Below, piece by piece: positions 1-64,000 of a DNA stretch of 64,000 nt. This DNA comes from Isoalcanivorax pacificus W11-5 (GTDB lineage: Bacteria > Pseudomonadota > Gammaproteobacteria > Pseudomonadales > Alcanivoracaceae). The notes under the pieces are model-generated. The model did not search any database and was not told the origin of the DNA. It worked only from the letters and a program-made list of their open reading frames with translations. The stretch covers positions 3,612,994-3,676,993 of the forward strand of contig NZ_CP004387.1 of NCBI RefSeq assembly GCF_000299335.2. Direction: 5' to 3'. How positions within the stretch are numbered: the first letter of the stretch is position 1; the number at the start of each line of letters is the position of its first letter. The position numbers were made by a program, and so were the translations under genes.

Positions 1-206
1 GTGAAAGTGAGGTTCATGCGTCGTACTCCTGATCATCGACCATGCGGCCAGCGTCGGCGCACCGGGATCACCAGCGCGCCAGAAAATTCGGAAGGGGTGC
101 GCGTGCGACACCCGTCCACACGCCCGATGATCTTACGAATACACTTACGTTTTGTGAAGGAATTGCCGTGCTTACACTTGTAAGCACGGCAGCGGCACTG
201 GACCTG
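1..206. other. Left-edge non-coding stretch
   Basis: I see no convincing gene here. Open frames exist on the + strand but have no ribosome binding site or recognisable protein pattern. The only clear structure is a hairpin at 164-191, listed separately. The region may hold the end of a transcript from outside the window. Confidence 0.5.
164..191. terminator. 12-bp perfect hairpin, terminator-like
   Basis: TGCCGTGCTTAC (164-175) pairs perfectly with GTAAGCACGGCA (180-191) around an ACTT loop. It lies 15 bases beyond the stop of the minus-strand lipoprotein gene. There is no good T-run on either side, so factor-independent termination is not certain. Confidence 0.45.
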
Positions 207-755
207 TCACTGTATTGGCATCACCGACAGGCCGGCATCGCGGATGTCCAGTTGCTGCAGCCGGGCCAGCAGCAGACGGATGTTCTCACGCGCGGCGCCC
301 TCGATAGCCAGACGCAGGCGGGTGGCGCCCATGAAGGCCTCGCTGGTACGCGCGGTATGGCTGGCCGTGACGGTCTCCGCCAGCAGTTTTTCGCCGGTCC
401 GGGTGTCCTCCAGTTGATAGAAAACATGCGTGGTGCTGGTCATATTCAGTCCGGCGATGGGGCGGTCCACCGCCACCAGTTGCGCATGCAGGCGATAGCG
501 ACCGCTCTCCCCCAACAGCCCCTGCTCCGCGAGCGAGGCGATCAAGGCGCCATTGAATGCATCGTTACTGATCTCTGTCATCCACAACGGGTTGGTGGCC
601 TTGCCACCGGCCACCTCACCGACTTCCACCGCGTCCACCAACGCCACTGGATATTCCGCCGCCGGCGCCCGGTGTACCATGCCGTCCAGTTTCGCGCCGG
701 ACACACAGCCCGACAGCAACACCGCGACCACTGCCATCCCGATCAGTCTGTTCAT
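207..755 (-). CDS. Small outer-membrane or periplasmic lipoprotein, unknown family
   Basis: A 182-residue protein that starts with a short hydrophobic signal and a lipobox, LLSGC, with Cys at about residue 17. It should therefore be lipid-anchored. I chose the ATG at 755 because AGGGGG lies about 12 bases upstream and the signal peptide begins there; a longer frame to 857 adds a non-signal extension. The mature part contains no motif I can tie to an enzyme. It is followed by the hairpin at 164-191 and is divergent from the membrane protein at 903. Function unknown. Confidence 0.75.
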   Translation of the reverse strand: MNRLIGMAVVAVLLSGCVSGAKLDGMVHRAPAAEYPVALVDAVEVGEVAGGKATNPLWMTEISNDAFNGALIASLAEQGLLGESGRYRLHAQLVAVDRPIAGLNMTSTTHVFYQLEDTRTGEKLLAETVTASHTARTSEAFMGATRLRLAIEGAARENIRLLLARLQQLDIRDAGLSVMPIQ

Positions 756-902
756 GCTTCCAGATTCCCCCTGCTGTTTATTGTGTTGGCGGATGCCGTC
801 GCCGCGTCGACAACCAGGTGAGAAAAATCCCCTGCGAACTGTGTCCGGCGTCTGCACCCGCAGCGCGATATAGTGGCGGGCTTGCCGACAGGAGTCATCC
901 CC

Positions 903-1475
903 ATGGTGGATTTGCTGACCCTTCTTCCCGCCCTGATCAGCGCCACGCTGATTACCTTCGCCTCATCGATACTGTGCCTGCGCTTTTATCCCACCGCGCC
1001 AAGGGCCAGTCTCTGGGTGGTGGTGTTCACGGTGCTGCTGATCTTGCAGTGCTATGGCACCTGGTTCGGCCTGCCACTGCTGATCAACCGTTACGGCGAT
1101 GACAACCTCCAGCGCTCGCTGATGCTGATGAATGCCCTCGGCCAGTTCGGCGAACTGCTGCTGATCGGCTGCCTGCTGACTGCGGCCTTCATCGACCGCA
1201 CGGCCAGGCAACAGGACGTCACACCGTGCGGGCGCGGGCCCATGATGCTGATACAGGGACTGCTTTCGCTGCTTCTGCTGCCGCCCCTCGGCATCGTGGT
1301 CAGCGTATTTGCCGCCTGGTCGCTGACCGGCAAGCACACCCTGGACCGCCAGGACCACGCTCTGACACGGGCAGGCCTGATACTCGGCGTGCTGGCATTG
1401 CTGTTGCTATTGGGGACGGCGGCGTTCCTGTTCTGGTACGTCATCGCCCTGGCCGGCATGGGCAACATGCGCTGA
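903..1475 (+). CDS. Integral membrane protein, unknown
   Basis: A 190-residue, very hydrophobic protein with about five predicted membrane segments: residues ~5-25, ~35-57, ~75-95, ~115-140 and ~158-182. An upstream AGGAG places the start at the ATG at 903 rather than an earlier one at 873. There are no catalytic or transport signatures that I recognise. It stands alone between the divergent lipoprotein gene and the PhoX-like gene. Function unknown. Confidence 0.7.
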   Translation: MVDLLTLLPALISATLITFASSILCLRFYPTAPRASLWVVVFTVLLILQCYGTWFGLPLLINRYGDDNLQRSLMLMNALGQFGELLLIGCLLTAAFIDRTARQQDVTPCGRGPMMLIQGLLSLLLLPPLGIVVSVFAAWSLTGKHTLDRQDHALTRAGLILGVLALLLLLGTAAFLFWYVIALAGMGNMR

Positions 1476-1597
1476 CGCCTGATTCTGTTTCCTGACCGCG
1501 CGTTCCTGTTCTGTTTTGGTAACCACGCAGGGTTTCATCATATTTATGCAACAGCCCGGCGCGAGCCTGCCGCCATGCTCATCACCGGACTGTTGCC

Positions 1598-3016
1598 ATG
1601 ACCACACGACCTTCCCTGACACGACGCACACTGATCCAGGCCATGTTCTACGGCGCCGGGGCCTCGGCATTGATCGCCTGCGGTGGCGGCAGCAGCCGGG
1701 GCGGCACCGTTACACCGGCACCGCCGGTGGACCCGGAAGTGCCCGAGCCGCCCGTTGTCCCCGCCACGCAATTACCGCTGAGTGCCGGGCCCCTGGCCGC
1801 CATCGGCCCGCTGGTGCAAAGCGAGGTCGACGGCATCTTCATCCCTGAAGGGTTCGGCATTCGTCGCGTGGCGCGTCATCTGCACAACCCGCGTACCGGC
1901 CTGCCCGACCCGCTCGGCCTGCTCGGCTACCACTGGCATATCTTTCCGGACGGTGGCGCGGTGTTTCCGGTTGAGGACGACGGCGGCTGGGTGTATGTCT
2001 CCAACAGCGAAACGCCGCTGGGCGGTGGCGTCGGCGCACTGCGTTTCGATGCCGACGGCAACATTGTCGATGCCTACCGCATCCTCAATAACACACGCAC
2101 CAATTGCGCCGGTGGCGCCACACCGTGGGGCACCTGGCTCAGTTGCGAGGAAGTCACCGATGGCCGCGTGTACGAATGCCATCCGCTTGGCACACCCTCC
2201 CAGGCAGTGGCGCATCCGGCGCTGGGCATTTTCCGCCACGAAGCCGCCGCAGTGGACTGGCGCACGCGCACGGTGTTCATGACCGAGGACCGTGGCGACG
2301 GACGCTTTTACCGGTTCCGCTCGTTTGGCGAGGTCACGTCCATGACCGGCCAGCCCGCGCTGGATCTCGCCAACGGCGTACTGGAAGTGCTGGAAGTCGA
2401 AGGATTTGAAAACGGCGGCTATCAGGACGACCTGGCGCAGGCGCGCCTGCTGAAGAAAGTGCGCTGGGTGCCGGTCATCAACCCGGACCAGCCGCAGGAA
2501 ACGGTGCGCACCACGCTGGAAGCCAGTACCGGCAGCGCACCGGGCACGGTATTTCGCGGCGGCGAAGGGCTGTGGCTGCAATACCTGCCGGAGGACGCCC
2601 AGCCGGTGGTGGCCGGCTCGCCGAACCCGTTGCGCGCCGTGGCGTTTTTCGCCTGCAAGGGCGACAACCGTGTCTACGCGCTGGATATCGACAACGACCA
2701 GATCGAAGTGGTGTTCGACAACGAACAACTGATCGCCCCGGACGCGCCGTTCGACGATGTCGATAACGTCGTGGTCAGCCCGGCGGGCGATGTGGTGGTG
2801 GCGGAAGACGGCGAACAGATGCGCCTGATGGTGATGGTGCCGAACCAGCCGGCGAAGGTACTGGTGCAGGTGCCCGGCGGTGGCAGTGAACTGACCGGGC
2901 CGGCGTTTACGCCGGACGGATCACGGCTGTATTTCAGTTCGCAGCGCGGCCCGTCCGGTGATCTGGTGGCCACCGGGGTGACCTACGAACTGACGGTGCC
3001 CGCAGCGTTTCGTTGA
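1598..3016 (+). CDS. PhoX-like (DUF839) exported lipoprotein
   Basis: A 472-residue protein of the PhoX/DUF839 family, whose founders are calcium/iron-dependent alkaline phosphatases. The N-terminus carries a twin-arginine stretch (TRRTLIQ, residues 8-14) and a lipobox LIAC ending at Cys28, so Tat export and lipid anchoring are likely. A Gly-rich and Pro-rich linker follows. Family-like motifs are WHIFPDGGAVF, GWVYVSNSE and the NCAGG..PWGTWLSCEE stretch in the first half. It sits just upstream of a convergent TetR gene. Phosphatase activity is inferred from the family only; many members are uncharacterised. Confidence 0.75.
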   Translation: MTTRPSLTRRTLIQAMFYGAGASALIACGGGSSRGGTVTPAPPVDPEVPEPPVVPATQLPLSAGPLAAIGPLVQSEVDGIFIPEGFGIRRVARHLHNPRTGLPDPLGLLGYHWHIFPDGGAVFPVEDDGGWVYVSNSETPLGGGVGALRFDADGNIVDAYRILNNTRTNCAGGATPWGTWLSCEEVTDGRVYECHPLGTPSQAVAHPALGIFRHEAAAVDWRTRTVFMTEDRGDGRFYRFRSFGEVTSMTGQPALDLANGVLEVLEVEGFENGGYQDDLAQARLLKKVRWVPVINPDQPQETVRTTLEASTGSAPGTVFRGGEGLWLQYLPEDAQPVVAGSPNPLRAVAFFACKGDNRVYALDIDNDQIEVVFDNEQLIAPDAPFDDVDNVVVSPAGDVVVAEDGEQMRLMVMVPNQPAKVLVQVPGGGSELTGPAFTPDGSRLYFSSQRGPSGDLVATGVTYELTVPAAFR

Positions 3017-3024
3017 GCCGGACG

Positions 3025-3690
3025 TCAGCCTGCCTCCGCCAGCAAACCCGCCAGCATCAGTTGCAGGCTGTCCGTCAGGCTGTCGGCAAAATCCCGGCGC
3101 ATCAGGCTCAGCTCGGGCCGCTGCAACACTTTTTCCACCAGCGGCGCCGGATGGCAGACCGGCCAGAGCCCGCCCACCTGGGCCAGGAAATAGGCCATGA
3201 AATCCTGCAGCCGGACCGTGCCCACCGCCGGCAGCGCCGCCTGCAACGCCGACAGCACCGCCAGCCCGCGTTGCAGGCTCTCCTGTTTGAACGCCAGCAC
3301 CGCCTGCTCGGACAGGTTACGTTCCAGCACGTTGCCGAGCAGGCTCACCAGCTGGCACAGGCGCGGGCGCGCCACGGTCGCCGTGGCCAGCACCGCCGCC
3401 ACGGTCGCCGGCTGATTGCTGCCGGCCAGCGGCGCCAGGGCCGCCTTCACGTCCTCCACCCAGCCATCGAGATCCTGCATCAGCAGCGCCAGGTAGATCG
3501 CCTCGCGGCTCTCGAAGTAGCGATAGACATTGGACTTGGCCAGCCGCGCTTCCCGGGCAATCGCATTCAGGCTGAGCTGATCCGGTGCCTGCTGCGCCAG
3601 CAGGCGCGCGGTGGCCGCCAGGATGCTGTCCCGTCGCTGGGCGATTTCCTCAGGCTTGCGGGCCCGGATAAAACAGCCTTCACCTTTCAT
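3025..3690 (-). CDS. TetR-family transcriptional regulator
   Basis: A 221-residue regulator with an N-terminal helix-turn-helix (about residues 18-65), including the TetR-typical stretch SLNAIAREA..AKSNVYRYFESREAI. The C-terminal ligand domain is not specific enough to name an inducer. An in-frame GTG lies at 3696, but AAGAG sits 8 bases before the ATG at 3690, which I prefer. The gene is divergent from the SDR gene at 3844, and two GACC-N3-GGTC dyads lie between them. It probably represses that SDR gene and possibly itself. Confidence 0.88.
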   Translation of the reverse strand: MKGEGCFIRARKPEEIAQRRDSILAATARLLAQQAPDQLSLNAIAREARLAKSNVYRYFESREAIYLALLMQDLDGWVEDVKAALAPLAGSNQPATVAAVLATATVARPRLCQLVSLLGNVLERNLSEQAVLAFKQESLQRGLAVLSALQAALPAVGTVRLQDFMAYFLAQVGGLWPVCHPAPLVEKVLQRPELSLMRRDFADSLTDSLQLMLAGLLAEAG

Positions 3691-3776
3691 CAGCACGCTC
3701 TTGGTTGGAAGGTGGACAATTAAATCAAACAGTTAGCCGGCACGCCAACTGCGCATGCCGCGCCGCATTGACAGGA

Positions 3777-3810
3777 GACCATCGGTCTTTTAATTTGGCG
3801 ACCACTGGTC
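3777..3810. promoter_or_regulatory. Paired operator-like dyads between TetR and SDR genes
   Basis: GACCATCGGTC (3777-3787) and GACCACTGGTC (3800-3810) are each inverted repeats (GACC/GGTC arms). They are 23 bp apart centre to centre, and each is followed by a TTTAAT-like tail. The pair lies in the TetR/SDR divergent promoter region, the usual place for a TetR operator. Confidence 0.6.
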
Positions 3811-3843
3811 TTTAATCCTGAACACCCCGATGAGGATACGTCA

Positions 3844-4752
3844 ATGAGCTGGACGCCGCGCGACATACCCGACCAATCCGGAAAAACCATCGTCATCACC
3901 GGCGCCAACAGTGGCATCGGTTTCGAGGCCACGAAACTGCTGGCCGACAAGGGCGCCCACGTGATCATGGCCTGCCGCAGCACGGCGCGAGGCGAGGCGG
4001 CCCGTGCGCAGATCATGCAGGCCCTGCCCGGCGCGAAACTGACGCTGAAACCCCTCGACCTGTCCGACCTGAAATCCGTGCGGGACTTTGCCCACACTCT
4101 GCATGACGAGTTCGATTCGCTGGATGTGCTGCTCAACAACGCCGGCGTGATGGCGCCGCCGCTGACCCGCACCAGCGAGGGCTTCGAATTGCAGATCGGC
4201 ACCAATCACCTGGGTCATTTCGCCCTGACCGGCTTGCTGCTGGACCTGCTCAGCGCCGCACCCGCCGGCCGGGTGGTGACCGTCAGCAGCCTGGCACACC
4301 GCATGGGCAACATCCGTTTCGACGACCTGCAATGGCAGAAAAAATACTCGCGCTGGCTGGCCTACGGGCAGAGCAAACTGGCCAACCTGATGTTCGCCCG
4401 AGACCTGCAGCGGCGCCTGCAACGCGACGGCGCCGGCGTGATCTCGGTGGCGGTACACCCCGGCTACTCCGCCACCCATCTGCAGGACACCATGCCCGGC
4501 GGCAAGGTGTTCAACGCGCTGTTTGCCCAGCACCAGTCACAGGGCGCGCTGCCGAGCGTCTTCGCTGCCACGGCAGCGCAGGCCAGCCCCGGCGGCTACT
4601 ACGGCCCGGGCGGCTGGATGGAATTGCGCGGCCTGCCCGCCCCGGCACGGCCGCGCAAACTGGCCGACAACCACGATGTGGCGCAAAGGCTGTGGCAGGT
4701 GTCCGAGCAACTGACCGGCGTGCGTTATCTGTCCACGCCGGCAGCGGCCTGA
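3844..4752 (+). CDS. Short-chain dehydrogenase/reductase, retinol dehydrogenase-like
   Basis: A 302-residue classical SDR. The cofactor motif TGANSGIG is at residues 19-26 and NNAG near residue 99. The catalytic Ser is near 144 in TVSSLAH, and YGQSK provides Tyr174 and Lys178. The overall pattern resembles the retinol dehydrogenase/protochlorophyllide reductase-like branch (long loop before YxxxK). The substrate cannot be read from the sequence. Expression is probably controlled by the divergent TetR gene through the two dyads upstream. It converges on the next SDR gene with a shared terminator hairpin. Confidence 0.85.
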   Translation: MSWTPRDIPDQSGKTIVITGANSGIGFEATKLLADKGAHVIMACRSTARGEAARAQIMQALPGAKLTLKPLDLSDLKSVRDFAHTLHDEFDSLDVLLNNAGVMAPPLTRTSEGFELQIGTNHLGHFALTGLLLDLLSAAPAGRVVTVSSLAHRMGNIRFDDLQWQKKYSRWLAYGQSKLANLMFARDLQRRLQRDGAGVISVAVHPGYSATHLQDTMPGGKVFNALFAQHQSQGALPSVFAATAAQASPGGYYGPGGWMELRGLPAPARPRKLADNHDVAQRLWQVSEQLTGVRYLSTPAAA

Positions 4753-4800
4753 TCACCGGTTTCGATTTTCTGCCTGGATGCTGCCCGGAGAGTTTCCTGG

Positions 4801-4826
4801 CCCCACGCCTCGAATGACGCGTGGGG
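4801..4826. terminator. Hairpin between convergent SDR genes
   Basis: CCCCACGC (4801-4808) and GCGTGGGG (4819-4826) form an 8-bp GC-rich stem in the gap between two convergent genes. There is no strong T-run. Confidence 0.5.
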
Positions 4827-5648
4827 TCACTTCAGGAAGGGCAGCTCTTTTTCCGACAGCCGGCTGACCAGGCCCGGCGCAATGCGCTTGGCGAAGTACA
4901 TGCCCCAGGCTTCCGGCGACACCGGTTGTACCGCGACATTGCGCTGCACGGCGCGCAGGATCACTTTCGCCACCTGCGCCGGGGTGTAATTGCGCTTTTG
5001 ATAGAACTGCACCACTTTGTCGTGCCGCGCTCCCTCGCCCATTTTCCCTTCCATGATCGAATTCGCGACGATCGCGGTATTGATAATGCCGGGGCAGATG
5101 GCGGTAACGCCGATGCCATGGGTGGCCATGTCACCGCGCAGCGATTCCGTGAAGCCCTGCACCGCAAACTTGCTCGCCGCATAGATCGGCATGTCCGGCG
5201 CAGCGATAAAGGCCGCCGCCGAGGCCGTGTTGATCACATGGCCGCCCTGCCCGCGCGCCACCATGTTCGGCAGGAACGCGTGGCAGCCGTGCACCACGCC
5301 CATCAGGTTGATGTCCATGACCCGGCGCCAGGTGTCCAGCGAGGTGTCCAGAAAACGACCGGCACTGCCGATACCGGCATTGTTCATCAGGATATCCAGC
5401 GCCGGGATCTCGGCATGCACGGCGTCGGCCATGGCCTGCACGCTGTTGTTGTCCGCCACGTCACAGTGCAGCGGCCGGGCGGTGGCGCCCAGTGCACGAA
5501 TCTGCGTGGCAGTGTCTTCCGCCTGGGCCAGGTTGATGTCCGCTACCCACAGCCGGGCGCCGGCGCGTGCAAAGGCGAGCGCGGTTTCCCGGCCAATACC
5601 ACTGCCGGCGCCAGTGACCAGCACTTCCTTATCACGAAATGTTTTCAC
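4827..5648 (-). CDS. Classical short-chain dehydrogenase/reductase
   Basis: A 273-residue SDR with TGAGSGIG at residues 12-19, Asp37 after the second strand (favouring NAD), NNAG at 89-92, Ser143, and the catalytic YAASK (Tyr156, Lys160). A PG stretch follows the active site, as in the family. The C-terminal part resembles enzymes annotated as SDR-family oxidoreductases of lipid or hydrocarbon degraders. Substrate unknown. It stands as a single gene, convergent with the preceding SDR and upstream of the MerR gene on the same strand. Confidence 0.87.
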   Translation of the reverse strand: MKTFRDKEVLVTGAGSGIGRETALAFARAGARLWVADINLAQAEDTATQIRALGATARPLHCDVADNNSVQAMADAVHAEIPALDILMNNAGIGSAGRFLDTSLDTWRRVMDINLMGVVHGCHAFLPNMVARGQGGHVINTASAAAFIAAPDMPIYAASKFAVQGFTESLRGDMATHGIGVTAICPGIINTAIVANSIMEGKMGEGARHDKVVQFYQKRNYTPAQVAKVILRAVQRNVAVQPVSPEAWGMYFAKRIAPGLVSRLSEKELPFLK

Positions 5649-5721
5649 GGGAGACGTCCTGTTCTGAGGGGATGGCGGATTCTAACCAGCGCCGCCTTCA
5701 TCAGAGAAAGCCCCGGCGCCG

Positions 5722-6099
5722 TCAGGGCCGGGCGCCCGAGTGATGTGCTGCGGCGCTGCGTTCCAGCCGCAACTGTTCCTGTTGCAACAGGCGGCTGACA
5801 TCGCGCAGGTCACGGATGCGCTGCTCCACGGCGGCACGCTTCTGCGCCATCAGCGCGGCGCCCTGGGCACAGTCAATGCTGCCGGCCTGCAGGGCGTTCA
5901 TCACTTCACGGATTTCTTTCAGTGAAAAACCCAGCGCCTTGAGCTGCCGCATCATGATGACGCGCTGCACCATCTGTTCGGGGTAATCGCGATAGTTGTT
6001 GCCCGCGCGCACCACCTCGCTCAGCAAGCCTTCCTTCTCGTAGTAACGCAAGGTATGCCGGCTGACGCCGGTGCGCTGTGCCAGCTCCGCAATCCGCAT
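5722..6099 (-). CDS. MerR-family transcriptional regulator
   Basis: A 125-residue MerR-type activator. It opens directly with the winged HTH (MRIAELAQRTGVSRHTLRYYE), followed by the wing (NNYRDY) and a dimerisation coiled coil rich in Gln, Arg and Leu (about residues 75-115). There is one Cys (SIDCAQ) and no CxC metal-binding tail, so a metal effector is not indicated. It is divergent from the epimerase gene at 6188. The promoter between them has the over-long spacer and central dyad typical of MerR targets. Confidence 0.9.
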   Translation of the reverse strand: MRIAELAQRTGVSRHTLRYYEKEGLLSEVVRAGNNYRDYPEQMVQRVIMMRQLKALGFSLKEIREVMNALQAGSIDCAQGAALMAQKRAAVEQRIRDLRDVSRLLQQEQLRLERSAAAHHSGARP

Positions 6100-6125
6100 G
6101 CCGCCTCTCCTGCCGCTTCGCCGTC

Positions 6126-6157
6126 TTGACCTTAGAGTGTGCTCTACACTTTAGGCT
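6126..6157 (+). promoter_or_regulatory. MerR-type promoter with 20-bp spacer and dyad
   Basis: A -35 TTGACC (6126-6131) and a -10 TAGGCT (6152-6157) are separated by 20 bp. Inside the spacer lies AGTGT-GCTCT-ACACT (6136-6150), a symmetrical operator. MerR proteins activate such promoters by DNA distortion. The promoter faces the epimerase gene. Confidence 0.72.
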
Positions 6158-6187
6158 CAGGCTCATCCGACTCACAAGGAGCCTGTC

Positions 6188-7252
6188 ATGACCTTTTTCG
6201 TTACCGGCGCGACCGGGTTTATCGGCCGCCATCTGTGCGCCCGGCTGACCGCCAGCGGCCAGCCCGTGCTGGCGCTGATGCGGGACCCGACCCGCCTGGC
6301 GTCATTCCGTGATCAGGTCACTGCCCTGGGTGGCCAGGGCACGTTGATCGACGCCGTACCAGGCGACCTCGACCACCCCGGCGTCACCGCGGCAGCGTTG
6401 CCGTCGCTCCGCGCCGTCATTCACCTGGGCGCCCGGTTTGCCTGGCGCATGGACGCGGCCGTCGCCCGGCGCACCAATGTGGACGGCAGCCTGGCCATCA
6501 CCGCACTGGCGCGCCAGGCCGGCTGCCGGCTGGTGTATGTCAGCGGCTTTATGCTGGCCAATGCCGCCCACCTGCAGCGGTTGGCGATCAACACGGCCAC
6601 CCCGGCCCGCACCGACTGGCCGCGCCTGTACCGCCGTGCCGGCGCGTACGAGGCCAGCAAGCTGGAAGCCGCGTTCCGTGTCCGCGATTTTGCTGCCGCC
6701 CACGCCCTGGACTGGGTCGAAGTCCTGCCGGCCACCGTCGCCGGACACAGCCGCAGCGGCGACCTCGACAGCGCGCAACCATTGCACACCCTGATCGACA
6801 ATCTGGCCCGGGGCCGGCTGATGAGGGTCCCCGGCAGCCCGGCCCACTGGCTGCCGCTGGTGCCGGTGGATACCCTGGCGCAGTTGCTCGCGGCCGCCGC
6901 CCTGGCCCCCGCACCGCCCCCGCGCCTGCTGGCACTGGACCCGGACACGCCCACTCTGCAGGGCATGCTGGCGGTGCTGGCGGACACCCTGGGCCGGCGG
7001 GCGCCGCGCCGGTACCTGCCGATACCCGTGCTGGCCGCCCTCCTGCGGCTGCCGGGCCTGCCCACCTTGATGAATACGGCACCGGAAGCGCTGCATTTCA
7101 TTCAGCCGACCCGGTTCGACACCCGTGTGACACAACACTTCCTGGCCACCTCATCGATTACCATGGCCCCCATCGAGCACGTGCTTCGCGCCAGCGCGCA
7201 GCATTATCTGCGCACACAGGCGGGCAGCACGGCGGATACGCAGCCGGTCTGA
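6188..7252 (+). CDS. NAD-dependent epimerase/dehydratase-type extended SDR
   Basis: A 354-residue extended SDR. The N-terminal Rossmann motif is TGATGFIG (residues 6-13). The catalytic YEASK has the YxxxK form and sits after a Ser-rich strand (YVSG). The C-terminal half is Leu/Pro-rich, like the 3-beta-HSD/dihydroflavonol-reductase-like branch. The ATG at 6188 follows AAGGAG closely. Transcription is probably under the divergent MerR regulator. The substrate is not identifiable; it could be a sugar nucleotide, a sterol-like compound or a ketone. Confidence 0.82.
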   Translation: MTFFVTGATGFIGRHLCARLTASGQPVLALMRDPTRLASFRDQVTALGGQGTLIDAVPGDLDHPGVTAAALPSLRAVIHLGARFAWRMDAAVARRTNVDGSLAITALARQAGCRLVYVSGFMLANAAHLQRLAINTATPARTDWPRLYRRAGAYEASKLEAAFRVRDFAAAHALDWVEVLPATVAGHSRSGDLDSAQPLHTLIDNLARGRLMRVPGSPAHWLPLVPVDTLAQLLAAAALAPAPPPRLLALDPDTPTLQGMLAVLADTLGRRAPRRYLPIPVLAALLRLPGLPTLMNTAPEALHFIQPTRFDTRVTQHFLATSSITMAPIEHVLRASAQHYLRTQAGSTADTQPV

Positions 7253-7272
7253 CTGCGGTGGCGGGCAGCGGG

Positions 7273-7302
7273 TTAGTCCTGCCCTGGGGCCTGTGGCATA
7301 AT
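7273..7302 (+). promoter_or_regulatory. Candidate promoter of ybiT
   Basis: TTAGTC (7273-7278), an 18-bp spacer and CATAAT (7297-7302), with a TG-containing extended -10 context just upstream. It lies about 75 bases before the TTG start of ybiT. Confidence 0.4.
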
Positions 7303-7375
7303 GCGCGCCCCATCGCGGCACGCCGGTTTTCATACTGCCGCTGCCGCGCCCGCCCTGCTGATCCGGTAGAAGACA

Positions 7376-8968
7376 TTGCTGACCACAGCCAACATCACCA
7401 TGCAGTTCGGCCCCAAGCCGCTGTTCGAAAATGTGTCCGTCAAGTTCGGTGACGGTAACCGCTACGGCCTGATCGGTGCCAACGGCTCCGGCAAGTCGAC
7501 CTTCATGAAAATTCTCGGCGGTGATCTGGAGCCAAGCGCCGGCAATGTCTCGAAAGCGCCGGACGAGCGCATCGGCAAGCTGCGCCAGGATCAGTTCGCC
7601 TATGAGCAGTACAGCGTGATCGACACTGTGATCATGGGGCACGATGCGCTGTGGAAGGTGAAAGCGGAACGCGATGCCATCTACGCCAAGCCGGACATGA
7701 CCGAAGAAGACGGCATCCGCGCCGGGGAGCTGGAAGGGGAATTTGCCGAGCTGGACGGTTACACCGCGGAATCCCGCGCCGGCGACCTGCTGCTCGGCGT
7801 CGGCATTCCGGTGGAACAGCACTTTGGCCCAATGAGCGAAGTCGCGCCGGGCTGGAAATTGCGCGTGCTGCTGGCGCAGGTGCTGTTTTCCGATCCGGAT
7901 ATCATGTTGCTGGACGAACCGACCAACAACCTGGACATCAACACCATCCGCTGGCTGGAGGACATTCTCAACCAGCGCCAGTGCACCATGATCATCATTT
8001 CCCACGACCGCCACTTCCTGAACAGTGTCTGCACCCACATGGCAGACCTGGACTATGGTGAACTGCGCGTCTACCCCGGCAACTATGACGAGTACATGAC
8101 CGCCGCCACCCAGGCCCGCGAACGCGTGCAGTCGGACAACGCAAAGAAAAAAGCACAGATCGCGGAGCTGCGCACGTTCGTCAGCCGCTTCTCCGCCAAC
8201 GCGTCGAAATCACGCCAGGCGACCTCGCGCGCCAAGCAGATCGACAAGATCAAGCTGGAAGAAATCAAGCCGTCCAGCCGCCAGAACCCCTACATCATTT
8301 TCGAGCAGGACAAGAAACTGTTCCGCAATGCGCTGGAAGTGAAAGGGCTGGCCAAGCAGTTCGACGGCGTACCCCTGTTCAGCGGCCTGGACCTGACCGT
8401 GGAAGTGGGCGAGCGCATCGCCATCATCGGTGCCAACGGCGCCGGCAAATCAACACTGATGCGCTGCCTGGTCGGCGATCTGGCGCCCGACGCCGGCCAG
8501 ATCAAGTGGTCAGAGAACAGCGCCCTGGGTTATTACGCACAGGACCATGCCGCCGATTTCGTCGAGCGGCTGCACCTGATCGAGTGGATGAGCCAGTGGG
8601 GGAAACCCAGCGATGACGAACAGATCATCCGGGGCACCCTCGGCCGGCTGCTGTTCACCCAGGACGACATCGCCAAGACCGTGAACGTGCTCTCCGGGGG
8701 TGAACAGGGCCGCATGCTGTTCGGCAAGATCATGCTGCAACGGCCGAACATCATGCTGCTGGACGAGCCGACCAACCACCTGGACATGGAATCCATCGAG
8801 TCGCTCAACCTGGCGCTGGAAAACTATCCCGGCACCTTGCTGTTCGTCAGCCACGACCGCGAGTTTGTGTCTTCGCTGGCCACCCGCATCATCGAGCTGA
8901 CACCCACCGGCATCGTCGATTTCCACGGTACCTACGAAGATTACCTGCACAGCCAGGGCGTGGCCTGA
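7376..8968 (+). CDS. ybiT: ABC-F family ATPase YbiT
   Basis: A 530-residue ABC-F protein with two ATPase modules and no membrane segments, so it acts on ribosomes rather than in transport. Walker A motifs are GANGSGKST (N-terminal) and GANGAGKST (C-terminal). Two LLDEPTN Walker B motifs are present, and the linker is Lys/Ala-rich ([16 protein letters not shown]). The protein matches E. coli YbiT from memory along nearly its full length, including the opening [19 protein letters not shown]. The start is a TTG at 7376; no in-frame ATG fits the conserved N-terminus, and the ribosome binding site is weak. Convergent with the PQQ dehydrogenase gene. Confidence 0.93.
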
Positions 8969-8983
8969 GCCCGCCCACCCGCA

Positions 8984-9010
8984 GCGCTGCCGGTGCTATT
9001 CCGGCAGCGC
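8984..9010. terminator. Bidirectional hairpin between ybiT and PQQ dehydrogenase gene
   Basis: GCGCTGCCGG (8984-8993) and CCGGCAGCGC (9001-9010) form a perfect 10-bp stem. The hairpin includes the last codons of the minus-strand gene. No T-run is visible. Confidence 0.5.
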
Positions 9011-11404
9011 GTAGGTGAGCACGTAATCGCCGCTGGGTGTCTCCATAAAGTGGTGCCCGGCTGCGACGATCATCAGGTACTGGCGCCCACCGGCTTCATA
9101 CATCAGCGGGTTGGCCTGGCCACCCGCCGGTAGCGCTGCCTGCCACAGCGTCTCGCCGGTGCGCAGATCAATGGCACGGATCAGATCGTCGGTCGCTGCC
9201 GCGATAAACACCAGTCCGCTGGCGGTCAGCACCGCACCACCATTGTTCGGCGTGCCGATCACGAACGGCAGCCCTGAGCGGATGCCCCAGGGGCCGTTGG
9301 CGCGGGCAGTGCCGAACGGCCGGTCCCACAGCGTGCGGCCGCTCCTGACCTCCACCGCGCGGATACCGCCGTAGGGCGGTTCCTTGCACAGCAGCCCGGT
9401 GTACTTCACCCGCCAGCCGGCGTTGACATCAATCGCGTAGGGAGTGCCTTCCTGCGGGTCACCCTGCCCTTCAGCGCCGCCCTTGTCCTCCGGCAATTCG
9501 TCACGCGGGCGCCAGCCGTAACGGTCCGCCTGCTCGCGCGGCACCAGGCGGTTGTAGTTCGGGGTGATGTTGTAATTCAGCAGCATCACGCCGCGCACCG
9601 GGTCCAGCGCAGCACCGCCCCAGTCGACGCCACCGTTATAACCGGTGAACTCGATCCAGGGACGGTCTGCCTGGGGCGGCGTGTACATCCCTTCATAGGC
9701 AGCCTCGTGGAACTGGATGCGGCAGAACAACTGGTCGTAAGGCGTCATGCCCCACATCTGCTGTGGCGTCAGGTCCGGCTGCTGCACGGTGTGGTACAAC
9801 GAATAAGGTTGCGTCGGCGAGCGCATTTCCGGCTCGGCGCCACCCTGCGGCACCGGACGCTCCTCGATGTCCACCAAAGGGTCGCCCGTGCGCCGGTCGA
9901 ACACGTAGATGTCGCCCTGTTTGGTGGGCAGCAGCACCGCCGGCACCGGGCCATTGTCGGTAGGAAAATCCAGCAGCGTCGGCTGTGAGCCGAGATCGTA
10001 GTCCCACACATCCACATGCGTGGTCTGGAAATGCCACACCGGCAGCCCGGTGGTCACGTCCAGTGCCACCAGCGAGGTGGCCCATTCGTTTTCCGCTTCG
10101 GTGCGCGAGCGGCTCCAGTAATCCGCCGCGCTGTTGGCCATCGGCAGGTAGACCAGCCCCAGCGCATTGTCACCGGCCGCCGCCGTCCACATATTCGGCG
10201 AGCCACGCACATAGGTCTCGCCCTCCTCAAGCGGCCCGCTGTAATCGGGGCGCGCCGCATCCCAGGCCCAGGCCAGGCGGCCGTCCACGGCGTCGAACCC
10301 CTTGATCACTCCCGAGGGTGGATAACGACGCTGGCCATCGAGCACCTGGTGGCCGGTGATCAGCACATCGCGCACCACCACCGGTGCAGAATTGATCGAC
10401 ACATAACCCGGCGGTGTCTCGCCCATGCCTTCTTTGATATCCACTTCGCCGCCGTTGCCGAAGCCGGTACAGGGTTCGCCGGTGCCCGCATCGACGGCGA
10501 TCAGGCGGCCGTCGAGCGTGCCGGAGAAAATCCGCTGCGCGCACAGGCCATCGCTGCCGGCCAGGCGTGCCGGCGGCACTTCGTAATAGGTCACGCCACG
10601 GCAGGCGGCGGTGTAGGGAATTGCGTCGCTGGACACCTGCGGATCATAGCGCCAGCGTTCTTCGCCGCTGGCTGCGTCCAGGGAAATCAGAACGTTGCGC
10701 GACGTGCAGAGATACACGGCGTCGCCGATTTTCAGCGGCGTGGTTTCCGCCCCCCAGCGGTGCTCCAGCAGATCGCCGGTGCGGTACTGCCAGGCGACTT
10801 CCAGTTGCGCGACGTTGTCCGGCGTGATCTGCGATAACGGCGAATAACGTTGTGCGGCACTACCGCCGCCATAGGCTGGCCAGTCCTGCGGCGCCGGGTT
10901 GTCCGCCGGCTGCGCGCTGCCGACATCCGTATGCAGCGAGGCACCGAAGGCCGGCGCTTCAGCATTACGCGTCACACCATGCGGCACGAACAGCAGCACC
11001 CCGCCCACGACGGCCAGCAGCACCAGGCCGCCGGCCGCACCCCAGGCCGGCGCGCGGCGAAAACCGAGTTGCGGTGCGACCAGCGCCACCAGCACGCCCA
11101 GCCCGAGGATGACATCCAGGCGCGGGATCCAGCCCCAGTAACGGTTGCCGGTTTCCCACAGCGTCCATAACAGGGTGCCGATGAAAATCAGCGCATACAG
11201 CCAGACCCCGGTACGGCGTCCCGCGATCAGCAGGCCGCCAGCCAGCAGCATGCCCAGGCCGGCCAGCAGGTAGTAAAGGCTGCCACCGAGCAGGGCCAGG
11301 CGAATGCCGCCGAACAGCAGCGGCAATCCCAGCAGGGCAACCAGACCACCCACCAGCCAGAGCAGTGGGCCACCGCGCCCACGGTTGTTCCCTGAAGCGT
11401 GCAT
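8996..11404 (-). CDS. gcd: Membrane-bound PQQ-dependent glucose/quinate-type dehydrogenase
   Basis: An 802-residue membrane quinoprotein. About five N-terminal hydrophobic segments span residues ~12-140, followed by a periplasmic eight-bladed PQQ propeller. Recognisable stretches are DWPAYGGG..AQRYSPL..ITPDNVAQLEVAWQYRTGD at the domain start, W-docking-type GTLDGRLIAVDAGTGEPC, and the C-terminal NNGGAV..GLVFIAAA.D. This is the order and length of Gcd-type enzymes (about 800 residues). They oxidise aldoses or cyclic polyols in the periplasm and pass electrons to ubiquinone. Whether glucose, quinate or another substrate is used cannot be told. No PQQ synthesis genes lie in the window. Confidence 0.88.
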   Translation of the reverse strand: MHASGNNRGRGGPLLWLVGGLVALLGLPLLFGGIRLALLGGSLYYLLAGLGMLLAGGLLIAGRRTGVWLYALIFIGTLLWTLWETGNRYWGWIPRLDVILGLGVLVALVAPQLGFRRAPAWGAAGGLVLLAVVGGVLLFVPHGVTRNAEAPAFGASLHTDVGSAQPADNPAPQDWPAYGGGSAAQRYSPLSQITPDNVAQLEVAWQYRTGDLLEHRWGAETTPLKIGDAVYLCTSRNVLISLDAASGEERWRYDPQVSSDAIPYTAACRGVTYYEVPPARLAGSDGLCAQRIFSGTLDGRLIAVDAGTGEPCTGFGNGGEVDIKEGMGETPPGYVSINSAPVVVRDVLITGHQVLDGQRRYPPSGVIKGFDAVDGRLAWAWDAARPDYSGPLEEGETYVRGSPNMWTAAAGDNALGLVYLPMANSAADYWSRSRTEAENEWATSLVALDVTTGLPVWHFQTTHVDVWDYDLGSQPTLLDFPTDNGPVPAVLLPTKQGDIYVFDRRTGDPLVDIEERPVPQGGAEPEMRSPTQPYSLYHTVQQPDLTPQQMWGMTPYDQLFCRIQFHEAAYEGMYTPPQADRPWIEFTGYNGGVDWGGAALDPVRGVMLLNYNITPNYNRLVPREQADRYGWRPRDELPEDKGGAEGQGDPQEGTPYAIDVNAGWRVKYTGLLCKEPPYGGIRAVEVRSGRTLWDRPFGTARANGPWGIRSGLPFVIGTPNNGGAVLTASGLVFIAAATDDLIRAIDLRTGETLWQAALPAGGQANPLMYEAGGRQYLMIVAAGHHFMETPSGDYVLTYALPE

Positions 11405-11555
11405 ACCGAATCCCTCCGCATTGAGCAGGGCGTTGCGCCCTGCCCCTTGGTAGCACGCGGCCGGTGAGGCACGTCAGGGCGTTTTACAACTTTTAGCATG
11501 TGCTAAAGGAAACGCCGGCCGCCCCTTTTATTCACCGCATCCTCTCCGGTGCGGC

Positions 11556-12629
11556 TCAGCCTTCCACGCCAAGGAAGCGGAACGGCTCCGCCTGGCGGAA
11601 CGCACCGGTGGCATTGCCGGAATAGGTATGGTCCTGCTCCGGCCCCAGATCCAGCTTCATTACCTTGCCTGTCTCGGCAGAAAAATCGAGCGCCTTGAGA
11701 TCTACCCAGAAGGTATTCGGTGTCAGCGCCGACTCAAAAAAGTAGAGCAGCCGCTGATGGTCTGCCACCGTGCGCCAGCGTGTGGAGGAAATGTTCGGCT
11801 GGTCCGGGGTGGCAATACCGTACGGCACCGACACATTGCGGATCACGCTGAATACACTGGCCAGCGCGCGGTTCGGGTCGTCATCTTTCGGAATCGCGTT
11901 CACATAGAATGCCGCGCGGGCAAAGCGGTCTGCCGCGCGGTTGGTGCCCGGCAGCATCACGGTGCCGCCGATCTGTTGCCAGTAGGCATTGAGCGCCAGC
12001 TGTTCCTCGAAAATCGGCGAGTTGGTCATCACCTGGTAATCGCGGCTGTGATGAATCACCTGCTTGCCGCCGATGTATTCGATAATGGCGCTGTCACCGC
12101 TGGCGTCGGACATCGACAGGTGCAGTGTCGCCAGGCGGCTCTCGCCGGGTACATTGTCGGAAACGATAGTGAATGGCTCGCGCCGCAGCGCCTTCACCGC
12201 CTCGTCGACGGTGGCGAAATTGTCCAGCACATACTGCGCCCAGGCCGCCAGCGTCAGGCCCGGCTTGCTGCGCCGGGTGAACTCGGGGTATTCGGATTCC
12301 ACCAGCCACAGCACGTTGGCCATCAGCCCGGCTTCGTTCAGGCCGTCGGTGGTGGAGATATCGTAGCCGGTGGCAATCACGCTGCCGTAGCGGGAGGTCC
12401 AGCGAAGCGAGTTGGCACCGGCTTCGCCAGTGCGGGCCATGCCGCGCGGGAACACCCACAGGTGCGTGGCAACGTCGTTTTTCCAGTCCATGGAACGGGC
12501 GGTGATGATGTGCCCATCGGCACCGTGATACACCAGCCGGGTGCAGGCCTGCGCCACTGGCCAGGCCAGCGCGCCCAGCAGGGCAATAAACAGGATCAGC
12601 AGTCGGTCACGAACAGGGGAATGCAGCAT
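11556..12629 (-). CDS. Exported linear amide C-N hydrolase, choloylglycine hydrolase family
   Basis: A 357-residue Ntn-hydrolase. A hydrophobic signal peptide (residues ~9-26) ends at VAQA. The next residue, Cys29, would become the N-terminal nucleophile after cleavage, as required in this family. Motifs typical of penicillin V acylase/bile salt hydrolase relatives follow: ARSMDW, GLNEAGLMANVLWL, and VMTNSP near the middle. The ATG at 12629 has AAGGAG upstream and starts the signal peptide. The likely role is periplasmic hydrolysis of an amide such as an acyl-homoserine lactone, penicillin V or a conjugated bile acid; the exact substrate is unknown. Confidence 0.85.
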   Translation of the reverse strand: MLHSPVRDRLLILFIALLGALAWPVAQACTRLVYHGADGHIITARSMDWKNDVATHLWVFPRGMARTGEAGANSLRWTSRYGSVIATGYDISTTDGLNEAGLMANVLWLVESEYPEFTRRSKPGLTLAAWAQYVLDNFATVDEAVKALRREPFTIVSDNVPGESRLATLHLSMSDASGDSAIIEYIGGKQVIHHSRDYQVMTNSPIFEEQLALNAYWQQIGGTVMLPGTNRAADRFARAAFYVNAIPKDDDPNRALASVFSVIRNVSVPYGIATPDQPNISSTRWRTVADHQRLLYFFESALTPNTFWVDLKALDFSAETGKVMKLDLGPEQDHTYSGNATGAFRQAEPFRFLGVEG

Positions 12630-12731
12630 GTGGGAGGCTCCTTCTCCGGGGGGCGGTATGCCGTAGCGTACCCCGATTCCGGGAGGGGCGGGAGTCACAC
12701 CGCCGCGCTGGCGCGCGGCGGCGGAGGACAG

Positions 12732-13061
12732 TCAGTCCAGATGGTCGAGGGTCACTTCCAGGTCCTGCTTGGCGACGTTCACACCCCAGAAGGTGTAGGT
12801 GTCGTCATCCTCATCAACCAGACGCACATCAAACAGCGGCGAATCGTAACCCTGCAGGGTGATCCGCACACTGGCGCCGTCCTCGAGAATATCGGTACCC
12901 AGTACATCCTCTTCCCATTCATCGGAATGCTCCGGGCTGACATAGGCGTACAGGATATCGAAACCGGTGCTGTTGGTGATGGTCAGAAAATAGTTGTCTG
13001 CCTGGGCATGCGTCGCCAGCAACAGTGACAGACACAGCCCGAAGAGCCATTTCAGGCGCAT
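12732..13061 (-). CDS. Small acidic exported protein
   Basis: A 109-residue protein with a clean signal peptide (cleavage after ATHAQA, about residue 21). The mature domain is acidic and predicted all-beta: alternating hydrophobic stretches such as FDILYAYVSPEHSDEWEEDVLG, and a run of Asp (DEDDD). Similar short proteins with an N-S/N-T-G-F/Y-D-I opening occur in many bacteria without known function. There are no cysteines for disulfides and no catalytic motif. It lies between the Ntn hydrolase and the divergent chemoreceptor gene. Confidence 0.72.
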   Translation of the reverse strand: MRLKWLFGLCLSLLLATHAQADNYFLTITNSTGFDILYAYVSPEHSDEWEEDVLGTDILEDGASVRITLQGYDSPLFDVRLVDEDDDTYTFWGVNVAKQDLEVTLDHLD

Positions 13062-13287
13062 ACGTAACCCTCCATTTTTTCCTTCTGAATGTTTCCTGAT
13101 AGATCAAGAACCCCGATCAAGCCACGCCAAGGATACCCAAAGTCCCCGGCGAGAGCATTAGCTTCGCCCGAACAGCGCGCCCATACCAGTGTCGCAGTGT
13201 AAACCGGCCGGCCCGTCGGTCGGGCCGCCTCAATCCTGCCGGCTGTCAGCCGATAACCCGCTCAACGACGACCGCAAGGAACAGGGC

Positions 13288-14832
13288 ATGCACGCACTGA
13301 CCATGGCCAGAAAACTCTGGGGCGCGCTGGGTATTACCTGGCTGGCAATACTGCTGCTGATGGGCTGGATGAACTGGCAGAACCGCCAGACCATCCAGCA
13401 GGAACGACAGGACACGCTGCGACATATGGTCAGCGCGGCGCAGCACCAGCTTGCTGCGCTGTCAGAACAGGTAAAGCGCGGTGACCTGTCGATCGACCAG
13501 GCCCAGGCCCGGGGCCGGGAGGCCATCGCCAGCATCCGTTTCGGTGATGGCGACTACCTGTTCGCCTTCGACCCGGCCATGCGCATCCTGGTGCACCCGG
13601 TGTTCGAGCGCGGCACGGACATGAGCGATTACCAGGATTCCGGCGGCAACATGATTTTTCATATGCTCATGGACGTGGTACGCCGGCAGGGCAACGGCTT
13701 CGTCACCTACCACACCACCCGTGCCGGCGGCGAAGAAGAATTGCCAAAGCTGACCTACATGGATGTCTATGCGCCCTGGGACTGGTACATCGGCACCGGC
13801 GTCTACCTGGACGACATCGACACCGCATTTCACGCCTCGCTGTTGCGCTCGCTGGTGATCCTGCTGGTCATTGGCGTACCGATGACTCTGCTGATGGGCT
13901 GGATCATCCGCGATACCACCCGTCGCCTCGGCGGCGACCCCGCCTACGCCGCGAGGGTAGTGCGCTACATCGCCGACGGCGACCTCACCCGCACCACGCA
14001 GCTTGCTGCAGACGACCGCGACAGCCTGCTGTTTCATATCAACCGCATGCGCGAAAGCCTGCTCGATACCATTCGCGCCATCCTGCACAGCGCCGATGAC
14101 GTGAACAGCGCCGTGCTGGAAATTCGCGGCGGCAACGACGAACTCGCCACGCGCACCGAACAGCAGGCCGCGTCGCTGGCGGAAACCGCCAGCAGCATGG
14201 AGCAGATCACCGCCACCGTGAAACAGAACGCCGACCATGCCGACCACGCCCGCCGCCTGGCCGGCGACACCGAGGACCGGGCACGTGCCGGACGCGGCGC
14301 CATGGAACAGGTGATCGAATTGATGCAGGCCATCACCCAGAGCGCCCGCCAGATGAGCAGCATCGTCGACACCATCGACGGCATCGCCTTCCAGACCAAT
14401 ATCCTGGCGCTGAATGCCTCGGTGGAAGCCGCCCGCGCCGGCGAACAGGGGCGGGGCTTCGCCGTGGTCGCCAGCGAAGTGCGCAACCTGGCCAGCCGTT
14501 CCGCAGACGCGGCCCGCGAAATCAAGGCACTGATCGAAGGTGCCCACGCACAGGTGGCGCAGGGCAGCCGGCAGGTACAGGACACCGGCGACATTATCGC
14601 CAGCATGAGCCACGACATGACGCAACTGAACACATTGATCAGCGAAATTTCCACTGCCTCGACGGAGCAGAGCCACGGCATCGGGCAGGTGAACCAGGCG
14701 GTGACACAGATGGATCAGATGACGCAGCAGAATGCATCACTGGTGCAGGAAAGCAGCCGGGCATCGGAAAAGCTGGCCACCCTGAGCAAGGTCATGCGCG
14801 AACGCGCCAGCCGCTTTACCGTGGCGGACTGA
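13288..14832 (+). CDS. Methyl-accepting chemotaxis protein with single Cache domain
   Basis: A 514-residue chemoreceptor. A transmembrane segment at residues ~8-25 is followed by a periplasmic single-Cache domain (~30-190) with DGDYLFAFDPAMRILVHP and WDWYIGTGVYLDDID. A second membrane helix (~192-215), a HAMP region and a cytoplasmic signalling hairpin come next. The hairpin tip, containing AFQTNILALNASVEAARAGE, is near identical to classic MCPs. There is no C-terminal CheR-binding pentapeptide. The ATG at 13288 follows AAGGA, so the longer frame from 13189 is unlikely. Cache domains of this type often bind small carboxylates; the ligand here is unknown. Confidence 0.92.
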   Translation: MHALTMARKLWGALGITWLAILLLMGWMNWQNRQTIQQERQDTLRHMVSAAQHQLAALSEQVKRGDLSIDQAQARGREAIASIRFGDGDYLFAFDPAMRILVHPVFERGTDMSDYQDSGGNMIFHMLMDVVRRQGNGFVTYHTTRAGGEEELPKLTYMDVYAPWDWYIGTGVYLDDIDTAFHASLLRSLVILLVIGVPMTLLMGWIIRDTTRRLGGDPAYAARVVRYIADGDLTRTTQLAADDRDSLLFHINRMRESLLDTIRAILHSADDVNSAVLEIRGGNDELATRTEQQAASLAETASSMEQITATVKQNADHADHARRLAGDTEDRARAGRGAMEQVIELMQAITQSARQMSSIVDTIDGIAFQTNILALNASVEAARAGEQGRGFAVVASEVRNLASRSADAAREIKALIEGAHAQVAQGSRQVQDTGDIIASMSHDMTQLNTLISEISTASTEQSHGIGQVNQAVTQMDQMTQQNASLVQESSRASEKLATLSKVMRERASRFTVAD

Positions 14833-14843
14833 ACAGGGCCGGC

Positions 14844-14879
14844 AAAAAAAACGCGCCACCGGCATGCCGATGGCGCGTT
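14844..14879 (-). terminator. Rho-independent terminator of slipin gene
   Basis: AACGCGCCA (14850-14858) pairs with TGGCGCGTT (14871-14879), with a GC-rich inner part. On the minus strand it is followed by seven T (A-run at 14844-14850). It directly follows the slipin stop codon. Confidence 0.8.
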
Positions 14880-14880
14880 G

Positions 14881-16032
14881 TCAGCCGGCTACGCTGCGCA
14901 GCTTGACCAGTTCGTTCATCAGACCATCCAGACCACCGTACACGGAAATCCGGTCGATCCGGCCGGTGACACGTTCCAGCGCCTCCAGCTCTTTCAGCCG
15001 CATCAGTACCGGGCTGTTCTCCATCATTTTTGCCGTGTTGTGCAGCGATCGCATCGCCTGGGTTTCTTCGCGGCGACGAATCAGGTTGGCCTCCGCCTCT
15101 TTCTGCGCCTGCACCACCTGATTGAGGATCTCCTTCATTTCACCCGGCAGGATGATGTCCTTCACGCCGACACTCAGCAGGCCGATACCGACGTCTGCCA
15201 GCGCGTCTCTGGCCGACGCCAGCAATGCGCCGTTGAGCGCATCTTTCTGCTCAAGCAACTCGTCCAGCGAGCGTGTGCCCACCGCTTCGCGCAAGGCCAG
15301 TTGCAGCACGCGATACGTGTAGGCGGCCGCGTCTTTCAGCATTGAGGCCAGCTTGCGTACATCGGTCACCTGGTAGCTGGCCGACAGGTTCAAACGCAGG
15401 GATACCCGGTCACGTGTCAGGATTTCCTGACCGCTCACTTCGGTTTCGGTCACACGCAGGTCCACCAGCGTCACATCCACTGAGCGGCCCACCTGCCAGT
15501 AACCGTAGCTGCCGGCTTCCAGCACTGCCTGAAGGCCACCATTGACCCGCAACAGGCCCACATGCCGTACCGGCACATCGACGCTGTACACCAGCGCACG
15601 GGCCTTTTGCAGCAACGGCACATTCAGGCTCTTGCACAGCGGACCAAGCAGCGCGGCCGGCAGCGCCATGTCCTGCGCAATGTCGATCAGTTCGACACGC
15701 AACTCATCGACATGCCGCCACAGTACCAGCTCGCTGGCCGGCGGCAGCAGGTCCATCAGCTTGCCGTCGCGGTAGACCAGGGCCACCTGCGTATCGCCGG
15801 TCGCATAACGTACCAGATGTTCCTGCAGTGCGGCGTGCTCGCGCATCAGGTACTTGATGTCCGCGCGCGCCATCACCAGATCACTGGTGTGGTAGCTCTC
15901 CAGCGTGACGTTGCCGCGCAGCAGGCTGACGCGATGGCGGCCCGGCAGCAACAATTTTTCATAACGGCCGCGACGCCACAGCAACACACGTTGCTGATCG
16001 GCGACATCCACCGTCATCCAGAGTTTCATCAT
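14881..16032 (-). CDS. Slipin (SPFH/band-7) family protein
   Basis: A 383-residue SPFH/band-7 protein. The SPFH core lies at about residues 180-340, with stretches such as EILTRDRVSLRLNLSASYQV, VGTRSLDELLEQKD and GVKDIILPGEMKEI, followed by a coiled-coil tail (VQAQKEAEANLIRRREE). The first ~150 residues carry a slipin-like amino extension and no obvious membrane helix. Starts at 16032 or 16029 (two Met codons) follow GGGAG; the longer frame to 16293 overlaps the RNA elements and lacks a binding site. About 320 bases upstream on the same strand is a non-decoding tRNA-like element, suggesting a joint transcript. Slipins of this kind have been linked to RNA-repair (RtcB/RtcR) loci in other bacteria, a link I recall and could not check. 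Confidence 0.85.
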   Translation of the reverse strand: MMKLWMTVDVADQQRVLLWRRGRYEKLLLPGRHRVSLLRGNVTLESYHTSDLVMARADIKYLMREHAALQEHLVRYATGDTQVALVYRDGKLMDLLPPASELVLWRHVDELRVELIDIAQDMALPAALLGPLCKSLNVPLLQKARALVYSVDVPVRHVGLLRVNGGLQAVLEAGSYGYWQVGRSVDVTLVDLRVTETEVSGQEILTRDRVSLRLNLSASYQVTDVRKLASMLKDAAAYTYRVLQLALREAVGTRSLDELLEQKDALNGALLASARDALADVGIGLLSVGVKDIILPGEMKEILNQVVQAQKEAEANLIRRREETQAMRSLHNTAKMMENSPVLMRLKELEALERVTGRIDRISVYGGLDGLMNELVKLRSVAG

Positions 16033-16350
16033 CACACTACTCCCTGTTTCATTATGGCTTTCGTCAGGTGGAACCTGCCCGCCGCACGGCGGCGGACGGT
16101 CTGGGTCACCGGGGTGAACGCCAGCTTGCCGGCTCACATGCAGCGGCCGGTGTTGAACGGGTGGTGCCAACCACGGCCGGGCCGCGCCGTTCTCCACCGG
16201 CGTACCTGTGTCACGCCAGTCACCAGCCACCGGCCGCGGCCAGCGCGGCGGACAGGCTCCGGGTTTGAGATTTTCTGCATGGGTAACCGCCATGTGGGGA
16301 GTCGAACCCCGGCCCTCCGGCCTTCCCGCTCGCTACGTGCTGTAGCAGGT
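16033..16350 (-). other. Long leader upstream of slipin gene with second T-arm-like element
   Basis: No coding signal is seen in this stretch. Reading the minus strand from 16347, there is a GCTAC/GTAGC hairpin, then GGCC-GGAG-GGCC. Next comes a T-arm-like hairpin GGGG-TTCGACT-CCCC (near 16287-16305). The arrangement resembles a second, more eroded tRNA-like module placed directly after the first. The rest, down to 16033, is GC-rich and probably the untranslated leader of the slipin transcript. I found no acceptable sigma-54 (GG-N10-GC) promoter in it. Confidence 0.4.
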
Positions 16351-16420
16351 GCTATCACGGGACTCGAACCCGTGACCCGCAGGCATGGCCTGCTGCTCTA
16401 CCCGGCTGAGCTAGATAGCC
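16348..16420 (-). ncRNA. tRNA-Met-like RNA element without a usable anticodon loop
   Basis: On the minus strand this reads as a cloverleaf close to elongator tRNA-Met. It has acceptor GGCTATC/GATAGC, D-arm GCTC..GAGC, the variable GGGTC, and T-arm ACGGG-TTCGAGT-CCCGT. The anticodon arm is abnormal: GCAGG-CCATG-CCTGC can fold as a 6-bp stem with only a CAT triloop. It is two bases shorter than normal and lacks the conserved U33. The acceptor has G1 opposite A, and the 3' end is ACCT rather than ACCA. It could be a tRNA pseudogene, but the intact helices argue for a kept tRNA mimic, as in Y-RNA-like RNAs. It lies on the slipin strand. Confidence 0.6.
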
Positions 16421-16580
16421 TGTTCGCGCTGCAATGACGACCGGTACACGGCCAGCCACGGGCCGCCGCGCCAGGCTGGTGCAGAACCAGCGCCGCTGTT
16501 CGTCATCGACAACGTCGAACCTGTTTGCGGAATAGCGCTCACGCTCTATTCCGGCATCTGTGTGCGCATGCCGCGCAAAC

Positions 16581-16617
16581 AAAAAAAGCCCGGAAGGTTT
16601 TGCCTTCCGGGCTTTTT
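16581..16617. terminator. Strong bidirectional intrinsic terminator
   Basis: GCCCGGAAGG (16588-16597) pairs with CCTTCCGGGC (16603-16612). A 7-base A-run lies on the left (16581-16587) and T5 on the right (16613-16617), so it can work on both strands. No protein gene ends here, which suggests a non-coding transcript. Confidence 0.8.
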
Positions 16618-16734
16618 CCAATGCAACCGGGAAGGCAGCGCCTTCCCGACTGAAAGACGCACGCTTAACGCTGTACCGCCACCTCGTTCATGGCGCAACG
16701 CCGCACAACGCTGTCGATGCAGCGTGGCTGGCTG

Positions 16735-16778
16735 TTCTTGATCACCGTGTGTCTTTGCATAATGTATTGATCACTGTG
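16735..16778 (+). promoter_or_regulatory. Candidate promoter flanked by TTGATCAC direct repeats
   Basis: TTCTTG (16735-16740), 17 bp and CATAAT (16758-16763) on the + strand face the transaminase gene. TTGATCACCGTG (16738-16749) and TTGATCACTGTG (16767-16778) are near-identical direct repeats, 29 bp apart, on both sides of the -10. They could be sites for one regulator. Confidence 0.35.
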
Positions 16779-16973
16779 CCGGTAAAAATCAGGGCGGCAA
16801 GAATACGCCCGGCACTCACATTGTCAACCATAAAACGCCGATTATTTTCAAACAGCAGTTTGATATTTTTCCGTCCGCACCGTCGCCCATGCCGATCATC
16901 CACCACCACTCTTGATGCGCTCGGGCAAAACAGGCAACCTCGCCAGGTCTTCCACCAGCCAGGACCCGGTCCC

Positions 16974-18122
16974 ATGCTCCGCAGCAAACTGCCCGACCTG
17001 GGCATCACCATCTTTACCCGCATGACGCAACTGGCACAGGAAACCGGCGCCATCAACCTGTCACAGGGCTTTCCCGACTTCGCGCCACCGGCCGCGCTGC
17101 TGGACGCAGCGATGCGGCACCTGCGCGACGGGCAGAACCAGTACGCGCCGATGACCGGCATCGCCTCCCTGCGCGAACAGGTGGCACACAAGATTGCCCG
17201 GCGCTATGGCCGGCAGCTCGACAGCCAGCGCGAAGTCACCATCGTGCCCGGCGCCACGGAAGCCATCTTCTGTGCCATCCAGGCGGTGGTGCAGCCCGGC
17301 GACGAGGTGATCCTGCTCGACCCCAGCTACGACAGCTACGCACCCTCGGTGCACCTGGCCGGCGGCCGGTGCGTGCATGTGCCGTTGCAGCAACCGGATT
17401 TCTCGATCGACTGGCAGCGTCTGCAGGCGGCGTTCTCGCCGCGTACCCGACTGCTGATCATCAACTCGCCGCACAATCCCAGCGGCGCGCTGATCTCCCG
17501 TGCCGACCTGGACCAGCTCGCCGCCCTGCTGCGCGGCCACGACGCCTGGCTGCTCTCCGATGAGGTCTACGAACACCTGGTCTACGACGGCCAGCTGCAT
17601 GCCAGCGTGCTTGCCCATGATGCGCTGTACCAGCGCGCCTTTGTGGTCAGTTCATTCGGCAAGACCTACCACGTCACCGGCTGGAAAACCGGTTACGTGG
17701 CCGCGCCGCCAGCACTGACCGACGAACTGCGCAAGGTGCACCAGTACGTCAACTTCTGCGGTGTGACACCGCTGCAACACGCGCTGGCCGATTTCATGGC
17801 CGCGCATCCTGAGCACCTGGATGAGCTGCCACACTTCTACCAGGCCAAGCGCGACCTGTTCTGCCAGTTGCTGCAACCGTCGAAGCTGCGCTGCGTGCCG
17901 GCACCCGGCACCTACTTCCAGCTTGCGGACTACAGCGCCATCCGCGACGATCTGGACGATGTGGCGATGGCCGAATGGTTGACCCGCGAAGCCGGCGTAG
18001 CGGCCATCCCGATTTCCGTGTTCTACCGCGAACCGCCGAAGGACCTGCGCCTGGTACGCTTCTGCTTCGCCAAACAGGACCTGACCCTGCAACAGGCTGC
18101 CGAGAGGTTATGTGCGCTATGA
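16974..18122 (+). CDS. ybdL: PLP-dependent methionine/glutamine-type transaminase
   Basis: A 382-residue fold-type I aminotransferase close to E. coli YbdL and glutamine transaminase K. Motifs are INLSQGFPDF near the N-terminus, GQNQYAPMTGI, PGATEAIF, SPHNPSG, and SSFGKTYHVTGWK with the PLP-binding Lys near residue 230. The ATG at 16974 follows AGGA and matches the conserved start; the frame extends upstream to 16560 without support. The next gene overlaps by 4 bases and encodes an omega-amidase. The pair fits the known route in which glutamine donates its amino group to a keto acid such as 4-methylthio-2-oxobutyrate. The resulting 2-oxoglutaramate is then hydrolysed. Confidence 0.88.
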   Translation: MLRSKLPDLGITIFTRMTQLAQETGAINLSQGFPDFAPPAALLDAAMRHLRDGQNQYAPMTGIASLREQVAHKIARRYGRQLDSQREVTIVPGATEAIFCAIQAVVQPGDEVILLDPSYDSYAPSVHLAGGRCVHVPLQQPDFSIDWQRLQAAFSPRTRLLIINSPHNPSGALISRADLDQLAALLRGHDAWLLSDEVYEHLVYDGQLHASVLAHDALYQRAFVVSSFGKTYHVTGWKTGYVAAPPALTDELRKVHQYVNFCGVTPLQHALADFMAAHPEHLDELPHFYQAKRDLFCQLLQPSKLRCVPAPGTYFQLADYSAIRDDLDDVAMAEWLTREAGVAAIPISVFYREPPKDLRLVRFCFAKQDLTLQQAAERLCAL

Positions 18123-18892
18123 ATGATCTGACGCTGGCACTGGTGCAGACCACCCTGCACTGGGAAGACCGCACGGCCAACCTGAGCGATTTCGATGCGC
18201 TGCTGCCCGCCGCGCAGGGTGCCGATGTGGTGATCCTGCCGGAGATGTTTACCACCGGCTTTTCCATGGCGCCGGAGCGGCTGTGGGAAGCCGCCGACGG
18301 CCCGACCCGTGACTGGCTGCTGGCCCAGGCACGCGCCCTGGATGCCGCCGTTACCGGCAGCGTGATCGTGCGCAACAGCGATGGCCAGTATGTGAACCGC
18401 CTGTACTGGGCCCAGCCGGACGGCATTGTGCTGCATTACGACAAGCGCCATTTGTTCCGCATGGCCGGTGAGCACGAACACTACGCCGCCGGCAGCGAGC
18501 CCCTGTCACTGATGTGGCGCGGCTGGCGTATTCGTCCGCTGATCTGCTACGACCTGCGCTTTCCCGTCTGGAGCCGTGCCACGGACACCGACCTGCTGCT
18601 GTATGTTGCCAACTGGCCCGCCCCACGCCGCCTGCACTGGCTGCGCCTGCTGGCCGCGCGCGGCATCGAGAACCTGTGCTACAGCGTCGGCGTCAACCGC
18701 ATCGGCGACGACGGCAAGGGCGTGCCGCACAGCGGCGATTCGGTGGTGTGTGATTTCCAGGGCGAGACACTGCTGGACGCAGAAAGCGAAGACGGTGTGT
18801 TCCACACCACGCTGTCTGCCAGCGCCCTGCAACAATATCGCGAGCGCTTCCCCGCCTGGCGCGACGCCGACCGCTTCACCATCACGCCATGA
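18119..18892 (+). CDS. yafV: Omega-amidase (nitrilase superfamily), YafV-like
   Basis: A 257-residue carbon-nitrogen hydrolase with the full nitrilase triad: Glu42 in [10 protein letters not shown], Lys109 in HYDKRHLF and Cys143 in LICYDLRFP. The TGF and CYDLRFP contexts are those of omega-amidase/YafV, which hydrolyses 2-oxoglutaramate and 2-oxosuccinamate. The ATG at 18119 overlaps the transaminase stop (ATGA). Its own stop overlaps the deformylase start in the same way, so the three genes form one tight operon. The coupled transaminase/omega-amidase function is well supported by the pairing. Confidence 0.88.
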
Positions 18893-19419
18893 TTCATCCG
18901 ATCCTGCGCATGGGGGATGCGCGCCTGCGCCGCGTGGCCGAGCCGGTCACGGCGTTCGACACCCCGGCATTGCACCGCCTGGTGGCCGATATGTTTGACA
19001 CCATGGCCGCTGCCAACGGCGCCGGCCTGGCGGCGCCGCAGATCGGCGTGAACCTGCGCGTGGTGATTTTCGGTATGGCGCACAACCCGCGCTACCCGGA
19101 GGCACCGCCCGTGCCACGCACGGTGCTGGTGAACCCGGTGCTGGAACCGCTGACTGCCGAGCAGCACTCAGACTGGGAAGGCTGCCTGTCCGTGCCCGGC
19201 ATGCGCGGGCTGGTGCCACGCATCACGCGGTTGCGGTACCACGGGTACGATCAGTTCGGACAACGTATTGAACGCTCTGTGGACGGTTTCCATGCGCGCG
19301 TCGTGCAGCACGAATGCGATCACCTGGATGGCATTCTCTATCCGCAACGGATTCGGGACCTGAGCCAGTTCGGCTTCAGGGATGTGCTGTTTCCCGGCCA
19401 GGATCTGCCCGACGACTGA
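18889..19419 (+). CDS. def: Peptide deformylase
   Basis: A 176-residue deformylase that removes the formyl group from nascent peptides and uses a metal ion. All three motifs are present: [10 protein letters not shown] (residues 44-53), EGCLS with metal ligand Cys99, and HECDH with His141, Glu142 and His145. The length is normal. It overlaps the omega-amidase gene by ATGA and lacks the usual fmt partner. It may therefore be a second, accessory deformylase gene in this genome; that is inference. Confidence 0.93.
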
Positions 19420-19443
19420 GCCCACCCTGCGGCCGGCAATGGC

Positions 19444-20322
19444 TCACCCGTCCGCCAGCGCCACCGCCTGATAACGCTGCCCCGGCGCAACGATCTGCTG
19501 CTGCGCACTGACCAGCGGCAGATCCCGCGACCCTTCGGGCGTGGCCTGCACCAGCGCATAGAGCGTGGCGGTGGTCATCTCCAGCGCCTCGGGCAATGCC
19601 AGCCCCGCCAGCAAACGCCCCAGCAACGTCGCGGAAAACACATCGCCCATGCCATTGGGCAGCGGATGACGCGCCAGGCGAGGCGTCGTCACCAGCCAGG
19701 CGCCGTGACCATCCACGGCCAGCGTGCCCAGCATGTCTGCCGGCATATCCGGTGTCGCCAGGCTGGTGATCACCACCACATCCGGCCCGCGCCCGCGCAT
19801 CTGCCGCGCAGCACGCACCGCCTGCCCGATGCTGTTCAGCGGGCTGTCCGTCAGCAACTCGAATTCAAACTGGTTCGGCGTGATGATATCGGCGAACGGT
19901 ATCGCCTGATTGCGCAGAAAATCCGGAATCGCCGCATTGACGAACACACCGCGCCCCACGTCGCCCATGACCGGGTCACACAGGTAACGCACCGCCGGAT
20001 TGCCCCGCCGGATATCGTCCACCGCTTCAAGAATCACCTCGCCCGTGCCGGCGTCACCCAGATAGCCCGACAGCACCGCCGCCACGCGCGACAGCACTCC
20101 GCGTTCGCGCAGCCCCAGCAGCACATCGCGGATATGCGCGGCCCCAAACACCATGCCGCGAAACTGGCCATAGCCGGTGTGGTTGGAAAACTGCACCGTG
20201 TTGACCGGCAACACCTCGAACCCCAGGCGCTGCAGCGGAAACACCGCCGCCGCATTACCGACATGGCCCAGTGCAACATGGGACTGAACAGACAACACCA
20301 GGGACGGCACGGCATCACACAT
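19444..20322 (-). CDS. pdxY: Pyridoxal kinase
   Basis: A 292-residue ribokinase-fold pyridoxal kinase. It opens with VLSVQSHVALGHVGNAAAVF, then NTVQFSNHTGYG, LSGYLGDAGTG, CDPVMGD and DIITPNQFE, all as in PdxY. The ATP/anion-hole motif reads NGMGDVFSATLLG, with Asp as the catalytic base. The start at 20322 fits the family; GGAG lies about 13 bases before it, a long spacing. It makes PLP from salvaged pyridoxal, which suits the PLP-dependent transaminase convergent to it, though no regulation links them in the sequence. Confidence 0.92.
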   Translation of the reverse strand: MCDAVPSLVLSVQSHVALGHVGNAAAVFPLQRLGFEVLPVNTVQFSNHTGYGQFRGMVFGAAHIRDVLLGLRERGVLSRVAAVLSGYLGDAGTGEVILEAVDDIRRGNPAVRYLCDPVMGDVGRGVFVNAAIPDFLRNQAIPFADIITPNQFEFELLTDSPLNSIGQAVRAARQMRGRGPDVVVITSLATPDMPADMLGTLAVDGHGAWLVTTPRLARHPLPNGMGDVFSATLLGRLLAGLALPEALEMTTATLYALVQATPEGSRDLPLVSAQQQIVAPGQRYQAVALADG

Positions 20323-20560
20323 CAGGCACGGCAACTCCGCAACAGGAAATCGGCTTTCAGCATAGCTGTTATGCACATGGCGGCGCATCCTCTGGGCCGC
20401 AGGCGCCTGCCACGCTTTTATCGGAAGCCCTTCATCGCCCGCGCGGTGTCCTTCTGGCGTTTATCGGCTACTGATCAGCGGCCACGCATCCACCAGCCGG
20501 CGCCGCCCTGGCCATCCAGGCCGCCGGCTGGTAGCAGCACCTGACACGCGTTTCACGCAC

Positions 20561-20600
20561 AAAAAAAGGGAGGCCACGTTTACACGTGCCTCCCTTTTTT
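20561..20600. terminator. Strong bidirectional terminator after cold-shock gene
   Basis: GGGAGGCCACGT (20568-20579) pairs with ACGTGCCTCCC (20584-20594), with a single bulge. It is flanked by seven A on the left and six T on the right. It ends the minus-strand cold-shock transcript. Confidence 0.85.
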
Positions 20601-20641
20601 AGCAGCCACCCGTCAGTTCAGGATGGCTGTTGCCCGTCTTT

Positions 20642-20851
20642 TCAGAGCGGGACAATGTTCTCGGCTTGCGGGCCTTTCTGACCCTGCGTGATGGTGAAGC
20701 TCACGCTCTGACCTTCGGTCAGGGTTTTGAAGCCGGTGCCGGTGATCGCACTGAAATGCGCGAACACATCCGGGCCACCTTGTTGCTCGATGAAGCCGAA
20801 GCCTTTGGATTCATTGAACCATTTGACGGTGCCGGTGACTGTGCCAGACAT
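20642..20851 (-). CDS. Cold-shock protein, CspA family
   Basis: A 69-residue nucleic-acid-binding OB-fold protein. RNP1 reads KGFGFIEQ and RNP2 DVFAHFSAI, with the usual [14 protein letters not shown] opening and PQAENIVPL ending. AGGAACG upstream of the ATG at 20851 sets the start and rules out the seven-residue upstream extension. It is a single gene with its own terminator. About 260 bases lie between it and the sigma-factor gene, which could hold a long cold-shock leader; I see no specific motif there. Confidence 0.95.
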
Positions 20852-21112
20852 AATATCGTTCCTGTAATACATGGAGTAACGTGCCCCGAAATCGGGACGT
20901 TCAACGCTGGAGCGGGGCTATTACTTATGAATTACGAGACTAAGAACTACCGAGAGGGCATCGAAGCGGGCTTCATAAGATGGCATACGTTCAAGCTGGC
21001 AGCCAGTGTCCGCTGTTGTGAGCCAGGAGTCAACGTATTTCATCGGCATCGCGCGGGCACAGGTTGTGGCATCGCCTTTTTCGCTCAGCTGCAGCCTGCG
21101 CCTGACGCAGGA

Positions 21113-21997
21113 TCACACGCCGGGCACCGCCAGCCGCGCCAGCTTGTCCGGGTTGCGCATGATGAAAATCCCCGTCGCACGGCCCGCCCCGTCACAAGCG
21201 AAGCTCACCGAGGCCACGATACGCCCGGCATCGAGCAGCAGCGCACCGTCGCCCCCATTGATCCGGGTGCGGTGCCACCGGTAAGCCTGCCAGTAGGGGT
21301 TGAGCCTGTCGGCGATAAACGCCAGCACCCGGGCCTTGCCAGACAACGGTTCAAGCAACGCCTGCACCTTGCCGCCCCCGTCGGTTCTCAATTCAATGTC
21401 GTCCGCCATCAGCAGCGCAAGCGGGCCCGTATCCCCTGTGGCCACCGCGTCCTGGAACGCCGACAGCAGTGCCTGCTGACGTGCCGGCGGTACCCTGCTG
21501 CGAATATCGCCACCGCCGATATGCTGCCGTGCGCGCGACACCAGCTTGCGGCAGGCCGCCTCTTGGACACCCAGCGCCAGCGCCACCTCGTCGTAGGGCT
21601 GCCCGAAGACCTCGTACAACAGGTACGCCGCCCGCTCCCGGGGGGTGAGCCGCTCAAGCAGCAGCAGAAATGCCGTCGACAGCGAGGACGCCAGCTCCAG
21701 CGCCGCCTCAGGGGCCTCCTCCGTCACCGTCTGGATCGGTTCGGGCAACCAGGCACCGACGTAATCGACCCGCGCCTGATGCGCAGCGCGCAGCATGTCG
21801 ATGCTGCGGCGCGTACAGGCCGTGGTCAGCCAGGCAGCGGGGTTGGCAATGGCCCGCCGGTCGGCCTGGCTCCATTTGAGAAAGGTGTCCTGCACCGCGT
21901 CCTCGGCTTCAGCGACCGAGCCGAGCACCCGGTAGGCCAGCCCGGTCAGGAAACCGCGCTGCTGCTCGAACAGCGCCATGTCGTCCGGCTCAATCAT
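21113..21997 (-). CDS. ECF41-type RNA polymerase sigma factor with SnoaL-like regulatory domain
   Basis: A 294-residue ECF sigma factor: region 2 at about residues 10-80 (GSVAEAEDAVQDTFLKW) and region 4 at ~105-160. A fused C-terminal SnoaL-like domain of about 120 residues follows. It carries the three ECF41 marks: WLPEP in the linker (83-87), DGGGK (206-210) and NPDKL near the C-terminus (282-286). In this group the extension regulates activity in place of a separate anti-sigma factor. The gene is one base downstream of a carboxymuconolactone decarboxylase-family gene. An exact ECF41 promoter match lies before that gene, so autoregulation is likely. Confidence 0.93.
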   Translation of the reverse strand: MIEPDDMALFEQQRGFLTGLAYRVLGSVAEAEDAVQDTFLKWSQADRRAIANPAAWLTTACTRRSIDMLRAAHQARVDYVGAWLPEPIQTVTEEAPEAALELASSLSTAFLLLLERLTPRERAAYLLYEVFGQPYDEVALALGVQEAACRKLVSRARQHIGGGDIRSRVPPARQQALLSAFQDAVATGDTGPLALLMADDIELRTDGGGKVQALLEPLSGKARVLAFIADRLNPYWQAYRWHRTRINGGDGALLLDAGRIVASVSFACDGAGRATGIFIMRNPDKLARLAVPGV

Positions 21998-21998
21998 G

Positions 21999-22427
21999 TC
22001 AGTGTCCCGACACCTGGATACGGTTCCACAGATTGATCATGGCCACCGTCGCCGTCAACGCGCTGATTTCCGCGTCACTGAAATGCTCGCGCAGCGCTGC
22101 GCGCAAGGCTCCGTAATCTGTCTTCCGGTCCAGCACAGTCAGTGCCTCGGTCCAGGCCAGCGCCGCCCGCTCAGGCGGCGAAAAGTCGCTGACATGCTCC
22201 CACACCACCAGGCGGTCCAGCCGTTCGCTGGTCTCGCCATCCTCCCGCGCCTCCCGGACATGCATCTTCACGCAGAAGGCACAGGCATTCAGCTGGGAGG
22301 CGCGCAATTGCACCAGATGGTGGAGCGGGCGCGCCAGGCCGTGTGTATCGATGGCGCCATGGACCCGGGTCAGGGCATCGATGACATCGGGGAGGGTCTG
22401 GAAGTGGTTGACGGGCTGGCTGGTCAT
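21999..22427 (-). CDS. Carboxymuconolactone decarboxylase-family (AhpD-like) protein
   Basis: A 142-residue alkylhydroperoxidase AhpD-like protein with the redox motif Cys49-x-x-Cys52-x3-His56 (NACAFCVKMH). The pattern and length match the CMD-domain partners that usually sit beside ECF41 sigma factors. GGAGAG precedes the ATG at 22427. It is the first gene of a two-gene operon with the sigma factor and lies directly behind the ECF41 promoter. It is probably the main target of that sigma factor. The substrate, likely an oxidant or organic peroxide, is not shown by the sequence. Confidence 0.88.
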   Translation of the reverse strand: MTSQPVNHFQTLPDVIDALTRVHGAIDTHGLARPLHHLVQLRASQLNACAFCVKMHVREAREDGETSERLDRLVVWEHVSDFSPPERAALAWTEALTVLDRKTDYGALRAALREHFSDAEISALTATVAMINLWNRIQVSGH

Positions 22428-22460
22428 TGGGGCTCTCCGTAAGTGGCTGTCTACCCCTGT

Positions 22461-22487
22461 GACGATCCAGCCCCCCGGTCTGTGACA
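22461..22487 (-). promoter_or_regulatory. ECF41-type promoter
   Basis: On the minus strand TGTCACA (22487-22481), exactly 16 bases, then CGTC (22464-22461). This equals the published ECF41 consensus TGTCACA-N16-CGTC as I recall it. The predicted start lies about 25 bases before the ATG of the AhpD-like gene. Confidence 0.85.
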
Positions 22488-22707
22488 TGGCCACCTGAAT
22501 AAAAGCGAGGGCGGCACCCGCCGTTCTGCCCCCCTGCCCGCGCCCCGGTGTCACCGCCGGGTGATTTTCAGTGTGAGCCGGCTCGAAAAAAACACGCCCC
22601 GACCGCCGGCGCCGGAAATGCCCGCTACCCCGATGGTCGATCATAGCAACACGGCGAGTTGCGCCACGGCCGCCCGCACAGGACTTGATACCAGGGAGAT
22701 CCCCGCC

Positions 22708-23778
22708 ATGCCACGTCGTCACCGGACCGTCCTCATCGTGGTCAGCACGCTGGCGCCATTGTTGCTGGTGGCGCATCTGTTGCTGCCGCTTTTCATCCGG
22801 GACTACCTCAACAGCCGCCTGCAGGACATGGGCAACTACCACGGCCATATCGAAGACATCGATCTTGCGCTGTGGCGCGGCGCCTACCGGATCAACGGCC
22901 TGATCATTACCCGCACCGACGCCGACATTCCGGTGCCGTTCTTCGAAGCGCCAGAGACAGCGCTTCAGATCAGTTGGCCCGCCCTGTGGCGCGGCGCTGT
23001 GGTGGCACGCGTGCACTTTGTCTCGCCACGGCTGAATTTCGTTGACGGCGGAGACCAGGCCGCCGGCCAGTCCGGGGAAGGAGTAGACTGGCGAACACGG
23101 CTGGAACAACTGGTGCCCATGCGCATTGACGAGCTCGGTATCGAAAACGGTCGCGTTCATTTTCAAAACTTTTTCAGCGACCCGCCGGTGGACGTCGCCA
23201 TCCACAGCCTGGACGGGGAAATTCTCAACCTGCGCAATACCCGCGATGCCGAGGGCACACGTGTGGCGACCCTGACCGCCGAGGGCCTGCTGGAGGGCAA
23301 CACTCCCGTGGAAGCCCGGGTGCAGCTGGACCCGTTTGGTGCACTGGACAATTTCGACTTGCAACTGCGCATTACCGATCTGGACCTGACCTCACTGAAC
23401 GACATCGCGGCCGCCTACGGCCGCTTCGATTTCGTCAGCGGCCAGGGCGATTTCGTGATGGAGCTGACCGCCCAGGAGCGGGCACTGAGCGGCTATGCCA
23501 AGCCACTTTTCCATGACATGGATATCTTTTCGTGGGAACAGGATGTTGAAGATGACGATCAGTCGCTGCTGAGTGCCGGCTGGGAAGCACTGGTAGGCGG
23601 CCTCACCACGCTTTTCCGGAACCAGCCCGAGCAACAGTTCGCCACCCGCGTGCCCATTGAAGGCTCACTGGACGATACCGAAGTGAGTCGGCTGCGGGCG
23701 ATCAGTGCCATTCTGCGTAATGCGTTTGTTGAGGCTTATAAACCCTGGTTTGAAGAGCAGACCGGACAAGACCGATAG
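22708..23778 (+). CDS. AsmA-like/DUF748-type membrane-anchored protein
   Basis: A 356-residue protein with one N-terminal membrane helix (residues ~8-30), followed by a periplasmic part rich in beta strands. The order helix, 'YLNSRLQDMGNYHGHIEDIDLALWRGAYRI', then repeated amphipathic strands is that of DUF748 proteins, which resemble AsmA/TamB-like envelope proteins. The ATG at 22708 has GGGAG upstream; the longer frame from 22561 crosses the divergent promoter. It stands alone. A role in outer-membrane maintenance or lipid transfer is only a family-level guess. Confidence 0.7.
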   Translation: MPRRHRTVLIVVSTLAPLLLVAHLLLPLFIRDYLNSRLQDMGNYHGHIEDIDLALWRGAYRINGLIITRTDADIPVPFFEAPETALQISWPALWRGAVVARVHFVSPRLNFVDGGDQAAGQSGEGVDWRTRLEQLVPMRIDELGIENGRVHFQNFFSDPPVDVAIHSLDGEILNLRNTRDAEGTRVATLTAEGLLEGNTPVEARVQLDPFGALDNFDLQLRITDLDLTSLNDIAAAYGRFDFVSGQGDFVMELTAQERALSGYAKPLFHDMDIFSWEQDVEDDDQSLLSAGWEALVGGLTTLFRNQPEQQFATRVPIEGSLDDTEVSRLRAISAILRNAFVEAYKPWFEEQTGQDR

Positions 23779-23858
23779 CACGGCCCTGCCGGGCAGTCGG
23801 CCTGCGCATGACCAGGCCCCGGCACGCCACACCCGCCGGCGGCCTTTTCAGCAAGACA

Positions 23859-23877
23859 GGCAATGAAAACCATTATC
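23859..23877 (+). promoter_or_regulatory. Fur box
   Basis: The 19 bases match the Fur consensus GATAATGATAATCATTATC at 15 positions, including AATGA and CATTATC. They lie about 60 bases before the TonB-dependent receptor gene, in an AT-rich promoter pocket, and predict repression when iron is plentiful. Confidence 0.8.
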
Positions 23878-23935
23878 ATTATTGTTATAGTACCGCCCCA
23901 GCGATCAGCCCATCCCAACCGTCACGGGGCCTCTC

Positions 23936-26113
23936 ATGGTAACGACCCACTTCCGGCTTTCTGCTCTTTCCTTCGCTATTTGCTCGGCCACCGTCTTCTC
24001 TCCTGCCCTGGCACAGACGCCACAGCAGTCCAGCGACGGCGCCTACCTGCTGGAGACCGTCGAGGTGCAGTCCAGCGCGGACGCCTCCCGGGGCGGCCTG
24101 AGCCAGCCCTATGCCGGCGGGCAGGTGGCCGAGGGCGGGCAGGTCGGCATTCTCGGCACCCAGGCGGTGATGGACACCCCGTACAGCTTCACCAGCTATA
24201 CCGAACTGCTGATCGAGGACCAGCAGGCCGCCAGCGTCGGCGAGATCCTGCTGAATGATCCGGCGGTGCGCGTAGCCCGTGGCTTTGGTAACTACCAGCA
24301 GGTGTATATCGTGCGCGGCCTGCCGGTGTTTTCCGACGACATGACCTACAACGGCCTGTACGGCCTGCTGCCACGCCAGTACCTGTCCTCGTCATTCATT
24401 GAGCGGGTGCAGGTCTTCCGGGGCGCCAACACCTTCCTGAAAGGCGCCGCACCCGGCGGCAGCGGCCTGGGCGGCGCGGTGAACATTGTCCCCAAACGGG
24501 CACCCAACGATCCCCTGACGCAACTGACCGTCGGCGGCCAGACCGGCGGCCACGGGCATGCTGCGGCCGATATCGCCCGGCGCACGGACGATGGCCGCTT
24601 CGGCATTCGCGTGAACGCCGCGCGGCGCAGTGGCGACATGGCCATTGATGGCGAATCCTCGGAACTGTCGATGGCGCATATCGGGGTGGATTACCGGGGC
24701 GACGCGCTGCGCGTGTCGGCTGACCTCGGCTATCAGGATCATCGTGTGGACGGCGGGCAGCCGAACATTACCATCGCCGGCGGCGTGCCGATTCCGGATG
24801 CACCGGATGCAACCAAGTCCATCGGGCAGTCATGGACCTATTCCGACTCTGAAGATCTTTTCGGCACGTTGCGTGCGGAGTATGACTTTGCCAGTAACGT
24901 GACCGGCTGGGCGGCGTTCGGTGCGCGGACCAGTGATGAAGCCGCCATTTTTGCCAACCCGACTGTCAGCAATATCAACGGTGACTATTCCGCCAGCCGT
25001 TTCGACAATACTCGTGAGGATACCGTCCTGACCGGTGAAACAGGCGTGCGAGTTCACTTCAAGACAGGCACTATCGGCCATACACTCAGCCTCTCTGGCG
25101 CCACCTTCGAAGTTGAAGCAAACAATGCCTATGCGATGTCCTCAGGCGGCGTGACAGGCAATATCTATCGCCCCACCTACATCGCGCCGCCAGCACCGAC
25201 TGCTTTCACCGGTGGCGACCTTGACGATCCAAAGCGAACGCTTCGGACCCGCATGCAAAGTGCCGCACTCTCTGACCAGCTTTCCATGCTCGACGATCGC
25301 CTGCTCGTAACCCTTGGCGCCCGCTACCAGGAACTGCTCGACAGAAGCTATACCTACGGCGTCGGCGCACGCTCTGCCAATTATGAAGATCATGCCGTCA
25401 CACCGAGCCTGGGTGTGCTCTACAAATTCACGCCGGGTATTTCTGTCTACGCGAACTACATTGAAGGGCTGCAGAGAGGCGAATCAGCACCGGCGCTGGT
25501 CGGCACGCAGCCGGTCAGCAATGCCGGCGAAAAACTGGAACCGTATAAAACCAAACAAAGCGAAGTGGGCCTGAAATACGACGGCGGCACGCTCGGCGGC
25601 AGCGTCTCCGTATATCACAGCCGCAAACCGGTTGCGGGCCTCAATGGCAACAGTGTCTACGAAATCCTTGATCACCAGGAAAACACCGGCCTGGAACTGA
25701 TGGCCTACGGCCAGATCACTCCGACCATGACCGTCCTCGGCGGCATCAGCTTCCTCGACGCCGATGTGGATGGCGACAAGGCCATCGGCTCCCCGGAAAC
25801 CCAGGCCAACGTCAATCTGGAATATCGCGTGCCCCAGTGGCAGGACGTCACCTTCGACGGCCGTGTCATCTACACCAGCTCGCAATACGCCGATGCCGGC
25901 AATCAACAAAAAGTGGACGCCTGGACACGCCTGGACCTCGGCGCACGCTATCTGGTCCCGCTGGCCAACGGCACCTTGCTGACACTGCGCGGTCGCGTGG
26001 AAAATGTCACCGGCGAAGACTACTGGGCGTCTGTCGGCGGCTTCCCCGGTGCGGGCTACCTGACCGTCGGCGCACCACGTACGCTGCTGCTCTCCGCCAC
26101 TTTCGATTTCTGA
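23936..26113 (+). CDS. TonB-dependent siderophore receptor
   Basis: A 725-residue outer-membrane receptor with a signal peptide (to about residue 26, SPALAQ). An N-terminal plug follows (~55-195) with VRGLP, RGANTFLKGAAPGGSGLGGAVNIVPKR and the family's typical turn. The 22-strand barrel ends in a terminal aromatic (DF). The plug pattern places it in the siderophore receptor branch. A Fur box precedes it and a PepSY membrane gene follows, as in many iron-uptake operons. The particular siderophore cannot be read, and no biosynthetic genes are nearby. Confidence 0.92.
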   Translation: MVTTHFRLSALSFAICSATVFSPALAQTPQQSSDGAYLLETVEVQSSADASRGGLSQPYAGGQVAEGGQVGILGTQAVMDTPYSFTSYTELLIEDQQAASVGEILLNDPAVRVARGFGNYQQVYIVRGLPVFSDDMTYNGLYGLLPRQYLSSSFIERVQVFRGANTFLKGAAPGGSGLGGAVNIVPKRAPNDPLTQLTVGGQTGGHGHAAADIARRTDDGRFGIRVNAARRSGDMAIDGESSELSMAHIGVDYRGDALRVSADLGYQDHRVDGGQPNITIAGGVPIPDAPDATKSIGQSWTYSDSEDLFGTLRAEYDFASNVTGWAAFGARTSDEAAIFANPTVSNINGDYSASRFDNTREDTVLTGETGVRVHFKTGTIGHTLSLSGATFEVEANNAYAMSSGGVTGNIYRPTYIAPPAPTAFTGGDLDDPKRTLRTRMQSAALSDQLSMLDDRLLVTLGARYQELLDRSYTYGVGARSANYEDHAVTPSLGVLYKFTPGISVYANYIEGLQRGESAPALVGTQPVSNAGEKLEPYKTKQSEVGLKYDGGTLGGSVSVYHSRKPVAGLNGNSVYEILDHQENTGLELMAYGQITPTMTVLGGISFLDADVDGDKAIGSPETQANVNLEYRVPQWQDVTFDGRVIYTSSQYADAGNQQKVDAWTRLDLGARYLVPLANGTLLTLRGRVENVTGEDYWASVGGFPGAGYLTVGAPRTLLLSATFDF

Positions 26114-26164
26114 CCCGACAAACCCAAGCGCCCCGGCCACCGGGGCGCCCAGGCAGTCTCGACT

Positions 26165-27310
26165 ATGAAACAGAACACACTGCGCCTCTGGTCCGCCGTC
26201 CACACCTGGACCAGTCTCATCTGCACCGCCTTTATGCTGATGCTGTGCCTCACCGGCCTGCCGCTGATATTTCACGACGAGATCGAAGCGCTGCTGGATG
26301 ACCACGCCTGGCAACCGGCCAACCCGGACGGGCCGATGCTGTCGCTCGACGCGATACTGGCCGCCGCCTACGCCAACCGGCCCGGCGACGTGCCGCTGTT
26401 CATGAGTTTCGACACTGACCGCCCGGTAGTGAATGTCACCAGCGGTCCGACACCGGACGCAGCATCAGACGACATGCACTTCGCCTCCTTCGACCGCACC
26501 AGCGGCGCGCTGGTACCGGCCCACGACGACGGCGGCGTAATGCATTTTCTGCTGCAACTGCATACCGACATGTTCCTCGGCCTGCCGGGCATGCTGTTCC
26601 TCGGCGCCATGGGGCTGTTGCTGGTGGCCGCCATCGTGTCCGGCGTGGTGCTTTATGCGCCCTTTATGCGCAAACTGGATTTCGGCACCTTGCGCACCCA
26701 TCGCTCACGGCGCCTGAAATGGCTCGACTACCACAACCTGCTCGGCATCGTGACTGTGGCCTGGCTGCTGGTGGTGGGCCTCACCGGCGTGGTGAATACC
26801 CTGGCCAATCCCATCGTCGATGCCTGGCGCAATCAATCCCTGGCGGACCTGACCGCCGGCTACGAAGGCAGCGCCATCCCCACGCCAGCCGAGATGGCGT
26901 CACTGGATCACGCCGTCGCGCAGGCCGTCGACGCCGCACCGGACATGACACTGCAGTTCGTGGCCTTCCCGGGCGGCAGCTGGTCCACCGACTACCACTA
27001 CGCGATTTTCCTGCACGGCAATACGCCGCTGACCTCGCACATCATTACCCCGGCACTGGTGGATGCCCGCACCGGCGCGTTCGCCGACATGCGCGAGATG
27101 CCCTGGTACAACAAGGCACTGGCGCTGTCCGGCCCGCTGCACTTCGGCGATTACGGCGGGCTGCCGCTGAAAATCCTCTGGGCGATCCTTGATGTATTGA
27201 CCATCGTGGTGCTGGTGACCGGCCTGTATCTGTGGGTCGTCCGCCGCCGCGCGGCGCCACGGGACACCCGGCAACCCGCCGCACTGCACCCTGCTCCGGA
27301 GCAACCATGA
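26165..27310 (+). CDS. PepSY-associated membrane protein of iron-uptake operon
   Basis: A 381-residue PepSY_TM protein with about four membrane helices (residues ~15-37, ~137-163, ~195-218, ~345-370). The segments between them carry PepSY-like patterns. The sequence HTWTSLICTAFMLMLCLTGLPLIFHDEIE at the N-terminus is typical, with a His able to hold haem. Such proteins accompany TonB receptors and are thought to help reduce or release ferric siderophores at the inner membrane. It lies 51 bases after the receptor gene and overlaps the next gene by ATGA. Confidence 0.85.
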   Translation: MKQNTLRLWSAVHTWTSLICTAFMLMLCLTGLPLIFHDEIEALLDDHAWQPANPDGPMLSLDAILAAAYANRPGDVPLFMSFDTDRPVVNVTSGPTPDAASDDMHFASFDRTSGALVPAHDDGGVMHFLLQLHTDMFLGLPGMLFLGAMGLLLVAAIVSGVVLYAPFMRKLDFGTLRTHRSRRLKWLDYHNLLGIVTVAWLLVVGLTGVVNTLANPIVDAWRNQSLADLTAGYEGSAIPTPAEMASLDHAVAQAVDAAPDMTLQFVAFPGGSWSTDYHYAIFLHGNTPLTSHIITPALVDARTGAFADMREMPWYNKALALSGPLHFGDYGGLPLKILWAILDVLTIVVLVTGLYLWVVRRRAAPRDTRQPAALHPAPEQP

Positions 27311-27516
27311 CCCCGTCTCCGCGCGCACGGCGCTCCAATACGTTCTGGCAGATCTTTGCCTTGCCCCTGGTCACCGCCCTCGCCAGCCTGGTCGGCCTGG
27401 TGGCCGCCCTGCTCGGCGACGGGCCGCTGAACGTCATTGCCTGGATCGGACTGGCGGTGCCGGTGGGGCTGGTATGCTGGGCAATGGCGTGCAAACCGGG
27501 CCGCCCGGAACGTTAA
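27307..27516 (+). CDS. Small two-helix membrane protein
   Basis: A 69-residue protein with two hydrophobic helices (about residues 15-35 and 43-62) and positive ends. Its ATG overlaps the PepSY gene stop (ATGA), so it belongs to the iron-uptake operon. Similar short proteins often end such PepSY operons. The function is unknown, possibly as a partner of the PepSY protein. Confidence 0.65.
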   Translation: MTPSPRARRSNTFWQIFALPLVTALASLVGLVAALLGDGPLNVIAWIGLAVPVGLVCWAMACKPGRPER

Positions 27517-27684
27517 GGCCCTGCGACGCATCCCGGGCGCTCACCCCACATATCGACAGGCGGCTGTCACTCACACAGCCATTGGCGGGATAATGCGCCT
27601 GTCGCCGGGTGTCCGGGTGCCGCGACGCTACCTGGCACCCGGTGTCCGGCGGCATACTGCGGCCCCGACCCTCTGGAGCAGATT

Positions 27685-29397
27685 GTGTCCGGCAAGAGTC
27701 ACCACGATGCGCTGATCGGAAAGATCTATGACACCTCGCTGATGCCCGGCGACTGGGTGGATCTGCTCGATACCATCGCCGGCTGGGCCGGCGACCAGCC
27801 GGACACCACTGCGCCCGACGGCAACGTGGACCAGTTGATCAGCCACCTGGAACGCGCTGTGCGCAACAGCGCCTATATTCATGCGCTGGAAGACCGCAGC
27901 CGCATGCTCAACAGCATGTATCACCAGATGCCCTGGCCCATGCTGATGCTGGATGACCAGATGCAGGTGCTGGAATACAACCCCGCCGCCCAGCGGGCAC
28001 TGGCCGACGGCCCGGTGCAGCTGCTCGCAGATGGCCAGTTGCGCTTCAGCGACAGTGAACTGCGCCGCGCGCTCAGGCGCGTCAACACCATGGAAGGTGG
28101 CCGGCAGATACAGTTGCTGAATTCTGCCCGCGACACCCTCACCCTGCTCTGCCTGCCGGTGGAAAAATCCGATGCGCCGGGCCCGGTGGCCCGCATCCGC
28201 ACCATTGTCTGGATGCTCTCCGGCCACCGTGTGGTGATGCCGTCACCGGAAATGCTCCAGTCGGTGTTCCATATCACCCAGGCCGAATCACGGCTGCTGC
28301 ACCTGCTGTGCAAGCTCGGCAACCTGCAACAAAGTGCTGACCTGCTATCCATCAGCGTGCACACCGCGCGCAGCCAGCTCAAATCCACCATGTCGAAACT
28401 GAACGCGTCCAGCCAGGTGCAACTGGTCAGCCAGGCGATGGGGCACGCGCTGGTGCAGGCCGCCCAGCCGGACCAGGCGCAGCCGGGCAACGAATACACC
28501 ATGACACTCCCGGATGGCCGGGTACTGAGCTGGTATGAATACGGCGACCCGAAAGGCCGTCCGCTGCTGACGCTGGATAACCTGGGCGGCGCCGTGCCCG
28601 ACCACACCCTGTTCGAAGACTGGTACCGGCAGCAGGGGCTGCGGGTCATTCTGGTGATACGGCCCGGCTACGGGTTGTCCACCGCGCGGCGCGGCATGGA
28701 ATTTCGCGACCTGGGGCCGGACCTGCGCGCACTGTGCGAACACCTCAACCTGTGCCGGCCACCCATGGCCGCCTATTGCGGTGGCGGCCCCTACGCTTTG
28801 TGCGCCGCCGCACTGGAGCCGGGTCTGTTCGACAGGCTCGGCCTGCTCGCCACCACCGTGCCCATTGAGCACTTCGAACTCGACAAGCTGGACCGTATCC
28901 ATGCCATGTTCCTGCGCTTGTTCCGCAAGGACCCGCGCCTGTTCGTACTGGTGGGCCGGCTGGCCCTGCGCGGCGTGCAACGCGCTCCGGAAAAATACTT
29001 CGGCCGGCTGGCGCAATCGTTGTGCCCGAGTGATCAGCAGGTACTCAACGACCCCGACCTGCTGGCGCGTCTGATCCACCGCATGCGCCAGAGTCATTTT
29101 CAGGGAGCCCGCATCATCATTGACGAATATCTGCGCCTGCAACAATCCTGGGGGGTGGACCTGGGACGGATCAGTGTGCCCGTGCTCATGTGGCACGGTG
29201 AAGATGACCGGGTGATCTCCCTCGGCGGCGCACGTGCACTGGCCAGGGACATTCCCGGCGCGCAGTTCCGCGCCTTGCCGGGGCAGGGCCGCTTCCTGAT
29301 TTATCAGGTATGGCAGGATTTCCTGACAGAACTGCTGGCGCTGCCGCAGGCAACGCCGGGGATACGCAATACGCACTCCCTTCCCGCCTCGGCATGA
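27685..29397 (+). CDS. LuxR-type regulator fused to a catalytically altered alpha/beta-hydrolase domain
   Basis: A 570-residue protein. Residues ~80-180 look like a PAS-type sensor (VLEYNPAAQRAL). Residues ~190-250 hold a LuxR-type helix-turn-helix (ITQAESRLLHLL..SADLLSISVHTARSQLKSTMSKL). Residues ~270-550 have an alpha/beta-hydrolase fold. The hydrolase looks inactive. The usual HG oxyanion motif is LG, the nucleophile Ser of GxSGGGPYAL is Cys365 (YCGGGPYAL), and the catalytic His of GxGHFL is Arg536 (GQGRFL), although Asp507/508 remain. The fold may serve as a ligand sensor. GTG start at 27685 behind GGAG. It converges on the next gene three bases away. Confidence 0.85.
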   Translation: MSGKSHHDALIGKIYDTSLMPGDWVDLLDTIAGWAGDQPDTTAPDGNVDQLISHLERAVRNSAYIHALEDRSRMLNSMYHQMPWPMLMLDDQMQVLEYNPAAQRALADGPVQLLADGQLRFSDSELRRALRRVNTMEGGRQIQLLNSARDTLTLLCLPVEKSDAPGPVARIRTIVWMLSGHRVVMPSPEMLQSVFHITQAESRLLHLLCKLGNLQQSADLLSISVHTARSQLKSTMSKLNASSQVQLVSQAMGHALVQAAQPDQAQPGNEYTMTLPDGRVLSWYEYGDPKGRPLLTLDNLGGAVPDHTLFEDWYRQQGLRVILVIRPGYGLSTARRGMEFRDLGPDLRALCEHLNLCRPPMAAYCGGGPYALCAAALEPGLFDRLGLLATTVPIEHFELDKLDRIHAMFLRLFRKDPRLFVLVGRLALRGVQRAPEKYFGRLAQSLCPSDQQVLNDPDLLARLIHRMRQSHFQGARIIIDEYLRLQQSWGVDLGRISVPVLMWHGEDDRVISLGGARALARDIPGAQFRALPGQGRFLIYQVWQDFLTELLALPQATPGIRNTHSLPASA

Positions 29398-29400
29398 GCT

Positions 29401-30477
29401 TCATAACCCCAGCGTTGTCTGCCAGGAAACACTGAGCGAAATCGCCCTGGCCTGGTGAGGCGTATCGTCCATCTGCAACGCCGTGCTCAACCTGCCGGCA
29501 CGATACCCGAGCCCCACACTGCCGTGCCGGGTGGCGGAAAAATGCAGCCCCGGCCAACGCGCCGGGTAGTAGTACAGCCGCACGTCCCGATAACGGTCTA
29601 TCCAGACCAGCTCGGCGCCCAGCGTGTAGCGCTCCGCCAGCGTACCCTGCCAGTGCAGGAAGGCTTTCACCGGCAGCCGCTGCCAGTAGTGCCGGTTGCC
29701 TTCGTAGCCGGTCATGGCCGCACGCACATTGAGTTGCCCGTCGTCATCGTAGGCCACCCGGTCGCTGGTCAGATCGGCCGTCGTGTAATACATGTCGCGC
29801 CAGTAAATCCCGTTGAGACCATCCAGCAGACGCAAGCGCAAACGATGCTGCGGGTTGATTTGCCATAGCGCATGCAGATCAAGCGCGGCCCCCCGACCAC
29901 GGCGACGTTTCGTAGGCCGGTCCCAGAGTGCATCACGTGTATAGAAATAGCTCAGGTGCGCCTGCCCCTGATAGTCCTCCTCGTAGGTATCAATACCGCC
30001 GCTGACCTGCCCGTCGATCATCTCCGTGGCATTCAATAATTGAAAATGAGAGGTCAACGTCAGGCTCGGTGTGGGGGAAAAGGTATAGCCGAACGCCACA
30101 CCACGCATCGACACCTGGTTAATGTCCAGCCGCAACGGCCAGCGGCGGCCGGCAGGAATGTCCCGATCTGTTTCGCTCCGCCAGATCAGCTCGCTGGCGC
30201 TGCGCGAGCTCCGGGCATACACCTCATAGCGGTACAGCGCCCCGACACTCACATCGCCGTAGCGCACGCCGGCTTCGGCCCGACCGAAACCGAGATGCTG
30301 TTCACCGGGCCTGAAATCCCGTCCCATGCCCCAGACCAGATCATGGACCGGAAACGCATCGCTATGGGATTCCGCCCACAGCAAGGCATAAGGCTGTATC
30401 TCCGAGCCGGCAATCCGGGACTGGCAGAGCAACAACAGGAACAGCGCACTGCGTAAAACCACACTCCACGGATACAT
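29401..30477 (-). CDS. Unknown outer-membrane beta-barrel protein
   Basis: A 358-residue exported protein with a signal peptide (to about residue 24, RIAGS). Alternating hydrophobic/aromatic strands with many Tyr and Trp follow (LGFGRAEAGVRYGDVSVGALYRYEVY, GLGYRAGRLSTALQMD), typical of outer-membrane barrels. The C-terminus is not the usual terminal Phe (TLGL). I cannot assign a family; a lipid A-modifying or capsule-linked barrel is conceivable but not shown. It is transcribed behind a terminator that closes the lipoprotein gene upstream of it. Confidence 0.65.
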   Translation of the reverse strand: MYPWSVVLRSALFLLLLCQSRIAGSEIQPYALLWAESHSDAFPVHDLVWGMGRDFRPGEQHLGFGRAEAGVRYGDVSVGALYRYEVYARSSRSASELIWRSETDRDIPAGRRWPLRLDINQVSMRGVAFGYTFSPTPSLTLTSHFQLLNATEMIDGQVSGGIDTYEEDYQGQAHLSYFYTRDALWDRPTKRRRGRGAALDLHALWQINPQHRLRLRLLDGLNGIYWRDMYYTTADLTSDRVAYDDDGQLNVRAAMTGYEGNRHYWQRLPVKAFLHWQGTLAERYTLGAELVWIDRYRDVRLYYYPARWPGLHFSATRHGSVGLGYRAGRLSTALQMDDTPHQARAISLSVSWQTTLGL

Positions 30478-30513
30478 CGCGCGGGCCGCCCCTCATCATG
30501 TCATCACAATGAA

Positions 30514-30538
30514 AAAATGGCGGCCGGGGCCGCCATTT
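30514..30538 (-). terminator. Terminator of the large lipoprotein gene
   Basis: AAATGGCGGCC and GGCCGCCATTT form an 11-bp stem. On the minus strand a run of T follows (A-run at 30512-30517). It separates the lipoprotein gene from the barrel gene. Confidence 0.75.
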
Positions 30539-30560
30539 CTATCACGTCTCAGAAAGCCTG

Positions 30561-32834
30561 TTACTGGATGCTTTCGAACGTGCCGTCCACATAGGTGACC
30601 TTGATCAGGTTCGGCTCGGTAATGGTGGCGTACACTGCGCTACCGACCTTGATGTTGCCAAACAGGTCGCCGCTTGCGTCTACTTGCAACACCGCCACCA
30701 CACCATCCTGGTTAGTGATGGTCACACCCGACGTTGTCACTTCTTCTTCACCCTCTTCTGCCGACGGGTTGAGGGTCAGCGGCGCGCTGATAACGAGCGA
30801 CTTGCCCGGGTAGCTGATGTTCACCGCCACGTTGCCAGCGGTCAGTGCCGACCGGGCGCCAGTCAGTTCAATGCGGCTTTCCTCGGCGATGCCCGCCAAT
30901 GCCACGGTGACGATCAGCGAGAAATTGCCTTCGATGAACTGGCCGGCGGTTTCTTCACTGATCTGCTCCCAGCCGGAATCACTGCCGCCGCACATATGGG
31001 CTTCGCTGCACCAGGTTTCAGACACGCTGCTGGTTTCTTCCAGCACGTAACCGTTCGCGTCGGCCTCGAAGGCGAAGTTCAGGCTCAGTGCATTGTTTGC
31101 CGTTTCCACCATGCCGGAGAAAGTCAGCGCGGCAATGCCGAAGGTGAACGTCTCGTCTTCCACGGCCTGCCAGGTGCAGGATGTTTCATCACAGGCGTTC
31201 TCGTACTCTTCATAGCTGGTAGTGTGCAGCCCACTGACCTCAAGACCCAGCTGCCCCTGCAACACCACACCATCGGCCGGTTCTTCACCGGTCTGTTCAT
31301 CCAGCTGTACCAGACGCACCGTCAGATCGAATTCTGCATCGCCGGTAAAGTCTTCTTCCGAGGTGCCTTCGAACTCATAGTTGCCGGTGTCCGTCTCCTG
31401 GTCAGTCAGTGATGAGACTGTGCTGCCGGAGGCCACCCCTTCAACAATTTCCAGCTTCAGCGCCGGCAGGCTGACCACACCGGAGATCTGCAAGTCCGCG
31501 TTGGTGGTTTCGGTTTCCGAATAGACCACACCCGACAGCATCTCCGGGTCAACGCAGGCGTTGCCCGTGCAGTCATAATCCAGCACAAACGTGGCACTGA
31601 GATCGGCCTCCAGCCCCTCGGCGACACCACTCACGTCGGTGACGGTATAGGTGTCGTTAACGAAAGTGACTTCCACTTCGGCCATCTCAAAGGCAATCGT
31701 CTGCGGGCTGGTCAGGGCCCCATTGTCTGCACGCTGCGCGTGGACTTCCGCTATGGCGTTGACCGCATATCCCAGCGCCTGCGCCAGTATTTCTGCATCG
31801 GCAGACAACAGGGTTCCCGCAGCGCCCAGCTCATCGGCGAATGCCTCGGCGCTCGCTTCCGTAATGAACGAGGTGCCCAGCGTACGGACCTGGCCCACGA
31901 ACGCCTTCGCCTTGGCCAGATTGGCCAGTGCTGCGGTGTCGGACGGCGCAGCCTGGGTGAGTTCTTCACCCAACTGCTGCGCCGCCGCCAATGCCGTACT
32001 CAGCGTCGTGGAGACCCCCGCCAGATTCGCGCCGGACTCGGTCAGTGCTGCCTGCGCGGTGGCATAGATTTCTGCCAGATCAACGCCGGTGTTGATGCTT
32101 TCCTCACCATAGAACTGGCCGCCACTCGTGTTGATAAACGCCGTCGCGAGCTCATCCAGTGTCTGCCCTTCCTCCAGCGCAGCGCCATACAGGGCCGCCG
32201 CCAGCAGGGCGCCTTTTTGCGCATTGGCATTCGCCGCTTCCAGGGCGGCAGCGTCGGTAATGTCCACCACCGGCAGCGCCGTCAGCTCACCGGTCACGCC
32301 AAACAGGTTGGCGACATGGCTGTTGGCCAGATGGATCGCGACGTCATTCAGCAGGGCCGAGCGCGCTTTCGCTGCCGCCAGGTGCGTCAGCGGCGTGACG
32401 TTGATGGACACGGCGCCGCCATCCAGCACCGCCATCGCTTCCAGCGTCATATCCATGCCAAACGGAACTTCTGCGCCGAACGCCGCTGTGCCACCCTCGC
32501 CATCGTCACAGCCGGCCGGTACATCGCACACCATAGTGGCGTCCGCGTTCCCTGTAATCGTGATGAGCGCCGGGCCGGTGTAATCAATATCCAGGCTATA
32601 GCGGCCGGCATTATCTGTGGTTGTCGTCTGCAGGGCCTCGTCTGCCACCATGCCGTCGACGATCTGGTACAGGGCCACATCGGCCTGCTTCAGAATGCCT
32701 TTGACGGCAGCGCCCTCGATATCGGACGACGGCGGCGTCCCACCCGATCTGCTGCCGCCACCACCGCCGCCGCAGCCGGACAGGGCGACAGACAGCGCAA
32801 CCAATGAACTGACAAGCAAAGACTGTGCTTTCAC
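30561..32834 (-). CDS. Large acidic lipoprotein of unknown function
   Basis: A 757-residue lipoprotein with signal and lipobox (VALSGC, Cys at about residue 21), then a Gly/Ser linker (CGGGGGGSRSGG). The first ~130 residues resemble a carboxypeptidase-regulatory-like beta domain (TTTTDNAGRYSLDIDYTGPALITITG). An Ala-rich helical part follows (~170-360), then a long acidic, Thr/Glu-rich beta region. There are several Cys pairs (e.g. DCTGNACVD, NACDETSCTW, CSEAHMCGG). It could be a surface or peptidoglycan-associated protein. I know no function for it. It is the only gene of its transcript, ending in a terminator. Confidence 0.72.
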   Translation of the reverse strand: MKAQSLLVSSLVALSVALSGCGGGGGGSRSGGTPPSSDIEGAAVKGILKQADVALYQIVDGMVADEALQTTTTDNAGRYSLDIDYTGPALITITGNADATMVCDVPAGCDDGEGGTAAFGAEVPFGMDMTLEAMAVLDGGAVSINVTPLTHLAAAKARSALLNDVAIHLANSHVANLFGVTGELTALPVVDITDAAALEAANANAQKGALLAAALYGAALEEGQTLDELATAFINTSGGQFYGEESINTGVDLAEIYATAQAALTESGANLAGVSTTLSTALAAAQQLGEELTQAAPSDTAALANLAKAKAFVGQVRTLGTSFITEASAEAFADELGAAGTLLSADAEILAQALGYAVNAIAEVHAQRADNGALTSPQTIAFEMAEVEVTFVNDTYTVTDVSGVAEGLEADLSATFVLDYDCTGNACVDPEMLSGVVYSETETTNADLQISGVVSLPALKLEIVEGVASGSTVSSLTDQETDTGNYEFEGTSEEDFTGDAEFDLTVRLVQLDEQTGEEPADGVVLQGQLGLEVSGLHTTSYEEYENACDETSCTWQAVEDETFTFGIAALTFSGMVETANNALSLNFAFEADANGYVLEETSSVSETWCSEAHMCGGSDSGWEQISEETAGQFIEGNFSLIVTVALAGIAEESRIELTGARSALTAGNVAVNISYPGKSLVISAPLTLNPSAEEGEEEVTTSGVTITNQDGVVAVLQVDASGDLFGNIKVGSAVYATITEPNLIKVTYVDGTFESIQ

Positions 32835-33405
32835 AGCGAACTCCTTGTAATGGTATCCCCAACCAAATCAGGAAGTGATCGTTGCAGGGAGGCTGTGCGC
32901 GCGCATCCCCCATATGGGGTATGCGGTGCCATCAGTTGGGTAGGCGCCCGCCAGGCCCCGCGCCAGCGCGGCGGGGCACCTTATTTCCGGCGACACTTAT
33001 GGTACCCTCGCCACCCTCCGGGGTTCGCCGCAGTCCGGGCGCGGGAGAGCCGGCGGCGGAGCCGTCCGGTGGTCGGCTGACGCCCTGCCCCGGAGTGCCG
33101 GCCCATCAGGCCCGCCAGCCACGGCTCGCGGCTGCCAGGCAGCCCGAAATCGGGTACATTTAGCCCCCCGCACGCGCAGGGGAACGGGCTCCGCCTTCCC
33201 GGATGCGACAAGCGGGTGGCGGGCCACGAGGCACTCAGGCTCCACGCTTCCTGCGCGTGGCACCGCCCCAGTGCCACGGATGAAGCCCAGGATCAGGTAC
33301 CAGGCCGGTGATGCCCGCATCGCCCGGCTTCACGTTTCCAGTCAGGCCGCTGATCGGAAAGGTTGATTGCAATGCCATGCGATATGGCTTTAACGGAGTA
33401 CAGAC
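32835..33405. other. Long intergenic region before purE
   Basis: About 570 bases without a supported gene. The open frames in it overlap each other on both strands and have no start signal or domain. It must hold the promoters of the lipoprotein gene (minus) and of purEK (plus). Visible structures are a perfect palindrome CCCCATATGGGG (32908-32919), a GC-rich hairpin GCCCCGC/GCGGGGC (32955-32977) and GCCAT-N5-ATGGC (33374-33388) just before the purE ribosome binding site. Confidence 0.5.
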
Positions 33406-33900
33406 ATGACCAAAGACGTTGCCGTGATCATGGGGTCCCGCTCGGACTGGACGATCATGCAGGAGGCCTGTGAGGCACTGGACCTGTTCGGCGTCAGCTG
33501 GCACGCCGAAGTGGTGTCCGCGCACCGGACCCCGAAGCGTCTGGTCGAGTTCTCCGAAGCCGCCGCCGACCAGGGCTATAAAGTGATCATCGCCGGCGCC
33601 GGCGGCGCCGCCCACCTGCCGGGCATGGTCGCATCGCTGACGCCACTGCCCGTGCTGGGCGTGCCCGTCACCAGCCAGGCCCTGAACGGCGTCGACAGCC
33701 TCTATTCCATTGTGCAGATGCCGCGCGGCGTGGCCGTGGGCACCCTGGCCATCGGCGCCCCCGGTGCCTGGAACGCCGGCCTGCTGGCTGCACAGATTCT
33801 GGCCACGCAGCAACCGGACGTGATGGAACGCATCAAGCGCGTCAAACAGGAACGTGCCGACGCCGTGCTCGCCGATGCCCAGTTGGGGGCGAGCCAGTGA
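33406..33900 (+). CDS. purE: N5-carboxyaminoimidazole ribonucleotide mutase
   Basis: A 164-residue class I PurE, which converts N5-CAIR to CAIR in purine synthesis. The diagnostic motifs are GSRSDW near residue 10, SAHRTP near 43 and [11 protein letters not shown] near 64. The start ATG at 33406 has GGAG upstream. It overlaps purK by four bases (GTGA), giving the standard purEK pair. A GCCAT-N5-ATGGC dyad 20 bases upstream may be an operator. Confidence 0.96.
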
Positions 33901-34946
33901 CACCACGCGTTCTCGTACTCGGCACCGGACAATTATCGATGATGCTGGCGGAAGCCGGCGTGCGCCTGGGCGTGATCGTGGACCGCCTGTCGCCGGAAAC
34001 CGGCGAACTGTTTCCCGGCACCTCGGACCTGGCCATGCAGCTGGACACCGACGCCCTGCTGGCACGCTACGACGCCATTACCGTCGAGCGTGACACCATG
34101 CCGGACAACGCCCTGGTCAACACGCTGATGGCATCCCCGAAGGCCGCCATTCGCCGCACCATGGCCGTGCTGCCCGACCGGCTGACGCAAAAGCAGTTGC
34201 TGGATGAACTGGGTATTGCCACCTCGCCCTGGCTGCCGGGCACCGAACTGGCCCAGGCACGCGCGCAATGGGGCAACGTCGTCATCAAGGCACGCCGTGG
34301 CGGCTACGATGGCCGTGGCACACATTTCCTGTCCGCAGACGATGCCCAGCCCGACGCGGACGAAGACACCATCGTTGAGGCCACCATCGGCTTCCGGCGG
34401 GAACTGTCCTTGCTCGCAGCGCGCAGCAGCCGTGGCGAAATGGCGTTCTACCCACTGGTGGAGAATATTCACCGCGACGGCATCCTGAATGTTACCCGCG
34501 CCCCGGCACAGCAACTGCACCCGCAACATCAGGCCCAGGCCGAAGCCATGGCGCGCGCCCTGCTCGAAAAACTTGATTACCACGGCATCATGGCCATCGA
34601 ACTGTTCGATTGCGGCGACGAACTGCTGGTGAACGAGATTTCCCCGCGCGTACACAACTCCGGGCACTGGTCACAGGAAGGCGCCAGCATCAGCCAGTTC
34701 GAGATGCACCTGCGTGCATTGACCGGTCTGCCGTTGACGCCTCCCGAAGTGAAAGGCTTCGCCGCCATGCTCAACCTGCTCGGCGTGGCCTATGACACCG
34801 AGTGGTTGCATCGTCCGGGATATGTGCACTGGTATGCGAAGGATGTGCGCCCGGGCCGCAAGATGGGGCATGTGAATTTCATTGCGCAGGATGCGGACAC
34901 GCTGGAAGAGCAGATGCTGGCGTGGCGGGATGTGGCCAGGAGCTGA
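33897..34946 (+). CDS. purK: N5-carboxyaminoimidazole ribonucleotide synthase
   Basis: A 349-residue ATP-grasp enzyme that makes N5-CAIR from AIR, bicarbonate and ATP, feeding PurE. Typical stretches are [15 protein letters not shown] at the N-terminus, [14 protein letters not shown] in the ATP-binding region, and [22 protein letters not shown]. The start is a GTG at 33897 that overlaps the purE stop. The length is normal. A hairpin at 34960-34989 follows. Confidence 0.95.
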
Positions 34947-34959
34947 CTGACCATCGGCC

Positions 34960-34989
34960 GGCTGATGCACTCACCGAAGTGCATCAGCC
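34960..34989 (+). terminator. Hairpin after purK
   Basis: GGCTGATGCACT (34960-34971) pairs perfectly with AGTGCATCAGCC (34978-34989) around CACCGA. This is a 12-bp stem 14 bases after the purK stop, with no T-run. Confidence 0.6.
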
Positions 34990-35242
34990 CGTGCTGGCCA
35001 CCATCGTGCCGGCCCGCCAAAACAGGTGCCCCTGGTCGCCATTCATGAATATATCTGCACATCACTCTCTCCCGTAGGGCGAGTCGAGCCTCTCAGGCCC
35101 TCCTGTCCGCCCGTGCCGCCTCACCGGCTCACAGAATGCCCCCCCCCCTGTTTCCGGGTAATGCATTTCTCCACAGCGCTCTATGCTCACGGACGACATC
35201 ACTCTGAACCTGATTCGCGTCCATCACGCAAGGAGCACAGCA

Positions 35243-35551
35243 ATGCAACGCACCCTCTGGCACCACCTGCTGCTGGCAGGCTTATTGAGCATGACATCTT
35301 TGGCCCACAGCGCGGAACCCGCCGTCACTGAGGCACCCACGGAACCGGCCGCCCTGGTGTCGGTGGACAACGAACTGGCCGTCACCGTCAGCACCGGCAA
35401 CGAAGCGCTCGACGAAACAGCCAATCTGCTGATGCGCTGCACGGAACGAAACGCGGCACTGGAAGCCTGCGGCGGCGGCCTGCGAGGCATGGCCTGCCGC
35501 AAGGCACTGGAAGTGGGACGCTACAAGAATCTGGAATGTCCGGAGATGTGA
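35243..35551 (+). CDS. Small exported protein with cysteines
   Basis: A 102-residue protein with a signal peptide (to about residue 22, LAHSA). The mature part contains four Cys (RCTERN, EACGGGLRGMACRKA, LECPEM) that could make two disulfides or bind a ligand. AAGGAG precedes the ATG at 35243, excluding the longer frame from 35183. I recognise no family. It stands alone between purEK and the TetR gene. Confidence 0.65.
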   Translation: MQRTLWHHLLLAGLLSMTSLAHSAEPAVTEAPTEPAALVSVDNELAVTVSTGNEALDETANLLMRCTERNAALEACGGGLRGMACRKALEVGRYKNLECPEM

Positions 35552-35766
35552 AAACAGAGGCGCGGCACCTGTGCGTCTGAAGAGGGGCACAGGCGCCAGC
35601 ACTCAACCTTCCCCGACATTAATGGGCCCATTGCACAAACGCTGTTCTGTCTCTGGCCCGCCCGACAGGCGGCCCCCTTCCTACAGATCCGGCAGTGTGA
35701 TCGCGCGGGACCCGGAGTAAACCTGCCGCACCTGGATAGGTGCGTGTCTGTCGCACCCACCGGGCG

Positions 35767-36504
35767 CTACCTCTCAGGCCCTTCAACAATCTGGCTGTCC
35801 CAGAACGCCGGGCGCGGCGGCGGCCCCTCCACCCCCGGCCGGGCCTGCAGGTGCATGGCCAGTAGCCGGCTCCAGAGCCGCAGGTAGTGATCCAGCAAGC
35901 CCTCGTTCTCGACCAGCGGCAGGTCAAGCGCCATGCCCCGCAGCAACCACTGTGTCAGCACCATCAACTGGCGCACATCGTCGTCCGGGCCGCGCGCCTG
36001 CAGGTAATGGTTCGCGCCGTCACCGAGGGAGTGGTAGCAGGCGGTCCACAGCCGCCGCAGGATGCTGGCCAGTTCCGGGTCACGCTGGCTGGCCAGCAGC
36101 AGTTCGTTCAGCGCCTTGTGCTCGGAACGCAGGAACAGCTCTTTCCAGCAGGCGTAGATCAGGTCATGCAGGCGCTCGTCCGAGGCTTCCAGCCGGGCAA
36201 TGGCCTGGCCGAGCTGGACATACACCTTGCGGATCAGTTGCTCCGCTGCCGCCGCGATCATGGCGTTCTTCGACGGGAAATGGTGCACCGGCGCACCGCG
36301 TGACACCCGGGCCGTTTCGATCACCCGGCTCACGGTGGTGCCGGCGTAACCGTCCTCGGCCAGGCACTGCAGGGTGGCATCCAGCAACCGCTGGCGCATG
36401 GCCTCGCTGCGTTCTGCCTGGGTGCGGCGGGCGGGCCTGGCCGCTGCTGCCTTGCCTGCCCCGGCGTCATCCGGCGCTACCTCTTTGCGTCTGCTGCTCA
36501 TCAC
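35767..36504 (-). CDS. TetR-family regulator of the beta-oxidation operon
   Basis: A 245-residue TetR regulator with an N-terminal basic, Ala-rich extension (residues 1-30). A helix-turn-helix follows (~35-85), with YAGTTVSRVIETARVSRGAPVHHFPSKNAMI. It is divergent from the acyl-CoA dehydrogenase gene with about 146 bases between, which makes that operon the probable target. The inducer is likely an acyl-CoA or free acid, by analogy with other fatty-acid-linked TetR proteins. That is inference. Confidence 0.86.
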   Translation of the reverse strand: MMSSRRKEVAPDDAGAGKAAAARPARRTQAERSEAMRQRLLDATLQCLAEDGYAGTTVSRVIETARVSRGAPVHHFPSKNAMIAAAAEQLIRKVYVQLGQAIARLEASDERLHDLIYACWKELFLRSEHKALNELLLASQRDPELASILRRLWTACYHSLGDGANHYLQARGPDDDVRQLMVLTQWLLRGMALDLPLVENEGLLDHYLRLWSRLLAMHLQARPGVEGPPPRPAFWDSQIVEGPER

Positions 36505-36589
36505 TATCCTCGTTTACCGCGACCCATGGCGGGCCTGGCTCCGCCCACAACTGCCTTGACGGTCCCGACCACTGTCTGATATTCATTAA

Positions 36590-36611
36590 ACATACTGTAC
36601 GACCATATTGT
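36590..36611. promoter_or_regulatory. Imperfect dyad, possible TetR operator
   Basis: A 22-base imperfect dyad in the TetR/dehydrogenase divergent region has the symmetric positions ACA, TG, CG, CA and TGT. TTGACG at 36556-36561 and AT-rich bases near 36579 upstream could be the promoter. Confidence 0.4.
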
Positions 36612-36650
36612 AAATATCACTGACCCAGCGGCCCCACCGGAGACCCCCCG

Positions 36651-37823
36651 ATGAGCTTCACCAGCCCCAGCCCTGTTGCCCCCATGATCCCGCGCACCCT
36701 GTTCAATGAGGATCACGAGGCCTTTCGCCAGACCGTGCGCCGCTTCTTCGAGACCGAGATCGCGCCCTTTCATGAAAAATGGGAGGAACAGCAGCATATC
36801 GACCGCGCACTCTGGAACAAGGCCGGCGAACTGGGCCTGCTGTGCGCCACCATGCCCGAGCAATACGGCGGCGCCGGGGTGGACCGCCTGTACAGCGTGG
36901 TGTTGATGGAAGAACAGGCACGGGCTGGCGACTCCGCCTCCGGGTTTTCGCTGCATTCTGACATCGTCGCCAACTACATCAACAACTTCGGCTCCGAAGA
37001 ACAGAAGCAATCCTGGTTGCCGCGCATGGCCACCGGCGACGTGGTCGGCGCCATCGCCATGACCGAGCCCGGCACCGGCTCCGACCTGCAAAGCATCAAG
37101 ACCACCGCCCGCCTTGAAGGCGACGAGTACGTGCTCAACGGCTCCAAGATTTTCATCACCAACGGTTATCTCTGCGACATGGCCGTGGTGGTGGCCCGCA
37201 CCGGCGACCCGAGCCAGGGCGCACAAAGCATTTCACTGCTGATCGTCGAGGCTGACCGCGCCGGCTTTACCAAGGGCAAGCCGCTGAAAAAAGTCGGCAT
37301 GCGCGGCCAGGATACCTGCGAGCTGTTTTTCGACAACGTCCGCGTGCCGAAAAACAATCTGCTTGGCATGGAGGGCATGGGCTTCATCATGTTGATGAAA
37401 GAGCTGGCGTGGGAGCGCATGATGATCGCCATCATGTGTGCCTCCGGCGCCGAATACGCGCTCGCCACTACGGTGGATTACGTCAAGCAGCGCAAGGCGT
37501 TCGGCAAGCCGGTCGCTGCGTTCCAGAACACCCGCTTCAAGCTGGCCGAAATGCGTTCGGAAATCCAGATCGCTCGCGTCTTCGTGGACCGCTGCCTGGA
37601 ACAGGTATTGAAAAACGAACTCAGCGTGGAAGCCGCCTGCGCGGCCAAATACTGGGTGTCCGATCTGCTCAGCAAAGTGGTGGACGAATGCGTGCAGTTG
37701 CACGGCGGCTACGGCTACATGCTGGAGTACCCGATTGCCCGCGCCTATATCGACACGCGCGCCAACCGCATCTACGGCGGCACCAACGAGATCATGAAAG
37801 AACTGATTTCGCGTTCCATCTGA
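36651..37823 (+). CDS. Acyl-CoA dehydrogenase
   Basis: A 390-residue FAD-dependent acyl-CoA dehydrogenase for the first beta-oxidation step. Recognisable stretches are CATMPEQYGGAGVD, AIAMTEPGTGSDLQSIKT (flavin/substrate loop), IFITNGY, GGYGYMLEYPIARAYID, and a catalytic-type Glu near residue 380 in RIYGGTNEIM. GGAG precedes the ATG at 36651. It is the first of a gene set with the multifunctional protein and thiolase. A terminator follows at once, so the next genes may use a separate promoter or read-through. Confidence 0.92.
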   Translation: MSFTSPSPVAPMIPRTLFNEDHEAFRQTVRRFFETEIAPFHEKWEEQQHIDRALWNKAGELGLLCATMPEQYGGAGVDRLYSVVLMEEQARAGDSASGFSLHSDIVANYINNFGSEEQKQSWLPRMATGDVVGAIAMTEPGTGSDLQSIKTTARLEGDEYVLNGSKIFITNGYLCDMAVVVARTGDPSQGAQSISLLIVEADRAGFTKGKPLKKVGMRGQDTCELFFDNVRVPKNNLLGMEGMGFIMLMKELAWERMMIAIMCASGAEYALATTVDYVKQRKAFGKPVAAFQNTRFKLAEMRSEIQIARVFVDRCLEQVLKNELSVEAACAAKYWVSDLLSKVVDECVQLHGGYGYMLEYPIARAYIDTRANRIYGGTNEIMKELISRSI

Positions 37824-37832
37824 AGCACATCA

Positions 37833-37858
37833 GGGCGGCAGCAATGCCGCCCTTTTTT
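37833..37858 (+). terminator. Terminator after acyl-CoA dehydrogenase
   Basis: GGGCGGCA-GCAA-TGCCGCCC followed by six T (37853-37858). This is a good intrinsic terminator between the dehydrogenase and the multifunctional enzyme gene. Confidence 0.85.
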
Positions 37859-37924
37859 ATCGCCGGTCGGTGACCAGACAGCCGTCTCCGACACCGCAAC
37901 AGGGACAGCAACAGGAATAACAAC

Positions 37925-40900
37925 ATGGCAGAACTGCGTTTTGATGGCCGCGTGGCCATAGTCACCGGCGCCGGTGGCGGCCTGGGACGTTCACACGCGC
38001 TCACACTGGCAGCACGCGGCGCGAAAGTGGTGGTGAATGACCTGGGTGGCAGTGCCCACGGTGATGGTCAGTCCGCGTCCGCCGCTGACAAGGTGGTTGA
38101 GGAAATCCGCGCCCTCGGCGGCGAAGCGGTGGCCAACTATGACTCGGTGGAAAACGGCCAGGCGATTGTGCAGTCCGCACTGGATGCGTTCGGCACCGTG
38201 GATATCGTGATCAACAATGCCGGCATCCTGCGTGACGTCAGCTTTCAGAAAATGACCCAGGCCGACTGGGATATCGTGCAGCGCGTGCACCTCAACGGCA
38301 GCATGAGTGTCAGCCACGCAGCATGGCCGATCATGCGCGAGAAAGGGTATGGCCGCATCGTCATGACGACCTCTGCCGCCGGTATCTACGGTAACTTCGG
38401 CCAGGCCAATTACTGCGCCGCCAAACTCGGCATCCTGGGCCTGGCCCACTGCCTGGCCGAAGAAGGCCGGGGCAAGAATATCTTCGTCAACACCATCGCA
38501 CCCATTGCTGCCTCACGCCTGACCGAGACCATCATGCCGCCGGCACTGCTGGAAAATCTCAAGCCTGAGGCCGTCAGCCCGCTGGTCGCCTGGCTGTGTC
38601 ACGAGGAATGCGAAGAGACCAAAGGGCTGTTCGAAGTCGGCGCCGGCTTTATCGCCAAGCTGCGCTGGGAACGCACGGCGGGCCACGCCTTCCCGTTGGG
38701 CCGAGCCTTTAACATGGACGATGTCGCCCGCAAGTGGGGCGCCGTCACGGATTTCAGCGAGAGCACGCACCCGACCAATACCAATGAGGCGCTGGCACCT
38801 ATCCTCAGCGCCGTCAGCAACCCCAGCCTCGGCGGCAATGAATTCATCGACCTGGATACTGCCACCAAAACCGAGCTGCTGCTCGAATCCTCCTATGACG
38901 AGCGCGATCTTGCCCTCTACGCACTGGGCATTGGCGCCGCACGTGATCCCCTGGACAAGGACGAACTGAAATACGTCTACGAACTGGGCGGCGATTTCCT
39001 TGCCCTGCCCACCTGGGGCGCCATGCCGCAACTCAATGCCATGCTGGCCGCCGCCAAAAGCGGCAGCCTGGTCCTGCCGGGCATGAGCTTTGGTCTGGAC
39101 CGGCTGTTGCATGGCGAGCAGTACATGGAACTGAAAAAACCGTTGCCGCCGAACGCACGGCTCAAGCACGTCTTCAAGTTCAAGGAAGCCTTCGACAAAG
39201 ACCCGAATGCCGTCATCACCTTTGCGATTTCCACGCAAGATGAAAGCGGCGAGGAAATTGCCTACAACGAGATGACCTCGTTTGTGAAAGGCGCCGGCGG
39301 CTGGGGCGGCGACCGTGGCCCGTCAGGTGAAAGCAACCTGCCGCCCGACCGTGCACCCGATGCCGTCATCGAAGAACAGACGGACGCCAACCAGACCCTG
39401 CTCTACCGGCTCTCCGGCGACTGGAACCCGTTGCATGCCGATCCGGATTTTGCCCGTGCGTTCGGCTTCGACAAACCCATCCTGCACGGCATGTGCACCT
39501 TCGGCTATTGCGGCCGTCATGTGATCAAGGCGTTCTGCGGCAACGACGGGCGCTACTTCAAAAGCATCAAGGTCCGTTTCGCCAAGAGCGTGTTCCCCGG
39601 CGACACCCTGGTGACACGCATGTGGAAGGAATCGGACACACGCATCCTGTTTGAAACCACGGTCAAGGAACGCAACGAAGTAGTGATCAAGAACGCCGCC
39701 GTTGAGCTCTACAAGGAGCTGCCCGCCGCCGGGACTGACACAGCAGCCCGTACACCCGCTGCCGCCGAAACCAGCACCGTGGATCAGGGCATTACACTGG
39801 AAGATGTGTTCACGGCCATCAAATCCTATGTGGCCATGAAACCGGATCTCGTCTCGCAGACCAGAACCGTCTTCCAGTTCCATTTCCACAAGCCCGAATC
39901 AAACTGGTTTATCGACCTGAAAAACGGTGACGGCAACGTCGGCAGCGGCATCGCCGACAAGCCGGATGTCACGCTGGAGCTGGATACCGAACTGGCCCCG
40001 GTACTGTTTGGCGGCGAGCTGGCAGAGGTCCAGAAACTGTTCTTCGGCGGCAAGCTCAAGATAAGCGGCAACGTGATGGCCTCGAACAAGCTGGCCATCC
40101 TCGCCGGCATGGATAAGAAACTGGTGGAAGAGGCCCGCGCCGGCCGCGTTGCGGCAGCCGGCCACTCTGCACAGGCCGCCCCGGACGCGACAGCCAAAGC
40201 CGCCGCCGATGAAAGCGTCACCCTGGCTGATGTATTTGCCGGTGTCGCCCGTTTCATTGCCGGCCAGCCTGAACTGGTGAAGCAGACCAACACGGTCTTC
40301 CAGTTCAGCTTCCACAATCCGGACACCCACTGGTTTATTGATCTCAAGCACGGCGATGGCGCGGCGGGTGCCGGCACAGCCGAAAAAGCCGATGTGACAC
40401 TGGAGCTGGACACCGCACTGGCGCCGATCCTGTTCGGCGGCAATATCGGCGAAGTACAGAAGCTGTTTTTCAGCGGCAAACTGAAAGTGCACGGCAATGT
40501 CATGGCGTCCAACAAGCTGTCCGTACTCTCCGGCATGGACAGGCAACTGGTGGAAGACGCCGGCGCCAAACGTCTGGCGAGCGGTGCCGACACCGAAGCA
40601 CCCGCCGCTGCGGCCACACCTCCCCGCAAGGCGGCCGCGCCAGCGATCTTTGCGGCCCTGGCCCAGCGCCTGGCAGAAGGCACCGTCAAACCCGCACTGA
40701 CACAACTGCTGCAATTCCATCTGCGTGAACCACAGGCAAGCTGGCTGGTGGATTTCTCGGTCAGCCCGGCACAGGTGCGCGAAGAGGTGAGTGAGCAGGC
40801 GGCGGCCGTCTTCACGCTCAATGACCAGGACCTCAAGACGCTGGCCCAGGGCGGCAGCGATGTGCGCCAGCTCTATCAGCGTGGCGCACTGCGCGTGGAT

Positions 40901-40951
40901 GGCGACGCCCGCCTGGCACCCGGACTGACTTTCCTGAGCGGCCTGCTCTGA
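37925..40951 (+). CDS. Peroxisomal MFE-2-like multifunctional protein: SDR, enoyl-CoA hydratase 2, three SCP2 domains
   Basis: A 1008-residue protein with the domain order of eukaryotic MFE-2 (17-beta-HSD4). Residues ~5-300 are a (3R)-hydroxyacyl-CoA dehydrogenase: TGAGGGLG at 14-21, VVNDLGG, Ser150, Tyr163, Lys167. Residues ~310-600 are a double hot-dog MaoC/hydratase 2 with [14 protein letters not shown], giving Asp499 and His504 as catalytic residues. Two closely related SCP2 sterol-carrier domains follow (~623-738 and ~765-880), sharing WFIDLK..DG..G.G and KLFF.GKL. A third, diverged SCP2 (~905-1006) ends the protein. Eukaryotic versions have one SCP2, so the triple tail is unusual. It would carry out hydration and oxidation of trans-2-enoyl-CoA. 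Confidence 0.9.
39791..40940 (+). repeat. Three SCP2 domain repeats inside the multifunctional gene
   Basis: The two first repeats (about 39791-40135 and 40217-40562) encode near-parallel protein segments. Shared stretches are [50 protein letters not shown] and GNVMASNKL in both. The third (about 40640-40940) is more distant. This points to a recent internal duplication plus an older one. Confidence 0.8.
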
Positions 40952-40979
40952 CGACCCATTTCCGAGAGAGGACAACAAC

Positions 40980-42161
40980 ATGAAGCGGCGTGTAAACGTG
41001 ATCGGCGTGGGCATGACCCGGTTCGCCAAACCCGGCAGCAGCCCGGACTACCACGAAATGGCCCGCGAAGCCGGCCAACTGGCCCTCAACGACGCCGGCA
41101 TTCCCTATGCCGATGTCGAACAGGCGTTCGCCGGCTATGTCTACGGCGATTCCACCTGCGGCCAGCGCGCGGTATACGAACTCGGCCTGAGCGGCATTCC
41201 CGTGGTCAACGTCAACAACAACTGCTCAACCGGCTCCACTGCGCTGTTCCTTGCACGGCAGGCCATCGAAGGCGGGCTGGCCGAGTGCGTGCTGGCGCTG
41301 GGTTTCGAGAAAATGGAACGCGGCGCATTGGGTTCCAAATTCAATGACCGGGAAAATCCGATGGGCCAGCATGCCCAGGTAATGCTGGATGCCCAGGGCT
41401 TCAACAGCGCACCACCGGCGGCGCAAATGTTCGGCGGCGCCGGACGCGAATACCGCTGGCGCTACGGCACCCGCCGCGAAACGTTCGGCAAGATCGCGGA
41501 GAAGGCGCGGCGCCACGCCAGCAAGAATCCGTATGCCCTGTTCGGCCAGGTGCTGTCGCTGGAAGAAATCATGGCCTCCGAGGAAGTCTTCGATCCGCTG
41601 ACACGCTTCCAGTGCTGCCCGCCGACCTGCGGCGCCGGCGCCGCCATTCTCTGCTCGGATGAATTCGCTGCCCGGCATGGCATCAGCAACCCGGTGTATA
41701 TCGCAGCCCAGGCCATGACCACGGATTTTGCCAGCAGCTTCAACGAGCAGAGCATGATCAAGATGGTCGGCTATGACATGACCCAAGCCGCCGCCCACAG
41801 TGTTTATGAAGCAGCCGGCATAGGCCCGGAGGATCTGGATGTGGTCGAGCTGCACGACTGCTTTACCGCCAACGAACTGCTGACCTACGAGGCGCTGGGC
41901 CTCTGCCCCGAAGGCGGCGCCGAGCAGTTTATCTGGGACGAAGACAACACCTACGGCGGCAAGGTCGTGACCAATCCCTCCGGCGGACTGCTCTCCAAGG
42001 GCCACCCGCTGGGTGCCACCGGGCTGGCCCAGTGCACGGAACTGGTCTGGCAGTTGCGCGGCACCGCGGATGCACGCCAGGTTGATAACGCACGCGTCGC
42101 CCTGCAGCACAATCTGGGCCTGGGCGGCGCCTGCGTCGTGACACTGTACCGCCGCGATTGA
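40980..42161 (+). CDS. SCPx-type thiolase (lipid-transfer protein thiolase)
   Basis: A 393-residue thiolase of the sterol-carrier-protein-X class. The nucleophile is Cys82 in [14 protein letters not shown]. The conserved [10 protein letters not shown] and the [14 protein letters not shown] loops supply the catalytic His and further residues. SCPx thiolases cleave 3-oxoacyl-CoA, including branched and sterol side-chain types. The gene lies 28 bases after the multifunctional protein, so together they complete hydration, oxidation and cleavage. Its own SCP2 domain, fused in animal SCPx, is absent here, but the preceding gene has three. Confidence 0.9.
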
Positions 42162-42225
42162 TCCCGGGCCGCCTCAGGCCGGCCCGGACATGCTCCCTGA
42201 TTCCGACAACAACAAGGGCCTGTCC

Positions 42226-43083
42226 ATGAACACTTTTCGCAAACCCTTTAACGCCATTCTGCCGACACGGCGCGACCTCAGATTCAATCTGCCCGCCGAC
42301 CGCATCGGCGACTGGCATGACGCGGCCGGCCCGGTCTTCACCGCCTTTCTCAACACCTTTTCCATCGTGCTGCCGGTGGGTGAACGTTTCTTTATCGACA
42401 GTGTGCGCGCCTACCGCGACCAGATCACCGACCCGGCGCTGCAAAAAGCCGTGACCGCTTTTATCGGCCAGGAAGCCATGCACGGGCGCGAGCATGAGGA
42501 CTACAACGCAGCCCTGTTCGCCCGTGCTCCGGTGGCGCCGAAGTTTGAACGGCTGGTCGCCGGTATCCTGTCACGCCTGAGCAAACATGGCCCCAAGGCG
42601 TTTGCTCTCAGCGGCACCATCGCTCTGGAGCACTTCACCGCGTTGCTGGCCGACAGCGTACTGCGCGAACCGCGCGTTGCCGAAGGTGCCGAACCCCACT
42701 ATGCCGCCCTCTGGCGCTGGCATGCGCTGGAAGAAACCGAGCACAAGGCCGTGGCATTTGATGTCTGGGAGGCCGTGATGGGACGTGGCGTCAAGGCGTA
42801 CACATTGCGCAGCCTGGGGCTGGTGCTGGCCACCCTGATTTTCTGGGGGCTGGTCATTCCGGTCTTTCTGGCCGTGCTGCACAACGAAGGCAAGCTCACA
42901 GACCGGCAAGGCTGGCGAAAATTCTTTCGTTATACCCTGGGCGATATTGGCCTGCTGCGCATCCAGCTCCGCAACTACGCTGATTACTTCCGCCCCGGCT
43001 TCCACCCCTGGGATCATGACAACCGCGAATTTCTGGCGCAGATCGACACCTTCCTGGCGTCCTACCAGCAATCCATAGCCTGA
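42226..43083 (+). CDS. Metal-dependent hydrolase of the ferritin-like type (PF10118)
   Basis: A 285-residue protein of the metal-dependent hydrolase family common in gammaproteobacterial lipid degraders. Helices carry paired ExxH motifs typical of diiron proteins: EAMHGREH near residue 80, EHFTALLA near 125 and EETEHKAVAFD near 165. A hydrophobic helix at ~200-222 could attach it to the membrane. The ATG at 42226 follows AAGGG and gives the conserved start; another ATG lies at 42190. It is the last gene of the acyl-CoA cluster. The substrate is unknown; a role in lipid modification is inferred from its neighbours. Confidence 0.78.
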   Translation: MNTFRKPFNAILPTRRDLRFNLPADRIGDWHDAAGPVFTAFLNTFSIVLPVGERFFIDSVRAYRDQITDPALQKAVTAFIGQEAMHGREHEDYNAALFARAPVAPKFERLVAGILSRLSKHGPKAFALSGTIALEHFTALLADSVLREPRVAEGAEPHYAALWRWHALEETEHKAVAFDVWEAVMGRGVKAYTLRSLGLVLATLIFWGLVIPVFLAVLHNEGKLTDRQGWRKFFRYTLGDIGLLRIQLRNYADYFRPGFHPWDHDNREFLAQIDTFLASYQQSIA

Positions 43084-43473
43084 CCCGTCTTGCGCTGACG
43101 CAAACCCGCCACGGTGGTCGAGTGCCCGACGGACTCTGTTCGGCACCGACCACCCGGCCTCCACGGCCACACGCTACAGAAATGATACAGCCACCCAAAG
43201 CGGGCCGGTGATAGGGTGGGATGGCGTATGTGTTGAGCTTCCTGTTCCAGCACGACCGTCCAGCCCTGGCGTTATGGCTCCGGCCAGGCGCCAGGCTATC
43301 TGTTGGCGCGAAGACCTGCATCGCCTCCCCGCCGCAGGGCATTTCGCCGTCACCGAACTGTGTTGTATCGCCAGCTCAACACCGCGCGCAGGCAAGGCCC
43401 TCCCGGCCATCCCGGGAAACAATCGGGCCAGGCGCCCGCTGGGCTTCGTGACCGTGCAGACAAGGAGTTCAAC
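43084..43473. other. Intergenic region between hydrolase and kbp
   Basis: No gene is supported. It contains a large imperfect hairpin (43113-43154) after the hydrolase gene and presumably the promoter of kbp, but no clear -35/-10 pair. A frame from 43303 that runs into kbp lacks a start signal. Confidence 0.45.
43113..43154 (+). terminator. Large hairpin after the ferritin-like hydrolase gene
   Basis: GGTGGTCG-a-GTGCC pairs with GGCAC-CGACCACC, 13 bp with a one-base bulge. It lies about 30 bases after the stop and has no T-run. Confidence 0.5.
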
Positions 43474-43911
43474 ATGGATCTGTTCAACTTTGCCAAGAAC
43501 ATCGGAAAGAAACTGTTTGGTAACGGCGATAGCGGCGCCGCCGACAAGATCAAGGCACATGTGCTGGAAGACAATCCCGGTGTGAATAATCTTGAGGTCA
43601 CCTTCGACGACGGGGTTGCCACCCTGAGCGGCGACTGTGCAGACCAGGCCGCCAGGGAAAAAGCCATCTTGCTGGCCGGCAATGTCGAAGGCGTCGAGCG
43701 GGTGGACGGTGATGCGCTGAAAGTCCCCGCAGGCGTGCAGGTGGAAGAAGTCACCTACTACGAAATCCAGAAAGGCGACACGCTATGGAAAGTGGCCACC
43801 GAGTTCTATGGCAACGGCAGCAAGTACACCGCCATTTTTGAAGCCAACCGGGAAGTCATCAAGAACCCTGACCTGATCTATCCGGGGCAGAAAATCCGCA
43901 TTCCCAAGTAA
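43474..43911 (+). CDS. kbp: Potassium-binding BON/LysM protein Kbp
   Basis: A 145-residue protein with a BON domain (about residues 20-85) and a C-terminal LysM domain (about 92-143). The LysM domain contains YYEIQKGDTLWKVATEFYG and NPDLIYPGQKIRIP. This is the arrangement and length of E. coli Kbp (YgaU), a cytoplasmic potassium-binding protein induced by osmotic or stationary stress. There is no signal peptide, in line with Kbp. AAGGAG precedes the ATG at 43474. It is followed 23 bases later by a DUF2780-like gene. Confidence 0.9.
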   Translation: MDLFNFAKNIGKKLFGNGDSGAADKIKAHVLEDNPGVNNLEVTFDDGVATLSGDCADQAAREKAILLAGNVEGVERVDGDALKVPAGVQVEEVTYYEIQKGDTLWKVATEFYGNGSKYTAIFEANREVIKNPDLIYPGQKIRIPK

Positions 43912-43934
43912 TGCTGCCAGGAGGATAGCCCGCC

Positions 43935-44324
43935 ATGGAACTGATCAATCAACTTGTCTCGACCCTCGGCATTGACAGCAAGCAGGCGGAAGGTGGCACA
44001 GGGTTGCTGATGAAACTGGTGAAAGACAATCTGTCCGGCGCCGACTTCAGCCGCATCACCAACGCCGCACCGCAGCTCGAAGGGCTGATGCAACAGGCCC
44101 CCGAAGGCGGCGCCGGCGGCTCCCTGCTCGGCATGGCCGGCGGCTTGCTCTCCAGCATGGGCAGCGACAAGCTGGCCGGCCTGACGCAGATAGCGGGCGG
44201 GCTGCAAAGCCTGAACCTGAACAAAGACACCCTGGTGCAGTTTATTCCTGTGATTCTGCAGTACTTCCAGAAACAGGGACAGGGCGACATTGCCGGGCTG
44301 ATCCAGAAAGCCTTGCCGTTCTGA
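43935..44324 (+). CDS. DUF2780-like protein
   Basis: A 129-residue protein with repeated amphipathic, Gly/Leu-rich segments (LLGMAGGLLSSMG, LAGLTQIAGGLQSLNL) and a C-terminal QFIPVILQYFQKQGQGDIAGLI stretch. These fit DUF2780 proteins, short and of unknown role. There is no signal peptide. It is cotranscribed with kbp and ends before a strong hairpin. A stress-linked function is inferred from kbp only. Confidence 0.7.
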   Translation: MELINQLVSTLGIDSKQAEGGTGLLMKLVKDNLSGADFSRITNAAPQLEGLMQQAPEGGAGGSLLGMAGGLLSSMGSDKLAGLTQIAGGLQSLNLNKDTLVQFIPVILQYFQKQGQGDIAGLIQKALPF

Positions 44325-44337
44325 GGAAACCGGCCAA

Positions 44338-44370
44338 CATTCGGCTGCGCCGCGCTGGCGCAGCCGAATG
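44338..44370. terminator. 14-bp hairpin between kbp operon and OsmC-YcaO gene
   Basis: CATTCGGCTGCGCC (44338-44351) and GGCGCAGCCGAATG (44357-44370) pair perfectly around GCGCT, between convergent genes. There is no T-run. Confidence 0.65.
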
Positions 44371-44418
44371 CTGCAGTCATGCAGCAAGTGGGCTCTGACG
44401 AGCGCTCTTTATCGTGTC

Positions 44419-46611
44419 TCAACGAGCCGCAGCAGATTTTTTCCGTCTTGCCGCATGCAGCTTCTTGTAGCTGTCAATCAGCCGAAGATGCCTGTCCAGC
44501 CCTTCCAGAGCCATGCTGGTCGGGGTCAGGCCATGGAAGCGGACGGTGCCATCCACTGAACCGATGGCTGCATCCAGAATGGCATCCCCGAACATGCGAC
44601 GGAAATTCACCAGATAGTCTTCCAGTGCCAGCTCGTCGTCCAGGGTCACCTCAAGCACTGCCTGCATGGCCTGATAGAAGCGGCCCCGCTCCACCGTGTT
44701 GTCGTTGAACTGAAGGAAAGTCTCGACCAGTTCCCGCGCTTCCTCCAGCTCGCCCAGTGCCAGATAAATCAGCAGCTTCAGCTCCAGGATGGTGAGCTGG
44801 CCCCAGACCGTATTCTCGTCGAACTCGATGCCGATCAGAGTGATGATCTTCATGTAGGTATCGAGCTCGCTTTCTTCCAGCCGCTCCACCAGAGCGACCA
44901 GCGCCTTGTCACTCAAACGGTGCAGGCCGAGGATGTCCTCGCGAAACCGCAGCGCCATGTTGGTGTTGTCCCACACCAGATCCTCCACCGGATACACCTC
45001 GGAGTAGCCCGGCACCAGGATGCGGCATACCGGCGCACCCAGGTCTTCGAACACGGCCATATAGCACTCGTGGCCCAGGTCTTCGAGGATGCCGAACAGG
45101 GTGGCTGCTTCGTCTTCATTGCTGCCCGAGAAATCCCAGTCGCAGAAGGCATGTGTCGGGCGCGCACTGAAGAAGCGCCAGGAGATGACGCCGCTGGAGT
45201 CGATAAAATGTTCGACGTAGTTATTCGGCTCCGTCACCGCCATGCTGTTGAAGGTGGGCGCGGGCAGATCATTCAGGCCCTCGAAACTGCGGCCCTGCAA
45301 CAGTTCCGTCAAGCTGCGCTCCAGCGCCACCTGGAAGCTGGGATGTGCCCCGAACGATGCAAAGACACCGCCGGTGCGCGGGTTCATCAGGGTGACGCAC
45401 ATGACCGGAAACTGACCGCCCAGGGAGGCATCCTTCACCAGCACCGGGAAACCCTGTGCTTCCAGCGCCCTGATGCCTTCCTGAATGTGCGGATAGCGCG
45501 CCAGCACCGCCTCCGGCACATCCGGCAGCGCGATTTCGTTTTCGATGATCTCTTTCTTGACCGCGCGTTCGAAGATTTCCGACAGGCACTGTACCTGGGC
45601 TTCCGGCAAGGTGTTGCCGGCGCTCATGCCGTTGCTGAGATACAGGTTTTCAATCAGGTTCGACGGGAAATAAACCACTTCCCCATCGGACTGCCGCACA
45701 TAGGGAATGGCACAGATGCCCCGCTCCGGCGTGCCCGAGTTGGTATCAAACAGATGCGTGCCCAGCAGCTCGCCGTCCGGATCATAGATGGCCAGGCAAT
45801 GGTCATCCAGAAGGCCCGCCGGCATTTCACCCTTCGGGCCGGGCTGGAACCACTTTTCATTCGGATAGTGGACGAACTCGCTGTTGGCGATGTCCTGCCC
45901 GAAATATTGATCGTTGTAGAAGAAGTTACAGCTCAGCCGCTCGATAAACTCGCCCAGCGCCGAGCAGAGTGCCGCTTCCTTGGTGGCGCCCTTGCCATTG
46001 GTGAAACACATGGGCGACGCCGCGTCCCGGATGTGCAGCGACCATACATGCGGCACGATATTGCGCCAGGACGCGATCTCAATCTTCATGCCAAGATCCG
46101 CCAGAATGGCGCTCATATTGGCAATGGTCTGCTCCAGGGGCAGGTCCTTGCCCTCAATGAAGGTGGCGGCTTCGCCATCCGGCCTGACCGTCAACAGGGC
46201 CTGGGTGTCGTCATCCAGGTTATCCACCAGCTCGATCTGGAAATCCGGCCCGGCCTGCACCACCTTCTTGACGGTGCAGCGCTCAATGGAGCGCACGATG
46301 CCCTGGCGGTCCCTGTCGCTGATGTCTTCGGGCAGCTCCACCTGAATGCGGAAGATCTGCTTGTAGCGGTCTTCCGGGTCCACGATGTTGTTCTGCGACA
46401 AGCGAATGTTGTCCGTGGGAATGTTGCGGGTATTGCAGTACACCTTCACAAAATACGCCGCGCACATCGCCGACGACGCCAGGAAGTAGTCAAACGGACC
46501 GGGGGCCGAGCCGTCGCCCTTGTAGCGGATGGGCTGGTCCGAGATGACGGTGAAGTCATCGAACTTCGCTTCAAGACGCAGGTTGTCGAGATAATTGACC
46601 TTGATTTCCAT
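44419..46611 (-). CDS. OsmC domain-YcaO protein
   Basis: A 730-residue fusion. Residues ~1-140 are an OsmC/Ohr-like fold (FLASSAMCAAYFVKVYCNTRNIP) that keeps one peroxidatic-type Cys. From ~160 it is a YcaO ATP-binding domain with E/D-rich stretches, e.g. ALGEFIERLSCNFFYNDQYF and LSEIFERAVKKEIIENEIALP. A helical C-terminal tail follows, like that of E. coli YcaO (a ~590-residue protein linked to beta-methylthiolation of ribosomal protein S12). The ATG at 46611 starts the OsmC fold; an upstream TTG at 46656 adds a poor extension. No peptide precursor or other thiazole-peptide genes lie nearby, so an S12-type role is more likely than a toxin. Confidence 0.87.
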   Translation of the reverse strand: MEIKVNYLDNLRLEAKFDDFTVISDQPIRYKGDGSAPGPFDYFLASSAMCAAYFVKVYCNTRNIPTDNIRLSQNNIVDPEDRYKQIFRIQVELPEDISDRDRQGIVRSIERCTVKKVVQAGPDFQIELVDNLDDDTQALLTVRPDGEAATFIEGKDLPLEQTIANMSAILADLGMKIEIASWRNIVPHVWSLHIRDAASPMCFTNGKGATKEAALCSALGEFIERLSCNFFYNDQYFGQDIANSEFVHYPNEKWFQPGPKGEMPAGLLDDHCLAIYDPDGELLGTHLFDTNSGTPERGICAIPYVRQSDGEVVYFPSNLIENLYLSNGMSAGNTLPEAQVQCLSEIFERAVKKEIIENEIALPDVPEAVLARYPHIQEGIRALEAQGFPVLVKDASLGGQFPVMCVTLMNPRTGGVFASFGAHPSFQVALERSLTELLQGRSFEGLNDLPAPTFNSMAVTEPNNYVEHFIDSSGVISWRFFSARPTHAFCDWDFSGSNEDEAATLFGILEDLGHECYMAVFEDLGAPVCRILVPGYSEVYPVEDLVWDNTNMALRFREDILGLHRLSDKALVALVERLEESELDTYMKIITLIGIEFDENTVWGQLTILELKLLIYLALGELEEARELVETFLQFNDNTVERGRFYQAMQAVLEVTLDDELALEDYLVNFRRMFGDAILDAAIGSVDGTVRFHGLTPTSMALEGLDRHLRLIDSYKKLHAARRKKSAAAR

Positions 46612-46968
46612 GGGCAGCGTACCGGAGGCAGACACGGGGACAGAAGGGCAGCGCAATGGGCGCCGGCCGGCGCGATAGTCTCATAAAACGGGCCTGGCGC
46701 CCATGGCCGGGCTTGGGGGGGCTTATGCCGCGATGGATAGCCTGAAGCCCCTCATTGTCCAACCCAGGGGATTCAGTGGACGTACGATGATAGGTGCCGG
46801 GCCCAGTGTTACCGTCTGGATCGGCAGGGCTGTCGATTTGTCGCGTCCCCACTCGACTGTCTGAACAGGAGCGGACGGATTGCAGCGCAGCCCTGCTGTA
46901 TTCGGCGCCCCCAGAGCCCACCCCTTTCTGATGTGGGCAGCCAATCGACCCGATTTCGGAGGCTTTAT
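46612..46968. other. Divergent intergenic region
   Basis: About 357 bases between the OsmC-YcaO gene and the SRPBCC gene. No gene is supported; the frames here have no start signals. It should hold promoters for both genes. I see no clear operator or terminator in it. Confidence 0.45.
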
Positions 46969-47427
46969 ATGTCACATCAAACAGGCACTGTTCGACTACA
47001 CCGCGTTCTGAAAGCACCCGCAGAGCGGATTTACAAAGCGTTCACCAGCAAAGATGCGCTGGAGTACTGGCTCCCGCCCTACGGCTTTACCGGCACCGTT
47101 CATGAGATTGACGCCCGCGTCGGTGGTGGGTACCGGATGTCATTCACCAATTTCGGCACGGGTAGCAGCCACACCTTCTCGGTCAAGTTTACAGAGCTCT
47201 TGCCAAACGAACGCATCATGCACACCGACCGCTTCGATGATGAGAATCTGCCGGGGGAAATGCAGGTGACCATTGACCTCAAAGCAGTGTCTTGCGGCAC
47301 CGAGCTTCGCATTGTTCAGGAGGGCATTCCTGCCATTATCCCCGAGGAAATGTGTTACCTCGGTTGGCAGGAGTCATTGCAGCAACTTGCCAGGCTGGTC
47401 GAGCCAGAGATTCCTGACAACGGGTGA
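46969..47427 (+). CDS. SRPBCC (AHSA1/START-like) family protein
   Basis: A 152-residue SRPBCC-fold protein with the family pattern: HRVLKAPAERIYKAFTS near the N-terminus, WLPPYGFTG, and GGYRMSF. The terminal part reads GWQESLQQLARLVE, as in the AHSA1-like branch. It has a hydrophobic pocket and probably binds a small ligand, but the ligand is unknown. CGGAGG precedes the ATG at 46969. It stands alone. Confidence 0.85.
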   Translation: MSHQTGTVRLHRVLKAPAERIYKAFTSKDALEYWLPPYGFTGTVHEIDARVGGGYRMSFTNFGTGSSHTFSVKFTELLPNERIMHTDRFDDENLPGEMQVTIDLKAVSCGTELRIVQEGIPAIIPEEMCYLGWQESLQQLARLVEPEIPDNG

Positions 47428-47463
47428 CAGGCTGTCGTGGAAGAGACCCGATGCCAGACGCAA

Positions 47464-47485
47464 GCGACCCCGTAGACGGGGTCGC
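47464..47485. terminator. Hairpin between SRPBCC and porin genes
   Basis: GCGACCCCG (47464-47472) pairs with CGGGGTCGC (47477-47485), a 9-bp stem between convergent genes with no T-run. Confidence 0.6.
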
Positions 47486-47518
47486 GCAAAGTATCATTGT
47501 TGCGGCCTTCAGCGCCGG

Positions 47519-48793
47519 TCAGAACTTGACCCGGCCGCCTGTGGTCACCACCGTGATGTCCTCGTACTTGGGGTTGTAGCAGGTACGGCCGGAGCTGGTG
47601 CACCATTCACCGCGCTCGAAGCTGTGGATTTTCGCGCCAGCGTAAAGATCGAACATCTCCGTGGGGCTCCACACATAGCCGGCACCGATCACCGAGCCTT
47701 TTTCATCGTCCTTGTTACGGTCACGGGTTTCGCCGTAGTGGATGTCAAAGGCGTGATGACGGCTCGGGCGATAGCCCAGTTTGATGTAACGGAACTGGCT
47801 CAGTTCCGAACGGGTAGACGAAAATGTCCCCGTTTTCTCGTCGGTAGTGAGATCCGCTTTGTAGTTGACGGCGGCCAGCGACACGTTGAAGCCCGTCGCG
47901 CTGTGAAAATACGACATGGAACCGCCATACGTCTTGATATCCGGGTTCACGCCGGAATCCGGATCGAAACGCTGATCCAGCTCGCCTCTGTTGCGGGTGG
48001 CAATGGAGTAGCCGAGGCCCACCAGCATTCGGCCGCCGGGCACACGCAGGCCTGACTTGAGGCCCACCTGGGAAATCGATTCATGCCCCTCGGAACCGGT
48101 ACCGTGACCAGTACTGATAGAAAGCACCATAGAGGCAATGCGCGGGCTGTCGTAACGAATGCGATCATGCCGGTTTTCAAAATTGAAATCGCGGATGCTG
48201 CCGCTGATGGTGGTGCGGTTGTTATCGCCTTCCTGCAGATCGAACGCTTCGGTGCCAGTGAAGTTGCCATTGGCATCGAATTTGCGTTTATAGGAGGAAT
48301 CCTTGAGCTCGTAGTTCAGGTTACCACCAAGATAGGACGGGTTACGAAAGCTGACCACGCCTGTGCCAGAGTAGTCCACACGCCCCGCGTTGTAGGCCGC
48401 CCCCTCGCCGCGCCCAACGGTAATTTTGCCGTAAGGCGTATCAATGAAAGCGTCGGTGATACGTTGATCGAACTCGCCGTCAATCGACTTGTTGGCAGGG
48501 TCCACGTCGTTGGACGGGTTGGAAAAAACGCCCACTTCCACCAGAGCACCCGCCGTCCACCCTTCCATCAGCCGCTGGGTGCCACCCACATGAAAGCGTG
48601 TCGGGCTGTTGCGGTTGTCCACATGATAGAACTCGGTGCTTGAACCCACACCCAGATAACCCGCAGCGTAACCGTCTTCAACGAACATCACTGCGCGGTT
48701 GACCTGACCGCCGACGTCAAACTCGGCAGCGACGGCGGGCACGGCGATCAAACTGGAGACGGCGACTGCCAGGATTGATTTCGGGGATCCCAT
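47519..48793 (-). CDS. Outer-membrane porin
   Basis: A 424-residue porin-like barrel. A signal peptide ends after AVAA (about residue 23), followed by EFDVGGQVNRAVMFVEDG. A constriction-loop-like insertion and alternating strands (LEVSG/GLGYSIATRNR, LGYRPSRHHAFDIHYGETRD) come next, with a terminal Phe (VKF). The overall pattern is that of Gram-negative general porins of the DUF/porin_4 type. It is divergent from a LysR gene and an ABC transporter, and a motif shared by both promoters suggests joint control. It likely admits the substrate of that transporter. Confidence 0.82.
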   Translation of the reverse strand: MGSPKSILAVAVSSLIAVPAVAAEFDVGGQVNRAVMFVEDGYAAGYLGVGSSTEFYHVDNRNSPTRFHVGGTQRLMEGWTAGALVEVGVFSNPSNDVDPANKSIDGEFDQRITDAFIDTPYGKITVGRGEGAAYNAGRVDYSGTGVVSFRNPSYLGGNLNYELKDSSYKRKFDANGNFTGTEAFDLQEGDNNRTTISGSIRDFNFENRHDRIRYDSPRIASMVLSISTGHGTGSEGHESISQVGLKSGLRVPGGRMLVGLGYSIATRNRGELDQRFDPDSGVNPDIKTYGGSMSYFHSATGFNVSLAAVNYKADLTTDEKTGTFSSTRSELSQFRYIKLGYRPSRHHAFDIHYGETRDRNKDDEKGSVIGAGYVWSPTEMFDLYAGAKIHSFERGEWCTSSGRTCYNPKYEDITVVTTGGRVKF

Positions 48794-48924
48794 AGTTCCT
48801 CCGGGTTTTGTTGTTCTATTGTGTGTTGTGGCTCATCCAGAACTTCAGCATTGGGAAACGAGTTGCCCCGCAGAGGGCGGTCAATGCCGGTTTACTTTAT
48901 CGGCCACCATTGATACTTATGTAA

Positions 48925-48940
48925 ATTGAAAACATCCTAT
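48925..48940. promoter_or_regulatory. ATTGAA-N6-CTAT motif before LysR/porin
   Basis: ATTGAA-N6-CTAT lies in the region between the porin and the LysR gene. The same motif in inverse orientation lies before the ABC transporter (49980-49995). It is a candidate binding site of the LysR regulator. Confidence 0.45.
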
Positions 48941-49024
48941 AGATATATGCACTTTATGCATCTTTATACCCTGCGACAGCGTGGCGCAGCGACAGCACGG
49001 CGCGAATAACAAGAGGAAAAAGCC

Positions 49025-49939
49025 ATGAATATCAAGAAGCTGAGGTGTTTCCGCGCAGTGGTCACGCACGGCTCCCTGGTGGCCGCCGCGTCGGTGATGA
49101 ACCTGAGCCAGCCGGCCACCAGCCGATTGATTTCCACGCTGGAGGACGAGCTCAAGCTGAAGCTGTTCAAGCGTGAAAAGCGCCGGCTTGTGTTGACAGA
49201 AGAGGGCAAGCAGTTCTATCGGGAGGCGGAAAAGATTCTCGCCAACCTGGAAGATCTGCCGCGCATCGTGCAGGAAATCCGCGAAGGCGGGCAACGCACC
49301 CTGCGCATCGTGGCGCTGGCACGCCTGGCTGGCAGCCTGGTGTCGCCGGCCCTGGCGCGCTTCGCGAAGGTGCATCCTGAGCAGCAGTTCAGTGTCGATG
49401 TGCGGGGCCATCGGGATATCGAGCAGTGGGTCGCCGGGCGCCACTACGATATCGCCGTGGCGCTGACCAAACCGTGCAACCATCCTGCGGTTATCCAGCG
49501 GCCGTTTTTCGATACCGACGCCATGGTGATGGTGCCCAAGGGGCATCCGCTGGAAGCACTGCGCGCCGTCACGCCCGCCCAAATGGCCAGGCACGACATC
49601 ATCGCCCTGGCCCCCGGCCGGCGCCCCCGCACCCAGATGGAGGACATTTTCCAGAAGGCCGGCGTGGCGCTGCGCTGCAAGATCGAAACCACCTCCACCG
49701 CACTGGCCTGCCAGATGGTCGGCGATGGCCTGGGCATCACCATCATCGACCGCCTCGCTGCCATGGCGGTGGACGCACGGCGGTTTTCTCTGCGTCCATT
49801 GCGGCCCGCCTACCGGCTGGAGTTCGTGCTGCTGTTCCCGCCGGGTTTCGAGGAAACACCGACTACCGCCGCCCTGGTGCAATGCCTGCGCGATCAGGTG
49901 CAGGCTTCGCTGGGCACGCATGCCACCATGACGGGCTGA
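49025..49939 (+). CDS. LysR-family transcriptional regulator
   Basis: A 304-residue LysR regulator. The N-terminal helix-turn-helix (about residues 1-62) contains HGSLVAAASVMNLSQPATSRLISTLEDEL. A long linker helix and a periplasmic-protein-like effector domain (~90-295) follow. It is divergent from the porin gene and directly before the ABC transporter operon. It very probably controls both through the ATTGAA-N6-CTAT motifs. The inducer is unknown, but should relate to the transported compound. Confidence 0.92.
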   Translation: MNIKKLRCFRAVVTHGSLVAAASVMNLSQPATSRLISTLEDELKLKLFKREKRRLVLTEEGKQFYREAEKILANLEDLPRIVQEIREGGQRTLRIVALARLAGSLVSPALARFAKVHPEQQFSVDVRGHRDIEQWVAGRHYDIAVALTKPCNHPAVIQRPFFDTDAMVMVPKGHPLEALRAVTPAQMARHDIIALAPGRRPRTQMEDIFQKAGVALRCKIETTSTALACQMVGDGLGITIIDRLAAMAVDARRFSLRPLRPAYRLEFVLLFPPGFEETPTTAALVQCLRDQVQASLGTHATMTG

Positions 49940-49979
49940 ACGGCGGCGCGCCAGATACATGCACAATACGCATACAAAC

Positions 49980-49995
49980 ATAGCTTATATTCAAT
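49980..49995 (-). promoter_or_regulatory. ATTGAA-N6-CTAT motif before ABC operon
   Basis: On the minus strand the bases read ATTGAA-N6-CTAT, as at 48925-48940. The AT-rich stretch around it (49960-50010) is the likely promoter region of the transporter operon. Confidence 0.45.
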
Positions 49996-50079
49996 TTTAA
50001 GATGAATAACCCCCGTCTAGACTGAGCTCAGTTCCTGGTCTTCCGATCCGGCATTCGAATAACGATAACGGGAGGAGAA

Positions 50080-51618
50080 ATGAAGATTCGCTACCCGACA
50101 TGGGTGCGCACCTTCCTGGTTGGCGCGATGGTGACCGGGTGGCTGCCGCTGGCCGCCCAGGCCGGTCCGCGCGACGACACCTTAGTGGTCGCCCTGCCCA
50201 AGGCGCTGACCACCGTGGACCGCCTGTATTCCATCCAGCGTGAAGGACTGATTGTCGCCGAGCTGACCGACGACGGCCTGTTTGGCGTCAACACCGACAC
50301 GCTCGAATTCGAACCGCTGGCCGCCGAATCCTTTCACTGGACAGGCGATACCCGCCTGGACGTGACGCTGCGCGACAACGTGCGCTTTCACGACGGCAGC
50401 ACGCTGACCGCCGACGATGTGGTCTACACCTATGAGTGGGTGCTGAATGCAGCCTCCGAAACCAGCCGCGGCCCCGTGATTCGCGGCTGGCTCGACAGCG
50501 TCGAGAAAACCGGCCCGTTATCCGTACGCTTCAACCTGAAAATGCCCTACCCCATGGCCCTGCGCGACATGGCCGTCAGCATTCCGCTGCGCAAGCGCGG
50601 CACCTACGAGGCCGCCGCCGGCGACCAGCCGCACAACGGCATCGGCCCCTACCGTGTCAAACGCTTCAATGTGGGCCGCGACATCGTGCTGGAACGCTTC
50701 GCCGACTACTATCCGGAAAGCCCCAAGGCCGGCGCTGCAATCCGCAATATCGTGTTCCGGATCATTCCCGACGAAGGCACACAACAGGCCGAGCTGCTCA
50801 GCGGTGGCATTGACCTGATGATGGATGTGCCGCCGGATGTGGCGGACAACGTCAGCGCCCTGCCCGGCGTGGCACGCCTGCAGGGCAACGATATCCGCAT
50901 CGGCTACCTGACCCTGGATGCCGCCGGCCATTCAGACCCCGACTCGCCGATGACCGACGTTAAAGTACGCCGCGCCATCAACCATGCCATCAACCGCGAA
51001 GCGATCACACGCTATCTGGTGCGTGGCAGCGCCGAGGCGATTCCCTACGCCTGCCACCCGCGCCAGTTTGGCTGCGAGGCCGACGGGCCACGCTACCCCT
51101 ACGATCCGGAAAAAGCCCGCCAGCTGCTCGCGGAAGCAGGTTACCCGAACGGCTTTTCGTTCAAATTGTGGGCCTACCGCGACAAGGTCATTGCCGAGTC
51201 TATCGCCAGCGACCTGAAAGCGGTGGGCCTGAACGCGGACCTGCGCTATGTGAAGCTGAACGTGTTCTCCAAGATGCGCAACGACCAGCAGATGGAAGCC
51301 TTCTTCGCCTCCTACGGCGGCGGCGGCACGGCGGACGCCTCCGCCTCCACGGGCGTGCACTTTATCGCCAACACATCACGCAATTTCACCGGCGACGCAT
51401 CGCTGGCAGACACCGTCCTGGCAGCGGAGCGCACGATTGACCCGGACGAACGGCGTCGGCTGTATCGCACCGCGCTGAACCGCATTGCCGAACAGGCGTA
51501 CTGGGTGCCGCTGTTTTCCTACAGCCAGAATTATCTGCTCTCGCCGGCCCTGTTGTTGCCTGTGCCCGAGGACGGTGTACCGCGGCTCTGGCAAGCCGCC
51601 TGGAGGCCGCAACCATGA
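50080..51618 (+). CDS. Oligopeptide-type ABC transporter substrate-binding protein
   Basis: A 512-residue periplasmic SBP of the DppA/OppA family (SBP_bac_5). The signal peptide ends near residue 28 (LAAQAG). Typical stretches are VRFHDGSTLTADDVVYTYEWV, IRIGYLTLDA, VRRAINHAINREAI and LLAEAGYPNGFSFKLW. The ligand class (peptide, opine, nickel or another amide) cannot be decided from the sequence. It is the first gene of a transporter operon. The ATG at 50080 has GGAGGAG upstream. Confidence 0.9.
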   Translation: MKIRYPTWVRTFLVGAMVTGWLPLAAQAGPRDDTLVVALPKALTTVDRLYSIQREGLIVAELTDDGLFGVNTDTLEFEPLAAESFHWTGDTRLDVTLRDNVRFHDGSTLTADDVVYTYEWVLNAASETSRGPVIRGWLDSVEKTGPLSVRFNLKMPYPMALRDMAVSIPLRKRGTYEAAAGDQPHNGIGPYRVKRFNVGRDIVLERFADYYPESPKAGAAIRNIVFRIIPDEGTQQAELLSGGIDLMMDVPPDVADNVSALPGVARLQGNDIRIGYLTLDAAGHSDPDSPMTDVKVRRAINHAINREAITRYLVRGSAEAIPYACHPRQFGCEADGPRYPYDPEKARQLLAEAGYPNGFSFKLWAYRDKVIAESIASDLKAVGLNADLRYVKLNVFSKMRNDQQMEAFFASYGGGGTADASASTGVHFIANTSRNFTGDASLADTVLAAERTIDPDERRRLYRTALNRIAEQAYWVPLFSYSQNYLLSPALLLPVPEDGVPRLWQAAWRPQP

Positions 51619-52532
51619 TGAATTATTTCCTGCGCCGCGCCATGGTGACGTTGCTGGTGGCCCTGACCGTCTCGTTCGGCACCTTCGCGCTGTTTTATTT
51701 CGCCACCGATCCGGCACAGACCATCGCCGGCGAGGACGCCCCCCAGGAAATGGTCGACGCCATCCGCGAACAGTACGGCTTCGACCGGCCCATCACCGTG
51801 CAGTACGTGGAGTGGCTGGGCGGCGTGTTGCAGGGCGATCTTGGCCAGAGCTACTTCTGGAAGCAGCCTGTCATCGCGCTGATCCAGGAACACGCCAAGG
51901 TCACCATCGTGCTGGCACTGGCCGCGCTGGCCGTGACGATCCTTATCGCACTGCCCCTCGGCATCAGTGCAGCACTCAGGCCGAACAGCTGGGTCGACCG
52001 CTTTGCCCTGTCCACGGCGGTATCCGCCCAGGCGATTCCCAATTTCTGGCTCGGGCTGATGCTGATCGTGCTGTTCGCCGTGACCTTCCCGATCTTCCCC
52101 GTCTCCGGCGACGCGACCTGGCAACACTATGTGCTGCCCGCTTTTGTGCTCGGCACCAGTTCAGTGCCGGCGGTCATGCGGCTGACCCGCACCGGCCTGC
52201 TCGACGTGATGGGCTCGGACTATATCCGCACTGCCCGCGCCAAAGGTTTCACCGGCTATCAACTGATCCTGCGTCAGGCGCTGCGTAACGCCCTGCTGCC
52301 CATCGTCAGCGTGCTGGCCGTGCAGCTCGGCCACAAGCTGGGTGGGTCCATCGTCACCGAATCTGTTTTCAGCATGAACGGCCTCGGCCGGCTGGCGGTG
52401 GAGTCGATTTTCAATTCCGACATCCCCACAGTGCAGTCGCTGATCCTGCTGTTCGTACTGACCTTCGTGCTGCTCACACTGGCGGCGGATCTGATCAATG
52501 CCTGGCTCGATCCCCGGATCAGGATGGGATAA
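51615..52532 (+). CDS. ABC transporter permease, DppB-like
   Basis: A 305-residue permease with about six membrane helices. It carries the DppB N-terminal form (MNYFLRRAMVTLLVALTVSFGTFALFYF) and the cytoplasmic EAA loop around YIRTARAKGFTGYQLILRQALRNALLP. Its ATG overlaps the binding-protein stop. It pairs with the DppC-like permease that follows. Confidence 0.92.
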   Translation: MMNYFLRRAMVTLLVALTVSFGTFALFYFATDPAQTIAGEDAPQEMVDAIREQYGFDRPITVQYVEWLGGVLQGDLGQSYFWKQPVIALIQEHAKVTIVLALAALAVTILIALPLGISAALRPNSWVDRFALSTAVSAQAIPNFWLGLMLIVLFAVTFPIFPVSGDATWQHYVLPAFVLGTSSVPAVMRLTRTGLLDVMGSDYIRTARAKGFTGYQLILRQALRNALLPIVSVLAVQLGHKLGGSIVTESVFSMNGLGRLAVESIFNSDIPTVQSLILLFVLTFVLLTLAADLINAWLDPRIRMG

Positions 52533-52535
52533 ACC

Positions 52536-53468
52536 ATGACAACAAGAAGCGACTCCGTGAGCGCCAGCGAACTGCTGCCTCAGGTATCACAGGAACAGGC
52601 AGCACTCGGCCTGACACCCACGCAGATGGCACTCAAGGCCGCGCGCCGGCATCTGGGGCTGCAACTGGGCCTTGGCATCCTGGCGCTGATGGCCGTGTTC
52701 GCGGTGCTGGCGCCCTGGCTGGCACCGCACGATCCCTATTTGCAGAATCTGCCGCTGCGGCTTTTGCCACCGGCCTGGGCGGATGGCGGGCAATGGGAGT
52801 ATCTGCTGGGCACCGATCACCTTGGCCGGGATTACCTCAGCCGCATTATCTATGGCGCGCGCATTTCCATGATGATCGGGCTGGGCGCTGCCACCATCGG
52901 TGCGCTGATCGGCGTCACGCTGGGCGTGCTCGCCGGTTACTTCGGCGGCTGGGTGGATCAGGCGGTGAATTTTCTGGTGACCTGCCAACTGGCCGTGCCC
53001 AGCCTGCTGCTGATCATGGCGCTGGTGTTCGTGATCGGCCAGTCCATCACGGTGGTGATCTTCGTCATCGGCGCCACGCACTGGGTGCTTTACCTGATGG
53101 TCACGCGCTCCGCCACATTGCGATTGCGTGAACTGGATTTTGTCGCTGCGGCACGCACCATGGGGTGCAGTAAATTCCAGATTGCCGTGAAGGAAATCCT
53201 GCCCAACCTCGCCAACCAGATTACCGTGATCTTCACCCTGGAAGTGGCCGTGGCGATTCTCAACGAAGCGACGCTGTCGTTCCTCGGGCTGGGTGTGCCC
53301 TCGCCCACACCGTCCTGGGGCCTGATGATCGCCGAAGGCAAGACCGCCATGTTCTTCCAGCCGTGGCTGGTGATCCTGCCCGGCATCGCGCTGTTCATTC
53401 TGGTCATCGCCATCAACCTGCTCGGTGACGGCGTGCGCGATATCACCGTCACCCACCGGAGAGGCTGA
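52536..53468 (+). CDS. ABC transporter permease, DppC-like
   Basis: A 310-residue permease. A short cytoplasmic N-terminus is followed by about six helices, with the DppC pattern LGTDHLGRDYLSRIIYGARISMMIG and the EAA loop near residues 205-225 (RTMGCSKFQIAVKEILPNL). It starts three bases after dppB-like and is followed by the ATPase gene with one base between. Confidence 0.92.
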   Translation: MTTRSDSVSASELLPQVSQEQAALGLTPTQMALKAARRHLGLQLGLGILALMAVFAVLAPWLAPHDPYLQNLPLRLLPPAWADGGQWEYLLGTDHLGRDYLSRIIYGARISMMIGLGAATIGALIGVTLGVLAGYFGGWVDQAVNFLVTCQLAVPSLLLIMALVFVIGQSITVVIFVIGATHWVLYLMVTRSATLRLRELDFVAAARTMGCSKFQIAVKEILPNLANQITVIFTLEVAVAILNEATLSFLGLGVPSPTPSWGLMIAEGKTAMFFQPWLVILPGIALFILVIAINLLGDGVRDITVTHRRG

Positions 53469-53469
53469 G

Positions 53470-55509
53470 ATGAGCACCGAAACCCTGCTCGATATCCGCG
53501 ACCTGTCGGTGACCCTTCCCACCGAAAGCAGCGCACTCAAGGCCGTGCGCGGCATCGACCTTGAACTCCGCCGTGGCGAAACGCTGGGCATCGTCGGTGA
53601 ATCCGGTTCCGGCAAATCCATGACCGCGCTCGCGCTGATGAACCTGCTGCCCCCGGCCGCACAGCGCACGGCAGCCTGCATCAACTTTGCCGGCGCAGAC
53701 CTCAGCGCCGTCAGCGAAAAGCAACTGGCCCACCAGGTGCGCGGACGCAAGATCGGCATGATCTTCCAGGAGCCGATGACCAGCCTCAACCCGGTCTACA
53801 CCATCGGCCGCCAGCTCACCGAAACCATGACCCTGCACGGCAACGTCTCCGCCGCCCAGGCACAGCGGCGCGCCATCGAGCTGCTGGAAAAAGTGGGCCT
53901 GCCGGACCCGGCCAGCCGTCTCCGGCAATATCCCCACGAACTGTCCGGCGGGCAGCGTCAGCGGGTGATGATTGCCATGGCGCTGATGAACGAGCCGGAA
54001 CTGCTGATCGCGGACGAACCGACCACAGCACTGGACGTCACCATCCAGGCACAGATTCTGTACCTGCTGCGCCAGCTGCAAACCGAGCTGGGCATGTCGA
54101 TGATCCTGATTACCCACGACCTGGGTGTCGTGTCCCGCGCCGCCGATCGCATTGCCGTGATGTACGCCGGCGATCTGGTGGAAACCGGCACCACCGAGCA
54201 AGTGCTCAACGCACCGCGCCATCCCTATACCCGGGGGCTGCTGGAATGCGTGCCCGGCTATCGCGGCGCCGCTGCGCGCCGCCTCGGTTCCATCCCCGGC
54301 GTGGTGCCGTCCATGACCGGCGATATTCAGGGTTGCGCCTTCGCGGCGCGCTGCCCGCGTGCGGTCGCCCGCTGCCTGACCGACACGCCACCGACGCGCG
54401 CATTGGGCGAGGCGCACCGCTTTGTCTGCCACGACCCGGAAGAAACCCGGGGCATTTCATTCGGCGACAGCGAACACGCCAGCGACACGCCCCCCCCTCG
54501 CCCGGCGCAGGAAAGCGTGCTGAAAGTGGATAATGTCAGCTGTACTTTTTCCGTCCGCCAGGGCCTGTTCGGCAAACGCAAAACACTGCGCGCCCTGGCC
54601 AACGTCAGCCTGGATATCCGGCGCGGTGAAGTGCTGGCGCTGGTCGGTGAATCCGGCTGCGGCAAAAGCACACTGAGCCGCACCATCATGGGCCTGCAAA
54701 CGCCGGACAGCGGCAGCGTGACGCTCTCAGGCCAGCCTGTCGCGTCGCTGCCGGCACGCCAGCGGGCGCGCATGATACAGCCGATTTTTCAGGACCCCTA
54801 TTCGTCCCTGAACCCGCGCCAGACCATCGGCGAAATCATCGGCCGCCCCCTGACCGTGAATCAGATTGGCAGCAAAACGGAGCGCCGCTCGAAAGTACAC
54901 CGCATGATGGAATACGTCGGCCTGCCGCCGCGCGTGTTCAACAGCTTTCCGGATCAACTTTCCGGCGGCCAGCGTCAGCGCGTGGCCATCGCCCGCGCAC
55001 TGATTCTTGACCCGGAAATCGTCATCTGTGACGAACCGACCTCCGCACTGGATGTCTCCGTCCAGGCGCAAATTCTCAACCTGCTGCTGGACCTGCGCGA
55101 CGAACTGGATCTGACGTATCTGTTCGTCACCCACGATCTTTCCGTGGTCGAACACCTGGCCGACCGGGTCGCAGTCATGTATCTCGGTGAAATCGTCGAA
55201 TGCGGCGACCGCGAGCAGGTGCTCGCCCGTCCCAAACACCCCTACACGCGCGCACTGCTGGATTCCGTCCTCAGCATTGCGCCGGAACTGGACGTCCCCG
55301 AACCGCGCCTCACCGGTGATTTCCCCAACCCCATCAACCGGCCCAGCGGCTGCCCGTTCCACCCGCGCTGCCCGCTCGCCGATGCCCACTGCCAACGTGT
55401 CGCCCCTGCGCTCGAAATGTTCGACAACACGCTGGTGAAATGCTGGAAGGCGGACGCAACATCGCCTGCACCCTCCCCCAACAATAAAACGGAGGAATCC
55501 GCGCTATGA
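53470..55509 (+). CDS. Fused double ATPase of oligopeptide ABC transporter (DppD-DppF type)
   Basis: A 679-residue protein with two ABC ATPase domains joined in one chain. The first has Walker [10 protein letters not shown], signature LSGGQRQRV and Walker B LIADEPTT. The second has [18 protein letters not shown] and VICDEPTS. Each ends with the oligopeptide/dipeptide C-terminal domain and its Cys motif ([24 protein letters not shown]). E. coli uses two genes for these; fusion is common elsewhere. The ATG at 53470 has a binding site; the frame from 53425 overlaps the permease. Confidence 0.93.
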
Positions 55510-56573
55510 AAACCCTGCCGATACTGACACTGGCGCTGCTCACCCTGCTCACCGCCTGCCAGGCAACACCACCCGACCCGACCGCCGATCTGGCAGAAAG
55601 CGGACAGGACAACGCCCACCCAGACACCTTTGATCGCTACGGCGCCATCGTGGTCCAGGCAGGCACTGCAGAAAAACCGCTCAACATGCGTCTCTGGTAT
55701 GCGCGCCCGCAACGCATTACCCCGGACACCCCGGTGGTGCTGGTCATGCACGGCGGCGCGCGTGACGCCGATAATTATCGCGACTCCTGGGGCAGCTACG
55801 CAGAACGCTACAACGTGCTGGTGGTCGCACCGGAAGTCTCGCAAGCCGACTTCCCCACCGGCTGGGGTTACCAGACCGGCAACTGGGTGTCGCCCGATTC
55901 CTCCTCCACCGACGCCAGCAAAGGCCGCCGCAACCCGCCGGAAGAATCGTCTTTCGCCGCTGTCGACCGCGCCTTTGACCAACTGGTTGAACGCTTCGGC
56001 CTGAATGCCACCCAATACGACATCTGGGGCCACGGCAGCGGCGCGCAGTTTGTCACGCGCATGATCATGCTCTACCCGCAGGCGAGAGTGCGCACCGCCG
56101 TGGCCGCCAACGCCGGCAACTACACCTTCCCGGACTGGACATTGCCATTGCGCTACGGCCTGCAAAACACCGGCATCGAACCCGAAGACCTGAAAGCCGC
56201 CTACGCGCATCATCTGGTGATCATGCTCGGCACCGCCGACAACGATCCCTCACACCGCTTGCTCAGCCGGCTGGAGATCGCCCGCGCACAAGGTCCTCAC
56301 CGGCTGGCCAAGGGCCGAAATTTCTACGCCATCAATCAGCAGTGGGCCGAGAAACTGGACACGCCCTACAACTGGGAACTTCGCACCGTCTACGGCATCG
56401 GCCACAGCGGCCGGCAAATGGCTGAATCCGGCGCACGCTATCTGTTGGAAGGCAAGGCCGAAGAACCGTTGTTCCCGCTCAAGCGGGACGGCGAGCGCAC
56501 TCCCGACACACGTGACGCACGCACCCGTGAACTCCTGAAAGGCTCCGGCGACGGCGAAGCGTCACCGTTCTGA
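55506..56573 (+). CDS. Lipoprotein alpha/beta-hydrolase (esterase-like)
   Basis: A 355-residue lipid-anchored hydrolase. Signal and lipobox (LLTAC, Cys about residue 18) are followed by an alpha/beta fold with HGGARDADNY (oxyanion region), the nucleophile elbow GHGSGAQ, a late Asp and GIGHSGRQM for the His. The full triad is present, so it should be active. Its start overlaps the ATPase stop (ATGA), so it is in the transporter operon. It could cleave an ester or amide of the imported compound outside the cytoplasm. The substrate is unknown. Confidence 0.83.
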   Translation: MKTLPILTLALLTLLTACQATPPDPTADLAESGQDNAHPDTFDRYGAIVVQAGTAEKPLNMRLWYARPQRITPDTPVVLVMHGGARDADNYRDSWGSYAERYNVLVVAPEVSQADFPTGWGYQTGNWVSPDSSSTDASKGRRNPPEESSFAAVDRAFDQLVERFGLNATQYDIWGHGSGAQFVTRMIMLYPQARVRTAVAANAGNYTFPDWTLPLRYGLQNTGIEPEDLKAAYAHHLVIMLGTADNDPSHRLLSRLEIARAQGPHRLAKGRNFYAINQQWAEKLDTPYNWELRTVYGIGHSGRQMAESGARYLLEGKAEEPLFPLKRDGERTPDTRDARTRELLKGSGDGEASPF

Positions 56574-56603
56574 AGCATGCATCGACACACAGCAGGACAG
56601 CCT

Positions 56604-57410
56604 ATGAACTCCATTAGCGGCACAGACCGTCTCAGCCTCCGCCTGTCACACGGCAACCTCAGCTACCTGCACGCCGGGCGGGGCATTCCCGTGGTGTTCT
56701 TCCATGGTCTCAACGGCAGTGCCGAAAGCTGGCTGAACCAGCTCAACGCCCTCGACTGCGAACTGGAGATGTGGGCCTGGGACGCGCCGGGGTACGGCGC
56801 CTCCGATCCCGGCGGCGACGCCCTCGATGATCTGGCCCACACCGCCATCGCATTCATCGAGCACATCACCGAGCGACCGATCAATCTGGTCGGCCATTCC
56901 ATGGGCGGGCTGGTGGCCATGCGCGTGGCCATGCTGCGCCCCGAGCTTGTTGACCGGCTCGTGCTCTCCTGCACCCATCCCGGCCACGGCCTGACCGGCG
57001 GCAACGAAGCCGACGAACGCTATCAACGACGCCTGCGCGAACTGAGCGACATGCCCGCGCAACAATATGGCGAGCGCCGCGCCAAAGGCATGCTCCCCGC
57101 CGACACCCCCGACGCTGTGTTCAGGGAAGTGGCACGCATCGCCGCCACCGCCCGCGCCGAAGGCATGGGGCGCGCCGCACTGGCCATCCAGCGCGCCAAT
57201 CTGAAACCGGACCTGGCACTGATCCGCGCCCCCACACTGGTGCTCACCGCCGACCAGGACACCGTGGCGCCCCTGAGCAAAGCCGCGCCGCTTCTTGAAG
57301 GCATCGCCGATGTACGCCACCGCGTCTTCGAAGGGCTGGGCCACGCGCCGAATATCGAAGACGGCTGCCGTTACAACGCCGTCCTCACCGATTTCCTGGT
57401 TTCCCACTGA
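56604..57410 (+). CDS. Cytoplasmic alpha/beta-hydrolase
   Basis: A 268-residue hydrolase with HGLNGSAESW (oxyanion), the nucleophile elbow GHSMGG, Asp in TADQD and His in GLGHAPNIE. It has no signal peptide. AGGA precedes the ATG at 56604. It follows the lipoprotein hydrolase in the same operon and probably handles the next step after uptake. It resembles the beta-ketoadipate enol-lactonase/3-oxoadipate family in general shape only. Confidence 0.85.
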   Translation: MNSISGTDRLSLRLSHGNLSYLHAGRGIPVVFFHGLNGSAESWLNQLNALDCELEMWAWDAPGYGASDPGGDALDDLAHTAIAFIEHITERPINLVGHSMGGLVAMRVAMLRPELVDRLVLSCTHPGHGLTGGNEADERYQRRLRELSDMPAQQYGERRAKGMLPADTPDAVFREVARIAATARAEGMGRAALAIQRANLKPDLALIRAPTLVLTADQDTVAPLSKAAPLLEGIADVRHRVFEGLGHAPNIEDGCRYNAVLTDFLVSH

Positions 57411-57430
57411 CCCGGCCGCGAGCAGGCGCC

Positions 57431-58792
57431 ATGACGACCGACCGAGAACCACCCGCAGCCCTGTTCGCACTGCCCCGCAAAATCCAGACGTGGCTGGATA
57501 TCGAAGTGGCACTGGCGCACAGCCAGGCCGAACTGGGCATGATCCCGGCCAGCGCCGCCGAAGAAATCGCGCGGCGCGGCCAACTCGATCAGCTTGATCT
57601 GCCGGCGCTGCTTGACGACATGGCCGTCACCCGCGCGCCTATCGTGTCACTGGTGCGATTTCTCTCAGCCGCCTGCCAGGGCGATGCCGGCGGCTACGTC
57701 CACTGGGGTGCCACCACCCAGAACGTGATGCAGACCGCCGAAGTGCTGCTACTGCGCAACGCCCACCACATATTGCTCGATTATTTTGCCGGCTGCCTGG
57801 ACGCCCTCGCCAGCCACGCCGAGCAAGGCGCCACCGTGGTGATGGCCGGGCGCACCCAACGCCGGCACGCCCTGCCCATCACTTTCGGCTTTAAAGTGGC
57901 TGCCTGGATTGACGAACTGCTGCGCCACGAAACCCGCTTTCGCGAAGCGACGCCGCGAGTGTTCACATTGATTTTTGGCGGAGCGGTGGGCGCCTGGCAT
58001 TCCTTCAACGGCCAGGGGGAGACGCTGCAACGAACGTTGGCAGCGAGGCTGGGGCTGGGGTGCTTTGCCGTGCCCAGCCGGTCGGTCTACGACCATGTCG
58101 TGGAATACATCCTGCTGCTCGGTTTACTGGCCAGCACTTGCTCCAAGATCGCGCAGGAATTATTCGTTCTGATGTCGGAGGAATACGGCGAAATCTATGA
58201 GGAATTGGGCGATGCCGTGGTGGGGAGCAGCACCATGCCGCAGAAGGTGAACCCCAAGCTGTCGGTGCAGGTGATTGCGCTGGCGGCGCAGTTGCGGGCG
58301 CAACTGACACTCGCGCTGGATGCAGGCCAGGTCAGCCACGAAGGTGATGCGGCGTCCAGCCAGATGCTTTATGCGGCGGTGGATACGGCTTGTCCGTTGG
58401 CGCTTGAGATGATGGGAGCGTTTGAAGAACTACTGAAGAAACTGCGCATCGTGCCGGCTGCCATGCGGGCCAACCTGGGATTAAGCAACGGGTTGATCAC
58501 TGCCGAGAATATGATGATGACATTGGCGCGGCAGGGGTTGGGGCGGCAGGCTGCGCATGACCTGGTGCACGAGTCGGCACTTGCCGCACAGCGCACCGGA
58601 TGCACCCTGGGTGATGTGTTGAACAACGACCCGCGCGTGCAAAACCTGTTAACGCCAGAGCAGGTTCATTCGGCACTGAATCCGGAAAGCTATCTTGGCG
58701 ACTGTGTTGCCCTCGCAAGACAGCAGGCACAAAGAGCTCATACCAAGGCACACGAAATCCGGGCGCATCATCCTGAAGTAGTTCAGAACTAG
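57431..58792 (+). CDS. Aspartase/fumarase-superfamily lyase (adenylosuccinate lyase-like)
   Basis: A 453-residue lyase of the fumarase/aspartase superfamily. The signature GSSTMPQKVNPK is intact. The other active-site regions are present as GRTQRRHALPITFG and HWGATTQNVMQT. The purine enzyme and 3-carboxymuconate cycloisomerase branches are the nearest by eye. Because it ends a transport and hydrolysis operon, it probably cleaves an imported C-N compound such as an N-substituted amino acid to release fumarate. That is inference. Confidence 0.85.
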   Translation: MTTDREPPAALFALPRKIQTWLDIEVALAHSQAELGMIPASAAEEIARRGQLDQLDLPALLDDMAVTRAPIVSLVRFLSAACQGDAGGYVHWGATTQNVMQTAEVLLLRNAHHILLDYFAGCLDALASHAEQGATVVMAGRTQRRHALPITFGFKVAAWIDELLRHETRFREATPRVFTLIFGGAVGAWHSFNGQGETLQRTLAARLGLGCFAVPSRSVYDHVVEYILLLGLLASTCSKIAQELFVLMSEEYGEIYEELGDAVVGSSTMPQKVNPKLSVQVIALAAQLRAQLTLALDAGQVSHEGDAASSQMLYAAVDTACPLALEMMGAFEELLKKLRIVPAAMRANLGLSNGLITAENMMMTLARQGLGRQAAHDLVHESALAAQRTGCTLGDVLNNDPRVQNLLTPEQVHSALNPESYLGDCVALARQQAQRAHTKAHEIRAHHPEVVQN

Positions 58793-58992
58793 CATCTCGT
58801 CCCGCTCCCATTCCATCGTTACACATCACCTGCCTGCCCGCTGCCACCCTCTCATGCCTACCAGAGCAAAGAAAACATAAAGCCTAAAGTGTGACGTGCC
58901 GGAGAAATGCTAGCATCGGCCATGCCACTGTAACGTGGCTCACAACCTCCTGTGATGAGCGTCTCACTCAATCAACAACGAGGAGAATAATC

Positions 58993-59421
58993 GTGACTGC
59001 CACTGCTGACCGAACGTACCCGACCACCCTGCACCCGGTGCACGCCATCCTGCTCGCCGGCACCCTGCCGCTGTTCCTGGGCGCCACCCTCAGCGACATC
59101 GCCTACACCACCAGCTACCACATCCAATGGAGCAATTTCGCCTCCTGGCTGATCGCCGGCGCGCTCGTCTTCGCCGGCCTCGCACTGCTGTGCGCCATCA
59201 TCGGCCTGTTCCGCACCGACCGCCGCGACGCACGCGCATGGATGTATATGCTGCTGTTGCTGGCCACCTGGGTGCTTGGATTCATCAACGCCCTCGTGCA
59301 CGCCCGCGATGCATGGGCAATGATGCCCACCGGCCTGATCTTGTCCGTGCTTGTCACCGCCCTCGCCTGCGCCGCCACGGCCGCCGGCTTCTGCGGCCAT
59401 CACACAGGAGGTGCACAATGA
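58993..59421 (+). CDS. DUF2231-like small membrane protein
   Basis: A 142-residue protein with four membrane helices (about residues 15-35, 45-65, 75-95 and 108-132). The N-terminal HPVHAILLAGTLPLFLGATLSDI is typical of DUF2231. The start is a GTG at 58993 with AGGAG before it; the longer frame from 58891 has none. Its stop overlaps the dehydrogenase start (ATGA). Proteins of this type may carry haem or serve electron transfer for a partner dehydrogenase. That role is plausible here but unproven. Confidence 0.8.
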   Translation: MTATADRTYPTTLHPVHAILLAGTLPLFLGATLSDIAYTTSYHIQWSNFASWLIAGALVFAGLALLCAIIGLFRTDRRDARAWMYMLLLLATWVLGFINALVHARDAWAMMPTGLILSVLVTALACAATAAGFCGHHTGGAQ

Positions 59422-60704
59422 AACACCTTCTCACCCTGGCCAGCATCACCCTGTTATTGAGCGCCTGCGGCAGCGACCCCGACCCGGCACAGTACGGCGC
59501 CAACCCGGAGCTGCCGGCACCCCAGCGCGGCCTGTTACCCAGCATGACCATCGCCGAACCCGCCGAATGGGGCGACCGGCTGCCCACCGTGCCGAAAGGC
59601 TATACCATCACCGCCATCGCCACCGGCCTGAAAATTCCGCGCCAGACCCTGGTGCTGCCCAACGGCGACATCCTCGTGGCCGAAGGCCGCGGCGGCAACG
59701 CACCCGCCCTGAAACCGAAAGACGTCATCGCCGGCTACATCAAATCACAGGGCACCACCTCAGTGGAAAGCGGCAACCGCCTGACCCTGCTGCGCGACAG
59801 CGATGGCGACGGCACCTACGAAACACAAACCGTTTTCGCCGAGCAGCTCAACGCCCCCTACGGCCTCGCACTGGTCGACAACAATCTCTATGTGGCAAAC
59901 CAGGACGCCCTGGTGCGATTCGATTACCGTGAAGGCCAGACCCAGGCCAGCGGGCCGCCAGAAAAAATCACCGACCTGCCCTCCGAGATCAACCACCACT
60001 GGACCAAAGCCCTGACCGCCAGCCCGGACGGGCGCTTCCTCTACGTGGGCATCGGCTCCAACAGCAACATCACCGAGCGCGGCATGACCGCCGAAGCCAA
60101 CCGCGCCATGATCTGGGAGATCGACGCCCGCACCGGCGCACACCGTCCCTACGCCACTGGCCTGCGCAACCCCACTGCACTGACCATCCACCCCGAGACA
60201 GAACAACTCTGGGCCGTGGTCAACGAACGCGACGAAATCGGCCCGAACCTGGTGCCCGACTACCTCACCTCGGTTCGTGAAGGCGGCTTCTACGGCTGGC
60301 CCTATGCGTACTGGGGCCAACATGTAGACGAGCGCGTCCGGCCCCAGGACCCAGCCAAAGTCGCCGCATCAATTGCACCGGACTACAGCCTCGGGTCGCA
60401 TGTTGCCGCGCTGGGTGTCGACTTCTCCACGCCAGCCATGGGCGCCGAGTTTGCCAACGGTGCATTTGTGGGAGAGCACGGTAGCTGGAACCGCAAGGAG
60501 CCGGTGGGTTACAAAGTGATTTTTGTGCCCTTCAGCGATGGCCGCCCGGCCGGACAGCCGGTGGAATTTGTGACCGGGTTTCTGGGGGAGGATGGCAAGA
60601 CCCGCGGGCGGCCTGTCGGGGTGGCGGTGGACCCGCGTGGGGCGCTGATTGTGGCGGATGACTTGGCCAATGTGGTTTGGCGGGTGGTGCCGGAGCAGGA
60701 ATGA
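59418..60704 (+). CDS. Lipoprotein sugar dehydrogenase (sorbosone/PQQ-type six-bladed propeller)
   Basis: A 428-residue lipoprotein with lipobox LLSAC (Cys about residue 17) and a six-bladed propeller like the GSDH/sorbosone dehydrogenase family. Typical stretches are GLKIPRQTLVLPNGDILVAEGRGG, HHWTKALTASPDGRFLYVGIGSNSN, GLRNPTALTIHPETEQLW and VGEHGSWNRK. It most likely oxidises a sugar or aldehyde outside the inner membrane and uses PQQ. It forms a two-gene operon with the DUF2231-like protein, which might accept its electrons. A hairpin follows. Confidence 0.85.
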   Translation: MKHLLTLASITLLLSACGSDPDPAQYGANPELPAPQRGLLPSMTIAEPAEWGDRLPTVPKGYTITAIATGLKIPRQTLVLPNGDILVAEGRGGNAPALKPKDVIAGYIKSQGTTSVESGNRLTLLRDSDGDGTYETQTVFAEQLNAPYGLALVDNNLYVANQDALVRFDYREGQTQASGPPEKITDLPSEINHHWTKALTASPDGRFLYVGIGSNSNITERGMTAEANRAMIWEIDARTGAHRPYATGLRNPTALTIHPETEQLWAVVNERDEIGPNLVPDYLTSVREGGFYGWPYAYWGQHVDERVRPQDPAKVAASIAPDYSLGSHVAALGVDFSTPAMGAEFANGAFVGEHGSWNRKEPVGYKVIFVPFSDGRPAGQPVEFVTGFLGEDGKTRGRPVGVAVDPRGALIVADDLANVVWRVVPEQE

Positions 60705-60713
60705 TGTCGCAGG

Positions 60714-60739
60714 CTTCGGGGCGCCCCTGCGCCCCGAAG
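60714..60739. terminator. Hairpin after sugar dehydrogenase gene
   Basis: CTTCGGGGCGC (60714-60724) pairs with GCGCCCCGAAG (60729-60739), an 11-bp GC-rich stem with loop CCCT and no T-run. Confidence 0.6.
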
Positions 60740-60836
60740 AAGCGCTGGTCCTGAAGTCCAGCAATAGCGATGCAGTTCCGGTTCTGCCCCAGGCGCGGAG
60801 ATCAGGTCTGGCAGCGCGGGAGCATGCGAGTAAGCG

Positions 60837-61172
60837 CTACTCGATCATGTCGAGCAAAGCCTGGCGCCGCTTGGCCGACAGACGCCGAAAGGACTTCAGC
60901 AAAACAGCTTCCGCCTCATTACGTACTTCCGCGCCATACAAGTAACGCGGTTCAGCCGTACCCCCACCCGGCTCTGCACCGCAAAGCAGGTCATCCAAAG
61001 ATATACCCAGTATTTCCCGCAACCGTGGCAGCAGGCGGAACCCGGGCGCCTCACGGCCGTTTTCCCACGCCGACACCGATGCCTTGGTGACATTCAGTTC
61101 AAACCCCAACTGCTCCTGGGTCATCCCCAGCCGCAGCCGAGCCGCTTTCAAACGCTCTGGAAATCCTGACAT
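60837..61172 (-). CDS. XRE-family transcriptional regulator
   Basis: A 111-residue regulator. A helix-turn-helix (residues ~8-62) has MTQEQLGFELNVTKASVSAWENGREAPG, as in Cro/CI-type DNA-binding domains. A short C-terminal part that may dimerise follows (VLLKSFRRLSAKRRQALLDMI). It is divergent from a three-gene set of unknown proteins and may control it. The window's GC content drops from here on. Confidence 0.88.
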   Translation of the reverse strand: MSGFPERLKAARLRLGMTQEQLGFELNVTKASVSAWENGREAPGFRLLPRLREILGISLDDLLCGAEPGGGTAEPRYLYGAEVRNEAEAVLLKSFRRLSAKRRQALLDMIE

Positions 61173-61357
61173 CGGGGCCTCAGCACGGAACTCACCCCAC
61201 CAAACTAAGGAAATGCCAGACTCCTGTCGTACGGCCTATGTTGACTTTATAAGTACAGAAATACGATACTCCCGAAATTCAGATTTACCACACAGCCTGA
61301 GTAATGCGGTGCGACGACGCCGCGCCCGGCCAATATTCGATGGAACGAGAGGGAAGA

Positions 61358-61900
61358 ATGGATAAAGAGACCAAATCCTGCCATTTCTGCGGCGAAGAGA
61401 TCCTTGCCGTGGCCCAGAAATGCAAACATTGCGGCTCATCGCTGGATTCACCCGTGAAACTCTCAAAAGGGTTCGGCGGGAGCATTCTTGGCACACCCAT
61501 CATCATCGGTCTGCTTGCACTGGTCATCGTCAGTGGGCTGCCGGACAGCCAGGCGGGACTGCTGCTTACCAATACGATGATCTTTCTCTGTATCGGACTA
61601 ACAGCCATTTTCATCGCGCTGGAAGTACGTAAGGCCCGTTCACTGCAACCCGCTCCGGCCAGCACGGGGCCCTTCATCTGGTTTATCGCCACCTGCCTGA
61701 TATGGGGCATCGCTTACCCCTTCTATGCGTGGAAGCGCCAAGAATACGGCTACCGAAAACGCTTATGGAGCGGCTTGTGCGTCACACTTTTCTTCGTCAT
61801 CAGCATGGCGACGACGATCGCTCTGCTGGAAGAACGCAGCAATACGCCACAACAGCAGTTCAGAGATTTGATTAACGAAATGGAGCTCGAGGGATGGTAG
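61358..61900 (+). CDS. Zinc-ribbon membrane protein
   Basis: A 180-residue protein. An N-terminal zinc ribbon, CHFCGEEI..AQKCKHCGS (residues ~8-28, two CxxC pairs), is followed by three or more hydrophobic helices (~45-65, ~70-92, ~105-125, ~140-160). The ATG at 61358 follows AGAGGGA. It overlaps the next gene by seven bases, so the two are translated together. It could be a membrane regulator or sensor; function unknown. Confidence 0.75.
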   Translation: MDKETKSCHFCGEEILAVAQKCKHCGSSLDSPVKLSKGFGGSILGTPIIIGLLALVIVSGLPDSQAGLLLTNTMIFLCIGLTAIFIALEVRKARSLQPAPASTGPFIWFIATCLIWGIAYPFYAWKRQEYGYRKRLWSGLCVTLFFVISMATTIALLEERSNTPQQQFRDLINEMELEGW

Positions 61901-62571
61901 GCATCAGAAAAACACACCGCTTCCTGCTCGGCCTGTCGTTATTAGCCGTGTTTGGCCTGGCGCACGCCGAACAAAGGCCCCTGGAATGCGACTACATGGC
62001 ATTTGTTGCCCAGGAGGCCCGCAAGGAAGCCACGTCCAGGCTTACCCAGCGAGGCAAGGCGATTTACATCAGGGAAGCTATCGCTAATGCAATTCTGGCC
62101 AGAATTGGACCAGGCTATGAGATTCTCGTCACCGAGTACCTGTCCGACCTGTCCCAATATGAGGAAATGGTAGAAGCCATCGCCAACACCACGTCTCAAA
62201 GCGAAGCCGCAGCTGCTCTCCAGTTTTTTACCGGCAACCTGCCCGGCCTGGGCCTGCTACTGCTTCCAGAACAGGATTGCAACAGGATTCGTAACCGCAT
62301 ACAGCGCGCCAGCAAGCTCAATGAACTCGCTTCCGTATGCCGGGATTATGAAAATACCGTGTCGCAGAACATTCAGGAAGACAGGCATAGCTTTATGCGC
62401 TCCATGCAATTCTTATGGCAGGGTCATGGTTATTCTTTTGATCTGTCACACGAGCAACAGGCATCAATGCTTTACGAGGAATTTCAGGCCGCACAGACAC
62501 TACCAGCAGAATATGCCGCCTTGATTGGCACCTACTGTATGGCCGAAGCGATTGGGGAGTATAAAGAATGA
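61894..62571 (+). CDS. Exported protein of unknown function
   Basis: A 225-residue protein with a signal peptide (to about residue 25, GLAHAE). The mature part is helical, with Cys residues at several sites (LECDYMAFV, QDCNRIRN, ASVCRDYEN, GTYCMAEA) that could form disulfides. I recognise no family. It overlaps both neighbours (7 bases before, ATGA after) and so belongs to one operon. Confidence 0.7.
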   Translation: MVGIRKTHRFLLGLSLLAVFGLAHAEQRPLECDYMAFVAQEARKEATSRLTQRGKAIYIREAIANAILARIGPGYEILVTEYLSDLSQYEEMVEAIANTTSQSEAAAALQFFTGNLPGLGLLLLPEQDCNRIRNRIQRASKLNELASVCRDYENTVSQNIQEDRHSFMRSMQFLWQGHGYSFDLSHEQQASMLYEEFQAAQTLPAEYAALIGTYCMAEAIGEYKE

Positions 62572-62978
62572 GAGGGATATTAAGCGCGCTTGTTCTGGCC
62601 GTGGCCCTACCCGTATCTGCCTATGAGCAAGAGAAGGATTTGTCAGGTGCCTTCTACACCAATACCGCTTTTGGCCTATGTCAGGTTACCGGGAAGAATT
62701 TGACAAGCCTGGCCAGACAGGCTGCGCTCGAGGCCCCCTCTCATAAAGCCGTTACTGAGCGCCTGGCGGATCTGGATAACCGGTACGCACACTACTTTGA
62801 CGCACTAGGTTTCAAGCTTGAAGATCAGGAGCCGGAGCAAGGAGCGGATGCCATTCTGGAACTGGCAGCAGCACTTTCTTCAGGAGATATGGAGACGGAT
62901 TTGCTTTACAAGCTTCTTGTGTGGGAGTGCGTTAAAGAGACCAAGATAGGATTAGATAGCCAGCAACCTCATGGATAG
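62568..62978 (+). CDS. Small exported protein of unknown function
   Basis: A 136-residue protein with a signal peptide (to about residue 18, PVSAYE) and a helical mature part. It has two Cys (FGLCQVTG, VWECVKE), a pattern loosely similar to the preceding protein. It overlaps that gene by ATGA. The two exported proteins probably act together, with the zinc-ribbon membrane protein as a partner. Function unknown. Confidence 0.68.
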   Translation: MRGILSALVLAVALPVSAYEQEKDLSGAFYTNTAFGLCQVTGKNLTSLARQAALEAPSHKAVTERLADLDNRYAHYFDALGFKLEDQEPEQGADAILELAAALSSGDMETDLLYKLLVWECVKETKIGLDSQQPHG

Positions 62979-63043
62979 TCAGCAGAATTTCCGTCTACTT
63001 CTCTGCGAATTATTTGGCCCTAAAGAATATCTGTTATTTATCA

Positions 63044-63077
63044 TAAAAAAGGCCAGGCGCTATTCAGTAGCCTGGCC
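63044..63077 (-). terminator. Terminator of the helicase gene
   Basis: GGCCAGGC (63051-63058) pairs with GCCTGGCC (63070-63077), with extra TA pairs inside. On the minus strand a T-run follows (A-run at 63045-63050). It lies about 30 bases after the helicase stop. Confidence 0.8.
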
Positions 63078-63108
63078 CCTACCACTTTTACTCTTGTCTA
63101 TATCGCGA

Positions 63109-64000
63109 TCAGCCCGTCATCGCTTTGAATTGCGCCATATACCAGTTCCCCCCTGCCCCCGTTACCAGTAAATGACGCCTTGCGCGTGTCATCCCGACAT
63201 ACAACAACCGGACCTCACGCTCGATTTCTTCCTCGTCGTCATTCAAATTGCCAACGCCCGACAGGATCACCGTATCAAATTCCAGCCCTTTGCTGCTCTG
63301 CCGGGTGAGCAGCACCACCTGCTCCGCAGCCGGGTCATAGCTCTTCTTCTGAATATTGTCTTTTAGCCATGTGCAGGGTACGCCCAGGGCTGTTAGCTGC
63401 TTCTGGATAAGCTCGGCTTGCCAGTGTTGTGGGTAGACCACCGCGATACTGTTCAGCGCATGGCCCTGGGCTTGCCACTGTTTTATACAGCGCGCTATAT
63501 AATTTGCTTCACTTTGGGCAGAATCGCACTGCTTGAAGACCGGTGCGGGACCACTGGCGCCCGCCACCTCCGGGGCAATCAAAGGAACATTATCCTCGTC
63601 CGCCTCTTGCGCCTGCAGGAAATCCTTGGCGAACTCATAGGCAAACGTAAGGATTTCTCGCGTATTGCGATAATTCAGTTTCAGGATAGTGGTCCGACCA
63701 CGCGCCTGGATACCGGCACTGGAAAGCGGGAACTTCAATGATTTCTTACGATAGATTGACTGCGCGTCATCATACAGCAGCAACAAGGAGTTGGTATCCG
63801 GATCGATCATCTGCACTACCAGCTTTAGCCAGCTCTGATCGAAGTCATGCCCCTCATCGACCATCAGGGCACCATACTGCGCCCTGGGAATATGGCCCTT
63901 GTCTACGCCCTGGATAACGCTGGTTACCGCCCGCTCCCAGTACGGTTCCTCACCTGGCTGAACGTCCAGATTATAGGTCTTGAGTTGCAGGCCACACCAT
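63109..64000 (-). CDS. UvrD-family DNA helicase, C-terminal part (cut by window end)
   Basis: The 3' part of a superfamily 1 helicase gene; the frame stays open to the right edge, so the start lies outside. Readable motifs are the Walker B-like MVDEGHDF, LNYRNTREIL, and QSSKGLEFDTVILSGVGN with LLYVGMTRARRHLLV (motifs V and VI). The region reads as UvrD_C_2-type. Upstream residues reading IPRAQYGALMVDEGHDF confirm the frame. It may be linked to DNA repair or to a defence module, but the N-terminal part needed to tell is not in the window. Confidence 0.85.
   Translation of the reverse strand, partial: WCGLQLKTYNLDVQPGEEPYWERAVTSVIQGVDKGHIPRAQYGALMVDEGHDFDQSWLKLVVQMIDPDTNSLLLLYDDAQSIYRKKSLKFPLSSAGIQARGRTTILKLNYRNTREILTFAYEFAKDFLQAQEADEDNVPLIAPEVAGASGPAPVFKQCDSAQSEANYIARCIKQWQAQGHALNSIAVVYPQHWQAELIQKQLTALGVPCTWLKDNIQKKSYDPAAEQVVLLTRQSSKGLEFDTVILSGVGNLNDDEEEIEREVRLLYVGMTRARRHLLVTGAGGNWYMAQFKAMTG

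What the first reader, a model, noticed from the sequence alone, without database searches (positions are those of the whole stretch)
14881..16420. Slipin gene behind a non-decoding tRNA-Met-like RNA and a second T-arm-like module
Seen: a cloverleaf close to elongator tRNA-Met on the slipin strand. Its anticodon arm is two bases short (GCAGGC-CAT-GCCTGC closes to a triloop), U33 is lost, one acceptor pair is missing and the end is CCT. Directly behind it is another GGGG-TTCGACT-CCCC T-arm. All other helices are intact, which is unusual for a decayed gene. Known: bacterial Y RNAs (YrlA) mimic tRNA, and RNA-repair loci contain tRNA-like RNAs. I also recall slipin genes in such loci. Inference: a slipin/tRNA-mimic unit linked to RNA damage, without rtcB nearby.
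Basis: partly seen in the sequence, partly recalled or inferred. Interest (0 to 1): 0.82.

Follow-up and report, generated by a model that had tools for sequence, protein, structure and literature searches.

The report
Large tRNA-mimic RNA preceding slipin gene
The odd 'tRNA' in front of this gene is one piece of a larger, evolutionarily conserved non-coding RNA that travels with one kind of slipin protein, usually in bacteria that carry RNA-repair genes, and here it has been kept although the known repair enzymes looked for are missing.

Summary
The tRNA-like element (window 16350-16420, minus strand) is one domain of a predicted structured RNA of about 440 nt (about 16070-16510) that ends just before the slipin start (ATG 16032): a 5' three-way junction, the cloverleaf, a hairpin plus second T-arm ('mini-elbow'), and a 3' domain closed by an 18-bp helix. 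Covariation is strong for cloverleaf and mini-elbow and the 5' domain, modest for the closing helix. The RNA follows this slipin family: 48 of 50 assessable named-genome loci have the tRNA-like upstream, as do 19 of 22 slipin genes in a draw of 369 genomes; all 7 strong RNA hits in that draw adjoin slipin. It is not a normal decoding tRNA. Most genomes with these loci carry RtcB (43 of 49); the window genome lacks RtcB, RtcR, RtcA and PF09414 ligases. I recall that an SPFH/tRNA-like pairing in RNA-repair loci was published in 2016, so the pairing is known; I found no description of the multidomain RNA or the ligase-free unit. Mechanism is inferred: tRNA-mimic RNP scaffold or decoy.

The parts
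16433..16507 (-). 5' domain ('module 0'): three-way junction; closing stem 16498-16507 with 16433-16442, hairpin 16475-16491, hairpin 16446-16471
   Evidence: 24 pairs tested on 31 chosen loci: 83.8% of 741 cells paired, 20 of 24 pairs with changes on both sides (13/500 shuffles reach that count), 0/500 shuffles reach the pairing or covariation score; model R2 gives 89.4 bits here (window is in its training set) and nothing in 60 control loci
16350..16420 (-). tRNA-like cloverleaf (module 1), anticodon arm closed to a triloop, no CCA
   Evidence: ARAGORN and Rfam; covariation on 33 chosen loci
16379..16393 (-). degenerate anticodon arm GCAGGC-CAT-GCCTGC
   Evidence: sequence; the arm pairs in 98.8% of cells while the loop varies in length and sequence across loci
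16332..16346 (-). linker hairpin P1 (GCTAC-AGCAC-GTAGC)
   Evidence: sequence and fold; absent from the shorter class of loci; covariation not counted
16311..16322 (-). P2 hairpin (GGCC-GGAG-GGCC)
   Evidence: 93.9% of cells paired over 33 loci, 3 of 4 pairs with changes on both sides
16296..16310 (-). second T-arm (GGGG-TTCGACT-CCCC); with P2 and the preceding GG it forms the 'mini-elbow' (module 2)
   Evidence: found in 46 of 54 loci; 100% of cells paired in 33 loci chosen to have it
16278..16294 (-). P4 hairpin (CATGG...CCATG)
   Evidence: sequence and alignment; covariation not counted
16243..16260 (-). 5' strand of the long-range helix closing the 3' domain
   Evidence: 18-bp helix, 0/200 shuffles reach it; a corresponding helix is modestly supported in other loci
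16070..16087 (-). 3' strand of the long-range helix; end of the structured RNA
   Evidence: as above
16040..16046 (-). probable ribosome-binding site (CAGGGAG)
   Evidence: sequence
14881..16032 (-). slipin gene (383 aa): three tandem beta modules, SPFH domain, long helix, no N-terminal membrane anchor
   Evidence: Band_7 E 2.3e-29; model with mean pLDDT 85.9; highest 19-residue hydropathy mean 1.68, at residue 276 inside the SPFH fold
14850..14879 (-). probable intrinsic terminator ending the RNA-slipin unit
   Evidence: 2 terminator-like sites found, 1.5 expected by chance; this one is just past the stop codon
16581..16617 (.). inverted repeat with A/T runs upstream of the RNA, probably a two-way terminator
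   Evidence: sequence; not among the hits

Best explanation
The element is the tRNA-mimic domain of a large structured non-coding RNA that belongs with the slipin encoded right behind it. The pair is at home in bacteria with Rtc-type RNA repair, often inside rtc loci; in this genome and a sister species it has been kept without a known ligase. Shown by computation: the RNA's anatomy by covariation, its tight linkage to this slipin family, features unfit for decoding, and the absence of RtcB, RtcA, RtcR and PF09414 ligases. Inferred: RNA and slipin are one transcript; the slipin, which lacks an N-terminal membrane anchor, forms a ring or cage; and the RNA is its bound scaffold, offering tRNA elbows to tRNA-handling or tRNA-cutting enzymes, so that tRNA fragments or nucleases are captured. 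The anticodon loop is free to vary because nothing decodes it.
For: Cloverleaf plus mini-elbow: 95.8% of 955 cells paired in 33 loci, 19 of 29 pairs with changes on both sides, 0/500 shuffles reach the pairing or covariation score. 5' domain. Specificity: among 143 relatives only four RNA hits reach 109 bits, all beside this slipin; the next, a tRNA, has 91.8. In 369 genomes of the class, all 7 hits with E<=1e-26 lie beside slipin. In the reverse test 19 of 22 slipins have the tRNA-like upstream, and the 5'-domain model, built without these loci, matches 17 of the 21 given (16 at E<1e-4, L147 at 0.027); two of the four misses (L148, L150) lack the upstream sequence. 0 of 60 control loci match, 22 of them ordinary band-7 loci. 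Between window and sister the cloverleaf (72/73) and linker plus mini-elbow (51/53) are more conserved than the surroundings (0.894-0.927), and slipin changes sit mostly at third codon positions: 15, 7, 62. Non-decoding: 27 anticodon strings in 55 elements, 14 of 55 with abnormal arm length, CCA in 5 of 55. RtcB in 43 of 49 genomes with these slipin loci.
Against: No transcript, RNA-protein binding or phenotype was tested. 33 of 55 elements keep a canonical-length arm with T at 33, so non-decoding rests on the family pattern and on the window copy. Between window and sister the stretch holding the 5' domain (139/150) and the last 200 nt before slipin (185/200, 14 gaps) are no better conserved than the surroundings. 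The closing-helix evidence is modest outside the window. In the window genome no ligase is known for a repair role. L144 keeps the 5' domain and a module-2-like T-arm without a cloverleaf. L092, L110 and L154 have the slipin without a clear tRNA-like. In L148 the element lies 1.38 kb upstream.
Confidence: 0.5

Rival explanations
1. Decoy or sensor: the tRNA-like is bait for anticodon nucleases. Its changing loop tracks, or escapes, different nucleases, and its cleavage or occupancy reports attack. Slipin is the effector or the store of cut RNA.
For: The three anticodon columns have the highest mean entropy of the regions measured (1.70 bits; D stem 0.00, T loop 0.41; but acceptor strands reach 1.41 and 1.52). 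Close relatives differ at the anticodon (L087 gat, L088 gtt; L081 tat, L109 cat). Some arms close to tri- or tetraloops. Decoding-type tRNA arrays lie in some of the same loci. Hughes et al. 2020 propose a competitive-inhibitor role for YrlA (PMC7790460, passages).
Against: High loop variability also follows from plain loss of constraint; no test of diversifying selection was made. It does not explain the conserved 5' and 3' domains.
Confidence: 0.25
2. Cis-acting leader: the structure is the 5' UTR of slipin and controls its expression by sensing tRNA-handling enzymes or tRNA damage.
For: In the window the RNA ends about 40 nt before the slipin start, and the element is on the slipin strand in every locus where it was found within 1.2 kb.
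Against: No terminator was called between RNA and gene on that strand and no RBS-hiding switch was seen; these were not searched for further. The cloverleaf's distance to slipin varies from about 190 to 660 nt, and to about 900 and 1380 nt in L153 and L148 (L038 has 1027 to a partial slipin match). The size and the tandem tRNA-like modules exceed what a leader needs.
Confidence: 0.17
3. Decayed or horizontally acquired tRNA gene that merely sits beside slipin.
For: Degenerate anticodon arm and missing CCA in the window copy (control).
Against: Covariation, family-wide linkage to slipin and between-species conservation.
Confidence: 0.02

Closest known systems
SPFH/Band-7 plus tRNA-like RNA of RNA-repair loci (Burroughs and Aravind 2016, NAR; abstract recalled, paper not held)
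   Same: A Band-7 gene with a cognate tRNA-like RNA in RNA-repair systems, as I recall the abstract
   Different: Here the RNA is about 440 nt with a 5' three-way junction, mini-elbow and closed 3' domain, and the ligase is missing from the whole genome; whether that paper saw the extra domains I cannot tell
Bacterial Y RNA YrlA with Rsr (rsr-yrlBA-rtcBA operons; PMC7790460, passages)
   Same: tRNA-mimic RNA encoded with RNA-repair genes
   Different: No Rfam YrlA match in the window; the adjacent protein is a slipin, not a Ro60-like protein
Anabaena TrcR regulon: rtcB, slipin alr0740 and a reserve tRNA array (PMC10272220, passages)
   Same: rtcB and slipin alr0740 both rise when the repressor is deleted (77- and 42-fold), and the same repressor holds a tRNA array silent until antibiotics hit translation
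   Different: The genes are dispersed; no tRNA-mimic RNA is mentioned in the passages seen
Vault (major vault protein with vault RNA; PMC13347060, passages)
   Same: SPFH-type shoulder with N-terminal beta repeats and a long helix; Foldseek E 2.3e-11 over 425 columns
   Different: Stomatin matches better (7.2e-15); the isolated N-terminal modules match neither MVP nor stomatin significantly (E 0.12 each)
tmRNA
   Same: tRNA-like domain inside a larger RNA
   Different: No tmRNA call by ARAGORN; Rfam 12.8 bits against 47, T-arm only

Membership tests
Decoding tRNA gene | 7-nt anticodon loop with U33, full acceptor stem, CCA (encoded in this genome) | tested here: not met
   control 30 of 30 tRNAs examined
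SPFH/tRNA-like RNA-repair locus (2016, recalled) | Band-7/SPFH gene next to a tRNA-like RNA | tested here: met
SPFH/tRNA-like RNA-repair locus (2016, recalled) | RNA ligase and RNA-end enzymes in the locus | tested here: not met
   no RtcB, RtcA or PF09414 ligase in the genome; RtcB in 43 of 49 genomes with related loci
RtcR/sigma-54 controlled rtc operon | RtcR gene and -24/-12 promoter | tested here: not met
   no RtcR in the genome; sigma-54-like site (9 of 12, GG and GC fixed; consensus recalled) within 300 nt upstream in 1 of 55 elements, not the window, 2.4 expected (the scan had an indexing error). RtcR does lie next to the RNA in L082 and L085
Y RNA (YrlA) | match to the Rfam YrlA model | tested here: not met
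   best in the seven relatives scanned L037 27.3 bits, cut-off 69
Y RNA (YrlA) | Ro60/TROVE partner gene | not tested
   no TROVE search was run on the genome
tmRNA | tmRNA model match and tag frame | tested here: not met
Slipin/stomatin | SPFH (Band_7) domain | tested here: met
   E 2.3e-29; Foldseek stomatin 7.2e-15
Slipin/stomatin | N-terminal membrane hairpin (recalled feature) | tested here: not met
   no hydrophobic segment in the N-terminal part; the maximum 19-residue mean, 1.68, is at residue 276 in the SPFH fold; two extra beta modules precede the SPFH1-like one
Vault (MVP) | SPFH shoulder with N-terminal beta repeats | tested here: inconclusive
   long Foldseek alignments; MVP_shoulder in 3 of 42 members, best E 0.023, not the window protein; N-terminal modules alone E 0.12; HMMs find no MVP
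Vault (MVP) | assembles a cage associated with RNA | not testable with these tools
   needs biochemistry

The most novel reading that the evidence does not exclude
A bacterial vault-like ribonucleoprotein: a soluble SPFH protein with three tandem beta modules builds a cage whose RNA is a large tRNA-mimicking scaffold. It triages or stores damaged tRNAs, with or without an attached ligase, and the mimic's anticodon loop diversifies under attack by tRNA-cutting toxins.
Probability: 0.17. Interest if true: 0.93.

Novelty: new variant of a known kind. Interest (0 to 1): 0.71.

Why it matters
It turns an apparent pseudo-tRNA into part of a large RNA family that Rfam 15 recognises only as tRNA at its cut-offs (window and seven relatives scanned), tied to one protein family found mostly in Gammaproteobacteria. 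It gives the slipins of RNA-repair loci a concrete RNA partner to test. The version without a known ligase in a complete genome separates the slipin/RNA function from RtcB ligation. It also warns annotators: ARAGORN calls these elements tRNAs for 13 different amino acids, or of unknown kind, in 55 elements, which inflates tRNA counts.

Tried and rejected
Decayed tRNA: rejected by covariation and linkage. Reserve decoding tRNA: of 41 other tRNAs in 16 of the loci, 36 end in CCA and 40 have T at 33; of 55 elements 5 have CCA. NiCo riboswitch (28.6 bits, cut-off 37) and RT-19 matches in the window: below cut-off, taken as chance. Sigma-54 promoter: no enrichment. My first scan tested the wrong position for the GC and is withdrawn. 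Sigma-70 promoter scan of 14800-16700: none. A gapped long-range pairing search was too permissive (14 of 46 loci unmatched by shuffles, and mixed pairings); the ungapped one is significant at 10/200 in only 6 of 46 loci, the window included. My first RtcB count (33 of 59 loci) used four query ORFs, two of which proved not to be RtcB (one RtcR, one amidohydrolase-like); it is replaced (32 of 59; 30 of these at 50% identity or more over at least 150 aa). Empty site in the genus: not testable, because the flanking aminotransferase too occurs only in the two genomes that have the unit, of 7. Defence library: no match. N-terminal modules against PDB by HMM: nothing relevant. YrlA and tmRNA membership: not met.

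Literature: nine searches were answered. None listed a paper on a slipin-associated tRNA-like RNA; 'slipin' with 'tRNA-like' gave 0 papers. Papers were seen as listings, or as passages only: PMC7790460, PMC9650030, PMC13086221, PMC7652931, PMC10272220, PMC9938897, PMC6514570, PMC10153343, PMC13347060. The library lacks most subscription papers.

Full report
What was checked. The window lies in a 4.17-Mb single-contig genome; its nearest named relative with the unit is Alcanivorax sp. S71-1-4 (L061, 95% slipin identity). The tRNA-like element is real and as described: ARAGORN calls tRNA-Met at 16348-16420 minus, Rfam gives 43.3 bits, the weakest of 46 tRNA matches in the genome. The anticodon arm is two bases short and closes to a triloop, U33 and CCA are missing, and the first acceptor pair is lost. 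Thirty of thirty other tRNAs examined in this genome (of 45) have CCA, T at 33 and a normal anticodon.

Is it conserved? A protein search of 143 relatives found eight genomes with this slipin (E<1e-80; all other best matches are weaker than 1e-19). All eight have a tRNA-like on the same strand upstream. A scan of named genomes gave 52 slipin loci. Two, L106 and L108, have too little upstream sequence. Of the other 50, 48 have an ARAGORN tRNA-like within 1.2 kb upstream, on the slipin strand; L092 and L110 do not (L110 has weak remnants). Some loci repeat between sets: L061 is the G004 locus, and L035 and L090 are one locus. The 'anticodon' runs through 27 strings in 55 elements (for L076 I set the element by hand); 10 are not three bases long; 14 of 55 have an abnormal D-arm-to-T-arm length; of the 41 with canonical length 33 have T at 33; CCA stands at 74-76 in 5 of 55.

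It is more than a tRNA. Behind the cloverleaf comes, in 46 of 54 loci examined, a second T-arm, preceded by a GG-containing stretch and a short, often GNRA-type hairpin. Aligned over 33 loci that I chose from those 46, the cloverleaf and this mini-elbow have 95.8% of 955 cells paired and 19 of 29 pairs with changes on both sides. No shuffle of 500 reaches the pairing percentage or covariation score (11 of 500 reach the count of such pairs); sliding the partners drops pairing to 34-47%. In front of the cloverleaf lies a conserved domain (AGCGG...GGTTCTG...TGGCRCA...TGTACC) that folds as a three-way junction. I aligned 31 loci, leaving out those with inserted or divergent upstream sequence and some near-duplicates: 83.8% of 741 cells pair, 20 of 24 pairs change on both sides (13 of 500 shuffles reach that count), and 0/500 reach the pairing or covariation score; the outermost pairs are weak. 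The model made from it, R2, then matches 15 of 28 other loci of this set (L038 and L093 only at 0.044 and 0.0013). Behind the mini-elbow, GAGGCCCA pairs at long range with TGGGCCTC just before slipin in a group of loci. Over all 18 aligned rows 133 of 161 cells pair (permutations reach this in 2 of 1000); without the window and L061, which are out of register there, 125 of 143 (22 of 1000; two-sided changes 1 of 1000). That is modest. In the window the helix is 18 bp, and none of 200 shuffles reaches it. The RNA thus spans about 16070-16510, and the slipin RBS and ATG (16032) follow.

Is the RNA tied to slipin? Covariance model R1 (cloverleaf plus mini-elbow) was run on the same 143 relatives: four hits of 109-128 bits, all beside this slipin; the next have at most 91.8 bits, and the 8 of these that were fetched have no such slipin. 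The other four slipin genomes of that set have elements that score only 46-77 bits. In 369 genomes drawn from the class, seven hits have E<=1e-26, window included, and all seven lie beside slipin. The reverse test on the same 369 genomes gave 22 slipins. Nineteen have the tRNA-like upstream, in L148 at 1.38 kb; L144 and L154 do not, and L156 is a partial, more distant slipin. R2, built without these loci (one, L139, has the same slipin as training locus L096), was given 21 of the 22 (L137, the window copy, left out). It matches 17 (16 at E<1e-4, L147 at 0.027); misses are L148 and L150, whose upstream sequence is not in the locus, L154 and L156. R2 matches none of 60 control loci: 30 tRNA loci of this genome, 22 ordinary band-7 loci, 8 tRNA loci of relatives. 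L144 keeps the 5' domain and a module-2-like T-arm without a cloverleaf. L141, L142, L147, L149 and L153 have two or three tandem tRNA-likes.

Context. Of 49 genomes that hold the named slipin loci (3 of 52 left out), 43 have RtcB; those without are the sister L061 and five uncultured-bacterium assemblies, L071, L072, L106, L109 and L112. In 32 of 59 loci RtcB lies inside the fetched flank, 30 of them at 50% identity or more over at least 150 aa. L063 has rtcR, rtcB, rtcA, RNA, slipin; in L082 and L085 rtcR points away from the RNA with nothing annotated between. Other loci have RlaP, a CCA/polyA-polymerase-like gene, HNH or PcfJ-like genes. Sixteen loci were read for extra tRNAs: 41 were found, 36 ending in CCA and 40 with T at 33. 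The window genome and its sister have no RtcB, RtcA or PF09414 ligase, nor have four other genomes of the genus RtcB; the window genome has no RtcR. Between the two species the cloverleaf (72 of 73) and the linker plus mini-elbow (51 of 53) are kept better than the surroundings (0.894-0.927). The stretch with the 5' domain (139 of 150) and the last part before slipin (185 of 200, 14 gaps) are not. Slipin differences are 15, 7 and 62 at codon positions 1, 2 and 3. This suggests purifying selection on the orphan unit.

The protein. The slipin has an SPFH domain and no N-terminal hydrophobic segment. Its model (mean pLDDT 85.9) shows three tandem beta modules, the third leading into the SPFH core; profile comparison says they are repeats of one another (98% probability in all three pairs). 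Foldseek finds stomatin best (7.2e-15), then HflK and prohibitin, and major vault protein from 2.3e-11 with alignments of 425-480 columns. The isolated N-terminal half gives no significant match to MVP or to stomatin (E 0.12 each), and Pfam MVP_shoulder appears in only 3 of 42 members, at best 0.023. The vault likeness is therefore an analogy, not membership.

How it most likely works. Shown by computation: a conserved multidomain RNA with one to three tRNA mimics, linked to one slipin. Inferred: slipin forms a soluble ring or cage and the RNA is its scaffold or guide, using tRNA elbows to hold tRNA-handling or tRNA-cutting enzymes or their fragments. The nearest support from the literature: YrlA's tRNA-like domain is proposed to compete for a nuclease (PMC7790460, passages); a Pseudomonas SPFH gene lies in the rtc locus (PMC13086221, one passage); and in Anabaena rtcB and a slipin rise together when a repressor of a reserve tRNA array is deleted (PMC10272220, passages; PMC9938897, one passage, reports these genes shifting together). 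A decoy role and a cis-leader role remain open.

Known or new. I recall from its abstract that Burroughs and Aravind (2016) reported SPFH/Band-7 modules with a novel tRNA-like RNA in RNA-repair systems; the paper is not held. The pairing is thus known. Not found in nine literature searches or in the Rfam 15 scans: the 5' domain, mini-elbow and 3' domain, the tandem mimics, and a genome with the unit but no ligase. I file it as a new variant of a known kind.

Noticed in passing
L062 1684-2511, L066 2067-2796, L075 76-2301, L078/L081/L109 3263-3444, L086-L091 3142-3307, L151 484-719 and 2700-3861: Arrays of decoding-type tRNA genes, most with CCA and T at 33 (L151 only by ARAGORN), flank the tRNA-mimic RNA in many slipin loci; they look like reserve tRNAs and recall the Anabaena trn array.
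   Followed up: partly
L141 1087-1301, L142 1131-1276, L147 1085-1229, L149 3004-3146, L153 3472-3693: Two or three abutting tRNA-like modules in place of one, with unrelated anticodons.
   Followed up: partly
L144 2922-3182 (minus): 5' domain and module-2-like T-arm present, cloverleaf absent: perhaps a natural deletion of the tRNA mimic.
   Followed up: partly
L136 3016-3088 (same region as L131 1560-1632): The tRNA-mimic carries a TTA 'anticodon' and is called tRNA-Stop by ARAGORN.
   Followed up: no
L082 1727-3424 and L085 1740-3341 (minus): An rtcR gene lies divergently right next to the RNA, so RtcR may control the RNA-slipin transcript there; no clear sigma-54 site was seen.
   Followed up: partly
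L110 (Chryseobacterium vrystaatense) 3428-3592: A distant slipin (36% identity) in a Chryseobacterium has degenerate tRNA-like remnants upstream (R1 25.8-28.7 bits).
   Followed up: no
window 16974-18122: The aminotransferase gene next to the RNA occurs in only the same 2 of 7 genus genomes that carry slipin, so a larger shared segment may have been gained or lost together.
   Followed up: no
window 14884-16032 (minus): Slipin with three tandem SPFH1-like beta modules and no N-terminal membrane anchor, an unusual layout for the family.
   Followed up: partly
window 16370-16437 (minus): Sub-threshold NiCo riboswitch match (28.6 bits, cut-off 37) overlapping the tRNA-like; probably chance.
   Followed up: no
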